Part shown: positions 1-64,000 of the stretch, one piece after another
How positions within the stretch are numbered: the stretch's first letter is position 1
Layout: the number at the start of each line of letters is the position of its first letter
Assembly: GCA_034406715.1 (NCBI GenBank)
Contig: CP137865.1
Coordinates: forward strand, 1,116,001-1,180,000
From: Rhodotorula mucilaginosa
Lineage: Eukaryota; Basidiomycota; Microbotryomycetes; Sporidiobolales; Sporidiobolaceae
DNA length: 64,000 bases
Direction of reading: 5' to 3'
Translations under genes and position numbers: made by a program
Notes under the pieces: generated by a model
Told to the model about the DNA's origin: nothing
What the model saw: only the letters and a program-made list of their open reading frames with translations
Database searches by the model: none

Positions 1-3000
1 AACACGCCCAAGCGACCGCTCTCTGCGGCTGACCACTTGAACCAGCACTCGCCGACGTCGTCTTGTTCGCCTCCGCCGACGAAGCGAGCAAAGCCAAACA
101 CGCACCGCCGACAGAACGGCAGTGCAGCTGTACGAGGCGGGACCGAAGCCGACAAGCCTGCGTGGCAACGCCCGCTCGAACGCCTGCTCGACGCCTTTAG
201 AGCGTTCGTTCCGACCCCTTCAACCGCGTCGCCGTCATCAACGGCCACCCGCACTCTCGCGAGGAGCGACGACGACGACGACGAGAGCGTCTTCCGCACA
301 AAGGACCCGCGAGACCACACGCGGACGCGCGACCAGCTCGAGCGCGAGATCAAGGCGCTCAAGGAACGGCACGAACACCTCAAACGCCAATACGGTCACC
401 AGGTCATCGCCGCCCGCAGAGCCCACTCGGCCGCGCCCGACAAGCCCCGCGAGCTCGCAGAGATCCCAAAGAGGATCAACCACCTCCGCCAGATCGCCAC
501 TACGGCTCACCGCCGCGACGACGACGACGACGAGCACATGCCGAGACGAGCGAACGGGGCGAAACAGGACGGCAAGGGGCAGGCGCAGAACGCACCACCG
601 GCGTCTTCGTACGCGCGCAGGCAACCGATGGGCAAGAAAGAGGTGCGCGTCGTCCCGAATCACCGGACCCCTCCGGCGGTGCACGGTCCAGAGCTGACCG
701 TCACTCAGCCTCGATCCACACCAACTCTCCCATCCCACTCCCTCCCCGTCCTCGCGCATCCTTCTCCGCTCCTCTTCCCGCCACGATCATCCCAATCATC
801 TACGGTGGCCGATGAACGACCTCCTCGACATCGGCGAATCCCGTCTCCGTCACCGTCGCCGCCGCCACCACCGCCGCCGCCGATGGGACCGTCTGCAATC
901 CCACGTCCGCCATGGGCACCCACCTGGGATCCCACCACCACTACTCCCATCCCGAAACCTCTTATGTCACCTGCTACCCGACCGAAACCCGCTCCTCCGA
1001 CTCGACTCAAACAGATCCGCGCCAAAGTCAAGGCTCGCGACGAATCCGACATCGTACACCTCGCTTCCACTCAACCGCCCGAGGGGGCAGCACCTTCTTC
1101 GAGACCGAGCTTCTTCACAGACTACTATGTCGACGAGGATGGCGAAGAACACGCGCCCGAGGCGGACGAGGATGCCCCGATCTTTGACGTCTACCAGCAG
1201 CAGGTGAATGCCGCCCTGAGCCAGGAAGAGGCTGCCTGGAGTAGGTTCCCACTCCCTATACCGTTTTGTTTCGCGGGAGATATCTAATCACCATCCCTGT
1301 GCAGACTGGACGAGTACTCCGCCGAGTCAGGGTCGGTCACGTCGCCCCGAACAGCGCAAAATCTTTCCGGCCGATCTGCTCAAGCCCAGTCCGAACGATC
1401 TCGGCAGCGAAACCCCCTCTGTGCGACCTCCGTACGCTCCCAACTACGTCAAGGGAACGTCCCTCTTCTCCGACTACATCTCGGCAACTCGGCCTCGCAA
1501 GCTCTTTCACGCCAGGGATTCCCTCGCTGCCGCCGCCACCATCCGTCGCCGCAATGGCGGCAATGACGACGACGACGACGACCTCGAACAGACCACCGAC
1601 CGGCTCCGGAGTGTGCTCGACATTGCTAGGAAGAGCGAATACGAGATTACCCAGGAGCGACTCGAGCGGTACCATGCCTTGCAGGCGAAACGGAAGGAGG
1701 ATGAGCTCGAGGCACAGAGGATCCTCGATTTGTCGAAAGTCAAGGCGGTCAAGAAACGTCGGGTGCGTCTTTCTCGCCTCGTCATGCTCTCTTGTCGGCT
1801 CGGCCAGGCGGTGGGCAAAGGAGCTAACGTGGTTGTTGCATGTGACGCACAGTTTCCGGCCAAGCTCTCGAAAGAGCACGCCAAGACGGTCCAGGAGATT
1901 TTCAGCAACCGCAGCTACGAGACGTCGATCAAGGGTGCCGCCGCCGCTTTCCGCGACATGAACCGCCTGAACGGCCAAGACTGGCTCAACGACGAACTGA
2001 TCAACTATTACGGCGTCATGATCAACAACCGGAGCGACGCCGCCGACGCGCGCGAGAAGGCGACCGAACCAGACCCGCGCGGCGTCGGCGAGGAACGAAA
2101 GCTCAAGGCTTTTTGCTTCAACACCAACTTTTTCACCATGTTTTGCCAGAATGGCTTTGCCAAAGTCAAGAGGTGGACGCGCAAGGTGAGTCGGGGCGCA
2201 CCTTCTCCCTCTCTTTCCTCGCCCTCCTCGGGACGAAAGTTGACCCGCCGTCATTTCCGACCTCTAGTTTGACACGTTCGAGAAGGACATCATCATCATC
2301 CCGGTCAACCATAGCAACATGCATTGGTGCTGTGCGGCCGTCAACATCAAGGAGAAGCGGTTCGAGTACTACGACTCGATGGGCAAACCGCGCGACTTTG
2401 TCTACCAGGTTCGTCGCGCGCTCTCCCCTTCCTGCAAATATGTTGTTTGGGTCGGGTTCTGTCGTACGCGCCCGAATCGACGAAGCGGGAGGGCGGGCAA
2501 TGGTGCAGCGGAACGAGGAAGATATTGACGCTGGGTTCCTGGATCTGATTCGTGGGACTAACCCCTGTCTGGATCCTTTGCAGGCCTTGCGGAAGTGGCT
2601 CAAGGAGGAGCACAAGTCGCGCAAGGGGACCGAGATTGACTTGTCGGACTGGGAGGACTACTGGGATCCGGTACGTATTCTTCCTCTACCCCACCTACCG
2701 CAGGTGTGGCGGCGCTGACTCTCCGTTGTCAACCTTGTGCAGGAGGTACCCCGACAATCCAACGCGGACGATTGCGGCGTCTTTACTGTACGGCGGCGTT
2801 GTTCCCTCGAGGCCTTGCTTCTCCTCGAGTTTCGACCGCTGACTGATCAATTCTCGTCCTGTACCCGATCAGTGCATGTTCATGGAGTCGCTCTCGCGAG
2901 ACTGCCCCGGCTTTGACTTTAACCAGAAAAACATGCCTTAGTACGTCATCTCCCTTCCTCTGTTCCCATTCGCGTGGCACACGACAAACTGACCCCGACG

Positions 3001-3085
3001 ACTGGACTGCCCCTTCAGCCTGCGCCGCCGCATCGCGCTCGAGATTGACAAGGGTGAACTGCTCAAACTGGAAGATTTCGTGTGA
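1..3085 (+). CDS. ULP1: Ulp1-type SUMO protease (C48 cysteine peptidase), 5' partial
   Basis: SUMO-specific protease that matures SUMO and removes it from substrates, usually at the nuclear pore. The reading frame is open from base 1, so the start lies upstream. Exons: 1-1240, 1305-1762, 1853-2185, 2268-2408, 2584-2670, 2743-2787, 2873-2940, 3019-3085, giving 812 residues in the window. The first ~400 residues are disordered, with Asp runs near 265-290 and 515-530 and a Pro run near 850-885. The C-terminal protease domain begins around LNGQDWLNDELINYY, the usual Ulp1 entry motif. The catalytic His is in SNMHWCC, the Asp in YYDSMG, the oxyanion Gln in PRQSNADD and the Cys in DDCGVF. The protein ends GELLKLEDFV, close to the domain end, as in Ulp1/SENP proteins. 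Family assignment is firm; Ulp1 rather than Ulp2 rests on the C-terminal catalytic domain. Confidence 0.93.
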
Positions 3086-3273
3086 AGCAACGTACTCGTG
3101 GACCCGTTTCGGTATACCCCGCCGTTCAATATCCCCTGTTGTGATAAATTCTGCAAAACGCATTCCGCACCGAGCAGATCTTTCGATTCCGGACTGGACG
3201 AGCAGTTCAGTCTAAGGACTGGCGGGCAGAACGACAATTCCTAGATTACGACAACAAGAGAATGAGGAAAGCG

Positions 3274-6200
3274 CTACGCCGAGAGCCAGGTTTCCGCCAC
3301 GGCCCGAGCCAACTCGGGCACTCCGGACATGGAGTAGAGGGTGACGAGGTTGTACGCCGCGGCTTTGGACAGGTTCGACTCGAGGCGCGTCTCGTCTTCG
3401 ACAGGCATCTGGTCGTCACGGCTGATCATGTCGAGGACGGCCTCGTAGTGCTTGATCGCATGTGATTGGAGGCCTGTTCGAGGCAGCGAGACGTGGATCA
3501 GCTTTCACGGCGTGAGGCACGGACAGCGCGGCCGATACGAGAGCAGCAGCATACCGATGTGATGGAAGGCTCGTGCCAGGTTGTACTCGGTCTCGGGCGA
3601 GGGACCTCGCGCGCGTCGGTACTGGTCAAGGAATGCGAAAGCCTGCGCGAACGATCGGTCAGCAGAGTGTCGTGGAATCGAGGGATCAAGCCAGCACCCG
3701 GAACGGACCTGAGCGATCTGGTGCTGCCGGTTGTCCGTCTTGCGCGTCATTGCACGTTGGATGTATGCCGTCGCGAGCGTCAAGTTGACGAGAGGCTGTG
3801 TCTTGTCGAGTTCGTAAGCGCGCAAGAGGTAGACTGTTTCCGGCAAAATGTTGTCAGCACCACGCGTTCGCACTGAGCACCCCACCGTAGAGAAAGTTCG
3901 CCGACGTACTGATCGCCGGCTGATGCGACTGCGAGACGTGCAGCATCATCCCGTACATCGACATCCAGGCAGGACTGAGCTTCGTCGGCTGGAAGGCATT
4001 GCCGCTTTCCATCATGCGCTCGGCCTCCTCGTCATCGTCGGCAGCGTCCTCCTGCGCATCGTCCTGGTCCCGCGCGCGCTCCTTCCCCTTGCCCTTGCGG
4101 TCAACGATCGGGCTGCTCCCGCGACGGTCCCCGTTCTTCGATGCATTGCCCCCAGCGGGTCCCAGCACGGCGCGTTCGACGACCTTGAGTTGTCGGATCC
4201 CAAACTTGAGGATGCGCGTACCGTTGAAGGCTTCGATGGCGCGCTGCCCGTGCGACAAGAGCGCGAGGAACAGGCGAAGCGGCTCCGTTTGACTCGGGTA
4301 TTCGAGCATAAAGTACCGGAACTCGTGCACGAGCTGATCGAACATGTTGGCGCGCAGGTAGCACGCTGCAAGTTCCCAAGAGCCTACGGCATCAGCGCGT
4401 CTTTTTCGCTAGACACTTCAAGCATAAGAGAGAGACGCACCGATGAGACCCCATCGCAGGGCGTTCTGTCGCGCCTCAACTTGGCGAAAGACGCCCGCTT
4501 CTCGGACATGGAGCAAGACCTCGGCCGCGAGCTCGACCTCTTCGACGTCGGCGAGCAGGAAGCAGTACTGAGCACGAAGGAAGAGGTAATGTCAGCACTC
4601 GAGAGAGGGACGTCATCTCCATCGCGCTCCCGCGAAAACTTACGCGCAAGATGAACTGGACCCATTCGTCAAAGTGCAAGCCGCGGAAGGTATGCTCTTC
4701 CACCTCGTTGTTCTCGTTCGAAACTGCAGCGACGCCGTGTCAGTGAGGGCTTTTCTCCCAGGAAGAAAGCATAGATGGACGAAGCTTACTCATAGTGCGC
4801 TCAAGACGATTCGCCATCTGATCCGCTTCGGCGTCAAACTGCTGCTCCTGCGTCTTGCGACCCCGCCGCCCCTGGAAATTGCGAACCACGCCCGTAAACT
4901 TGCGGCGGTAGTCACCCGGGAAGAGTTGCCGCGTGCTCCGGAACGAGTCGACCAAGACGGACGCGATCTCGAGCCAGCGCGTGATGGCGTCGTCGTCGCC
5001 GCTGTTGACCGCTTCGTCCAAGTCCTGCAACCGCGAAAAGGCGAGGACAAACTCGGCGTGACGTTCGCGTTCGGCGTTCTCGCGCGTCGTCCGAGCGGCG
5101 GCGCGCTCCTCCCTGCTGGTGTAGCGGCTCTTTTTGCGGCGAGATTCGCCATCTTCTCCATCCTCGGACTGGGCTTGCCGACGCGCGATGACTGCACGCC
5201 CGGAAAGGTCAGTCACACGGCCGCATGTGCTCTTCAAATGCTCATAGTATCTCGCACCTTCTTTGATGTACTGCAAGGCGCGCGACGGGTCTCCGAGCTG
5301 TTCCAGCAACTTGGCGAGGACAAGCTTCGCTTCCATGTGGTTCGGTTCCTCTTCCACCACTGCTCAGGTGTATCACAGGGAGTCAGCCGTCGTACCTCGC
5401 AAGATGAGAGGGAGGGTACACATACCGTTCTCGTAGCATTCTTTGGCGGATTCGAGGTCGCCGGTTGCCTGATGGCACATACCGATCTTGGCCCAGACAG
5501 CCGGCCCGTTGGTCTACAATGACGCGCCAAGGGTAAGTAAGATCAGCAAGCTGTGACCGCGCACCCTCCGTCTTCCACCGTGTGAAAAAAAGGGCCTACC
5601 TCCTCGTTCTCAGCCATGAGCTGATACACGTCGAGCGCGGAGTCGTACATCTTGCGATCGTAGAACGCCTGTCCGATCGCGCCAAACAGCTCGGGGAACT
5701 GCGCGACGTCTTCGGACGTGACGATGTCAAAGTGGTGCTGCAGAGACAAACCCGAACGAAAGGTCGACTCCCGTGTCAGCTCAGCCCCGGGTCAGGTCAA
5801 GCACCGACTCGGACGAAAGGTGGTGGGTGGCGCGCACCTGCGCTTCTTCGAGCTGCATGAGCCCGAGCCGAGCGAGTCCCAACCGACTCCGCAAGCGAAC
5901 GTCAAGCTCATACGTCGGCTCGTCCTCAAAGAACGATTCGCCCGCCTCCCACCCAGGCCGGATCCTACGCTCCTCGTCATACTCTCGATCATCCACCATC
6001 GCGTCCCACCCCGTCTCCTTTTCCCTCCCCTGGAGCCACCTCACTCCCTGCCGAATGACTCTCACGACTTCTTTATAGTTGCGCTGGACGAGCAAGAAAT
6101 CGGCCAACGTCTCGAGGTCGCTGTACCCGTACGTGTTCAAGAGATCGACCGTCTCGGCCGTAACGAGTGGGCAGACGGAGCGGTAGTGGGCGAACGCGGC

Positions 6201-7659
6201 GAGCAGGAGGGACGTCGCGCGCGCGTACTGCTGCGTGTCGGCGAGGAGGGGCGCAAGTTGCCGCAAGGCTCCGGGGTCATGCGGCAAGAGGGTCAAAAGC
6301 GCGCTGAACGCTTTGATAGCCTGCGGGGCAGCGAAACTTCCGGATCAGCACCTGGTTGTCGACCCCCCGCGCGGTAGTATCCGTACCATGGTCTTGGCAT
6401 CCGAGAGCTTGAGCAACACTGCGCGGTCCCACATGGTGTCGACGTCCTCCTTGTCGACCTTGATCGCCTGGGTGAAGCAGTAGATCGCCTGCTGCATCAA
6501 GCCGATTTGACTGTTCGGAATGGCAGACGTCAGTACAGAAATTTAACCGAGTGAGCAACCAGAGAGAGCGAACGCACCGGCACTCTCGACCGAGCGAAGC
6601 CCATTCCGCCGCCGCCTGATCCTTGCCGAGCAAATGCGTCGCGACAATCTTGCACTGGACGGCGCGTTCCTGGTCTCCCTTTTCTTCGTAAATGGTCGCG
6701 AGGGTGTACCACGAGACGCGGATGATGGGGTCGATGCGGACGACTTCGGACAAGAGTTCGACGGCCGTGTCGAGCGAGCCTTCGGCGTAGGCTTGGTTCG
6801 CTTGGCCGATCAGGCGCTTCACTTCGGGCGAGGGTTCGACGTCGGCAGCGGCGCGTCGACCTCGCTGTGTGGTGGTATGCGTCAGTGATCGTGCTTCGAA
6901 CAGTTGCCACCGCGTGCGGGAGAGCAAACGCACGCTTTTCCCTCCCTTGTTCTTCTTCTTCTTGCCCTTGACGCCGACAGTCAAGTTTTCCATCATTTCG
7001 GGGTCGAACGCGTCGAGCTCGTCTGCGATCGAGCGATCAAACTCGCGTCCGAGAGCTGTGGCGCCGCCGACTTGGGTCGAGTTGGACTCGCGAATCGCGC
7101 TGATCAGGCGGCTGCGCGGATCTCCCACGTTCCGTCAGTCGACGACGCCCAGAGAGACACTATAGTGAGAGCCGTACTCGAGGTCTTGTTCTCCTTGTTC
7201 GTCCAGCCGGAAGCGGATATCGTCGTCGTCGTCGCCGCCGTCGTCGTTGTCTGCTTGCCGGGCACGCCCTTTGCCCTTGTCGGCGCGCCTCGGCGGGAGT
7301 CGGCCGGTCGCCCCAGTCTGAGTGGCCGCTGCAAACTCGTCCTCTGCGTCTGTCTCGTACTCGCTGCCGTCGAGGCTGCTGTCGTCGTCTTCTTGATCTT
7401 GTTCGTCTCCGGTTGAAGCACCGTCTCGCCCGTGTCTGCGCTGCGGTCCGCCTGCATAGCCAAAGAGCCCGCCTGCGTCTGCATCTTCATCTTCGTCGTC
7501 CCAGTATGCGTCGCCTCCTGCGTGCCTGCGAGAGGTAGAAGGACCTTGCAAAGCGGGATCGATGGCGAACCCTCCTCCTCCGTGTGCGTGAGCTGCGGGT
7601 GCGCGCGAGGTGGACGCGCGCGGAGTGAAGCCTTGCAAGTCTGGGAACAAGTCGTCCAT
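3274..7659 (-). CDS. TFC4: TFIIIC TPR subunit (Tfc4 / tau131 / GTF3C3-like)
   Basis: Subunit of TFIIIC, the factor that binds A and B boxes of tRNA genes and recruits TFIIIB for RNA polymerase III. The ATG at 7659 (MDDLFPDLQGF) is chosen because the frame upstream offers only GTG. The N-terminus is acidic and disordered, followed by a Lys-rich stretch (KGKKKKNKGG) and then tetratricopeptide repeats from about 6,850 downwards. The clearest repeat reads AYAEGSLDTAVELLSEVVRI with a following WYTLATIYEEKGD. Many short introns break the repeats; the first seems to follow EYGSHYS near 7,167. The last exon, about 3274-3470, ends ARAVAETWLSA. N-terminal acidic tail plus two TPR arrays is the Tfc4 architecture. 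Other TPR scaffolds are possible but fit less well. It is divergent from the neighbouring Bet1 gene with only 184 bp between the ATGs. Confidence 0.85.
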
Positions 7660-7843
7660 GCTCGTTCGAGCCCTCACACACGCTCGAGAGGAGTGAGCAG
7701 CTGAAGCAAGAGTCGCGTTCGTCTTTCACGCGGTTCCCAAGTTGAAACTCTCTCTGTCACACGCTCAAAGACAGGAGAAAGGAAGGGCCAGCGTATGCCA
7801 CGAGGCTAAGACTGCCAACTGCCTCCAACCCTGACGGTCCGCC

Positions 7844-8659
7844 ATGAGCAGCGCTTACCGGTCAGTCGCCGTCATCGCACTCCTCCGTCAGCCTCGCTCG
7901 CTCCTCACTGGAGGACAAGTTCGAGTGGAGCCTATGCATCGCGTGCTGTGCAAAATTGACGCTCACTCCCTACCGCTGACAGGCAAGGCGGGCTGCTGCA
8001 CCGAGATCCGAACCGCACTGCCCTCTTCGGCAGCAGGTCCTCGTCCCCGCTCCCCATGTACAACAAGCCCTCGGACCGCTACGCAGCAGACAGGACCGCA
8101 GACGACATCCAAGGCCAGAACGACGAAGCCCTCGAAGGGCTCAGCCAAAAAGTCAAACTCCTCAAAAACGTCAGTCTCTCTCTCTCTCTCTCTCTCCGCG
8201 AGGACATGGCGTTGGGCCGGACGGAACCCTGACTCCGAGGATTTGCGCGCTCGTATAGATCACTATCAATATCGGCAACGAGGTCCGAGACTCAACCAAG
8301 ATGATGAACGGCATGGCGAGTCCCCTCCCCGAGTTCCCGAAATTTCGGTTCGGTTGCCTTTCGTGCCTAGAGCTGATTCGACCAGAACCATCCTGCCCTC
8401 GCAGAACGATACCTTTGGCACGACGGGCGCCTTCCTGAGCGGGACCATGACCAAGATGAAAAAGATGGCACGAAGACAAGGCGGCCAGTGGTGCTTGTGT
8501 GCGTGCCCGCCTTCTCCGTTCTACTTCCTTCCCTGTCCTGCCGTCTTTTGCTGCACGGTAATTGGGAGCTGACTCGGCTTTGATGATGGACGCGCAGGGA
8601 TGGTCTTCCTCGGTATCGTCATGACCGTCTTCTTCTGGACATGGCTACTCCGCCGATGA
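7844..8659 (+). CDS. BET1: Bet1 ER-Golgi SNARE
   Basis: Tail-anchored Qc-SNARE for ER-to-Golgi vesicle fusion. Exons 7844-7860, 7983-8169, 8259-8315, 8405-8498 and 8598-8659 give 138 residues, close to the 142 of yeast Bet1. It begins MSSAYRQGGLLHRDPNRTAL, recalling the yeast MSSRF...RTQLF start, which supports the tiny first exon. The SNARE helix runs from about residue 50 to 107 (KVKLLKNITINIGNEVRDS, then NDTFGTTGAFLSGTM), and residues ~117-135 form the C-terminal membrane anchor (MVFLGIVMTVFFWTWLL). The third intron must use a GC donor at 8316 to keep the frame (NGM|NDTF). A (TC)n tract fills part of intron 2. Confidence 0.93.
8175..8196 (+). repeat. (TC)11 microsatellite in Bet1 intron 2
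   Basis: Eleven uninterrupted TC units immediately after the 5' splice site of BET1 intron 2 (donor at 8170). It is non-coding and a likely length-variable site; nothing suggests a function beyond a pyrimidine-rich intron. Confidence 0.95.
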
Positions 8660-8859
8660 GCCTGCAGCCTTTTCCTTTTTTTTTCCCTTACTGCCCCCCC
8701 TCTTAATGTTTGTCCATGTTGTAGATTTTGTTTAGATAGTTGGCCCGTGTACTATCACATCGCACAGCCCGGACTGCCTCACTTGAGCCTCTTTCCACTC
8801 CCACCTTGGGTACAACGTTTACAAGTCTACAACAAGTTCTATTGTTGCATGCGAGTCTA

Positions 8860-10047
8860 TCAGACCGGGACAACAGGCAGCTTGGGTCGCTCTTCGACTA
8901 TAGAGTCGTCGTTTGCTGCCGCCGCCGGTGGTGCCGCTTCCAAATTGCCGCACTTGAGCGTCGGCGCCTCTTCGCACGCCAAAGTCGTCTGCGCCGACGG
9001 GAAGCCCTTCTCCCCCTGTCCCTCTCCCTCTCCCTCATCGACGCCGTTCCGCATTCGTGCTCGCCTTGCACGCGGGTTCAACACCAACGCAAGGAGGACG
9101 ATGACGATCTCGAGCCCCAAGACGGCGACGTACCCGACGAGGGCGATAATGTCGAGTACGTCCTTGCACGCGAGCGAGACGAGCGAAAAGACGGCGCCGA
9201 GGCTGTCCATGAAGAGAAAGAGGTACGACAACCCGATCACTTCTTGCGCTTTGTAGATCTCGTAGAACTGAGGGGCGAAGCCGATGGCGAGGAAGATGTC
9301 GGAGAGGATACCCCAGGTCATGGTCAGGCCGTCGCTGCCGATGTGCTCGACGCGCTGCGAGGTGGGAGGGGTGAGGAACAGGTCAGCTTCGGAACACCGA
9401 TGGTGTTGGCGTGACTCCCGGCAGAAGAGCGGACGTACCCGAGAGGCAAAGACCATGGCAATCTCGAATCCGGCGGCTCCGACCGCGTACGCCGCAAATC
9501 CAGCGACGGCGGCTTTCCAACTCCATCCCTTGTCGTAGTACATCTTCTGACACAACATCAAGGCGCATAACGAGCCGTAGCAGTGCGGTTGGACGACTGC
9601 AGGCAACTTTTCAGTCAGCGCTGATATAACTTTTTGAGCTCCAGGCAGGACTCACTGATGGGTATAGAGATGTTCTCAATGATGGCGTAGATACCGAGGC
9701 AGATACCGGACAATGCCCAGCACACGCTGTTGGAATAGGAGCTTGGTGGTCAGCATGGGAAGCACAAGTTGCGAAAGCGAGATTGTGCGGGTTTGACCAC
9801 GGACCATAGCGCGCCGGACAGCCCCGCCGTCGTCTTTCGTCGATAGTTCATCCATACTTGCGGTACGAGTTGGATGCACCTGCATTCGATCGAGCATCAG
9901 AGTCAGCGTCGAAGTCAACTCGGCCGCCTGCAAGAGGAAGTGATCGATCGACGAAAGAAAGCCGTCTCGGCCGAGGAGGAGCAAGTGTACGCACCAGAGC
10001 ACGGTTCCGAACCACCCAGTCACTTGTTCCGCCACGTAGAGTGACAT
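8860..10047 (-). CDS. PQ-loop repeat membrane protein
   Basis: Seven-helix membrane protein of the PQ-loop family (Pfam PQ-loop; relatives are vacuolar cationic amino-acid exporters, cystinosin and the KDEL receptor). The start at 10047 gives MSLYVAEQVTGWFGTVLW, spliced to the first PQ motif, CIQLVPQVWMNYRRKTTAGL. Later exons read CWALSGICLGIYAIIENIS and VQPHCYGSLCALMLCQKMYY, and the second PQ motif is FAPQFYEIYKAQEVIGLS. Both motifs have the Pro-Gln and the following basic or aromatic residues, and helices alternate with short loops as expected. The C-terminus after RARRARMRNG is a soluble tail of about 60 residues. The substrate cannot be read from sequence. At least four introns are present; the one near 9,360-9,435 is a multiple of three and leaves the frame open. 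Confidence 0.85.
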
Positions 10048-10458
10048 TGTCGTCGATTCGAGCGCCTATGAGGGCTTGATAGAGGTGAGAGAGGCGCAAC
10101 CAGAGGTCATGGCGTCGTTCAGGAGGGACCGTCCAAAAGTAGCCGCTCGTAGCCGCCAAGAGACGACGCCCGCTTCAACGTGAAAGCGAAAGAAAAAAAG
10201 TTGCGCCTGCCTCTCGTGCCTCGACGGAGGCTATCTAGCTTCTCGCCGAGACTCCTCGCTTGGAGGTGCTTACTTGGCTTGACTCGGGTCAAGTTCCGCC
10301 AAGCAGAAGCGGGTGCGAGCGTCTGTGCCGCGGCCAGGGCGCGACCGCAGTTCCGTCGGCTCGTGAAAGTAACTCCCGGACGCACGCAAACGAGCCCCAC
10401 CATGTCTGCAGCCTCAGTAGAGTGCGCATAGTAATCGTGACCTTACGTAAGATCCGTT
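10048..10458. other. intergenic, presumed promoter of the PQ-loop gene
   Basis: About 410 bp between the start of the PQ-loop gene and the end of the Nup82-like gene, both on the minus strand. The open frames here lack splice-consistent partners or recognisable motifs. I see no RNA gene or repeat. Confidence 0.6.
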
Positions 10459-13400
10459 TCATGCCTTCAAGGATGTCGAAGCAAGGCTACTCGCGAGCCG
10501 GTCGACCTTTTTCTTCGTGTCCGACAGCAAGCGAGCTCTGTTGACATAGACATGTCAGCTTACCCGACAGACACGCAGCAGAAACACGGCAACTCACTCT
10601 TCTGCTAGTCGCTCTTCGAGCACTTTTACCTGGTTCTGGCCAAGAGCGCCGCCGCCACCCGGTCTTCGTCCCGGCGTTCCGTGCTTGCTCCTCAAGCCTG
10701 CCTCTTCCTTCCGCTTCAGCTCCTCCAAACCAGGCCGCAGCGCCGCAAACATGGCCTCAACGTGCTTCGCCCGCATCTCCAAGCTCGCCGCCCGGGTCTC
10801 GTCGAGCTCATCCTCGTCGTCGTCGTCCTCTTCGTCACCTTCGCGACGTCCAACGACCTGCTCCTCTAGCCGTTCGAGCTCGTCGAACCATTTGCGTTCG
10901 TAGGTCGAGATACTCGGCTGATGGCTCTCGACGAGTCGCTGCAAGACGCGATCCGTCCGTGCGAGCAACTCGCGCTGCTTCTCCTCCGCGCGGCGTAACC
11001 GCCCCTCCGTCCCACCCGAGACGCTCTTGCCGAGGTCGCTGCGCAGTTTCTCCAACTCGGCGAGCTTGTCGACTTGGCGAGAGAGTTCGCGCATCTGCAG
11101 TTCGAGGCGGGACTGGACCGAGTCGGCGGCCGAGACGAGGTCGCGGATGGCGGTCTGCGTGGTCGAGACGTGCGTCGCGAACGCTCGCAGGGTTTCCGGG
11201 TTGATCTCGAGCGGCTTCTTGCTGGGAGGTAACCGAGGAAGTGCGGGAGAGGCTCCGGCCTGCCGGGAGGAAAGGAAAGGAGGGACCACGAACGGTTTCT
11301 CGAGCAGAGAAACGTAGGCCGAATTCTCCCCGCCGGCGGCAGGCGAAGACTCGGCAGCCCGCTCGGGGGAGTCGAGAGCCGCGTCATCGACCCGAAGGGA
11401 GAGCTCGATGCCGACGACTTGCAGCGCGCTCGTGACAAGGAGGAGCGAGTAACCGAGGTAGACATCGTTCAGGACGACGAGTCCTTCCACTGCCGGAGTC
11501 GGACCTGCATTCGCGTCGGTCGATTTGGTCTTGAGCACCCACAAGACTTCTGCGCCCTTTTGCGACTCGAGCGCCTGCTGGAGCGCTTGCGAGCCCTCCG
11601 CGTCCGCTTTCGGTTCGTCGAGCGCAGCCGCGAGCTGATCGAGCCACGGCCCGAACATCAAGCAGTGCGCGCCGAGCGCGTGCTGCACGTAGACGGTGTC
11701 GGGATAGAGCGGATCGCACACCAAGCGCGGGGCATTGTGCTTCAGGCCGGCTCGGACGGCCGACTCGTCGTCTTCGTTCGGGTTCAGCTCGGCGGCGAGA
11801 CCAAGGTCGATCGATTCGTACACCGCCAACGTCGGCAAGTCGTCCTCGTCACCTCCATCAACATTTCCGTCCTCGTCGTCTTCGTCGAGTGCCGCTGCCC
11901 CGAAACCTTTTCGGCGCAGCACGACCGCGCCGTTTGCGGCTGCACGAGCCGTCCTGCCCTTTTCGCCGACGAACCGTGCTTCAGGTTTCTCCACTTCGAG
12001 GCACACGTCGACTTTGCCGTCCCTGTATGCCAAAACGAGGACTCCGAGCCCCCCTGCCGCACCCTCGTCGCCATTTCCGGACACGGCTTGCGTGCCCGAG
12101 TCGGATGATGCAGATGTCGAAAGGTAGACGAGATCGCACGCTCGGTCGTCTGCTCCGTTGTCGAGTTCAGCGGGTGCCGGTTGTAGCAAGAATGGGCCTT
12201 GCAGCTTTGCGGCCAAATTGGGGCGCGAGGGGGCCGTGATCCGCACGGGCGCGTCCGGATCCTGCGACTCGTCGTCATCACCGGCGTCTTCAGACGCAAA
12301 CGACCCGTTTTTCCGGATTGTTGCTCTCGCGGCGCCCGCAGTCGCCGACGAAAGTTGTCGAGACAACGACTGGACATACGAAAGCTGGAGGTTGTACCGC
12401 GTCTCGAGGATCTCGAGTCTGTTCGCTTCCGCGGCTGCATCCGGCATGCGAGAGCTCGAAGAGTGCGTGATGGTCGTGTTGAGCGAGGAGGAGAGGGAGG
12501 AAGAGAGGTAGTCGACCTTGGTCGAGACAAAGGCAGACAGCCCTCGGATGTAAGAAGGCGAGACGGCACTGCAGCGCCAAAGCAGCAAAATCAGCGATCG
12601 GTACTGGAGACGATGGCGACCGGATGCAAGCGGAAACGCACGCTTTTTTGGGCAGGAACGGGCACAGGCTGACGACGTCGCCGTTCCGCATCAACGCATA
12701 CAGCGTCAGCGGGCCCCAGTCGGCCTTGCCCTGTCCAACACACATCGCCGCCGCCGTCTCTGCATCTTTTTCGATCGTCGAGAAGCCGAATCGGGCCCCG
12801 CCGCCGCCTTTGCCCTTCTTGTCGGCCGCGTCGGGACCGGAGCGGGAGAACGAGACAACCTGGGCGGGTTCGGAAACGTCTTCCGAGACGGTGTACTCGC
12901 GGAGGGTGCAATCGACCGTGAGCAAGATGAGAGATGAAGCGTCGGCGCCGAGCGGGTGCCAGAGGACGGAGGCGATCGAGGGCGAGCCAGGAAGAGAGTG
13001 GTAGAAGGCGCCGATCGGGAGGCATCTGTCGTGATGTAGCGAAAATAGGAGACGGTCAGCTTCCCCGTGCCTCGCTCCAGGTGATCTCTTTGTTGTTGTG
13101 CGATAACGCTCGCAACAAGGAGAATCCAGGTAGCCGTTCGCAAAGGACTGACCGGCATTCGATCGTTTTCCCGACTGTGGTCGACCAGCCGCGCCTCGGA
13201 AGAACGACGACGACCACAGAATGTGCGCCTACTACGGCCAATAGCTTCGAGGTCGAGTTCAGAACGAGCTGCTGGATCTCGAAGGTGATGGTCGGGGTGT
13301 GCAGGACCTGTGCGAGCAAACATTCGCGGTTACTAGCAACTCGGCGGGCCGCCGTGGAGCATGTCGTATCCGCACGCCGTGCTCGTACGCACCTTGTATT

Positions 13401-13875
13401 CGCCAATGTCCTTTTCGGCGAGCGCGTGCTCGTCATAATCAGCTCCGGCGTTGGCCTTGACCTGGGCGAGACTTGCGATCCTCAGTTCGGACCCGACTGC
13501 AACGACGAGGTCTGCACCTCTGACGACTGCGACGTTGCTCGTCCGTGCGCCTCTGAGTCTCCGTTCTCGGTCCTTGATGGCCGATCTGGTCCCGGCATGG
13601 CGGTGCGAGCGAGCAGAAGGTGTTGAACGAGCGAGTGCGGCTGGCGATGTCGGCGGAGCAGCAGCCGGCGTCGACCTGCGGGCGATCGAGCCGAACAGGG
13701 ACTGGCTCGACGCCGAGTGCGAGATGGTCGCCTGTGCTCTCGCCTGTGCTCTCGCCTGCGCTGCTGGCGTCCCTGCTGCGGCTGCGTCCCCGAGAGAGTC
13801 CTGGTCGTCGAGTGAAGGTGGTGCTGGTGGAAGCGTCCACACCGGGTGCTGCGACAGCGCGTCGAGCCAGCTCAT
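10459..13875 (-). CDS. NUP82: Nucleoporin Nup82/Nup88 family
   Basis: Cytoplasmic-face nuclear pore subunit that anchors the mRNA-export platform (Nup159/Nsp1/Dbp5 in yeast). It starts MSWLDALSQHPVWTLP at 13875. The first ~520 residues resemble a beta-propeller: segments such as ASVLWHPLGADASSLILL, CTLREYTV and LTLYALMRNGDVVSLCPFLP are characteristic of Nup82/Nup88. The C-terminal third is coiled coil (RDLVSAADSVQSRLELQMRE, RQVDKLAELEKLRSDLGK), matching the region that forms the Nup82 hub. The last exon (about 10459-10550) adds LLSDTKKKVDRLASSL. An ARAQ repeat lies near the N-terminus, from a 12-bp tandem repeat at 13730-13762. Introns fall near 12,570-12,600, 13,030-13,160 and 13,265-13,395. 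It is divergent with MDJ1. Confidence 0.88.
13730..13762 (-). repeat. 12-bp in-frame tandem repeat in Nup82
   Basis: Two perfect copies and one partial, diverged copy of a 12-bp unit (GCCTGTGCTCTC on the plus strand). On the minus strand it encodes an ARAQ repeat in the disordered N-terminal region, so its length may vary without changing frame. Confidence 0.8.
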
Positions 13876-14176
13876 CCTGGTCTCTGCGTCTGTTTCGTAG
13901 CCTTCTTATCCACCCCGACTGTGCTGCTATGCGCCTGTTGGCTGATCTCGAGACGGCTGCTGAGAGGAGCAGGGCGGGGCTTCTCTCGTTCCGCGCGCCG
14001 CGCAAAGACAGGAGGAAATTCGAACCGGGTTCAGTCCGCGGAGAAAGCCACCACGCTCGCATAGCGAAGTACTAGAGCTTATGGGGGCTCCCCGGGTATC
14101 AAGGAGAGTGATAGTACACTGTCGTCAGACTCGAACTCCATACCGAAGTACCAAGTCCGGATGCATGACGACTTCG

Positions 14177-14194
14177 GAACTTTGAAGAATCTTC
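14177..14194 (+). promoter_or_regulatory. heat-shock element upstream of MDJ1
   Basis: Four contiguous 5-bp units in the alternating nGAAn/nTTCn arrangement: GAA-ct-TTg-aa-GAA-tc-TTC. Three units are perfect and one differs by one base. The site lies 59 bp before the MDJ1 ATG at 14253, in the divergent NUP82-MDJ1 promoter. Hsf1 control of DnaJ genes is well established in fungi, so this is the likely stress switch for MDJ1; direct binding is inferred. Confidence 0.72.
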
Positions 14195-14252
14195 AAGTTG
14201 GTTAAGTTGGGCTCCTCGTCTGCTTCCTCTACATTAGACTAGAGTAAGGCCA

Positions 14253-16653
14253 ATGGCACCGAGACCGCCAGCACAGTTCGTGCACTGGCTGCCAGCTAGG
14301 CCAGCCAGGTGCAGCCCGCGCCACTTTGTCGCTCCCGTCACTGCTCCTCATCCGGCTTCCGCATCGACTTCCGCCAGCAGCACTCGCTGTGCACCGCGCA
14401 GGCTGCTGACGACTTCGCAGAGTCGCCCACGAGTGCACTTGGGCTCGAAGCGGTCGTTCAGGTCCGCCGACGACCTCGCAGACTGGCTCGCCGGTACGAG
14501 GCCGCACAAAGTGAGTCTTCCTCTGCGAATCATCGCGCATCCATTTATGCACCCGCTCGGCCCGAGAGGAGAGTCGGTTCGTAGGCGAGTACTGACAATC
14601 GTTTTGCGAGCCTGCAGCGCGCATTCCACGCTAGCCGGTCGCAGCTCGCCAAGAACCCGTACACCGTCCTCGGAGTCGGCAAGGATGCTTCGACCAGCGA
14701 GATCAAGAAGAATTACTACCAGGTGCGTGGATCGACTCGATTGGAAACAGGACCGTGCTGATGCATACAACTCTCGCTTGCAGCTCGCGAAAAAGTATCA
14801 CCCCGACTCGAGCAAGGAACCCGGTGCCAAGGAAAAGTTTGTCGAGATCCAGGAAGCCTACGACGTCAGTTTCAGCCATTAACGGGTTGCCCAACAAGTC
14901 TATTCTGCTGACTGACCAACACTTCCCCCGCCGACAGACTCTCTCGGACGACAAGAAGCGCGCCGATTACGACCGGTTCGGCTCTGCATCCCAACAACCC
15001 GGCTTCGACTCGGACGCCTACGCTCGCGCGACGTCCTCGTTCGGCGGCGCCGGCTTTGGCGACTTCTTCGGTGGTGGTGCAGGTGGACCTGGAGGTGCCG
15101 ACATCTTCGAGTCGCTGTTCGGCGCCTTTGGCCGAGGTGGCGCGGCCGGACCTCGACAGCAGGCCGTTCGCGGCGACGACATCGAAGTCTCGATCTCGGT
15201 GCCGTTCCTGCAGGCTGCCAAGGGCACCTCCAAGACGATTACGATCAGTCCCGTCGTTGACTGCCACACGTGCCACGGGTCCGGCCTGAAGGAAGGTCTT
15301 CAAAAGACGACGTGCGGCTCGTGCGGCGGTACCGGAACCCGGACGTTCACGATCCAGAGCGGGTTCCAGATGGCGTCGACCTGCGCGACCTGCGGCGGTA
15401 GCGGCTCGGTCGCTCCTCCCGGTTCGAACTGCGGTACCTGCGCCGGTGTCGGCAAGGTTCGCGAGCGGAGGACCATCGAAGTCAAGGTCCCGCCCGGCGT
15501 CGACGACGGCATGCGGATCCGCCTCGACGGCAAGGGCGACGCGCCCCTGAACGGTGCCGGTCGCAGTGGCGGCACCCCCGGAGACTTGTTTGTGCGGATC
15601 AACGTCCAGCCTTCCAAGGTCTTTACTCGGCAGGGCAGCAACCTGTACCAGACTGTCAGCGTCCCGTTCTACACCGCCATCTTGGGCGGTCGCGCACCCG
15701 TCAAGACGCTCGACCGAGACGTCGAAGTGCGTGTCCCGCAGGGCACTCAGCCGGGAGAGGAGATGGTCATGCGCGGCCGAGGCGTCAAGAAGCTGTACCG
15801 CGACGACTATGGCGACCTCGTCGTCAAGTTCAACGTGACGATGCCGCGGTCCCTCTCGCCGGCACAGCGACGCATCCTGCAGCAGTACGTGCAGGAGACT
15901 GAAGCACCGGGTTCGACGCCGTTCTCGTCGGGCTCGTACACCCCGTCGTCGCCTCCGCCGTCTTCCGGTGCCGCCGCTTCCGACTCCACCGACACTTCCT
16001 CTTCCTCTTCTACCTCGAAATCGAAATCGGCGTCATCATCAGCTCCGCGAGTGGATGCGGACGCGCCCGGCTTCACGCAGCAGGCGCGACCACCTCCTTC
16101 CGACTCCGACGCGGGCAGCAGCAGGCCGCAGTGGTGGGCGACCATGAGCGACGACATCACTTCGACCAAGCCGGCCGAGAGTGCTGCGGCGGCCGAGCAC
16201 ACCATCGAAGAGAAGCTCGAGGAAGCGAAGGAGAAGTTTGAAGAGGTCGCCAAGGAGGAGGTCAACAACCTCGAGCGGGACGCCGAGATTGCTGCTGCGA
16301 CTGAGACTGCGACTGCGACTGGGGAGCCGTCGTCCGCGGCGGCCACCGAGACGAAGGAGGCGTCGCCAGATTCGGAGGCGGTCAAGAAGGACAAGGGCAG
16401 CGAGGAAGGCGACCACACGCTGCTCGGTGATCTCTGGAAAGGTGCGAAAAAGTGGTTCCAACCGAAGTAAACTTTGGAGGCTCTTTCGACTGACGCACGC
16501 GGGTTCGTCCTTCCTCACTCCTCTGTCTCCGTAATTGCCGATGCTCTCTTTGCCAACTCTACTCCGTGTACAGCTGGCAAAGAAAAGCTCAAGCACGCCA
16601 AGGAGGCCGTCAAGTGCGACAAGGAGGAGGAATCGAAGAAAGAAACGAAATAG
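14253..16653 (+). CDS. MDJ1: Mitochondrial DnaJ co-chaperone Mdj1
   Basis: Type I J-protein of the mitochondrial matrix that stimulates Hsp70 (Ssc1) and helps protein folding. Exons 14253-14510, 14618-14722, 14784-14864, 14938-16441 and 16574-16653 give 675 residues. The Arg/Ser/Ala-rich N-terminus with RAFHAS before the J domain is a plausible presequence. The J domain carries the essential HPD (KKYHPDSS). A Gly/Phe-rich linker follows, then four CxxCxGxG zinc motifs (CHTCHGSG, CGSCGGTG, CATCGGSG, CGTCAGVG; the last has Ala for the first Gly). The substrate-binding C-terminal domain ends near QRRILQQYVQE. After it comes an unusual ~190-residue tail, Ser/Pro-rich then acidic and helical. If the last intron (16442-16573) is retained, a stop at 16468-16470 gives a shorter 658-residue form ending KKWFQPK. 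Confidence 0.93.
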
Positions 16654-17263
16654 ACGCCTCTCTATACGCCGATCACCACTCACGCATCTATGAGCGCGGT
16701 CCCAGTTCTTGTATCATCTTCTGCATCTCCCTGCAACGCATCACAAAGTGTTCATATATCGCTCTCCTCGGCCATTGGAATCTAACTTTAGTAATTAAGT
16801 GTCTGCAAGCATTCGTAATGGCCCCATCCGACCCGTGCCATCCTGTTCCAGCCACTTCCTGTCGACCGCCGGTCACCTTCCCTTCCGAGACAATCGATGT
16901 CTGCTGTCCCGGCGCTCCTGTGATTTGCGTGCTTCAGACGCTGTATGCAAGTGCGGGCTGCAACCAGTCTCGATCGCTACACCTCCCGGCTTCATGGTCC
17001 GTTCCGCTTTGCTAAACTTGTTGCTAAGCCAAAGCTTGCGCCAGCCTCGCACGGCTACAGTGCTCGCGCGGGATCTTTCCTCAGCGTCTCCTTCTGAGCT
17101 GGACCTACTCCGCAGCGGGAGCTAGCCACAGCCGCTGGCAATCTCCTCCACATCTGCGAGATAGTCCCGCATCGTCGCATCGTCACCGAAGCTGGGGAAG
17201 GACTTGAACTCGCTGTACTCCCTACACTACCCGTCATCCTTCCGAGCGCTCAACATACTCTCT
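16654..17263. other. intergenic between MDJ1 and the Cys-rich gene
   Basis: About 610 bp holding the MDJ1 3' region and the promoter of the secreted Cys-rich gene. An AT-richer patch around 16,735-16,800 contains an inverted CCAAT (CCATTGG near 16,772). Short open frames here look like chance. No RNA gene was recognised. Confidence 0.55.
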
Positions 17264-18106
17264 ATGTCGCTCAGTACTTTGCGCACGGCTGTCGCGCTCG
17301 CCGTTCTCGTTCTCGTAGTTTCCGTCCTCGCTGCCGGCCATGAACCGCAGACGATCCGGCAACGAAGGCATCAAGGCAAGGCGCGCAGTTGGTGCGTATC
17401 TTTGTGTCGTGAACCCTTGCACGGGCCTTTGCGCTGACACCCGGCGGTGAGCCTTCAGGGGCCAGAAGGCCGATTCCGTCGCTCGTCGCGGTCTCCTCGA
17501 AAAGCCCGACTCAAGCTCGGCAAATCGCACCGCACTCGATACCAGTGCAAGCAATTCGTCACCACTCACTAAGACGTCCCCGTGTGGGTTCAAGAAGCAG
17601 GCGAAACGGTTGCGTCGCCGGGGTTGCAACCGAAAGGCAAAACTGGGAGAACGCTGTCAACCGGCGCAGGGCCTTTGCTGGTACGTCTCCTTATCTACTA
17701 CCCGTGCGAGTGCCTAAGGGCACTCTGCCTGAGGCGGAAGAGCTGATCTCTCCCATCTGTGCGCTTGCAGCGACGCCAAGTCGAGCTGTCTGGACGGTTA
17801 CTGCACAGCGCAGTGTTCGTCGGACTCGCTCGAAGGTTATTGCGACGCGTCGACGCCGTGCAACGCAAATCTCGGCTACGTCTGCCAGGCTGGACCGTGC
17901 CGACCACCGATCGGGGCGGTCCGCGTCTTGACGAACGAAGCTTGCGACCAAGGGGAGGGGGATACTCGATTCTGGTACGCAGAGTTTCCACCTTCCTTCC
18001 ATGTGCCTACTCGAAGTTCACTGAGTGCCTAGTCTGCGTCCGCAGTCTGCCCGGCAGAGGTATCTGTACAGATGGCGTCTGCGTTCCTTGCAGCTTGAGT
18101 AGATGA
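17264..18106 (+). CDS. Small secreted cysteine-rich protein, function unknown
   Basis: Exons 17264-17391, 17459-17680, 17771-17974 and 18046-18106 give 204 residues. Residues ~1-24 form a signal peptide with a strong hydrophobic core (VALAVLVLVVSVLAAG). A Ser/Asn-rich stretch and a basic stretch (KKQAKRLRRRGCNRK) follow. The last ~110 residues hold most of 17 cysteines, with spacing such as SCLDGYCTAQC, GYCDASTPC, GYVCQAGPC and GICTDGVCVPC, indicating many disulphides outside the cell. No membrane segment or GPI signal is seen after the signal peptide. I do not recognise the fold. It could be a wall-associated protein, a protease-inhibitor-like knot or an effector-like protein. All four exons join in frame at consensus sites, which supports a real gene. 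It lies just upstream of the transporter-glycosyltransferase fusion on the same strand. Confidence 0.72.
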
Positions 18107-18568
18107 GGCAATTTGCTCGAAATGACTCGCGATTACTAGCTCGCACGATATCGCGAGACGACGAAAAGAAGTGCAGCGGACTCGTGCTCGGGAGAGAACT
18201 TCACTCCGGTCTATACAGGAGCTGCTCTACTCCGAACGTGCGGCTGCGCAGTTGGCGTCAAGCTTCAAACGGCACGTGCCGCGAAATCCGATTCGACTTG
18301 GCTGGCTCGCTGGCCAGCCCCTCTTCATCCCGTCCTGCTCCCATCATCGTCCCGTGCTGATTTCCTGAGAAGCTCGGCGCAGCCATCCCGCATCGCCCAC
18401 GGCTACTGCCCGAATCGGGCCGGCTGCGCCACTCGCTATGCTGGATCAACGTGATTTTGCTCTCAAGGCTTTGCTGGCGCTCACGCCGTCGCTTGCGTCG
18501 CGACCAGCAATCCTGCCAAGCTCCAACGACTGGCTGCTATACTGCGACGCCTCGCAGATCTTCCGAAG
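18107..18568. promoter_or_regulatory. intergenic promoter with CACGTG palindrome and hairpin
   Basis: 462 bp upstream of the transporter-glycosyltransferase fusion. It holds a perfect 10-bp palindrome centred on an E-box, GGCACGTGCC, at 18271-18280. A 7-bp inverted repeat follows, GGCTGGC (18300-18306) and GCCAGCC (18313-18319) with a 6-nt loop. E-boxes of this type are bound by bHLH factors such as Cbf1 or Pho4; which factor, if any, is inferred. Confidence 0.45.
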
Positions 18569-21500
18569 ATGAGTCGAGCTGTCGGGACGCGAGCCTACTC
18601 GCTCGTGACGCTCTGTTTGCTGTCGACTGTTCTCGGCATTCTGTACGTTCACAATTCTTGCGCCTTTATTCTCGGAGAACGAAGAACGACCACGCTCATT
18701 CCATCTCTCCCGATAGTGTCCATCGAACGCATGCTCAACATCGACCCGAACGAGCAGCGCCGCGTTCCTCCAGCCTCATCCTGGTGACTGGTAAGCCACG
18801 AGGCAGTTCTGTACCCCAAACACCATCAGCCTGCGGTGAGCTGATCTCAAAGTGAATCCTCTCAGAGCTGCTCAAGCTGGCGGTGCTGATCGGCCTCGCA
18901 GCCGTCGAGTGCATCAGCGAGAAAGCAAAACTCGCCGGATTACTGTACAACTTGCCACGCCACGAGTCGCGACGCGACAGCGGGCACTCGGAGGAAATCA
19001 ACACGCAGGCGACAGCATCGCACAAGCTTCCTCCTCCGCGACTTCCGCCGCCGCCGACTATCGATGCCGCGTACGCCGTTCGTCAGAAGCGCGCGGACCG
19101 GCGCGCGACGTTGCCCGTTTCAAACGTCGAGGTGACGCTCGACGCGCCGTTGACTCCGCTGGTCATGTCTCTCCCCGCCAAGATTCACTGCGCGCCCTTG
19201 ATGAAGCGAAGCAGTGGGTCCAGCGCAGACGAAAAAGTCTCTCCTTCTATCCGGGAGGAAGTCGAGGCGCGTGCCCACTGGGTCCGCCGCGCAGAGCTCG
19301 GCGTGGCTTCGCTGCTCGTCGAAGATATCTTCTCGGGCGATTGGTGGGTGATGGCGATCCCGGCCGTTCTGTACGCCGTCCAGAACAACGTCCTGTACGT
19401 GTCGTTTGCTACCTCGTCCTCCGCGCGCAGAATCGCTGATTTCAGGCCTACAGCTACGTCGCTGCACGCATCCTCACCGTGCCAGTGTTCCAGGTGCTTC
19501 TACAGCTGCGACCCCCCGTCACGGCACTCTGCACCATGTTCATCCTCGGCCGCCGCATCATCGCTCTTCAATGGATCGCTCTCGTCATCCTCGGTCTCGG
19601 AATCGTGTGCATGCATCTCGGCGCCGTCGACTACAAGTCGGGTCGTCAGCATGGCCTCCTGCACTATGGCTTGCACGATGGGACGGCGAGCGATCACGCG
19701 CCGGGCTTGGTTGCCGCGATCATTTCCAGCTTCGCCGGCGCTTTCGCCGCGACCTACTTCGAGCACGTCGTCAAGCAGCGAACGGCGGCGGAGGGAGGCG
19801 GTAGTCTCTCTCCGACGCCGGAGCGGCTCTGGGTCCGCTGCATACAACTGTCGATGTTCAGCTGCCTGATCGGCTTCGGCATGAGCTTGTTTCAGGGAGA
19901 TCGTGCCCACCTCGATGCCATCAGCAACGTCGCGCTCGGTCTCAAGAACCTGCACGATCCCCTCCAGCCGTGGTACGCGCCGATTGCGAGCCTGCGGAGC
20001 GGCTTCTTCGACGGATTCACGGCTTCGACTTGGCTCATCGCCGGCGTCCAAGCGTTGACCGGCGTCGCCATCGCGGCCGCGATTCAGCAGGCCGACACGC
20101 TCGCAAAAGATTTCACCCTCGCCATCTCGGTCGTTCTTGCGTTCGCCTTCGCGCTCATCGTCGAGGTGCAGCCGGTCCCGACGCTCTCGTACTTTGGTGC
20201 CGCTGCCATCGTCCTCGCCGCCCTCTCGTATCGCACCGCAGGCGCCAACCCGGCGTTTCACATCGAAGTGGACCGATCGCGGGTTCTCATCACACTCCTC
20301 GTCGCTGCCGGCATCGTCTACCTCTTGTCGTTGCCGTCCGGTGACGGCTTCGCCGTGCGTGCGACGGTCGGGAAAGTGCCCGGATACGCCGCGTCGCTGA
20401 GCAAAGCGTTACTCCCGACGGCGAACTCGGCGGCTCCGACGGTGGTACCGCGCGAGGCAGTCGCTGCGGTCGACCCCCGACCTTCCATCGCGATCGTCGA
20501 CATGACGCTCGTCAACGAACCGCTGGCCGCCGCGGCGAGCGGCGTCTGCGGACTTGGCACTCATGCCTACAGGGAGTCCACCTGGGCGCCGTTCGGCTTC
20601 CCGATCCCGGTGCCGCCGGATTACCCATACTGGGTCATGAAGACGGATCAGTACGCGCTCGACGACATCCTGACGACCAAGTTCGCCACCTACGCCCGCT
20701 CGGTCCCGCTCTTGTCGTCGCCTCCTCCCGACTTCCTCTACATGCCGGTCCTGTCAGAGGTCTGGGCGAACGCGTGGGGCTGCGACGCGCCCGAATGGAA
20801 GCAGGCGGCGATGCGTGCGACTCAGTTCCTGCGCGACTTGGCGAAAAGCGTCGGAGATACCAGCTATCCGCCGATCATCTTGCCGATCACGACTATACGG
20901 AGCAACATGGACTGGGTCTTGACCCCGGAACTCATGGATGAGCTCAAAGACAAGGTCGTCCTCGTCTCGATCGAGAACGCGCCGAAAGCCCACCCCGAAG
21001 GGCTCAAATACCTCATCGACGTCCCTTGTAAGCGTATTTACTCACTATTCCGGTCGAGGTACGGGGACTAACTCGCTGCTCTTTGCAGATCCGACCTCTT
21101 TCCATCTCTCCGAGCAGCTCAAGGGCAAGAAGACCACGCTCGACGATTACTTCCTGAATAGACCTCGCCCATACTTGTGAGTCGCCCGCTTCCTTCAGCT
21201 CTCCGTGTCGAAACGACGACTGACGAAGCCGCGCGCAGGGTCCATTACGGTGCCGCGCAAACGCACCCGTGGGCGAAATCTTCGAGCGATCCGTTCAACG
21301 GTTTCGCGTTGCGCGCTGCGCTCGCCGCCGAGCTCAGGACGTACCAAGAGACGCACGCAGACAACCGCACGGCGCCAAAAGTCAAATGGGACGACATTAC
21401 GAACTCGGTCGAGCGAGCGCAGAACCTCACGCCGATCCATGCCGACATGGAGCGGTCGATGTTCTGTTTGATGCCGGCCGGCGATTCACCCTCTCGGCGC

Positions 21501-22013
21501 GCGTTCTACGAAGCGATCCAGCTCGGTTGTATACCCGTCATCTTCCGCGAGAAGAGCTACGGACGGCTGTTCCCCTCGACGGAAATGGTCAACGACGTCT
21601 CGCGGTACACCATCTTTGTCGACGAGGCGGCGTACCTCTCCGGGACGGGACCGACCTTGATGGAGCAACTGAGCGACATCAGCCTCGGCGAGATCCGCGC
21701 CAAGCAGGAGTACCTCCTGAAAGTCGCGCCAAAGTTGCAGTGGGCGCTGCCCGAACTCGACGAGTGGATCCCGCTCACGAACCCGCGCGGGGCGGTGCCG
21801 ATCGCTGGCATGCCCGTCTGGAACCGCACGGTCGCGCTCGAGAGAATCAAGGACGACGAGCCGCTCGAGGACGCGTTCGCGCTTCTGTTGAAGGAGCTGA
21901 CGGCGATTCGAGATGGACAATGGCGCGGACGACATGCGCACGATTTGCGTCGCGGTCTACGTCGGTTCGCGGTGGGACGGTTGGCTAAGCAGCTGCTCGC
22001 TCATTTCGAGTGA
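18569..22013 (+). CDS. Nucleotide-sugar transporter fused to exostosin (GT47) glycosyltransferase
   Basis: Exons 18569-18642, 18717-18790, 18866-19398, 19446-21027, 21089-21176 and 21239-22013 give 1,041 residues. Residues ~10-500 match the SLC35A-type nucleotide-sugar transporter family (UDP-Gal/UDP-GlcNAc/CMP-sialate): SSLILVTELLKLAVLI, IPAVLYAVQNNVLY, VFQVLLQLRPPVTAL and LQWIALVILGLGIV, then several more helices to YFGAAAIVLAALSY. One further helix (RVLITLLVAAGIVYLLSLPS, about 500-520) could act as the stem anchor. Residues ~590-990 resemble exostosin, with the diagnostic SMFCLMPAGDSPSRR and AIQLGCIPVIF at ~850-880. Transporters of this family import activated sugars into the Golgi, where GT47 enzymes work, so the fusion would couple supply and use. 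Exon 4 is a single 1,582-nt exon crossing both parts, so a false merge of two genes is unlikely. Donor and acceptor sugars are unknown. Confidence 0.87.
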
Positions 22014-22280
22014 GACGCAGCGATGTAGTCGGGGAGGAATTGCCTCATCTCATCGGTAGATTTTCATGTGTTCCGTAGTCTGTACAAAGCTGTTTTTGCC
22101 ATTTTTTTCTGCGACGTTTCTCAGCACAGGCGATCTCAACACAGGCCAGAACTGTGTCCGAGTCGTTTCGCGCGGCTGAAAGAAATTCTGAATCGCTTTT
22201 ACATGGTCGAGTATCACACACAGAACGTCCGTCTCTCCAAACGTGCCCTCCCCTCTCTGGGGCTTCTCCGCGTGGCGCTC

Positions 22281-23392
22281 TCAGTACCCACCAGCGCCCG
22301 GAGCGGTCTCTCCCTCGCGGCGGAGACTCAGCAAGAGGTCCTTGAACCGGGACAGGTCCTGCTTGCTCTTGGTGGTCGTCTTGGACCGCGAGTCTTGCAG
22401 GTCGACGAGGGTGCAGATCCGTTCCCACGTTGTGCCCTTGGCGAGCGAGTCCGTCAACTCGGTCTTGAACGCCTCTTCGTCGTCCCTGCGGGGTTTGGTC
22501 GACGGTGAGTTTGACGAGAGCAACGAGCCAATCGAGCGCCGGTCTAGGCAACAACGCCAAGGCGCACGTACTTGTTCTGCGCAATCGCCTTTTCCTTTTT
22601 GGCGTTGTAGTCTTTGTAAAAGTTGTCGATGGCATTCCGGGCCTTTGCGATCGTGTCCTCCTTCTTGCGCGCCGCCTCCTCTTCCCGCTTGGCGATGTCG
22701 GCTTTTTGTTGCTCGCGCCAGTTACTGCGGGGACAGCAGAGTACAGCTTAGTGGCCAGGATCGAGATAGACAAGCAGCTGCGCGCAACCGTCGCGGCAAA
22801 CACTTGAAGACAACGCGTGCTTGTACTGACGGGTAGGAGTCGCGGGACCGAGTCAAACTCACCGGATAAACTCTGACTCTCCTTCTTCCTGCGGCGCGGG
22901 AGCAGGTGTGGAAGCAGCGGGCGGCGAGAAAGCGGCGGGTTCGTGTGTTGGAGTCCCGTTCAGACCGTTCTCGTGGGGCTGCAAAAGCAAGGTGCGGGCG
23001 ATCAGTCCAAGAGTTCCGGCACACCCCGCCATGCAAAGACTGACCTGTTCGCTGGGAATCTCGATCTCTGGGTACTCTTGTTCGAACGCGGCAAACTCGT
23101 TGGTGCCCGTGACCGAGACTTGTTGCGGGACCTGACTCGCGGCGGCGGGTGCAGATGCGGACGTCGGAGAAGAGACGGTGGCGGCAAAGTCGCCGAGGGC
23201 ATCGTCGTCTCCGCCGTCAAGATCGGGGAACGCGGCTGCCGACTGCTCGTAGTCCTTGTCCGGCTGGTTCGAGTCGGCGGGGGACGCGAACGAGCTGGCG
23301 TCGGCGCCGAGGGCAGCGCGTTCGCGGGCGAGGAAGTCACTCGCCGGGTCCTGCTGTTGCTGGCTAGCGTCCGATCCAAACAGGTCTTCCAT
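22281..23392 (-). CDS. CLC1: Clathrin light chain
   Basis: Regulatory subunit of the clathrin triskelion in endocytosis and Golgi-endosome transport. The ATG at 23392 gives MEDLFGSD, followed by an acidic, Ala/Ser-rich N-terminal region containing [12 protein letters not shown], which matches the conserved light-chain acidic segment. The central heavy-chain-binding helix reads [20 protein letters not shown] then [15 protein letters not shown]. The C-terminus ([16 protein letters not shown], then [15 protein letters not shown]) matches the family's conserved end. Introns interrupt the gene near 22,985-23,040, 22,730-22,860 and 22,500-22,570. The stop is at 22281, 268 bp from the end of the convergent fusion gene. 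Confidence 0.92.
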
Positions 23393-25085
23393 CGCAGCTG
23401 CTCGTCGTCGGGAGTGGTTGGAAGGTGACACGACGCCGCTCCACTTCGACCCGCTAGCCGCTCTGACACTCAACCCGTGATTGCACGCTGCTCGAGACGG
23501 TCGCCTTGAATGCTGGTCTATAGCATGTACTGCCGCGAGCAGGAGATTTGGCCGCTCTCGCATCGCCTGCTTTCTCCTCTCGCATCGCGTCACCGCTCTT
23601 GACCTCAAGCTGCTCCCATCGAGGCTTTTCTGAAGCTGACATGCTACTTCAGGCAAGGCGTACGGCCATTGCAGGCGGAGGCGGAGGCATAGACCTACCC
23701 ACACTGGAGCCTCCATTCGTATACGCAGCTGGGCTTCTCGCTTCTGCCGTGCCGCAGTTGCGGTGGACGCTCAGGAAGTTGGGCGCCAGTGGCCGGCTAT
23801 GCCAAGCTTCCCGGAACGCAGAGATAAAACACATGCTTCGTTGGGTCTGATTGTCTACAGTAAGCCCTTTGTCGCCCCCTTCGCTCGCCGACAGGCTCGC
23901 CCAATCTTCCAGCCGCGCCCGTGCGCCAAGCCGCGCTTCGCCGCGACGTCGGCATGTGCCACACCGGCATTGTCTCTCTTCTCGCATTGTTGCGGCGTAC
24001 AGTGTACATATAGGGGCTGACGATCCTCGCTGCGGCTCCGACGTTCGCGAGCAGCTGGTCGGTTCACGCCTGGTGCGCTGGGCGCCAAAGCTTCGTGCGA
24101 CGTCCTTCGAGGGCCAGGAAGCGGAGAGCTGCTCTTCGTCCCTGTACAGTACCGCCTGGAGTATTGTACTCATCGCTGCAGCGCCCAGACTACAGTATGC
24201 GCCGCGCCTTTGCCAAGGATATCGCAGTCGGACTTGATCGGGCGGGCTCATTCGGACACGAAGCACCGTCCGTCACGGGGCCGAGGTCTAGCCTATCATT
24301 CACAGTCCAGACTCCAGACAGTACAGCTGTCGTCTGTAGCCGGGTACGCAGACGAGACTTGTTGGACCCGCGGGCCGCGGTCGATCTCGGTCGACTCTTG
24401 CAGCAGGCGGAACCACGGTCCCCGTTGCCACACGCGCGAACAGTTCAGCTCTCGATCACCTCCAGACGTGGTGCCTGATCTGGACCATTTTTATACCAGA
24501 GAATGGGCAATCTCGTATGCACATATATAGGCCTGCAGCTACAGCTGCACTGTGCCGCCTGTGCGGCTGCTTCGAAGCGACGGTCCCTGCTCACTATCTA
24601 ACTCTCGAGTTCACTCTGGAGGTCCTGTATCGCAGATAAAGTGCTGGTCCAGCTTCGATCGCAGCAGCTGCTGCATGCTCATGCAGCTCGACGCAGCGCA
24701 TGAAAAGGCGCACGCGACCAAACCGGATGCCATCCTCCGCGCCTCGCCTTCCTCTTCTCCCCTAAATTAGCTCACGTGATCTCTTCTGATTGGCTGCCCG
24801 GGTCTAAAGTGGGGCGATCGAACCGGTCTCTTTGTTCTCCTTTCGCTCTTGGTTTTTCCGCCCGTGCTTCGGTATCTCTGCTCCTACCCTCCCGGGACTC
24901 CACAGCTTCGGTCTCCGTCTCCACAGCTGCCAAGGCGCCGATTGCTCTGATTCGAGAGAGGAGACCCGCTTCTGCTCTTCCTCATCGCTTTGAGCTGCTG
25001 CAGCTCCTGCGCGACGCCGCCTCGCTCTCAAAGATCACAGCGCCCTCCCCCACCTCTGCTGCAAAACCTCCGGAAACCAGTCAAC
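23393..25085. other. long intergenic region, divergent CLC1-MFS promoter
   Basis: About 1.7 kb, the longest gene-free stretch in the window. Several open frames of 70-200 codons occur but have Arg/Ser/Pro-rich, frame-shadow composition and no family motif. The half nearest the MFS gene is rich in CAGCTG and CTGCAG palindromes (24,530-24,690) and has a TATATA-like patch near 24,525. It may hold 5' leader exons or a non-coding transcript; RNA evidence would be needed to say so. Confidence 0.5.
24772..24796 (+). promoter_or_regulatory. paired E-box and inverted CCAAT box upstream of the MFS gene
   Basis: TCACGTGA, a perfect 8-bp palindromic E-box at 24772-24779, is followed after 7 bp by TGATTGGCTG (24787-24796), the reverse of a CCAATCA box. 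This is a classic bHLH plus Hap/NF-Y arrangement. It sits 290 bp before the MFS ATG at 25086. The same TGATTGGCTG string recurs at 60885-60894. Confidence 0.5.
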
Positions 25086-27619
25086 ATGGCCGAGGACGCG
25101 CACTCGCTGTCCTCTACGGACGCCGAAAAGGCGTCGCACCAAGTGCCGCAACAGCAAGTCAAGGACACGCCGACTGCGGACCACCTCGAACACTACACCG
25201 AGAACTCGCGCGGAGGTTTCTCCAGCACCCTCGCTGCCGTTCAGGAAGCCCATGGCTTCAAAGCCGAAGCCGGTCGTCTCGTCGTGAGTCTACGCTCTTC
25301 CTGTTTCCTGTTTCCGACGCTCCTCCCTCGTCGGGCGCGAGGTTCGATCGGGCGCAGAGCTCCGAGGTCGTTCGAAACGAGCGTTTGTGGGATCGAGCGA
25401 GCAGCGATATTAGCTCGTGTTCGCTCCGAGTCTTCCGCCGCAATGTCACTGAGCTCCTTTCCCATCCCCTCCCTCAGGTCGACCCCGAGGAAGCCCGCGT
25501 CGAGTATGGCGAGGAGGTCGCGAGCCGGCTGAAGCGCAACAAGCGCGGAGACAAGATCCTCTGGCCACAGCGTGAGGCTTCCTTTCACTTTGGTCCCGAG
25601 AGCATGTTGCAACATGTACTGACACTGGACTCGTAGCCTCGGACGACCCGGACGACCCGCAAAACTGGTCCACGCGGAAAAAGAATATCCAGCTCCTCGT
25701 CCTCAGTACGCTAACATGTTTGAGATCCCGACGTCGAAGCCTCCTCGAACTGCCAGCATCTTTGGGACTGACATCTATTCGCGCATAGCCATGGCCTCCT
25801 TCGTGCCCGATTTCAACTCCGGCCTCGGTATCGCTTCGCTCTTTGCGCTCGCCGAGTAGTTTGACACGACTACGACCGAGATCAACAACTTGACCTCGAA
25901 CTGGTCCATCTTCCTCCTCGGCTGGGGAGGTGTGTGCTCCGTGCCGCTCATGAAGCGATACGGACGTCTCCCCGTCCTCTGGTGGTCCCAGGTACTCGGC
26001 CTCGGTTTCCTCATCGGAGCTGCCGCCGCGCCCAACCTTGCCACCTTCGCCGGAATGCGGTGCTTGACCGCGTTCTTCTCAACGGCGCCGCAGTGTGTCG
26101 GTGAGTGCATTGAAGGCTTTGTCTAGCGTTCGAGCTCATTTTGCTGACCCCTCCCCCCTCCCTTGTCTCTTTACTATTCGCTCCTCCGTGCTGCATCGCG
26201 CCGACTTCGCACGCCTGCTATCGATGACGGTCTCATTCTTGTGCATCGGTGTTTGACCATCACAGGATTGTGGACGATTTCGGACCTCTTCCCGTACGTC
26301 TTCCGTCCTTCTCTCCGCCATCTCCTCTTTCTTCCTCTCCCCTTGTAGTGACTCTACCCGTGCCTATGCATAGCTTCCACCTGCAAGCCCGAAAGACCAA
26401 CCTGTGGACCCTCGGGTTCATCGTCAGCCCCTTCGTTTCACCCTTCCTTCTGGGATACGTATGCCTAATTTCACACTGCATCTTTCTCGCGCACAACACG
26501 TACTGATGCCCACTCCGTCCTGCAGATGATTGAGCATGCATCGTGGCGCGACGTGTACTACGTCGGCGTCGGATACACGGCGCTCGTCGTCCTCTTGCTC
26601 ACTTTCATCATGGAGGAGACGATCTACGACCGACACATGAACCCAGTCCCGCCGCGCCACGCTACCGGACTCAAATACCGCTTCGACTCGCTCATCGGAA
26701 TCACCGGTGTGCGGATGGCAAAGTACCGCCCGTCGCTCTGGGCAGGCGTCAAGAGCATGTTCGACGTCCTGTGGCGCCCGCACGCCCTGATGATGTACAT
26801 CTTCGTCGGCTGGCTCTTTGGCTGCGGTATCGGTATCAACGTCACCAATGCGGTCTTCCTCGGTTCCCCGCCGCCTCTCGGTTACGGCTACGAGCCGATC
26901 ATCACCGCTTCGATGTACGCTACTCCGATCGTCGCCGTCCTTCTCGGAGAGTTCGCGGGTCGGTACATCAACGATGGCGTGAGTTTTGTCCTCCGCGTCG
27001 CTCACTGCAAGGAGAGACCGATGACTGATCACTCGGAAATTGCGAACAGATCGCGGATCGCCTCATCAAGCGCAACTCGGGCGTGTTCCTCGCCGAGATG
27101 CGCCTCTGGTCTATCTACATCGCGATGCCATTCTTCATCGTCGGCATGTGCTTGCTCGGCTGGGCATACGAGGAGAAGCCGTCGATTGTGGCCGTCATCT
27201 TTGGCTGGGGAATGGCCGAGTACGCACGCCGTTTCATTCAGCTCTGCTTCCCTCGTTCTGCTCCTGACGCGAATGCTTCGGCCAGGTTCGGCATCCTGAT
27301 TCTCACGGTCGCTACCTACAACTACCTCGGCAATACGTTCCCACAACAGCAAGGCGAGGTGTCTGCGATGATCAACTTGGCCCGAACGATCGGAGGATTC
27401 GGTAAGTCGACTAAATCTCGTTCCAGTCCAGCGCCCCGGCCGAAGCTGATTCTTCCGTTCCCTTGACCAGCCATTCCGTACTTCCAAGTCCCGTGGTCCC
27501 TCTCCGGTGGACCGAAGCGCGTCTTTGGCATGGAGGCGGGCGTCGGAGCGGGCCTCTTTATCTTGGTCATCATCCCCCTCCAGATCTACGGGCGACGCCT
27601 CCGGAACCGCTTTGCGTGA
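25086..27619 (+). CDS. MFS transporter with an in-frame TAG (possible pseudogene)
   Basis: Major facilitator superfamily plasma-membrane transporter, DHA1-like fungal type with the N-terminal SDDPDDPQNW motif. Exons 25086-25283, 25478-25571, 25637-25705, 25789-26100, 26266-26293, 26374-26458, 26526-26978, 27050-27219, 27286-27401 and 27471-27619 sum to 558 codons. Typical segments are TSNWSIFLLGWGG, MKRYGRLPVLWWSQVLGLGF (loop 2-3) and FGMEAGVGAGLFILVIIP. Codon 144, at 25857-25859, is TAG between FALAE and FDTTTTEINN, where a CAG (Gln) codon would suit. No GT...AG intron removes it while keeping the frame. All other exons are intact, so this is a recent nonsense change, a readthrough stop or a base error. 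The substrate is unknown. Confidence 0.82.
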
Positions 27620-28412
27620 GCCCATACTCATATCAACCAAGAATCCCCCTAATTGTCAACACTCGGAAACCGTGCCTATATTCGTATCTCTGTCGGGTTT
27701 GTATGCATTTTTATCGCGACCTTCTCATCGCGCGACGAGAGCTTGGGCAAGCTTGAGAGCCCATGAGGACAAGCGGACTCGTTCGGGCGAGCTCGCTCAA
27801 ATGAGCATCGCTACCAGCCTATTCTTTCGACTCGAATAAACCCTTTGCTCCTTTCACTCACCTCCTTGTACGGCACTGCTTCTATGGAGAAAACCTTTTC
27901 GAGCTGGCTCAGGCTGGGTCGTGCGTCGATCACCGGAGCCGGCGAATGACGTCGTCGACGGACTTCTCGCGTGGCCCCGTGTGAGCTGACAACATCAATT
28001 TGCGCCGAAATCGTGCGCGTGCGCGTGTGCGATCAAGTTGAGCGTGAACGTCCTCGCGATCCGAATCAGTTGCAAGGCGGCGAGTTCGAGACGTTCCACC
28101 TTTCTGCTTCACGCTGTCCGACAGAGTTGTGAGTGGGTATACTGCAGCACGTGTACCCGCAATCCACACAGAAGGCTGACTATGTACCGTAGCTCGCTGT
28201 TCGCGCGTGTCCCCGACTCGTCTCCACACAGCAGCTGCTCGAGAGATCGGAAACCCCGCCTTCGTCACTTGATTTTCCTCGGCGCACTCGAGCTGCAGCT
28301 CTGGTTCCTCTCTTTCCGCGTGCACCTTTACAGCCAGCGTACAGACGCAAGCGTCCACACAGCCTTTCAGCCGACTGCACGTACGCCTAGACGTCACGAA
28401 CCGCGTTCCACC
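27620..28412. other. intergenic between MFS and HAD genes
   Basis: About 790 bp with the MFS 3' region and the HAD-gene promoter. The long minus-strand frame that crosses it also crosses HAD exons and looks like an antisense shadow. I see no tRNA, repeat or clear regulatory motif. Confidence 0.55.
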
Positions 28413-30212
28413 ATGTCGACCGCCGAGATGTCGTTCTCGCCCACGCACCCCGTCGAACACGCCGAATTCGACATCGAGGGCGTCCTGTTTGACATGGACG
28501 GCACCCTCGTCGACTCTATCAAGGTGTGCACGCGGTCTTGATTGCCCTCTTGCACCCTTCAATTGTGGCGGCTTACCGTGTCTTCCTGCTTGGCATTCTC
28601 CGCTCCCCTTGCTCGCTACGTCTGCTCTCCCCGCCATATGCATAGGCCGGTGAGCACTTGTCTCTATCGCATTGTTACTTGAGACGAGATATGACGCTGA
28701 TACCCTTCGTTCTGGTGTTGCAGTTGAAGCTGCCTGGGGAGCCGTCGCCCAGGAAATCGGACAGGATCCGGAAGAGGTCATCGCCGCAACGCACGGCCGT
28801 CGCGCGATCGACAACCTCCGCGACCTCAAACCCAAGCTGCGACGCTTGACCAACGAGCAGATGGAACCGCATGTCGAAGAGGTGAGCAGATAAATCTGGC
28901 TGAACAACCCGACTGCGCCTGCTGATACCCGACTTTCGACCATCAGTTCGAGAAGAAGATCCTCAAAGAGGCAGACGAATTTGGCGAAAAGGTTCGCTCG
29001 CGCCGCGCATCCGAAAGCTCGTCGCGCCGGAATTCGACCTCTTCGTCGCGCCGCAACTCTCGCCGCGGATCCTCGTCTTCGGGTCGCAACCCGCTCCTTA
29101 GCGGTCTCGCCGGTGGCCAGTTCGGCATGAGCAGCATCTCGACCGACCAGTCGGGTCAGGCGAGCGGAACCGCTTCGCCGAAACCGATCGACGACGAGAC
29201 GAACCTCGACTCGGTGAACCAGAAGCTCGCCGGCCTCAACACGAACGACGACCGCATGGCTCAGCTCGACGCTGATCCCTTCGAGGACTCGGACGAGGAA
29301 GACTCGGCGTTCGACCTTGACGAGTACACTGAGGAGGAGATTGGGTGAGTTTCGGCGATGGTGGCGCGTTCTGAGAGGTACGGGTGACTAACCACGTGTT
29401 TGCCCTGGCACAGCTGCCGCAACAAGAGTGTCCGCATCCTTCCCGGAGTCCGCCGCCTGATTGACTCGCTCCCGACCGGCCGCTGGGCGGTCGCCACCTC
29501 GGGCGCAAAGACTTGTGCGTTCGCTTCCTGTCCGGGAATCGCTCAGGAGAGGAGCTGACTTTTACTCCGTCGATCGCAGACTGCCACGGCGCTCTCGCTC
29601 GCGCTGGCATCAAGCGCCCCAAAGTCACCATCACGGCCGACGACCCTCGCCTCACGGCCGGCAAGCCAGACCCGGCGCCGTTCCTCCTCGCCGCGAAAGA
29701 GCTCGGCATCCCCATCGAGAAATGCGTCGTCTTTGAAGACTCGCCCTCGGGGATCAAGGCCGGTGTCGCGTCGGGTGCGCGCACGATCGCGATCTGCACT
29801 TCGCACCCGGTCGAGAAGATCAACTCGCAGGGAGCGCACTATATCGTCCCGTCGCTCGACTGCGTTCACGTCAAGCGGATGCCGGGCGGTCGCCTGCGCG
29901 TCATCATTGACGGTACGTGACCTTTCTTTCTACATTGCGCTCGACGGTCACCACTTTGCTCCTACATCTGCCTCGGATCGTCTCCATCGAGTCGGTCCTG
30001 ACCTCTTTTGCTTCTTGTCATCTTTTGCAGCTCACCCGCCCAGCCACCCTCGCCACGGTTCGCGCGGTTCCTTCGTCGCCGTGCCGCCCGACTGGCAGCG
30101 GATGGTGGATGACACGAAGGAGAAGCGCCAGGCCATCGCCGAAGCCGCCAACGCTGCTGCCGACACGAATGGCAAGGAGGCGGAGGCCGCACCGGCTGCC
30201 TCGTCAGCCTGA
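28413..30212 (+). CDS. HAD-family glycerol/sugar phosphatase with disordered insert
   Basis: Haloacid-dehalogenase phosphatase related to glycerol-1-phosphatase (Gpp1/2) and 2-deoxyglucose-6-phosphatase. Exons 28413-28523, 28646-28649, 28724-28881, 28947-29344, 29414-29514, 29580-29912 and 30031-30212 give 428 residues. HAD motif I is FDMDGTLVDS; motif II the Thr/Ser in VATSGAKT; motif III Lys in GKPDPAPF; motif IV FEDSPSGIKAG. The nucleophile and acid/base Asp are both present. Between the cap start and GVRRLIDSLP there is an extra ~115 residues (about 105-220): an Arg/Ser stretch (SRRNSTSSSRRNSRRGSSSS), then a strongly acidic part (DSDEEDSAFDLDEYTEEE). Ordinary Gpp enzymes of about 250 residues lack this. 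The C-terminus (residues ~370-428) is another low-complexity tail. The 4-nt second exon is argued from conservation of the following AVEAAWG. Confidence 0.85.
28646..28649 (+). other. probable 4-nt microexon in the HAD phosphatase gene
   Basis: GCCG flanked by AG on the left and a strong GTGAGC donor on the right. Including it joins DSIK to AVEAAWGAV in frame, the sequence expected in this phosphatase family. The alternative acceptor at 28682-28683 also keeps the frame but would insert 13 foreign residues. Confidence 0.55.
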
Positions 30213-30512
30213 GCGGTCCGCATATTAGAGAAGAGGTTTCATATCGCTTGTTATTGCTCTCCTAGTTGACCTCAATATACCACCCCGAACATCGTTGTAG
30301 ATAGCTGCTATGCAAGGTCATCATAAGTGTCGTCGCTCGCTCTTCTGTTTGCTGAAGTCGAGGCCTCACGAAAGAACTCGACTCGCCGCTATGGATTCGT
30401 CCCCGGTCGCGTCAAGACGAGAAACTGCGACAAAGATAAGAAGAATGCATGCATAGTAGATACAACAACGGTCCTGCCCGCACATTCCCTCCGAGAGGTG
30501 CAAGACTCTGGC

Positions 30513-31255
30513 TTACTCTTCGTCGAACGAGAGCAAGCCGATCTGCTTCTTCGCCTTCTTCTTTTCCTTGACCTTTTTCTTTTCCGCTTTCGCCTTGTCC
30601 TCTGCGGTGGAAGCGATAGACTTGGAACCGGGTGCCTTCGCGGGGTTGTCGCTGGAAGGCGCCGACCTTTTCACGCCGTCGTCGTCTCGCGAGGACCTGA
30701 CGACGTCTGCCCAATCTCCGTTCCCTCCCGCGCCGCCTGCCTTGGTCTTGGCTGAAGTGCCCGTAGAGAAAGAGAGCGATCCTTTCCCCTTTGCGGCCGC
30801 GGCGGTATCGGTCGTGTGGAGCGGATCTTCGGAATTGGACGCTTTGGCTGCCAATCCGGACGAGTGATATAATCAGCATTCGGGCCAAGACCGGCCGGAA
30901 TCAGCATAGCGAGATGCGCAAGCTCACCCTCAGCGCGTATGCGGTCAACCTCGTCCTTCCCGATGTGCTTCCCCTCTTTCAGGACGACGACTTGCGGCGC
31001 CTCGTCGTCGCCGCGGTCGAGGTCCCAGTCGTCACGATCCGAAGCAGCGTCGTCTTGGTCGTCATCTCCGTAGCCTTCTGGGCGAGTCGGTATCGGCGCC
31101 CGGTTGCCGCTGCTGCCAGTTTGCCCCGAGAGTGCCGCTGCAGCATTGCGAAGAAACGATGGCTGCTTTCCCACATACGCGAGACCCTTGAGCTGGTGCT
31201 TGCTTGGTCCGCTTTTCGGATCGTCGAGTTGGTCGCGTCCACGCTTGGGCGGCAT
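30513..31255 (-). CDS. DUF4604 (KIAA1143-like) conserved protein
   Basis: Small conserved eukaryotic protein of unknown function. The ATG at 31255 gives MPPKRGRDQLDDPK. The N-terminal motif LAYVGKQPSFLRNAAAALSG resembles the family's YVxPxEPxFLxRFK element. The acidic centre leads into APQVVVLKEGKHI then VDRIRAE, matching the PQVVVLK...VxxIKAE core of KIAA1143. The C-terminus is Lys-rich coiled coil (KAKAEKKKVKEKKKAKKQ) ending GLLSFDEE, like the family's SLLSFDxE end. One intron lies near 30,850-30,925. Low complexity and basic/acidic charge suggest a nuclear or RNA-associated protein, but that is inference. Confidence 0.85.
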
Positions 31256-31467
31256 GGCCGAAAGGGACAGTAGGGAGAGTGGGAAGAGACGGAAGTTTCG
31301 CACGGAGTCCGAACGGCAAGAGCCTGACTCCCGCTGCTCGCAAGTGATTCATTCGTTCTCGGAGCTAATGTACTTCCGTTAAGTCAAGCAAAAGAGAACG
31401 AGCACGCGGGATCCGGCGATAGCGTCAGAGAGGGTATTTCTTTGGCAGGGACAGCAGCTACGCGAGA

Positions 31468-34400
31468 TCAATACCTCCGACCTCCTTGCGGTCCGCCGAA
31501 CCCACCGCCGGGAGGACCGTACTGCTGCCTCTGAGGCTTGGGCCGAGGAGGGATTCCGAGTCGCTCACCGGGCAGACCGGGTCCCGGCGCAGTTCCGGGC
31601 AAGAGAGTCGTTCCGATAATGTCCATGATCGACGCCGGATTCAAGTGCGGACCGTTGAATGCCTGCGCGGACGGGAGGAGCGAGAGGAAGAAGACGACGG
31701 CGTCGGGGAGGATCGCCACGTCGCGACCCTGAGGGTCGAGCATGTACGGTAGCGGCCGATTCAACGCCGGCGCAGCCTGAGGCCCGGCCGCCGGTCGATG
31801 TTGGTCCGGCGGACCGCGCCAGTTGGGTCCCGGTCCAGAAGGCCCCGGAGAGGCAGATGCGCGCCGTTGCCGCTTCGTGTCGCCGTTCGTTTCGCCGTGC
31901 GCCTCGGCAGACAATTCGCGCTTCTGGCGGGGGGTCGGCGATGGCGACCGGGATTGCCGCCCACGCTTGATTTGGCGAACGAATGAAGGACCGAGGTCGA
32001 GCGAGTAAGAGTCCTCGAGGCCGGCGTGCTGGTGACGCTGCGCAAACAAGACGGTCGCGCCGACTGCAGGCGAGTATGATTTGTGAGCAGACCCGTTTCA
32101 GGAGGCGGGAGGAATCTGCAGCTCACTCTCGGGATACGTGTCGGCGTAACGCTGCGCCATCTTTTGCGCGGCCAGGTGATCGCCGTACTGGAACTCGTAC
32201 TGAGCCATCCGGTCCCAGATGGGTTTGGCCTTTGCCGGCTCAATCACGGCGACAGACCGTTCAAACAAGGCGCGTGCGTCTGCAAGTCGACGTCGTCAGG
32301 GATCGAGTTTGTGCATACTTGACTGAACCGCAGGACTCACTGTTGGCGTTGTTCTGCAGCAGCAGGAAATCGAGATAGCGCAGGATGTAATCCGGCTCCG
32401 AGCCAAACATCTTGAGGCCGAGCTCGAAAACGTTCGTAGCGACCTTCGGTTCGCTGTTCCAGTACATCTCCATCGTAGCTGCAGACGGAAACGCGTGAGT
32501 TCAGGCTTCTCGGCGAGCCCTGCTCGAAGCAAAAAGAGACTGACCAGAGGCCTCGACCACTTGCCAGGCGAGATTCGGGGTCTTCTTCGCCTTGAGGAAG
32601 ACTTGACGCGCTTGTCGCAAGCCCTGAGCACAACGAGGGGAGGGTCAGGCTCCATTTCCCCATCCTTAGTAAACTGAGAACGGAACTCACGTCGGACCTC
32701 CGCGCAAACCGCATCTCGGCGATCCAGACATTCGCGACCGCACGCTTGATCACCTCAATCTCGGGTGTCTTGCGCTCCTTGATCTCATTCCGCACCTCCT
32801 CCAACTCTTGCGCCCGCTTCTCGCGCATCTCGACCGTCTCGTCCTCCTCGCCGACGCCGCCCGCCTCGGCCTGCGCCTTGAGCTGCGCGCGCTGCTGCTC
32901 CTCGCGGTCTGCGACGGCGGCGGCAATCTCGGCTTCGACGTCTGCTTCGAGGCTGGCGATCTTGGCGGTGAGGTGCGCGAGGAGGGAGTCGTAGATGGCG
33001 TAGCAGGCCGGCAGATCCGGCTTGCCTTCCTCGAGGTCTGCGAGCGTGAAAGCCAGCAACAGACTGGGTGGCAAAACACTTGAATAAGCGAGTTGTACTT
33101 GACCAATGGGTGCACGAGGAGAAGCTGAAACGCACCTGCCGGGGTTGGCCTTGAGCCCTTCTTGCAGCTGCTTGTGAGCTTCCTCATTCCTGCCAGCACG
33201 GAGGCTCGCACTCGCCGCGAGGTACCTGCATTCGTATTGTCAGTAATCGGCTTCGCACCGGGAGAGTCAGGCGTTCTCAAGACGAACCAAATCTCGGGGA
33301 AGAATCGCAAGTTCGCGATCGCTTTCCGGTACGCAAACGCAACGCGCTGGTACAGCTGCGCGGGATCTTCAATCTCAAGTGGGTTCTTCTCTTCGTAGTC
33401 GAGGTAAGCCTTCCAGCGCTCGAGTCCGGCGACGTGCTCGGACGAGGACCAGTCGGGCCGGTGAGGGAGGACGGGCGAGTAGAGGTGATCGTGCTGGGCG
33501 CGCAACTCGCGCAGGGTCTTGCGGGCGGTCATGTAGGCGGGCGAGTGCTCGGCAATGAATTTCTTGGCCTGTCAATGCGAGCTTGAAGGATCAGTACCTC
33601 ACAAACTTGAGAGGCGACGAGAGGTAAGAACGAGGCCGCACCGTCAGCTTGCCGAGGTTGTTTTCGAACGCGTTGTACTCTTGCCAGATCGACTCGACGT
33701 TGTTGATCGGGGCTTGGATAGCTCGATGGTACGCCTTGCGGAGCTGGTCCATCTTTTGTTGCTCCTCCCAAGTGCCCTTCGTCTGAAAACAAGCGTTTCC
33801 GTCAGCGTGAGAAAGTCTCCTTCGCAAGCCGCGATTGAGAGCCGGATATACGTACAGGCGCTTCCCGCAAGAACGCGAGGTACTCGGTCCAGATCTCGCC
33901 TGCCCTCCGATCGTGGCCGACGTGCGTGATCGCAAAGTCGAACGCGGCGCCGATGACGGACCGGGCAGCCTTGGCCGCCTCAAAGTTGGCCGGGTCGATC
34001 GGGTTGACGCGGCGGATATAGTCGAGGTAGAACCTCCAGAGGTCGACCGAAGTCGACGTCCGGCAGCACCGTCCGAAGAGAGCCTCGACCCGGTCAAAGA
34101 GATTGTGGGCGAGTTCGAGGTTGCAATAGCTGATCCATTGTTCGGCCTACAGCAGCAGCACGTTCCAGGGTCAGTCTCGTTTCGGAACGCGTCTCTCGGA
34201 GCCTCGGCATCGGATGTAGTTTTGCATCGCATAGCGAAGGAGCGAGCCTGCTTCTTGCTAATCCAAGAGCATGGGGCGCGCTGGTCAAGAGACTCACAGC
34301 GTCTGGGAACACGAACAGGAACCTCTCGTATACCTCGCGGGTCCTCTCGAGATCGCCCTTGGACTCGGCATCATGCAGTAATGCAAGCTGTGCCTGGCCG

Positions 34401-35092
34401 TCGAGCGGGTCTTTTTCGATCCTCGCCGTCAGCTGGGCCACCCTCGACAAGGAACTCGTAGCGGCGGCGACGGCGGCGGTCCTTCCTTGAGCCGGGGCAG
34501 CCTGCGTCTGCGCCTCGGTCGACTCTTCTCCGTGCCCGTTGACGGCGGCGGCGGCGGTCGCGAGGGGCGGCGTCGCTACGGCGCCTGGGATGTCGCCCGC
34601 CGACGCCGACGCGCTGTAAAGAGTCGGCGTGCCGGTCTCGTCTCTCGAGAACCGCTCGGCTTCGGCCGGTTCGCCGCCGCCGGCGGCGACAAGCTGGTGA
34701 GTACCCTCGGCGGTAGGAACGGGTTCTTCAGACTGGACGGTAGAGGGCTCCGAGTCCATTGCGAGGGTAGCGGCGATGGCTGCGTCGAGTTCAGAACTCT
34801 GCGGCGTCGCTTCGGCCACCTCCATCGGGTCCTGAGTCGCATCTGCAGTCGCCTCATCTGCAGTCGGGGCGGCAGTCGCTGCAATGTCGGCGGATGCGGC
34901 CAGAGTCGGGTCAGTCGAGACCACCTCCTCGACGACGGCGGCGGCGTCGGGTGGCAGCGGGGGTGCTTGCGTGGGGTCTGTAGCGATCTCGGACACTGCT
35001 GCAGGAGTCTCCTGGGTCTCTGCGGGCTGGGCGGGCTGTGCTGCAGCCTGCATGCGAGCTCGTCGCGGGTCGACTGACACGGCGTCCGACAT
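31468..35092 (-). CDS. RNA14: mRNA 3'-end processing factor Rna14 / CstF77
   Basis: HAT-repeat scaffold of cleavage factor IA (CstF), which binds Rna15 and Pcf11 for cleavage and polyadenylation. The ATG at 35092 (MSDAVSVDPRRAR) begins a ~240-residue Ala/Pro/Glu-rich disordered region. HAT repeats follow: ARIEKDPLDGQAQLALLHDA, ERTREVYERFLFVFPDA, WRFYLDYIRRVNPIDPANFE, IWTEYLAFLRE and GTWEEQQKMDQLRKAYHRAI, which is a strong CstF77 signature. Later exons give ERWKAYLDYEEKNPLEIED and AYRKAIANLRFFPEIWF. The C-terminal part has an Arg/Ser/Pro-rich segment and a monkeytail-like helix region (LPYMLDPQGRDVAIL) before a Gly/Pro/Gln tail ending GGRRY. More than ten short introns interrupt it. It shares a 186-bp divergent promoter with the small membrane protein gene at 35279. 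Confidence 0.92.
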
Positions 35093-35154
35093 CTGACTCG
35101 GGCGAGGCGTAGCGGGACGGGGACTAGAATGAATGCACGCGTGCACCTGTAATC

Positions 35155-35168
35155 CACACACACACACA
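35155..35168. repeat. (CA)7 dinucleotide repeat
   Basis: Seven CA units within the 186-bp divergent promoter between RNA14 and the small membrane protein gene. Simple repeat; no function claimed. Confidence 0.9.
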
Positions 35169-35278
35169 AAGGAAGCGCGCGCTCTCGCTGAGTTGACTCG
35201 AGTCGTCAGAGGTCAACCCGCGCAGCGTCACCGCGGCTGGTCTCCGCTCAATTAAATTGCAACCCACAAACACAGGTC

Positions 35279-35942
35279 ATGGCTACTCGGGCAGCAGAAG
35301 AGACGACTCCTCGACCTGCGCAGTCGACCAAGCTCACCCAAGCCCGCGCCGGACTCGCTTACCTCGTCAATCCAGCAACTCACCCGGCACCGGGCTCGCT
35401 CGTGACGCGCTCCTCGCTAAAGACTTTCCGCTACGTGCTCAAGTTTGTCTTCTGGCGCCTCGTCCGATACGCAGTGAGCTTGACTCCAGCGGCGCGGGTC
35501 TGCACCTTTGCTGGCTGGCTCCCTGACTTTTTCCGCTTCAATTGCTCCGCACCAGAAATACGCCGCCGTCGGAGCTGCGACAGCTGCGCTAGCAGGGACC
35601 GTACTCGGTACAGCTCTTCCCTGGCTCGGAGCCCTCATCGTGCCGAGCATGCCCGTCGCGGCAGCCATGGGCGCCACCACCGCTCTCATCAAAGTGCGTC
35701 GTCTGAACGGACCCTCTCTGACGGTTCTCGCACCTTATTGATCGGAAGCCGCCGTACAGTTCACGTGGAGGCACACGGGCAACCGATTCATGCGGGGGTG
35801 GCACGCAGCGGGCGAGGGACGCGACGCTCGAGCGGACGAGGCCGGAGACGCAAAGGAGGCGAGCGAGGAATTGAGCCGGTCGGCGCGACGAGCGGCGCGC
35901 GCCGAGCGCAGTTGGCAGACCGAAGCGACGGCGTTTGCGTGA
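35279..35942 (+). CDS. Small membrane protein of unknown function
   Basis: Exons 35279-35473, 35556-35693 and 35760-35942 give 171 residues. The N-terminal ~50 residues are polar. Residues ~52-63 (RYVLKFVFWRLVRYAK) make a short amphipathic or basic segment. Residues ~66-112 are a long hydrophobic Ala/Gly-rich stretch (AVGAATAALAGTVLGTALP then LGALIVPSMPVAAAMGATT), long enough for two membrane helices in a hairpin. The last 60 residues are charged and Ala/Arg/Glu-rich (WHAAGEGRDARADEA), probably helical. I recognise no family. Clean splice sites and in-frame joins support the gene. Confidence 0.65.
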
Positions 35943-36096
35943 AGGGATGCCCCGCGACGGACCGAGAATTTTGCACATAGGTGTTGGGAGATTCGAACTT
36001 GCGTGTTGTTGTACAATAACAAGAAATCAACAATTGACCTACAATCCTGCCTGCCTTAATTAGCCCCGTGAGCTTCACTATGCTACCGAGGATGGG

Positions 36097-39000
36097 TCAC
36101 CAATGTGCAAACATGGCCGCGACCTCGCTCGCGGTTTCGCCTTGATCGCCGACGAGCGGCTCAAAGTCTGCGACTTCGACGCTCGTGAGAGTGGCGTTCT
36201 CGGACCGCTCTCCCGAGGTTGCACTGAGCGTCGACGCTGTGACCACGGTTCCTGATGCTGGCGAGATCGACTTGGTCTGAAGAGTCTCGAGCTTTGCGCT
36301 CCGACTAGCGCGCGCTCGCGCTTCCACGTCCGGACTGACGGCGCGAGCACGCTTCATGAGCCCCCCTTCCGCGTCGGTCGCCCCAATCGAAGTCTCGAGA
36401 GGTGATCCAATGAAGCTGGACTGGGCGAGCAGGCCGTGGGTGCTCAATTGGCGCAAACCGGCGGGTGGCGGAGACTTCGCAGCTTCGCGGGAAGACAAGC
36501 TAGCAGGCATGCTCGGGGACGATGTCTGCAGTCGCTGTGTCATCTCGGGTGCGATGAAAGCTGGTGGTGCGGTAAGAGGTCGGAAGAACGAATCCGGGAA
36601 CTGTAGGCGGTCCGGCGTCAATACTCGCGAAAGCCAATCAACGTTCCAAAATCTGGAAAGTCGTATGCTCACTGCATTCTCCGGTCGTGGTGCCTGCGAC
36701 TCTTGACTGCGGTCTATCTCGCTCATGAGCCGCGGTCGCACCCCCATCTGCTCGAGCCACTTTTCCGTCCGGCCGGTATGGTTCGGATCAATCGTTGCTC
36801 GAAGCAGACTCGCCTGCGCAAATCCGGCGACGAACGTAGTGGTCTCTTCGAACGCGTCGTCGAGCGGATCGGACGCTGTTGTGCACGCTGCAGCATGAGA
36901 GAGTCGTGAGCACGGCGGAAGAAAGTAGGGGCAGGGTTTGGCGTTTCTGGACTCACACTCCATGACAGCTGACTCGTGCACAATGTGAGGTGCGATTGTT
37001 GAGTAAGTTGCGACTCTCTCTTCCATCACGGACTGGATGTGTGCGAGTGTGTGTCCAGCATCGGCCTCGCTCGGGGTCGCGAGAGAGAACCCGACTCCAA
37101 AGTCGGGCAGATCCAAGTCGAGGGTCTGCAGCTCGATCCGCGGTTTCTCCACCGGCGCCAACGCCAACGTCGGTTCGGATGTACCGATAAGCTCTTCCGA
37201 CGCAGTGTCCGGAGGACCGGAAGCTTGCTCTCGAGGTGGTGGCGGAGACGACGGGGAAATGGCAATCCCGTCCGAGGACGAAGACGCTTCCGGTAGAGGA
37301 GGAATGCTCGCCGGACGACGCGGCACCGGTGGAGGACTGAGCGAAGTGGGCGGTGGTGACTTGACGGGAACGGGCGGTGGCAGGGGCGGTGTGACCACGG
37401 TCGGAAGAGTCGTCGCGGGAGAGGAGCACGACGTGCCAACAGCTGACGCGGTGGAAGGGCTTGACGACGCGACGCTGGCATCGCCCTTCTCGGCGGCGAC
37501 GGCGACGGGAAGTGTCGTATCTGATCCGAAAGCTCGACGCGCAATCGCCGACTCGGAAAGCGCCGGACTGCTGGAGGGCGGCTGGTGCATCGCGGATGAG
37601 AAGGTCGATCTCGTCGGAATGATCGGCATCGACGTAGCTGCCACGACTGTGCCCGGCAAGGGCGTCGCAGCCGATACATATGTAGAGTGGATGTGCGGAC
37701 GTAGCGTAGTATTCGGAAGCGGAGTCGTGGACAGGTCGGAGGACGATCGCGAGCTGCTGATCGGGTCGGTGGGCGGAGGAGGCGAGACGGGTACAGGCCG
37801 AGGCTTCGGCATCGGCGGCAAGTCATCTTTGTCGGCGAGTTCTGAACGTGGTCCTCCTGAGTTCGCTCCGCTCCCGAGCTGAGCGCGACGTGATAATGAG
37901 GGAAAGTCATCCGCCCCTGGATCCATCGCAAGGACAGCTCGCTTGAGCGCCGTTTTCGCTCCTCTTAGCAGCGCAGCTGGACCGAGGGACGGTAGTTGAG
38001 GGTCTTGCGGCACGGCTGGGTTGCCGAACGAACCCGGATATGATGTCACCATGGGCAAAGGTACGCACGGCGCCGCTGTCGACTGCAAGGCGGGGAAACT
38101 GGCGGGAGGAACGAGCGGAGGGAGACTCGGAGGCGGCACTTGTGATGATGATGATGGCGCCGAGACCGAAGGTGCCGTGGTCGTCTCGGCGGGAGCGGAA
38201 GTTGCGACACCTGAAACAGGCCCGTTGCCCGACTGCGACCCCGAAGGTGCGGTCTGAATCGGTGCCGCTGCCCAGGGAACAACGGCTGGTGCGAGTCCCA
38301 TGGGAGCGGAGGTATAAGACGGTACGACTGGCGCGGGAGAAGGCGCCGCCGCAGAGTACTGTGCTGGCGAAGGGTGGATCGGCAACGAATCGCCGCCGAG
38401 TCCAGCTCGTGGGATTTCCGGAGCGGGCTGCGCAGAAGAGGCGACGGTTTGACCGGCAGTACCGCCAGCACCCGCTGCGGCCGCAGACAACAACGGCGCT
38501 TGCAATTCCGTGGCGCCTGAAGTGGTGGTCGGATGTGTCGCGGGTGATGCGGGGCGAGGCGCTTGCTCCGTCTCGGTGTATCGAGGCAGGAACTCGTCCG
38601 GCGGCGCTGCGAACGCCGCGCCCCCATATGCAGCAGCCGGTGCAGCCGCAAATAAAGGTACACCTTGATTGGATCCGAACGCTGGCGCCGGTGCCGGTAC
38701 GGGTGCTGCGGAGGCGGAGACGACTGGAGCGGTACTTGCCATCACTGGTGGAACGCCGATTCCTGGATTGAATGTCGGTTCACTGGTCGGCGGAGAGGCA
38801 AAGGCCGACTGAACTAGAGGTGGAAGCGTTGCAGTGCCGCTTCCGGCAAGAGCGCCGAGCGCGAGACCTCCAGCAGCCAGTGGAGCCATGCTTGCGCCAC
38901 TGACAGAATTTGATCGGATCCGTTCCCGAGGTGGTTGTGCTGGGGCCTGTTGACCATAATCTGATGCAGCACGTCTCGCCTCTGTCGGTCGTTCGAGTTG

Positions 39001-40411
39001 CAAACCGCGCGCTGGCATCGAAGCTGCCACCATGGCCATCGGAGATCTGCACTCTCTCACGGGAATCAGTGCGGTCCCAAATTGGCACCCCTGTGAGAGA
39101 ATGACGGGAAGGTTGAGGGACGTACGCATGAAGAGAAGCTGCAAGAGGTGCGTGTGCGTGCGGAGGTGCGGTTGAAGTGGGAGCAGCAACGTGCGAGACG
39201 GCAGCGGCGGCGGCGGCAGCGTGTGGAGCTGCGGCCTTGTTGGCCTGAGCCCGCATGCGCGCTTCGTACGCCGCCGCCTGAGTCGCCGTCGGCAGAAACA
39301 TGTACGGGAGCAGGCGAGACTCGTCCCGCGCGTCGAGCCAGTCGTACGGAGTCGGCTGGGACCGAAAGCGCGGAGACTCCTCATGGTTCAGGCGAGGGTG
39401 CAAAGCTGGAGGGCGGTGATAAGTAATTGGTTCTGGGGGAGGAAGCGACGGTGTTGAAGATTTGGCAGAGTCAGGCGCGATCTTGGCGTTTGGCAAGATT
39501 CCCGCCAATGCCGGCGCGACGAGCGCGGGGACGACGATTGGCCGTGCGGGTCGTTTCCCGCGCCGAGTAGTGTCAGCCTCTGCTGACCTCTCGCCTTTGT
39601 CCGCTCCTTCCTCCTCGCCTTCTGCTCTTGGTTTGTTCGACGACGACGCAGCTTCGTCCGACGCGGCGGGAGCAGCTGCCGGCGCGTTGCCGGCTACGAG
39701 TTCGCTCGCTCGGTTCCACAGCGAGCTCAACAGGCCGGGTAGAGGTCTCGGAGGAGGTCTTGTCGGGGCCGTTTCCTCGACTGCGTCTGACTTCGACAGT
39801 TCCTGACGAGGAGGCGAGCTGGTCCTCTCAGCACCCCGCCGTCTGTCATCGCCGTCTTCGTCCGCTCTCGAAAGTCGTTTCCTTGCCGGCGGCGGAACCC
39901 GCGTAGGCGACGGGGACGATCGCGAGCGTGTCCGGACGTGGCGGTTCGACTGCTGGTTTGGGCGTGGTAGCGGCGTTTCTTGCTCATCCATGTCGTCGGA
40001 TTCCGATGACTCGGACGCGGGAGGCGGCGGTGTTCTCGGCGCTCGATTGAGGCCGAGCCTTCGAGCTCGAGCGATACTGTCGACCGGAGGAGTCGATCGA
40101 GTCGGTCGCTCGGGGCTTATACTGGCAGTGCCGAGTGCTCGATCGAGGCGAGAGGTCGTCGTCGGTGGCAATCTCCCGCTGCCTTGCCCCCCGGAATCCC
40201 AGCGACTGAGTACCCCTTCCTGCTTCCGCGACCCTTTCGGAGACGAGGTAGTCGATGCAGGCGGAGGAGGGGAAGTGCTCGCGGTCTTCTTGTTCGCGGG
40301 CGCAGAAGCAGCAGCCGACGCGGGGGGAGCGACGAACATGCCGGGAAGGACTCGACCGCCCGGTTGGGCTTGCCGCCGCTCTGGCTGTCGTCCGAATGCG
40401 CCGGCCTTCAT
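36097..40411 (-). CDS. Very large disordered Pro/Ser-rich protein, unknown function
   Basis: Predicted protein of about 1,390 residues. Exon 1 runs from the ATG at 40411 (MKAGAFGRQPERRQ) to 39126; a 79-nt intron (39047-39125) joins SLHA to SPMAMVAASM; a second intron lies near 36,890-36,960. Almost everything is Pro/Ser/Ala-rich, with repeated PP motifs and basic SR-like patches (RHVRTRSRSSPSPTRVPPPA). A few stretches look ordered: the segment around PYDWLDARDESRLLPYMFLP, the segment around LDLDLPDFGVGFSLATP, and a C-terminal part with RLSRFWNVDWLSRVLTPDRL and DSFFRPLTAPPAFIAPEM. No domain is recognised. The many PxxP motifs suggest a scaffold for SH3-type partners, but that is inference. If intron 1 is retained, the frame stops near 38,780 after 543 codons. 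Confidence 0.65.
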
Positions 40412-40955
40412 GTCAGCCTCAAGTTGAATAGCGAAGAGCTGTGACTGGCTTTAATTGGTCGAGCTGATCAAGCGGGCGCGAGGGGGACGCGGTTCGAGCA
40501 GTCGGCGGGGTGTCCGCGGAGTCCAGCTTGGAGGCTTGAGCGCGACAGTAGGCGGGGTCCGCGCGCGCATGTAGTCGGCCTATACACCTTGAGCATTTGT
40601 ATAGCCGTGCGAGCTTTTCGACTGGTTACCGCTGGCGAGGGACGAAGCGCTCGCGAGCCGGAGATGATCACACGGGCCGCCGCGGAACTTGGACGAGCAG
40701 TCACATATTCCTCTCAAGCCGGCGCGGTGTAGCTAGTCAGCGTGTCAGCTTGCTCTGCTCCGAGTCCGAGTCGCTGCGGAGGAGAAGCCGTCTCGAGTCT
40801 GCCGTACGTCGACCTTTCACCGGCTTCATCTCGTCTCGCTGCTCGGGTCCGGACGAAGACATAGACACTCTGCGTGGCTAGGCAGGAGCTCCTTCACCTT
40901 CCAGGCGATACGCTTCCCTCGCTCTCCTCGACAGCGACGAGCGACCAGCAGTGCC
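40412..40955. other. divergent promoter of the disordered-protein and HIT genes
   Basis: 544 bp between two divergent starts. An imperfect inverted repeat lies near 40,577-40,607 (GGCCTATAC and GTATAGCC arms). No other motif or RNA gene was found. Confidence 0.5.
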
Positions 40956-41908
40956 ATGGCTCTCTCGACGCTCCGCTTCTCGACTTTCAACGTTGCGAAC
41001 CAGGTCTTTTTCCAGTCCAGCTCGAGGCTCTCGTTCGCGCTCGTCAACCTCAAACCGATCGTGCCCGGGCGTGAGTCCCCCTCGCTCTGACTGCCGAGCA
41101 AAGGCATCCGGATGTGGGGCATGCCCGCGGCCGTGCTCTTCACACTGTCTGACGCGACTCTGGACTCGCAGATGTACTCGTCGTGCCTACCCGCGTCGTG
41201 CCTCGACTCCGGGACTTGACGCCAGCCGAGGTGTCGGACTTGTTCCAGAGCGTCCATCAGATCAGCCGGGTCATCGAGAGCGAGTACAGAGCACAGTGAG
41301 GCACTTTCTCGACGTGCGAGATCAACTAGGGCGAGACACTGATGGTCCTTGTGGCAGAGCGCTCAACATTGCGCTGCAGGATGGTCCCATGGCGGGTCAA
41401 TCCGTTCCTCGTGCGTACCCTCCTCCCTTGCGCTTCTTTTTCGTCGGCGGAAGGCTCACGCTGCCCTCGTACTCGCAGATGTACACGTCCACATTATCCC
41501 ACGAAGAGCCAAGGACTTTGAGCCATTAGACGAGAGTGAGTTGGCTCGACACTGTTCACGTGATTGCGGCCGCTGCTGGGTCGGTGAAAACCGTTCGAAC
41601 CCCAGCTGATGCTCCAGTACTCCGGCCTCCTCACAGTGTACAATGCGCTCGACGCCAAGAACCTCTCCCAAGACTTTGCAGAAGCCTACGCGGCACGACC
41701 ACTCCGCGCCGAGCGGAAAGCGTTCGAAGCCGAGCAGCGAGAACGTCAACGCGGGAACGTCGAGTCGCCGTTCGCCGGGATCGAAGACCGCGAACGGAGA
41801 CCGCGCAGCGGAGACGAGATGCGGATAGAGGCCGAGCGGTTAAGCAGCCTGTTCCCGGAGGAGAACCGAGGAGTGCAGCCGCAGCGAGCGCGGGAGGGCA
41901 GCTTGTAG
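40956..41908 (+). CDS. HIT hydrolase, FHIT/Hnt2-type (Ap3A hydrolase)
   Basis: Histidine-triad enzyme that splits diadenosine tri/tetraphosphates (Ap3A, Ap4A) into AMP plus ADP or ATP. Exons 40956-41070, 41172-41295, 41358-41410, 41479-41535 and 41637-41908 give 206 residues. The start MALSTLRFSTFNVANQVFF matches the FHIT N-terminus, followed by FALVNLKPIVPGHVLVVPTR, typical of the substrate loop. The catalytic triad is HVHVHIIPRR, with all three histidines. After DEMYNALD, the FHIT-like flap, there is a charged ~80-residue tail. Ordinary FHIT proteins are about 150 residues, so the tail is an extension, common in fungi. The ATG at 40956 is chosen because the alternative upstream reading uses a different frame. 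Confidence 0.9.
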
Positions 41909-42138
41909 AACCCGCTCATGAATGCAGAGTGGCACGGACTTCGAGCTGGCCTCGATTTCCGCCATCACCTAATCGACTCGCTCGAAAAGAGCTCGTATTT
42001 GCTCGTATAGCAAGATTTTAGACTTTTCTGCGGAAGTCAACTTTGAAAGTCGCTTCGACGCGCGAAGTCAAAAACTCGGATGGGGCCGATGAGGTCAGCG
42101 TCGACTTCTGCATTGTCGTCGAACATAGAGCAGACGCT

Positions 42139-43688
42139 ATGCCGCCAAAGAGTGCTTCGCCTCGCAAGGCGACTGCGACCAAAGTCACGAACGACCCTAC
42201 GCCGCTCCCTCTGCCCGCTTTGCTCAAGCTCCTCTGCTCGTCCGGTCCGAAACCGCCTCACTTGACCATGTCGCAAGCCATCGCCGCCGCCTCCAAGCTG
42301 GTCCCGAAGGGCTACACGTCCCCCGCAAAACTCAAGACCCTCACGCAAGTCGAGATGAGCGCGCTCGGGATCGCGGACGAGGAGATCCGCAAGGGCTTGA
42401 TGGCCGTCATTGGCAAGGCGGGAGGGAAAGGCGCCGGCGACTCGCCTGAAGTGAGGCGGAAACGGACGAGGGAGAGTGACTTGGATCGACCGCTGCCGAG
42501 TCGCGCGCCGAAAGAAACTACAGTCGACGAGGACTTTGACTTTGACGAGATCGAGGCGGAAGAGGTTGGTCACCACATCTTCTCTTCTGAACCTGCATGA
42601 CGGCGTTGACTCGTCTATATCTTGCGCAGGCGTTGGCGCAAAAGTCTTGCTTGGTTAATCGGGCGCCGGTTATGACGGCGTGGGCGTGCGTCGTCGCGGA
42701 GAGACTCGGCTTCAAGCGTCAGGAAGCTCTTAGCATCGGTGCGCCTCTCTCCCGGAGATGCGAGTCCCATTACAGTGCTGATCTCAGGCTCTATAGCCCA
42801 CGTCTTCACCGACATGAACGCCGCTTCGAAGGGCGTCTCGCTTGGCATTTACGGCCCCGAAGCGAACAAGATCGAGGTCGGACCGTCGCAGCCGTTCGTC
42901 GACATTCTCGGTCGTAAGGTGAGCAGTTGCACAGCACTCGTACAGCATTTCTCTTTTGCTCATGCACGACGCCGACTATTGCATTTCCCGCAATGTCCAG
43001 GTCCCGGTTCTTTCGACGCAGAACGGAGAGTGGCGCGCAATCTCGAAAGGACACGTTGCAGATCCGAGTAAAGCATTTGCGTACATGCGCAGTGCTTTTC
43101 GACAGCAGCTCGGAGCGGTCATTGGTACGTACTGGGGAGCATCTATGGCTGGGGTCTCGGTCGCTGACCTTTACGCACCTAACAGGCTCGATGCGTCTGC
43201 TAGCGGCGAGCTTTCCGCAGCATGAACTGAATGCCAAGGTGAGCAGGAAAGGACTGGCTGTCAACACATGGTAACTGATTCAGTGTCTTCCCATTCAGGG
43301 CTACGGACTCTACCTCGAGTTCCGTCCAGACGTGGACGGCTGGGGCAAGAAAGCCGAACTCAAGATGTCGACCATCCTCAACTTGAGGCGGCACCTCACG
43401 CATGCCCAGCCGGGATCTTCGGCGAATGCACAAGAGTCCTTGGAGGAACAGTCGACGAGTCGAGAAGTCAAGCAGGAGGTGGACGGCCAAGAAGGCGTCG
43501 TCCAAGTCAAGCCGGAACCGGTGGACGAGTCCGACCCCGTCGCCGCCGCGGATCCGCCCAGCCCATCACCGCCGAAGAAAAAGGTCAAGTCAGAGCAAGC
43601 GGATACGAAGCCGCCGCCGTCGCCCGCGAACGAATTCGACGCCTTGCTCGAAGAGGACGACGACCTCTTTGCCGCCATCGACATTTGA
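42139..43688 (+). CDS. Conserved protein of unknown function (PVMTAWACVVAE motif)
   Basis: Exons 42139-42564, 42630-42738, 42797-42918, 43001-43124, 43186-43238 and 43299-43688 give 407 residues. The ATG at 42139 (MPPKSASPRKATATK) is the first in-frame ATG. Residues ~25-95 look like a small helical fold ending in a possible helix-hairpin-helix-like turn (LKTLTQVEMSALGIADEEIR), followed by a basic KRxR patch. Residues ~150-275 are the best-ordered part (VNRAPVMTAWACVVAERLGF, HVFTDMNAASKGVSLGIYGP, LYLEFRPDVDGWGKKAELKM). I have a sense of this being a conserved fungal family but cannot name it. The C-terminal ~100 residues are acidic with PSPSPPKKKVKSEQ, a likely nuclear localisation signal, and end EEDDDLFAAIDI. 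A nuclear role is inferred. Confidence 0.75.
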
Positions 43689-44139
43689 ACCTTTCATCCC
43701 CATCGCCCCGCCCGCGCACGATCACCGTCTTTTTCGCTCATGAGTGATTTTCTTTGCTTGTTGCCATACTACCCGCATTCGAATTCTGAGTGTGTACAGC
43801 AGCGGAGAGGTAAGTCCTCGTCGCAGCTTCGGCTGAGCCGCGCATGCAGGGTCCGCGCGCATTCGTCATCCGAACCGCACGGACCCTCCGTCCGCCTCCG
43901 ACCTTTCGCTGCGTTACAAGTCACCGCCGCAGCTATGCAACGGTCCGCCGCCTGCTTCCGACACCGAAGTCATCGATCGCTCTTTATCGGGTCAAGTCAC
44001 GGACACCGCCCCCCCAAGCGTGCCTGACACTGCCTCGCTGCGTCGTGACTTGGACCGGCCGGGGATGATCAGTTAAAAGGGCCGGAAAGGTCTACGCTCT
44101 TTTGTTTTCTCATTCTCTCTCTACCCTACACACAAGGTC
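43689..44139. other. intergenic, promoter of the PB1 gene
   Basis: 451 bp. A CT-rich tract (44,105-44,130) lies just before the PB1-gene ATG, a common fungal core-promoter feature. No RNA gene or repeat was seen. Confidence 0.5.
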
Positions 44140-44991
44140 ATGGCCGCCTCGATCTCGCTCAAGCTTTCTCGCGGTGACGAAACCCGCGTCCTTTCCTTGC
44201 CCGTTCACCCCATCCCGACCTGGCAAGCCCTTGCTGCCTCTCTTGCCGAGCGCTTCCAGCTCGACGATGGTCCCTCGGCCGTCACTTACCTCGACCACGA
44301 GGGCGACCAGATCACCGTCTCGTCCGACGTCGAGCTGAAGGACATGTGGCACTCGTTCGCTGGCAAGTCGTCTGTTTCCGTCGGCGTTGTAGCGCCTTTC
44401 GTCGAGGCGGATCGCTCCGCTGCGACTGAGAAGCTGCTCGAGTCGATTCGTGACGCCGTCGCCGCCGATCCGTCCGTGGCTTTCGACATCCACGGTATTC
44501 TGGCGGTTCCGCCTCATGGTCCGCCGCATGCAGGACGTCACGGCCACCACGGGGGTCCTCCAGGAGGACCTCGAGGAGGTCGAGGAGGTGGACGAGGAGG
44601 GCGAGGAGGCTGGCATGGTCACGGTCATGGTCATGGTCGAGACGGACCGATGCATCCCGGAACGGGACATTTCCCCTTCTTCCCGCCGCCGCCGCCTCCG
44701 CCTTTCGGCGACTTCATGCACGCTCGCGGCGCTCCTCCTCCTCCTCCTCCCTTTGGACGTCACCACCCGCACGGCCCGCCGCCGCCTCCTCCCTTCTGCG
44801 GACGTCGCCACCCGCACTGGCACCGCGAAGAGAGTGACTCGTCCGAATCTTCCGACTCGTCGTCTTCCGACTCGTCCGACAGCGAAAGCACGCATCGCCG
44901 CCACGGCGTGCCTCGTCGTCACCGTCACTGCTCGCGTGGACATGGACGTGAGACCGCTCGCCGTTCTCGCACTCTCGCCTCTCCGTACTGA
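44140..44991 (+). CDS. PB1-domain protein with His/Gly/Pro-rich tail
   Basis: Single-exon gene of 283 residues. Residues ~4-80 form a PB1 domain: a basic start (SLKLSRGDETRVLSL) and the acidic OPCA loop YLDHEGDQITVSSDVEL, so both PB1 interaction faces appear present. PB1 domains pair with other PB1 domains in polarity, redox and selective-autophagy scaffolds. After residue ~120 the protein is low complexity: a Gly/Arg/His stretch (HGHGHGHGRDGPMHPG), polyproline runs around FPPPPPPPFGDFM and APPPPPPFG, a Ser/Asp cluster (SDSSESSDSSSSDSSDS) and a basic His/Arg end. His clusters could bind Zn, Ni or Cu. I know no named protein with this exact layout. It is one of the few intronless genes here. 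Confidence 0.8.
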   Translation: MAASISLKLSRGDETRVLSLPVHPIPTWQALAASLAERFQLDDGPSAVTYLDHEGDQITVSSDVELKDMWHSFAGKSSVSVGVVAPFVEADRSAATEKLLESIRDAVAADPSVAFDIHGILAVPPHGPPHAGRHGHHGGPPGGPRGGRGGGRGGRGGWHGHGHGHGRDGPMHPGTGHFPFFPPPPPPPFGDFMHARGAPPPPPPFGRHHPHGPPPPPPFCGRRHPHWHREESDSSESSDSSSSDSSDSESTHRRHGVPRRHRHCSRGHGRETARRSRTLASPY

Positions 44992-45473
44992 ATCTTCTCC
45001 AACGTCAGCAGCCGCCTACAACGCCGGCTTCCCTCACCCATTCCACCCCTTTTACACATCTGCTGGACCGTTATCCTTCCCCCATTTCCGCCCCTGAGAC
45101 TGTGTGGCTACCCCGCCTTGTGTGGCATGGCTAGGAGGTTTCGTCTCCTCTTCCCTCCCACCCCGACCAACAAACGTGAATTGTGTTTCTGTAAAGCTTC
45201 TTCGACCTTGTAAAATGTAGTAACCATCTGATCCGAGCGCGACGACCCTGTAAGCTCTTACGAACGATGAATGGGTCGAACGAATGTTGAATCAAATGCA
45301 AAACGGATGCTGATCAGAGGAGACAGATGCGCGAATGCGAGATGAGTGCAGGCGGACGAGATGGGAAGGGAATGTATGCGGTCAAAAGGCTACATGTAAG
45401 GTGAATAAAGGTGTGCGCGGAGGCTCTGCGCTGCGAGCGCTGCGAAAGAGCTGGTGAAAGGGGGAACGCCGAA
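44992..45473. other. intergenic between convergent PB1 and chitin deacetylase genes
   Basis: 482 bp holding the 3' ends of two convergent genes. AT-rich patches with TGTAA strings (45,190-45,250) may be 3'-end formation signals. Nothing else seen. Confidence 0.5.
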
Positions 45474-47275
45474 TCAAGCCGCAAAGGACAGCAGGAGCGA
45501 AAGGGGCACAGCCCATGTGAAGGAAGTGACCGTAAGGCAGGACGCGGTAGAGATCTGATGTGAGGAAACAGAGATCGGAGCCTGGGACTCCTGCGCGGGA
45601 GACGGAAGGCCGGTCGGAGAGATCGTAGAGTGGGAAATCGGCGCCAAGCTCGAGGCTGGACCTCCGCCGACGGTGGCGAGGTTCGGAATCGGTGAAGTGT
45701 TGCGAGGGGCGTTCTGATACCAGGCGTCTCCAAGGAGATCCGGAATGCAGCTATGGTGGCAAATTTAGGAAGGTCAAGTGAGAACCTTCGCTCGAGGGCA
45801 TGCACAGAAAGGCTACGGCTCACCGGGCATCCCAGCTGGATTCTTCTAGCTTGGGGAAAGTGTTGATGAAGGCTTCGATCGCTGAAGATGACAATTCGTG
45901 CTGGAGACCGATGATCCCAGGCTTCGAAGTTTGATTAATCCACTGTAGGATCTCACGTTCGAGCGCGGCCAAGTTCGAAGGACCTTCCGCTCGGCAGACG
46001 CTGCACAGATGGTCAAAAGGCGTTAACTCTGCGTCGAGCTTTGGGGGCCTGGTGCCGTAAAGTCGCCAGCCCAAGGGAAAGAAACTCACCTTCCACCCGA
46101 ATCGTTGAGGCACCAATCGTCAGAGTCCTGGTTCCAGCCGACCAGCGTCAAGCCAAAGACGTCTTCGGCGATGGCACGAACGCGGTTGTCGGCGTCACCC
46201 TAATGTCAAACGGGAGGAAGTGCGATAGTTTTCTCGACGGGAAGGTTAGCAAAAGCTTGAGATGCAGACTGAGGCCGAAAAGAGGCAGTACGCAGGGACA
46301 GCACCATACTGACATAAGGAGGCCGCCAGTACTTGGGGACAAAGCCGCCCGAGAGATCGTAGATGGCCTGCGACGTCCAACCGAGCTCTCCCAGGATTTG
46401 GTGATCGGTCAAAGTCGACATCTGCGCGCTCTTCGTGGGTCAATCACTCGTCACAACCAAGGCGCAAAGAACGCAAATGCAAGGACGTACATAGGGATGG
46501 CTCCAAGAATGGGAGCCGATGTGACCTCCGCTGGCCAGTGCTTGAGCGAAAATCGGCGCATTATCGACAACATTTCCCCCGATGAGGAAGTGCGTCGCCG
46601 TCTGATTCTGGTCTTGGAGGAAGCGGTAGAGTGCAGGGGAGTCTTTGAGAGGCTGTCCAGTACGGAGGAAAGGCGTTCAGCCGCTGCAAGGGTGCAAACG
46701 TGAAAGAGATCTGAACTCAAGCTCACTCCGTCATCGAAAGAAATCCCATACAGACCGTCTGGGGCGTTGAAGATGTCGCGAGGACCGAAGCAGCCAGTGA
46801 CTAGGGCGCTCAAAGAGAAGTCAGCCATGGATAGCGGCCGACAGCCTTTGCGAGGAAGTCGTGAAAAGACCCGCCGCGCCGCCGCCACTCAGTCACTCAC
46901 CCGTCCAGGAGCAGACCGCCTCCGCGTGCACTTCAGCCGGATACACGATGTTACCGTTGACAAGCCTCGAATGGGGGATCTCTGGAACCTTGCCGGCATT
47001 TTTGGCGGCGTCGTAGCTCGCAATCCATTCCGCCTCTGCAACACATGCCACATCAGCCGGACCGCCGAGTCCTCTTCGGTGGGGTCATCACAATCGCAAA
47101 GCAACGTACTTGGAGGTGGTCCGGTCAAGTCTGTGGCAGGATACGCTGCGAAAACGAGAAAGTGTGAGCAAGAAGCACGTGAAAAGCCTGGAAAAGACGG
47201 ACCTGATCGTCGGCGATACAGGACCGGCGAAGCAGTGATCGAGGCGACGAGGAGAGACAGCAATAGCCAAAGCAT
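45474..47275 (-). CDS. CDA: Chitin deacetylase A, secreted, probable GPI anchor
   Basis: Carbohydrate esterase family 4 enzyme converting chitin to chitosan at the cell wall. The ATG at 47275 gives signal peptide [16 protein letters not shown]. NodB motif 1 is SFDDG (catalytic base and metal Asp), motif 2 HSWSH (metal His pair), motif 3 RPPY, motif 4 DSDDWCLN and motif 5 GLQHELS. The catalytic domain ends [20 protein letters not shown], as in fungal chitin deacetylases. It is followed by a short Ser/Pro/Thr region and a hydrophobic end ([13 protein letters not shown]) fitting a GPI signal. Introns split the gene exactly after SFDDG and after RPPY, positions shared with the second copy at 53864. 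The alternative ATG a few bases upstream is out of frame. Confidence 0.9.
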
Positions 47276-47732
47276 AGCATGTAGAGTAGGTGAAGGTTGG
47301 AAGGGAGAGCCGAGGGAATTCACCGCCCAGAATCCTGCGCTTTCACGCGTCACACCTCAGAAGGATCACAGACCGACGCGAGGCTCGAGCGCCGATAGTA
47401 ATCCAATGCGATCAGAGCGTCGACCCCAGAACAGTGCCGAGTCACTCACGAAAAGGTGGAACGAAGAGCTCAGAGCGGCATATGGCTCCGCCCGGCGGCG
47501 CGACGGGAGAAAGCTAAGAGACTGGGGGACGAAAGAAATGTAAGGAACGACTGGAATGCAATGATAATGATGACGACATAGATGGCACACATCCGGAGCG
47601 CAAGAAAGGATGGACGAGTGAGTGTGCAGGCGGATAAAGCTCATTGGAGCTGCCGGGGCCTGCCGCCGGCTGAAACAAGAGTCTTCTGAGGGCCTCTGCG
47701 GGTTCGTCCTTAAAGTCAGCGAGAGATGGTAC
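47276..47732. other. intergenic upstream of chitin deacetylase A
   Basis: 457 bp between two minus-strand genes, holding the chitin deacetylase A promoter and the 3' region of the coiled-coil gene. No motif that I can name. Confidence 0.5.
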
Positions 47733-50700
47733 TCAGAGTGGCACAAAGCTGGTGACGTACTGCCATATCGCAAACACGACGGCGGTACTGAGCAAGATCA
47801 TGAAACGCAGCCAAGTGAAGAGGGTGAAGACGTGATGTCCGGCGGAATCGACGGCCCGTCCGACAAGAGCACCCGGGCGGAGGCGGCTCAAGCGATCCAT
47901 CGGCTGATAGTCTGAGCGTCGACGCAGGCTGTGTTCGAGCATGTCAAAGTCGGACATGGTCGACGAGCCGTCCGAGGCCGTGTCGGGGGGATCCGCCGTT
48001 GTGTCGCGATGCAGGATCAATTCTTGACCGGACTTGCGGAGCGACGCTTCGTGATCGAGCCGGCGAAGGGCTCGACGACGGCGACGAAGGCTTGTCGTGG
48101 CGACCGTCCGACTGCTGGAGTAGGGACCGGCGGCTGAAGCCGAACCTGACGGCACGAGTTCCGGGTCGTCGTCCTCCGAGATCCGCAGCACGGGTTTGCG
48201 AGCGCGTTCCGATCCCGCGAGCTTGTCAACGCGCTCCGAGGCGCCACCAATCCGTAACTTCGCCTCGTGGAGGAGAGTCATCCGCGATTGATGCGCCGCC
48301 GGCAGGTGCGCATCCGCCCACGTCGGCTCGAGCGCGGTCGCCGCCCGTTCGAGCACTTCGTACTTCTCCGCGCTCGGATATCCCGAGTAACGGAGACTTC
48401 CACTCGGCAGCAAGTCATCCCGCGTCGTTTGGGCCGCTTTGCTGCTGCATGGCCAGTCGAGACGGTCCTGCCACTCTCCACCGCCTTCGAAGTCTTCACT
48501 TGGTTGCCGGACGACGAGCGACGAAGTCGTGGTCGGCTTCGGGGCAAGCTCGTCAGCGTGCGCCGGCGGGGCACACATCGGCTCGAGCTCGTCTTTGAGA
48601 GACCGCGCCGCTAGCGTGGGCCAATCCGGCTGCTGCGATTCCCAGAACTCGTTCGGCATGCCCTCGATCGCGGAGAACGAGGTTCGTGAAGGAGCATCGA
48701 CGTGGTTGTGGTCCATGAACGAGTGAGCCGAGAGTCCGCTCTCCGCTGTCGGTCCCGCTGGCTCGTAAGCGACGACCGCTCCCTCCGCATCGTCAAAATC
48801 AGGCCATGCGTGACCCGTGTTCTCGACGTCGTTGCCTGCACGAGGTAAGCAAGGTTTCAATGAGGGAGAGGGTGTCGTGAAAGAGGAAAGTCGGACTCAC
48901 GCCAGCCTATCAATCTGTGCTGCTGATTCTCATCCTCGAGTTCCTCGCACCGCTCCTTCCATTCATACACCTCCTCCTGCGCCTCGTTCAAGCGATGGAA
49001 CATGTGTTCGCGCTCGGTGAGGAAGACGTGGTTCGTATCCTGGAGCTCGTCAATCTTGGCCATGAGCTGATCGACGAGCTCGTCCTGCTGTTTCTCCAAG
49101 GACGGATCGAGGTGGACCGGAGGGGGGAGCGGCACCAGCGACGAGGACGAGACGGTACGATAAACGGGTCTCTGAAGGAGAGCTGGCGACATGTTCCTGG
49201 CCGGGTCGTCGAGAGGTGCGATCGGGGCAGGATGCGGGAAAAGGAGACGCGGGCGGTCCATCTCTTGCTGGTCCGTGCGAGGTGCGACGCGAGGTGCGGA
49301 CGACGCTTCCTCAATTCGCGACTCGAAAGGTGATCCGCCATAGCCGCCCCCGACGCCGGTGAATCGCGTGCTCGGCGTTCTCTGGACGCGCGACTTTTCG
49401 GGCGTGATCGGCGACTCGAGGGCCCGCCCGGGCGTGGCTCGACAAGCACGCGAGGCTTTGAGCGTACCGGTCTGCTTCGTTTTGGCCAACTCGGTCTGCG
49501 CTTCGAGGATCGCGTTCCGCTGCTCGACCCGTTCGAGGTCGGCGCGGAGCGACTGCAACTCGCGCTCGAGCTTGCGCAACTTTTTGCGGCCTTCGCGCTC
49601 GGCTGCCTCCGACTCGGCCTGGACTTCGCTCAGCTGGAGCGTGAGAGTGTAGTTGGCTTGGCTGAGGACGGCCGTCTCTTTCGCTTGCACGGCGGGCGAG
49701 AACAAAATGCGCGAGGATCCCGACCGACTGACGGTCGAGATGATGGCCGACTTGTCCTGAGACCGCAGAGAAGTAGGCGAAGCGCCACGCCCCGTCGCAC
49801 TCCGCGGCGTCAACCACGTCGTTGCTCGGATCCCGTTCTCCTTGCGTGATCGCTCGGGAGAATGGTCGAGAGAGACCTGACGACCCTGATCGGGCACAGT
49901 CGAGTTCAGGTGCGTGAGCCCGTCGATTCGATCGGCGTCCATCAGATCGAATGCCGGAGCGATTCCTTTCTGCCGGAACTGAGTCGGCGACGACTGGGCG
50001 GAAGGAGGCGCCGAGCGGGAGGTCGCTGGTGCGAGGGCCTCGTGCTCTTGTCGCAATCGGTTGTACTCGTCGAGGAGACCTAGCGGTAGATCTCGTCAAT
50101 ATCTCACACATTGCATCATAGCTGTGATAAGCGAGCCCGAGCGCACCTTGACCTGCAGCAGTGAAAGTCGCGAGCTCTGGGAGAAAAGCGGGCATAAGTC
50201 GAGTGCGCCGGAGTTCTTCCAGAAGGTGCCTCCTCGAGATACTCTCTGGTGAAGTGACTCTCGAGTGATCCAGCGTGTGTACTCACCTTGCTCCTTTTCG
50301 CGAATGACGCGATCTGCTTCGGACAGCAGGTACTCGAGATCGTCGCGAGTCAAGCTCCCGTACGGTCCTTTCGCGCCCGTCGGCCCGTCTATCGCCTCGA
50401 CGAGCGTCTCTGGCGACGCTGTACCGCCGCTCACGCGGCCCGTCGGCTCCAGATCATCAGCTTCGTCTGGCGAGCGAGTCAGTTCGGTCGAGGGAGTCGG
50501 GACCGCCGCAGACATAGTCGGGACGCGCGAGTCACGAGGTTGCCCTCCCAAGTCCGAAGTACATTCACCGGGTTCGCTCGCCGTCTGCTGCGACTCGGTC
50601 TTGGCTGATGTCGCTTCGGGAGTCGTGGTGGACTCGAGGCGATGGGCGGCCTGATCCACTTGCGCCGCGCTGACGCTCGACCCCGAGGGTACTTGTCCCA

Positions 50701-50989
50701 GTCCATCCCTGTCGTTTGCTCGGGCTCTGCCAGTCCCGCTCGAGTGCAGCTGTGAGAGCGGACTGTCGACGAGTTGAGTGAGCGGCGGTGTCGAGCTGCC
50801 TCCGCCATCGAAGCTCGCTCGCTCGCGCGCGCGTCTCAGGTGCGCGCGGGGAGTGATTGGCAGCGCCGTGAGCGGTGTAGACGCTTCCCCTGCGCGTGGC
50901 TCGCGGTTGCTGGTGACCGGACGCCGAGCGAGGGCTCCGAGTCGCGTCGGTGGGCGCGGACGAGTCGCAAAGTCGGCAGCAGACTGCAT
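47733..50989 (-). CDS. Coiled-coil protein with C-terminal membrane anchor
   Basis: Starts MQSAADFATRPRPPTRLG at 50989 with a ~200-residue disordered Ser/Thr-rich head. A helical segment follows (LTRDDLEYLLSEADRVIREK), then introns near 50,085-50,290. Next come coiled coils: ANYTLTLQLSEVQAESEAAE, LRKLERELQSLRADLERVEQ and FLTEREHMFHRLNEAQEEV. After another intron near 48,835-48,900 the C-terminal third is charged, and the last ~25 residues are a hydrophobic helix (LRFMILLSTAVVFAIWQYV) ending SFVPL. This is a tail-anchored layout with the bulk in the cytoplasm, as in golgins, ER or nuclear-envelope tethers and motor-adaptor proteins. I do not recognise a named family. It lies between two chitin deacetylases with no evident link to them. 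Confidence 0.72.
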
Positions 50990-51247
50990 CTTGCTGAGGG
51001 AGCCAGAGCGGGGGTAGACTCAGAAGCTACGTATGCTTCCCCAATGTGCGTCTAGGGTGTTGCGAGGCGTGGGCGAGAATCCAAGGGAACGCGATAAGGT
51101 TCGGTCCACTTTCACGTGCAAAAACTACGCGCCCACAATTCCCGCAGACTCACGACATCTGCGCACCGCGATAAGAGCGTATCGAAATCTATATTATCTA
51201 TGCATGCTGTGTATGGAGAGCTACAGGAGGGTGGATAGACGCGAAAT

Positions 51248-53041
51248 TCAGAGCGCCTTTGTGTACGTCTGACGGACGTCGATGCCAATCCGTCGCCTCC
51301 GCTGCGCGTCGAGCCACTGCATCGCTTGCCGGTACGTGCGCGGGACGACGTGTCGCGAGAGCGGTCGCTCGGAAGAGAAGGTGTAGTGGAAGACATTGGT
51401 CACGACCTTCTCGCCCGTGTACAGGTCGCAAGTCGCCGCTGTGGGAGAGCAGCTTCCGGTCAGCAAACGGTGGAATGGAGAGCGAAAACAGCAAAGATGA
51501 CTCACCCTCGACCGAGACATGGAACGAGTGGTGCTCGCCCTGCATCGGCGAGAACGTCACCTTGCTGTCGAGCAAAAGCAGGCTTCCGATCTCGACCGGC
51601 TGCGCAAACTGCAGTTCGCTGCGGAAAGATCAATCGTCAGCGCCCAGGATGCTTCTTGTTGGAGCGAGGTTTGAAAAAGTGGGCTCGAGGTGCAGGAGTC
51701 TTGAGGGTGGAAAAAGTCGGCGACAGCTTCAAGCTAAAACTCACTCGAGAGACACGAAGGTGACGGGTGACCGGCTGAAAAGACAGGCCGTCGAGTAGGC
51801 GGTCTCGTATGCAAGCCTCATCAGGAAGCCTCCCTGAAGCACGAGGAAATCAAGTCAGTTTACGGCATCAAGAGACCGACGCACTCCCACGATCGAAAGT
51901 TGCACGTACGAAGATCTTGTTGTGAACGTTCCGCTCGGCAGGGTGCATCAAGTTGGCAGACGTTATCCGCGTGTCGGACATGAAGATGATATTGGAAGGC
52001 GTCGAAGCTTTCCGGTCTGTGTACAACAGCTTGAGCGTGTCAGTCGAGCAGAAACGGCGAGAAACCCAAGGGGGTTTAGGACCGACCGTAGAGTTCCGGC
52101 TTTTGCAGGAACAAGTCGTGCAGCATGGCTGCCTCCTCCTCTGTCGGCGGCGTCTTGTTCAAGCTCGCCGAGCTGCGCTTCTTCTTGCCCTCGCGCATGT
52201 CTCGGCCCATGCTCCACATCGCCTGTTCCTCCGGTCCGTCGACGAGCAACTCTGGAACGCGATGCTTGCCGCCCTTGGCACTCCGGCACGCCATCGCAAA
52301 CCGGCCGATCAAGATGGTCGACGATTCTTCCGATGGGGAAGAGGGGATCGTCGCCATGCGAAGGAACACCTCGAGCGACGACGAAGTCGTGTAACTGACG
52401 TGACCCGAGAGGCGGAGATCCGGTATGGACCCGTCCGCATTCTGGAGCGGCCGGAGGAGGTCCATACGATCTACTGCCGCCGTGACGAGGTAGAAGCCGT
52501 ACTTTTGCGCCGTGGCGATGTCGACGCCGTCCGGCAACACATAGCGGTACGCGGCCGCTCCCGCGAGGCTGTCAAAGTCTTCCATGAGCCTCCCCATGCG
52601 GACTTTTGAGATGCCGCCGACGTATTGCTCGCGCAAGCTGGCGTCCTTGGAGAACGGCAGGTCGAGCTGGACGAACGAGTCGCCCATCCTCCTCGTTTGC
52701 GGGAGCGGTACCAGCTCCTCTCCCTCGTCGACGGCAACCGGTTGAGCCGGTGCATCCTTCTCGTACAACCCCTGCGCGCGCAAGTTGAGGGGGAGCGCCG
52801 CGTTCTTGGACTGGCGTGACAAGCGGTCCGTCAACTTGAGGAGCGAGTCGATCCGGGTCACTGCCTCTCCCTCGGTCTCGGCGACGGCATGCTCGGTCGT
52901 CAGGAGTGATGCAGGAGTGGCCTCCTGCTGGGTGGCCGTGCCGGCAAGCGAGCGGTGGGCAAGCCGCGGGATCAGAGGTGGTCTCGCTGTCGGCAACGAC
53001 GCTCGTGCGCTCGCGGCGAGGCGACTGGCGGCGCGGTGCAT
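51248..53041 (-). CDS. Acyl-CoA thioesterase, ACOT9-like double hotdog, mitochondrial
   Basis: Hydrolyses acyl-CoA to free acid plus CoA. The ATG at 53041 begins MHRAASRLAASARASLPTAR, a basic, Ser/Ala-rich mitochondrial presequence. The first hotdog unit spans the segment with FVQLDLPFSKDASLREQYV, KVRMGRLMEDFDSLAGAAAY and GHVSYTTSSSLEVFLRM. The second contains SANLMHPAERNVHNKIFGGF, MRLAYETAYSTACLF and LQFAQPVEIGSLLLLDSKVT, the ACOT9 signature NxHNKIFGG. The C-terminus is AMQWLDAQRRRRIGIDVRQT. The large first exon runs to about 52,085; later short exons near 51,910-52,050, 51,740-51,835, 51,500-51,620 and 51,248-51,440 complete it. Confidence 0.9.
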
Positions 53042-53863
53042 GGCTTGATGCAGTTGGTTCGAGTCAAGCTGTAGCGGTATGTACAGCTGTGCACTTGTGG
53101 CAGGGAGCAAACGCCTTTGCCAAGCTCTCTCCGGCTTAGGGATGATGCGTCGGCATGGACGATGAGGCTCTTTCTCCGTGGCAGCCGCGGCCTTTTTCCT
53201 TGCCGCGACTCCGGCAAACGCCGGCAAGATTTCTCGCAGGCTCGCGCGACCGCCGGACGTACGCCCCTGCGCTCGATCTTTGTAACTAGCAGCTGTTGCG
53301 TTGACCAGCGGAGGATGGAGCAGTATAACGGAGCCTCGTGGACAGCTAAAGTGTCGGGCCACATGAGGTATGCGCACAGCAATCTGTACATATGTCGTGC
53401 CAGAATGTCTGGAGTTAACTTACAGTACAGAGCTGTAGTTACAGCTTGCAAGGCGGCCGCGAAGTGCGGGCGGGATCTGAGCGCGACGCGTCAACAAGCG
53501 CGTCTACAGAGAGCTTGACTGTTTTTTTAGAGCCCTTGATATGAAGCAAAGGTAAAGGTTCCAAAATAAGGAGCTGCGATCGCTTGGCGCACCCGGGGAG
53601 AGATCGCCGCTGTCTCAAGCACGCTGAGGGTCGGCCAGAGTTTGGTCAAGCTCTCTCGGTCGTCTTGTCGTTGCTAGCTTGGGTCTTGAACGTGTATCGT
53701 GCACTCGAGACGCTTCTGCTTTCTCTCTCTCCAACTCCGAGCCTCTTCCCGACCTCCGACGCCCGCCCTCGCTTTCGCCGACTGTCTGCAGCAGGCCGGA
53801 ATTTCCGTCAAGGTCCCACTCTCCCCCGCCTCGTTTCGCAAGCAGGTCGTCCTTCGAACAAGC
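53042..53863. other. intergenic, divergent promoter of ACOT9-like and chitin deacetylase B genes
   Basis: About 820 bp. AT-richer stretches with ACAGTACAG-type palindromic bits occur near 53,420, and a T8 run lies at 53,521-53,528. Plus-strand frames near 53,680-54,000 overlap the start of chitin deacetylase B but are out of its frame. No RNA gene was recognised. Confidence 0.5.
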
Positions 53864-55758
53864 ATGTACACGTTTGCACTCGCCAGCGCCGTGTTGGCGT
53901 CCACCGTCGCAGCCAACTCGCTGTACAGCCGCCAATCGACCTGTGCGTCCCTTTCGCCGAACCTTCTCTCTCCTCGAGCGCGCGTGTTGACCCATTTTTC
54001 TTGACGGCAGCTTACCCGGCCCCGCTGCAAAAGGGACCTCCTCCGAGTGCGTAGACCGATCCGGTTCTTGAATCGACACGTCGCTGACACGCGTCCGTCC
54101 TCCTCAGAGCAAGAATGGATCGACACCTACAACCGCGTCAAGGCTGAGGGAAAGATTCCCGGTTTCCCCCCGGCCACCAACCAGGGTGGTACTCCTGTGT
54201 ACCCGCAGGGCACCGACACTGGCGAGAACGGCTTGTGCTCGTGGACCCGTGAGTCATTCCGCCAAGTGACCCTCGATAATGCGAGATCTGAGCTTACCTC
54301 CCCTCTCTCAGTCGCGCACTGCTACGGCGACAACGACATCTACGACGCGCCGGACGGCATGTACGCGATCTCCTTCGACGACGGCGTACGTGCGAGAATG
54401 TTTCAACCTACTCCGCACACCCAAGACTCACCTTCTGTTGCATTCTTTTTCGCCTTGGCACTCCACAGCCTGTTCCCTCGTCTCGGAAATTGCTTGACTT
54501 CCTCAAGGAGAAGAACCAGTCGAGCACGCACTTCATGATCGGTACCGCGATCGTGCAAAACCCGGATGTGTTTGCTCAGACTCTCGCGAACGGCGGACAC
54601 ATCGGTACGCGCTTCATTAAATCAAAACACTGTGAAACTCCGTCCATCGCTGACTCGCCGCCATACCTGCCCTCTCGCACAGGCACCCACACCTGGTCAC
54701 ACCCTCTTGTACGTGAATTCAGTGTAAAAGCGGATCAAAGACTCAGGAATTGACTCGGAAAACCGGACTGTTCTCGCAGATGACCACTTTGACCGACATG
54801 GAGGTTCTCGGCGAGCTCGGCTGGACCTCGCAAGCCATCTACGAATACTCCGGCGGACTTGTTCCGAAATTCTGGCGGCCCCCTTATGTGAGTCAGCGGC
54901 CTCTTCGGCGGCCAAATGACAGCTCCGCTCGGTGGACTGACTCGCAACGCTTTCTCCGACAGGGTGACGCCGACAACCGCGTTCGCGCAATCGCTGAGGA
55001 AGTGTTTGGTATGATCCTCGTCGGCTGGAACCGCGACTCGAACGACTGGTGCCTGAACGATGGACCGGGGTAAGTGTCGCCAGTCCGTTCTGCTTCTTGC
55101 TCGCGCGGAGTTCGTCTCTGACTCCTCCTGACTTCTCCAGCAACTGTCCTTCGTACGGACCCGGAACCGAAAAGGGCCTCGAGACGGAGCTCACGGGGTG
55201 GATGCTCGGCGGCAAATCCCCCGGTGCGATGGGTCTTGAGCACGAGAGTGGCGACTTGACGGTCGAAGGCTTCATCAACACGTATGCGGGCCTTCAGCAG
55301 AACGGCTGGGACGCTCGGTGAGTTTGGGGACGCTCCCTTTGCCTGAGCCGAACAAAGCAGACGACTGATCACGGGGATATGACAGCTGCATCCCGGACCT
55401 CTTCAACGAGCCTTGGTACCAGAACGCCATGCGCAACGGTACCCCGGCCACTACGACGCTCGGCATCGGCGCCGGCAACGTCAGCGTTCCTCTGACCTCG
55501 GTCGCGTCTTCGTCCTCCTGGTCGTCTGCCGCCGCGGCCTCCGCCTCCTCTGACGCCGTCACGACTTCAGGTTCCGCGACCGCCTCGGGTTCTTCCGCTG
55601 CTGCCTCGGGCTCTTCCGCTGCGGCCGCGAGCGCGAGTGCTGCGGCTGCGGCTGCTCGGCAGCAGGTGAAGAGCAGCGCCCTTTCGCACGGTGTCGCCGC
55701 CACGACCGTTTCTCTCGGACTTGTCGGCATCGCGTTCGCTACCCTTATCTCGGCATAG
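53864..55758 (+). CDS. CDA: Chitin deacetylase B, secreted, GPI anchored
   Basis: Carbohydrate esterase family 4 chitin deacetylase. Exons 53864-53942, 54011-54046, 54108-54248, 54312-54385, 54469-54604, 54683-54708, 54780-54887, 54963-55069, 55141-55317 and 55386-55758 give 418 residues. The signal peptide is [19 protein letters not shown]. Catalytic motifs: [22 protein letters not shown] and GLEHE, all with the metal and catalytic residues. The enzyme core ends [15 protein letters not shown] ~100-residue Ser/Ala-rich stalk ([15 protein letters not shown]) leads to a hydrophobic end ([17 protein letters not shown]), fitting a GPI signal and a wall-linked enzyme. Domain identity with the copy at 45474 is clear, and the introns after SFDDG and RPPY match. 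Confidence 0.94.
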
Positions 55759-55929
55759 ACAGTTCCTTAACGTTCATTAGAGACTCATCGCCCCCCGCTC
55801 TTTTTCATTCATTCATTTGTTTTTTTGTTCGCGCGCACTCTCGCAAATAGTTTATCGCATATTGACGTACAGACCCTCTATGGTGCAAGGCTATTCGTGT
55901 TTCCTCCCTGAGTACAGATCGAGGTTCTG

Positions 55930-58900
55930 CTACTGGAGAACCCACCTTCCGTTCACGAGTTTCTGGGTCATCTGGACCGGTTTGAGTTCGATGCCCGTCC
56001 CCGGTCCGAAGCGCGGTACGACGAAGATTTGCCGCACATCGCCAGCAGCTTGTCCAGCCGAGGAAGCGGCCTTCGCCGCGAGCGCTTGAGATGGGGTCTC
56101 CACCGGTTTGCTGAAGGTGCAGAGGGACCGTCCGAGAACCGGAAGCCAAGCCGGGTTGACCTTCGTAATCGCTGCAAGGTTTGGAAAACACGGATCAGCG
56201 CCGGTTGCTCCTCTCTTCAAAGGAAAACTGATAAACGACACGTCTGGACGTACTCTTGAGCCAGACCTTGGTTGTGCGATGAAGTTCGTTGTACACGATG
56301 AACTCGGGCGGCGGGCCGTGGAAGAGATTGGAGGAGGGGTGGATGTAGAGATCTTCCTCGATGCCGAATGCTCGGTACGGGACGCCGCGGGTCGAAGCGA
56401 GCTTGGCGAAGGAGGTGTTGCTGGACTTGTCGGCGATGTCCTTGCGGATTGCGAGTTGGTCGATGAAGGCTGCTGTTAGAAGCTGGCGCAGGACCTTGAT
56501 CTGCTCTCGACCGAACGTGTCAGTAACAGAAACACGAAGTGTTGTTCCGATCGGGACGTGCCTGCGTCTCGTTCGGCGGCGGTAGCTTCGGGACGAAGCC
56601 GGCGTCAAGGCCCGGGAAAGTGGACGATACGAGGCGACTAATCTGGGCGCGCAGCTTGTGGATCTCTTGCATCGCCTGTCAAGAAAGCTGGTCAGTACCC
56701 TGGCGCTGACGCCGGGCACGTTTCATGTCGCTTACCTTGACCCGGACAAAATTGGCTTCGCAGAACGCATCCCTTCCGCCGTCGTATTCGTATGCCCCAA
56801 CGACGCTGAGCATCTTGAAGACGTCGCTTGTTCCCTTGCCGAGCGCGGCGTATCGCTGATATGACATGAGGTCAGCATCACGGGTTCTCTGGCTCGCGAA
56901 ACATGAAAGTCGCGCGAAAGGCGCACCTGTTGGACCTGGAAGAACGCCTTGCGGGCCAGCTTCCGCTCCTCTTTGGCTTTCAGGTCGGGATCGCGAATGT
57001 GGGCGATTTCGGCACGGGAGAGTGCGGCGGACTCGTCGTCCGCCGGTGAAGCTGCATCGTCCTCGTCGCCCAGGTTCGCTTCGCGGATGAAGGGATCGCC
57101 GACAGACAACGCGCACACGATCGCGACGACGTAAGGGAGGCATCCATGCTGCTGCCCGGCGACGATCATTTTGGCGAAACGGGGCGAAAGCGGGAACGCC
57201 GCCATTGAACGTCCGAGCGGCGTGATTTTGCCGCCGACTCGAGAGTCGGCCTCGGACGGTTCCAGCGCACCGAGATGGACGAGCGTCTTTTCGGCTCGCC
57301 TCAATGCAGCACGATCCGGCGGAGTGGGGAAAGGGAAATTGGCGACGGCGTCGATGTTCATACTCTTCATCGTGAGCACGATGCCCTCGATCGGCATCCG
57401 CAGGATCTCTGGTTTGGCGAACTGGTCAAAGTGCTGCTCAAACACGGCGGACGAGTAGAGGCGGTAGCAGTGACCAGGCCCGGTACGACCGGCGCGACCG
57501 GCTCGCTGCGCTGCAGATGCCTTGGAAATCCAGTCGACTTCGAAGGACTGAATGCCGCTTGCGTGGTCGTATTTTCGCTGCACCGGGGGGAAGGAGCCAT
57601 GATCAGAGACGATTTCTCGGACGAGAGGAGATGCACCTCTCTCTTACCTCTTTTGCCCGGCCGGTGTCGACAACATACTTGATGTTCGGGATCGTGATGG
57701 CGGTTTCGGCGACGTTGGTGGCGACAACCACCAAACGGTGGCCTTCCGGCGGTTCCTGGAACACCTGCATCTGACGTTCTGTCGGCAAGAGCGAGTACAG
57801 GGGCAGTACATGCATGGGCTCGTCGGTGTCTGCCTCCATGTCGATACCCTTGAAGGTGTCGTCGTCTGCGCCGTCGACATCGGATTCGAGCGCCTCCTCA
57901 TCGTCCTCGTCCCACGCGCCGTCGTCCACGCCTTCTGCCAGGTCCCTGCCCTCGCCGAGGTCGACCTCCTCCGTCTCGAGGTCATCTCCGATCTCCACTC
58001 GACCCGCCAATTTGGCGTCCAGCGCGCGGTCGAGCTCGGTGTCGTCGCCATCAGGCTTTTCACGAGAGAACGAGGCGCCCGAAGCACGCGCAGCGGCTGC
58101 TCTGCGAACGCGCTCCTTGCGTTCGGCGATCGCTCGCGGTCCGAACTTTTTCTCGAGTCGCTTGACGAGCGAGACGATCTCGTTCTGACCGGTGCAGAAA
58201 ACGAGAACGCCGCCGGGCGGCAAGCGAGCATGGATTCGAGCGACTTTCTTGTAGGCCTGGGCGAGATAGTCGTGTTGGGTGCGGCGGGCGAAATGCATCG
58301 TAACGGGATGCTGTCGGGCCGTGATGTGCAAGACAGGCGGCGGCTTCGCAAAGAGGGTCGGGTTCTCGGCAAAGTCGGCGACTCGCAGGGTGGCAGACAT
58401 GATGACCAGACGCAGAGGCTAGTGGGAGAAAAAAAGCGTCAGCTTCGGCCAAGTCGATTAGCTGATTACGCGCCTTCGTACCCTTGCACCCTCTTTTCCT
58501 GCTCGCCACTGCGTCTCGCGAAGTTTCGCGACGCGACTCAGCACGCCGATGAGTACGTCGGTGTTGACTCCACGTTCGTGCGCTTCGTCGACGACGACCA
58601 CGCTGTACTTGGTCAACAGGAAATCTGAAGCGAGTTCGCGAAGGAGGACACCGTCCGTCATGAAGACGAGCTTGGTGTCCGCGGAGGTCGTAGACGAGTA
58701 TCGGATGCGGTGAGCCACGAGCGGGGAATCTTCGGCGAGGCCTAGCTCTGCTCGCACTCGCGCCGAGGTCGACAAAGCAGCGACTCGCCGAGGCTGAGTG
58801 ATCGCGACCATGCCGGGGTTATCTGGAGAAAGTTGTCATGAGCTCGCGATCCTAAGAAGACGGCCTTGAAGAGAGAGGCGACTCACCGCTGGAAGGATCG

Positions 58901-60742
58901 CCGAATCCAGCCTCCCACAGGAATTGGCCGACCTGCGTCGTTTTTCCGGAACCGGTCTCGCCGCAGAGCACCGTAACTGAATGGCCGAGAATGGTCGCCA
59001 TGACACGGTCTTCCTCCTTGACGACCGGAAGCTCTGCTCGCGATGCCTCGATCTCATGGGTACGCTTGACCGCGATATGAACCGTTCGCTGAGGCGGCAA
59101 CGTCGGGAGCTCCGATTGCGGCAGGGGTGCACCGAGCGGTCCAGTGACGCCTTCCGGGTCGGGCTTATTTGTGAAGCCACTTCCGGCGGGAAGTAAAGGC
59201 TTGTACGATCCGTCGTCCGCGTCTTGTTCGGGGCGAACCGGTTCGGCATCGACTCCTGACGCGGCGAGGACTTGGGCATCTGCCCATGCGCGGAATGCTC
59301 CTCGTTCGCGAGGCGGACGACGCGCCGGTCGCCCGGCTGAAGCTCCATCTGCGTCTTCCTCGCTGTCGCTATCTTCTTCGTCACCTTCAGACGAACCATC
59401 GTCGTCCGACGGTCCGCCCTCGTTTTCTCCCGCCTCGGTAGGGCCGGTCGCGTCCGCATCTGCCGACTCTGTTTCGACGATGCCCTGCCACTCGTCCTCC
59501 TCTGCGTCCGCCCCACCTTCCGAGTCCTCGTCGGAAGACGTCGCCTCGGAGGAATTGAAGTCGCTCTCCTCGTCCTGCTCCTGCTCTGCCGCTACCGCTT
59601 TCGCCTTGCCTTTGCCTTTGCCGACAGCCGTCACGAGTTGTCGCATGCTCCCGCGCTGCTTTGGCTTGCGCTTGACGACGGTGACCGTGGCGCCGGCAGC
59701 AAGAGCCGAACCAACAGCGGGCGCGACGTGCGGCTTGGCGCTCGAGGTAGAAGCGACGGACGAGGTCGATGCCACGGGCGCAACTTCGGCAGCGGCGACG
59801 ACTCCGAGAGATCCGGACGGGTTGAACGGCTGCGCAGACCGCTTGACGAAAGGGGCGGTGGTCGACTTGGCCAGTGCCTGCTGAGGCTTGATAAACTCGC
59901 GCTCGAGCGGTGCGTCCTCGTCGTCGTTGTCATCATCAGAAGAGGCACTGCCCATGCCTTCGTCCTCGTCGGCACTTTCGTCGCTCAGGTGCTGTTTGCC
60001 CGCGTTCGCCCGGTCCAGGATCTTGCGAGCGCGGTTCCGCCGAGACTCTTCGACGGCGACGGCGTGCTCGAATTTGGCGGCCTGGGTCGTAAATTGCTTG
60101 GAACCGAGGGCGGACGACGATGCAAACTGGACGTTCTGCGCTTGCGTTTGCCTGATGGTGTGTGAAGGAGCGTCAGTGTGGACATGCGAGATCATGAAAG
60201 CCAAAAATGTCCGAGGAAGAACACGCACGCGAGGGAGGCGATCAGGTCCTTGCGCTGCTCCTTCTTGAGTTTGCGATCGATAAAGGCGTCGAGGCGCTTC
60301 TTCTTCTTTGACGACATTTTCGGCGCTGCATCCTGGGCCTGAGCTGCACCCGCGGCGAGGAGCTGTTTGGGTCGACGGCGAAAAAGACAATGTCAGCCTC
60401 TCGTCTCGGGGCAATTCCTGTTTCTCTGACCTGCATGCCTGCTTCAGACTCGTCCGTCGGCGCCTACTCATGGGTACAGGCGCGCGCTGGGTGCCGTAGT
60501 ACCCTCTGTCCAACCTTCATGGGCAGTCTGCTGCCGCCGTCCCTCCATCGCACCGGAACCTGGACGCCAGCCTATGACGGAGCACTCACCTCTTGCCTCC
60601 TCTTCTTGCGCTCCTGCTCGTCAATCACGAGCGCGTTCGAGTCGTCGTCTTCGTCGTTTTCCCCGCCGACTCGTTTCCGTTTCCGAGTCTCGCGCTGGGC
60701 CATGCGCCCCTTTTGGTTGTAGCGCGGCCGAGAGTGACCCAT
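55930..60742 (-). CDS. ECM16: DEAH-box RNA helicase Dhr1/Ecm16 (DHX37)
   Basis: Nucleolar ATP-dependent RNA helicase that releases U3 snoRNA from the 90S pre-ribosome during small-subunit assembly. The ATG at 60742 gives MGHSRPRYNQKGRMAQRETR, a typical Dhr1 start. A ~430-residue acidic, Ser-rich N-terminus follows. Motifs: I GETGSGKT, Ia TQPRRVAA, II DEAHE (VVVVDEAHERG), III SAT, V VVATNVAETAITIPN, VI QRAGRAGRTG. The insert between motifs III and V is unusually acidic (LESDVDGADDDTFKGIDMEA), as in Dhr1. Winged-helix and ratchet regions follow (PIEGIVLTMKSMNI, RRAEKTLVHLGALEP, GRSMAAFPLSPRFAKMIVAG), then the OB-fold (EDLYIHPSSNLFHGPPPEFI). The end is KLVNGRWVLQ. Several short introns lie mostly near the 5' and 3' ends. 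Confidence 0.92.
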
Positions 60743-61359
60743 CTTGCACAAGCGATAGCTGGTCTTGCAGGTCGTGCCTGTTCAGCGGTCGTTTCGCTGC
60801 GTACAGGCTCTCTCGCTCTTGAGCTCTCTCCTGCTCGCTTGCGCGGAAGGACCGAAACTTGCACCGCCTCTCAAAGGGGCTCGTTGATTGGCTGATGAAG
60901 CTTCACTGCGGCAAGCATCTGGGCTGGCGGTCGTGCACCCTGCTTTGTGCATGATCCACTGCAGACATGCTAGCCCTTCGAGTCTGCCTGGAATACCACA
61001 GAGCTTCTACGTAATCGCTTAGCTGAGGATCGGTTCGAATGAACATGGCACGTGCAAGCGGGACTCGCTGCGGGTCATTTTTTTTTGCAAAGCATCCTCC
61101 GAGTCGCATGCCTGGCGACGTCTCGAGCTCTGCGATCGCCCGAGTCGATACACATTCGGACATCAAGAGTGGAGCAACGGATCACGTATTTTCGTCTCCG
61201 GACTGCTCTAAACCGGGGACCGACATCGATCCCGACCGACCGCCTTTGGACCTACGTCAGGCCTTCCCAAAAAGCTTCTTTCTCGCTGACTTTCGCTCAA
61301 CCCGCCTATCTTTCTCTCTCTCTCCTACCACTCGCTTACGAGATACCTATATTCCTACC
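60743..61359. promoter_or_regulatory. divergent ECM16-ADH promoter with inverted CCAAT box
   Basis: 617 bp between divergent genes. TGATTGGCTG at 60885-60894 is an inverted CCAATCA box, a Hap/NF-Y type site, 142 bp from the helicase ATG. A long CT-rich tract (61,310-61,330) precedes the alcohol dehydrogenase ATG. Factor identity is inferred. Confidence 0.45.
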
Positions 61360-63081
61360 ATGTCTGACCTCAAGTTCCGCGGATACGCCATCAAGGACGA
61401 GAAAAACTGGACCCAGTTCGAACTTTTGGACTTTGAGTGCGTTTCCCGCATACCTGTTCGCCTCGGATGGTCTCCTTTGTTCCTCGAAGCTGACACGTAT
61501 GCATCAAACAGGCCGATGGCATGGAGGGACGACCTTATCGACATCGAAGTGCAGTACTGCGGCGTTCGTCAACTCCGCTGCTTGTTCTTGACTACCCTCC
61601 CCTTGCCCCACTGGGACTCTCCGAGCCTCCGGCAGCTACGTGACATCGGTCTGAGTGACTGATTCAGCTGGAAGGCTCGAAATCTCGGGGCATGGCCGTC
61701 CCAGAATCATCTTGGGAAAGCTGAATCTCGAGCTGACTCTTTCCGGCACCATCGCAGGTCTGCTCGTCGGACGTACACACGATCACTGGCGGATGGGGCA
61801 AGCCTGAACTGCCTCTCGTCTCTGGCCACGAAGTTGGCGGTATCGCCCGCAAGGTCGGATCGGCAGTCAAGTCGATCAAGGTCGGCGACCGAGTCGTCGT
61901 CGGCGCTCAGATCGACTCGTGTGGCAAATGCCGCGCCTGCAGCACGCAAAACGAAAACTTCTGTCCCGAACAAGTCGACACTTACAACGCCAAGGCCCAC
62001 GACGGCAAAGTCACCCAGGGCGGCTACTCCACCGCCATCAGGGCTCCGGAGCAGTTTGTTTTCTCCGTCCCGGACGCACTCCCGCTTGAGGATGCTGCGC
62101 CGATGGCATGCGGAGGCCTTACGGTCTACAGCCCGATGCGTAGGGGCGGTGTCATTAAGGGCACCAAGCTCGGCGTTGCCGGACTCGGAGGACTCGGTGC
62201 GTACTACCGGACGGTTCTCGCCTTTCCTGGCATTCATTGACCGATTGTTGCTTTTCTCAGGCCACCTTGCCGTCCTCCTTGGTGTCGCTATGGGCGCCGA
62301 GGTCACCGTCTTCACCCACCAGGAGGACAAGGTCGCGGATGCGAAGAAGATGGGCGCGACCGACGTTGTGCTTACCACCGAGAAGGACTGGGCTAAGCCT
62401 TGTACGTCCTTTACGTTCCCAACCCCCTTGCGTAAAGTCGGCAGAGGTGCGGTCTCAAACTCGGGCGGCGCATGCTGACCTGATCCGTGCTTCTCTCCTC
62501 AGACTTCCAGAAGCTCGACTTTATCGTCTGCACGATCGACGTTTCCTCAGCGCTGCCGCTCACTGACCTGACCAGCTGCCTCTGGGGTGAGTCGAGTACA
62601 GAGGTCTTTAAAGATTGTTTTCGTCAAGTACTGACCATTCTTCGTACCCTTTCTCTCTCTTTTCTCTCTTCAACCCACGCAGTCAACGGCACTCTCCACA
62701 TTGTAAGACAACCTAGCGTCAAGTTCTACACTACTTACTCGCGCTGACTGAAGGTGCGTCTTTACAGGTCGCGATGCCGGACGATGAGCTCGCTCCGTTC
62801 CAGACGCAGGCGCTGGCCGCCAACGGCGCCAAGCTTGCGGTCTCGCACATCGGCGCCAAGGTCGAAGCTGAGGAGATGTACCGCCTCGCGGCCGAGAAGG
62901 GCGTTCGCGTCTGGAAGGAGGTCATCCCGATGAAGGACGTCGCGAAGGCGGTTCAGGGTGTCAAGAACAACGAAGTTCGCTGTAAGCGCCGTTCCGCTCT
63001 TTCTCCCATGTCTTGAGGTCTCGTCGCTGACTTTTGAATGGCTCTATAGACCGCTACGTCCTCAAGCAGGACATCAACTAG
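61360..63081 (+). CDS. NADP(H)-type zinc alcohol dehydrogenase (ADH6/cinnamyl type)
   Basis: Medium-chain zinc alcohol/aldehyde reductase acting on a broad range of aldehydes. Exons 61360-61436, 61512-61563, 61758-62196, 62261-62401, 62503-62586, 62683-62702, 62768-62981 and 63050-63081 give 352 residues, close to the family norm of about 355-360. Catalytic zinc ligands: Cys in YCGVCSSDVH, the GHE motif (VSGHEVGG) and a later CGG. The structural zinc site is CGKCRACSTQNENFC, with four Cys. The nucleotide fold motif is GLGGLGHL. The QGGYSTAIR segment is typical of ADH6/cinnamyl-alcohol dehydrogenases, which prefer NADPH; preference here is inferred. One exon is only 20 nt (VNGTLHI). Confidence 0.92.
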
Positions 63082-63344
63082 AGGTTCTCCTCTTCCTCGG
63101 CTGTAAATACTGTAGCGTTTTTGCCAACGAATATGCTCGCCAAACCTGTGCCATCTGACCTGGAAGCTAGAAAAGGGCGCTCCGTAGTTTGACCCGAAAG
63201 TCTCTGTACGCATTCCCGACTCGAGGATGTGGAGCGCGTTCCCCTTAACGTAACGACGCAAGTTGACATCTCGCGACGATGTGACACGTGAAACCAACTC
63301 ATCGAGCCCCTTGTCCTCCTGCCAACCTGCTCGAGGTCGTCAGG

Positions 63345-64000
63345 ATGGCGCCGGCGAACTGGGGCTGGAACGAGTACTACGAGGAATACACCTGCTACGA
63401 CTGCAACTACTCCTACCAAGACCGCGACGACCTCGACGACCACCTCGACTATCACCACTTTGCCTGCCTTTGTCCGTCTGAGGCCTCTCGTGTCGCGCAG
63501 CGTAGGCAGAGCTGACCGGGTGTATCGGATCTTCTATAGCCTGTGACCAGACGTACAGCAGCCAGGCCGCGCGCAGGTCGCACTGGGCCAACTCGCGTGC
63601 TCACTCGTTCTGCACGCTGTGCGACACCTTCCACGACAACGACAACGAGCTCCACGCTCACAAGCAGCAGGAGCACTACCGCTGCCAGAACTGCAGCACC
63701 TGGTTCGCCTCCGAGCTCGGCCGTCACGAACACGCTCGCCAGGCGCACGCCAAGCTCTACTGCGTTTCGCACAGGAGGGCCTTCCAGACGCCCGCCAACT
63801 ACAATGCCGTGCGTCACTCAGCACGCACCGCCCTCGCGTTACCTACTGACTCACTAGCTTCGTCCCGTGCAGCACATGCACTCGGCCGAGCACGTCGGAC
63901 GCAACCAGCCTTGCCCGTTCCAGTGCGGTCGCATGTTCCCCGACCGCTCGGCCGTTGCGCTCCACCTCGAAGCCGGCAGCTGCAGCTCGGGCGTCACGCG
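63345..64000 (+). CDS. C2H2 zinc-finger protein, 3' partial
   Basis: The ATG at 63345 gives MAPANWGWNEYYEEYTCYDC. The frame runs off the window end. Exons about 63345-63471, 63540-63809 and 63871 onward. At least five fingers are visible, some close to consensus: YTCYDCNYSYQDRDDLDDHL with a following HH, LSCDQTYSSQAARRSHW, SFCTLCDTFHDNDNELHAHK, YRCQNCSTWFASELGRHEHA and CPFQCGRMFPDRSAVALHLE. The CxxC...HxxxH spacing and N-terminal tandem of fingers recall fungal zinc-finger proteins of ZNF622/Rei1-like or uncharacterised type, but I cannot place it. It might bind DNA or RNA. Confidence 0.82.

Follow-up and report, generated by a model that had tools for sequence, protein, structure and literature searches.

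A conserved fusion of an SLC35A-type nucleotide-sugar transporter and an exostosin-type GT47 domain in Rhodotorula mucilaginosa and other Microbotryomycetes

Does a single gene of Rhodotorula mucilaginosa encode both a nucleotide-sugar transporter and a glycosyltransferase, and, if so, could the enzyme use what the transporter brings in? The question is raised by one locus in the 64,000-nucleotide stretch of DNA analysed here (the window; G+C of 0.606), which belongs to a 20.35-Mb genome in 19 contigs. A sequence-only reading of this locus had proposed one polypeptide with an SLC35A-type transporter followed by an exostosin GT47 domain, and the single reading frame together with both Pfam profiles confirms that architecture. 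The Pfam search of the whole protein, suggested with that reading as a check, found both families above cut-off: PF04142 (Nuc_sug_transp) scores 134.2 bits against a cut-off of 27 (19324..20231, + strand; residues 203-485, spanning intron 3), and PF03016 (Exostosin_GT47) scores 70.4 bits against 33.4 (21015..21632, + strand; residues 747-911, spanning introns 4 and 5 and containing FCLMPAGDSPSRR and GCIPVIF).

The fusion gene occupies positions 18569-22013 on the + strand and comprises six exons, separated by five short GT-AG introns, that encode 1,037 residues. Exon 1 (18569..18642, +) opens with the ATG at 18569, at the residue equivalent to the start of the Rhodotorula dairenensis record, and encodes TM1 of the transporter; exon 2 (18717..18790, +) yields SSLILVTELLKL, the same as in orthologues; and exon 3 (18866..19394, +) supplies the remainder of TM2, a long loop (about residues 80-175 in the exon map), and the start of TM3. 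Exon 4 (19454..21027, +) is a single open frame of 1,574 nt that carries most of the transporter, a hydrophobic segment, a stem, and the early part of GT47. The gene model continues with exon 5 (21089..21176, +) and ends in exon 6 (21239..22013, +) with the GT47 core and the stop codon. The GT47 half as a whole is placed at 20460..22013 (+), with an approximate start taken from an orthologue structure match (563-1007), and it holds N-glycosylation sequons at residues 822, 842, and 975. The count of six exons in the sequence-only reading stands, but its lengths of 1,582 nt for the boundary exon and 1,041 codons in total become 1,574 nt and 1,037 residues. The earlier intron-3 acceptor, which fits 1,041 codons, is in frame and differs by four residues; it is not favoured, and the 1,037-residue acceptor is preferred because of orthologue spacing and an unspliced relative, P0003, that is 93% identical. 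Downstream, the - strand carries a gene for clathrin light chain (22281-23398; PF01086 in two pieces, scoring 57 and 36 bits), and a cysteine-rich open frame upstream (17733-18032, +) has no Pfam match above cut-off. In an Rfam scan, nothing in the window reached the gathering score.

The fusion is real and conserved. Whole-protein searches found both domains in 26 of 29 homologues, the remaining three being two unspliced reads and one GT47-only paralogue, and the order of domains is identical across the aligned two-domain homologues, as anticipated for a fixed fusion. Organism names accompany 25 of the 26 two-domain matches, all of them Microbotryomycetes: seven Rhodotorula, five Rhodosporidiobolus, six Sporobolomyces, and three Phenoliferia records, along with Meredithblackwellia, Pseudohyphozyma, and two Microbotryomycetes sp. 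The six named genera represent Sporidiobolales, Kriegeriales, and one unplaced family, and the closest named relatives of the window protein are R. dairenensis (81%) and R. pacifica (79%). No fusion occurs outside Microbotryomycetes among the named matches from the best 7,995 candidates sharing five-residue words; Microbotryum and Leucosporidium are also missing from the same homologue searches, so absence outside the class is not established. Within the same genome, only the 18569-22013 locus has both domains in an exon-by-exon search that scores the best candidates and may miss weak pieces, and GT47 was found at at least three places and Nuc_sug_transp at at least 12 pieces among those candidates. 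One further match, P0042, is 501 residues long and spans 98% of the transporter half at 35% identity without GT47; it may represent an ancestral transporter encoded on its own, or else a read truncated at an intron.

Separate trees of the two halves, built from 25 fusions, share 15 of 22 splits with a distance correlation of 0.83. They contain no conflicting splits at bootstrap values of 95 or above, which is partial evidence because only 5 transporter and 13 GT47 splits reach 95. This agreement fits joint descent of the transporter and GT47 halves. The unspliced records P0003 and P0005, in which introns are translated, were excluded from all alignments. P0023, P0028, and P0029 were excluded from the two-tree comparison and hence from the counts of invariant sites and clades below; P0027 and P0023 were excluded from structure alignments. 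The N-terminus of P0027 was trimmed by 340 residues for the two-tree comparison and by 330 for the pocket comparison. A1 used 4 of 28 rows (the window protein, the 26 two-domain matches, and P0029), and A2 used 3 of 27.

The GT47 half adopts a GT-B fold like that of EXT GT47 domains in an orthologue model, and its sequence matches solved EXT1 only at E 0.23, which falls short of significance. Relative to the exostosins EXT1/EXT2 and EXTL3, it sits behind a transporter rather than behind a lone anchor and has no GT64: the Pfam scan of the fusion protein shows none among the five families listed up to E 1. An EXT-type heparan sulfate polymerase was rejected because this C-terminal domain is missing from the listed families. 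The plant proteins MUR3, ARAD1, and IRX10 are also members of the GT47 family. A profile search with the GT47 half recovered 21 proteins, 17 of them named and all of those Microbotryomycetes, including seven GT47-only proteins from Sporobolomyces (P0029-P0035) that share the presumed anchor, the stem, and the GT47 domain with the fusion, while only the fusion has the transporter. For five of the seven, in five species, the gene is only 1-5 locus tags away from the strain's own fusion, a hint of a small glycan cluster. A tree of the GT47 halves of 35 sequences unites six of the GT47-only proteins in a single clade (100/99) and places that of S. blumeae among five Sporobolomyces fusions (100/100). 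With a root on the Kriegeriaceae side, the clade of six would be the sister group of the Sporobolomyces fusions (moderate support, 89/88), and the GT47-only forms therefore look like later partial copies. The R. mucilaginosa genome itself has a separate SLC35A-type gene (C4, L004), pieces of which share 43-79% identity with P0054, a Lentinula transporter. On the same contig are two other GT47 places, both about 100 kb or more away from the transporter pieces found. Because GT47-only paralogues and a separate SLC35A-type gene exist, covalent supply is not obligatory for this enzyme family.

The sequence-only reading had missed a hydrophobic segment between the two domains, VLITLLVAAGIVYLLSLPS (20283..20339, +; residues 503-521), which presumably anchors the GT47 half in the manner of a type II protein. 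The segment has a mean hydropathy of 2.23 and is closely preceded by two basic residues; across the 26 homologues, the best 19-residue stretch of the linker ranges from 1.25 to 2.77, always with 3-5 basic residues before it (26/26). Its identity to the window protein is 85% in R. dairenensis and 75% in R. pacifica and falls to 0-31% elsewhere. It is modelled as a helix at residues 501-519 in R. dairenensis (P0001; pLDDT about 60) and at 517-534 in P. bogoriensis (P0022; pLDDT 55-74); with pTM of 0.52 and 0.55, the two models do not fix the mutual placement of transporter and GT47. The stem that follows (residues 520-555 of the R. dairenensis model) is of low confidence and 19-66% identical to the window protein. 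In P0029, the hydrophobic segment before the stem aligns with that of the fusion, and in the other GT47-only sequences a hydrophobic segment lies near the N-terminus, as judged by eye.

The number of helices decides the side of the membrane on which the enzyme would work. A passage of PMC8411240 describes SLC35 transporters with ten helices and both ends cytosolic, so GT47 would be cytosolic without an eleventh segment and would lie in the Golgi lumen with one. The C-terminal catalytic domains of plant IRX10L, MUR3, and ARAD1 are lumenal, according to an excerpt of PMC3283625. On the simplest reading, a complete type II GT47 gene with its anchor would have been joined behind a transporter gene, with the enzyme staying lumenal. 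Like a type II Golgi glycosyltransferase, the fusion has an anchor-like segment and a stem, but ten helices precede them and the lumenal side is deduced. The eleven-helix topology appears mechanistically sensible, resting mostly on homology to the GT47-only form. The window gene contains no in-frame methionine between residues 369 and 576 and therefore no AUG for an anchored GT47 alone; initiation at a near-cognate codon, or from another first exon, might still yield a separate anchored GT47. This argument is limited to some species, because the linker lacks methionine in 5 of the 26 homologues and has one or more in the other 21.

Several other explanations of the locus have to be weighed against an import-and-transfer protein. 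Two adjacent genes could have been wrongly joined: automated annotation reportedly often yields fusion artefacts (PMC12964723), and the Phenoliferia psychrophenolica record P0027 looks merged, with about 340 extra N-terminal residues that probably derive from a neighbouring gene. The raw sequence of the window, however, has neither intron nor stop between the domains, the boundary falls inside the open frame of exon 4, the methionine-free interval covers the junction, and the same order recurs in 25 named records from several genera. A gene-model merge is rejected on these observations, as the sequence-only reading had argued from the boundary exon, and we leave an artefact only a minute share of the probability. 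It is also conceivable that the segment does not cross the membrane and that a cytosolic GT47 works ahead of import or uses cytosolic or lipid acceptors. Hydropathy is modest (1.25-1.50) in 5 of 26 homologues, and shuffled linkers equal the observed value in 36 of 1,000 cases in the window protein and in 0-172 of 1,000 in the homologues, with 10 or fewer per 1,000 in only 8 of 28 rows; the hydropathy of the segment by itself would thus be weak evidence for a membrane crossing. The helix of 18-19 residues in both models, the basic residues that precede it throughout, the aligned segment of the GT47-only P0029, and the lumenal plant enzymes all speak against a cytosolic GT47, which we consider quite unlikely. 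Marginally less unlikely is a fused precursor that is cut in the stem, so that the working products are the transporter on its own and a GT47 that is secreted or free in the lumen. Stem cleavage occurs in Golgi enzymes, and the stem between anchor and GT47 is poorly conserved and modelled with low confidence; even with such a cut, GT47 would be made in one chain with the transporter.

The strongest competing explanation accepts the fusion and concerns the transporter half, which has the ten-helix drug/metabolite-transporter fold in an orthologue model. Compared with SLC35A1/A2/A3 and their fungal relatives, the fusion adds the hydrophobic segment, the C-terminal enzyme, and a long loop after TM2. 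This loop, between TM2 and TM3 (window 18928-19302; residues about 71-195), is of low confidence and poorly conserved, and in the mouse CMP-sialic acid transporter the matched segments are only about 20 residues apart at this point. Pocket positions were taken from a table in PMC8411240, in SLC35A2 numbering; S213 did not fall on a single alignment column. With Q129, G239, and S213 set aside, ten pocket positions are retained by all readable rows among the 23 fusions outside the window clade (the window species, R. dairenensis, R. pacifica, and R. sphaerocarpa). At Q129 the window clade has L and the other readable fusions have I, and at G239 the fusions have S. In PMC8411240, Q129 and Q278 of SLC35A2 are proposed to hold the UDP beta-phosphate together. 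A UDP-galactose transporter of the SLC35A2 type was rejected as an identity, since Q278 is kept but the Q129 position is L or I; with S at G239 as well, no UDP-galactose specificity is claimable.

In the window clade, the transporter might carry a different substrate or might have become a non-transporting anchor or scaffold for GT47, an explanation that we take seriously while rating it somewhat below even odds. In the window protein, K148 is replaced by R and N235 by C, with A/G at the S213 pair, and all four species of the clade have R at K148, C or A at N235, and A-G at the S213 pair, while K148 and N235 are unchanged in 23 of 23 other aligned fusions and in 16 of 16 separate transporters (a selection from 48 matches); the two substitutions also set these fusions apart from SLC35A proteins. 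Among sites invariant in the 21 other fusions, 52 of 158 are changed in all four species in the transporter and 11 of 107 in GT47; at 30 of the 52 the four species agree on the new state, which is a gap in at least one case. Four other multi-species clades, for which the window clade was removed from the reference rows, show changes at 0-7% of transporter and 0-1% of GT47 sites. The stem branch of the window clade measures 2.02 for the transporter against 0.56 for GT47 (1.60-1.86 against 0.45-0.51 on one fixed topology), while elsewhere in the tree the transporter evolves more slowly than GT47 (3.08-3.88 against 4.75-4.86). Within the clade, too, the transporter outpaces GT47 (0.96-1.45 against 0.63-0.70), so relaxed constraint may play a part. 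On the other side, K to R retains the charge; the positions of E75, K78, N126, Y130, T152, Q278, and K297 are kept in all four species and Q125 in three (the window protein keeps all eight, and R. dairenensis has E at Q125); and SLC35A1 with N210A is active, though SLC35A2 with N235A is slightly reduced, as a section of PMC8411240 records. A comparison of the window species with R. dairenensis shows equal conservation of the transporter core and GT47 (85% and 84%), and with an open frame this makes plain decay unlikely. We read the divergence, from these alignments, as a probable change of substrate or role.

Taken as a whole, the locus is best explained, with a probability of roughly two in three, by an eleven-helix import-and-transfer protein in which the UDP-sugar is used beside its site of import. 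The product would be one membrane protein of the secretory pathway: helices 1-10 would form an SLC35A-type nucleotide-sugar transporter with both ends cytosolic, helix 11 would be a signal anchor kept from a type II GT47 enzyme and would cross into the lumen, and the catalytic domain would hang on a flexible stem at the transporter exit. The transporter half would bring in the UDP-sugar and the GT47 half would transfer it to a cell-wall or extracellular glycan, and fusion would give the two a 1:1 stoichiometry and a shared location. The Golgi location, the lumenal side, import, transfer, and the use of imported donor by the attached enzyme are all inferred. Functional coupling of transporter and GT47 is plausible in general and most doubtful in the window clade, where the changed pocket residues, which the sequence-only reading had missed, make a hand-over least secure. 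The window species is thus the wrong place to expect a plain hand-over, and R. toruloides, whose orthologue P0012 has an intact pocket, is the better test. A glycosyltransferase of that species, RHTO_00642, appears among transporter BLAST results in a portion of PMC12628781 and might be the R. toruloides orthologue of the fusion. A more specific proposal, which we offer tentatively and think rather improbable, is a single-chain machine in which sugar exits beside the tethered GT47 and the importer of the window clade has changed substrate with the same enzyme attached.

The fusion is a new form of known partnerships between transporters and enzymes. The UDP-galactose transporter has reportedly been found with ceramide galactosyltransferase (Sprong 2003, cited in PMC9368800). 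MGATs assemble non-covalently with SLC35 transporters (PMC6453868). Such assemblies likewise bring importer and user together, but as separate proteins, whereas the link in the fusion is covalent and inherited across many related fungi. The sequence-only reading had held that no example was described. The literature agrees as far as the titles and abstract openings among the matches listed, which name no transporter-transferase fusion and whose scope leaves aside most subscription papers and bioRxiv preprints; the public Pseudohyphozyma bogoriensis record P0022, however, names both domains, so the architecture is already visible in databases.

According to PMC8355462, the only fungal GT47 enzyme reported by 2021 is that of Cryptococcus neoformans, and the fusion adds to this very short list. 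When the partners are separate proteins, it is hard to establish in the Golgi whether a glycosyltransferase takes its donor out of the bulk lumen or directly from a transporter at its side. The covalent pair, the nearby GT47-only paralogues of Sporobolomyces, and a clade with a changed transporter form a matched set for such a test of donor source. If the single-chain proposal is true, donor supply would be reserved for one glycan, and these yeasts would record how a transporter-enzyme pair re-tunes its specificity.
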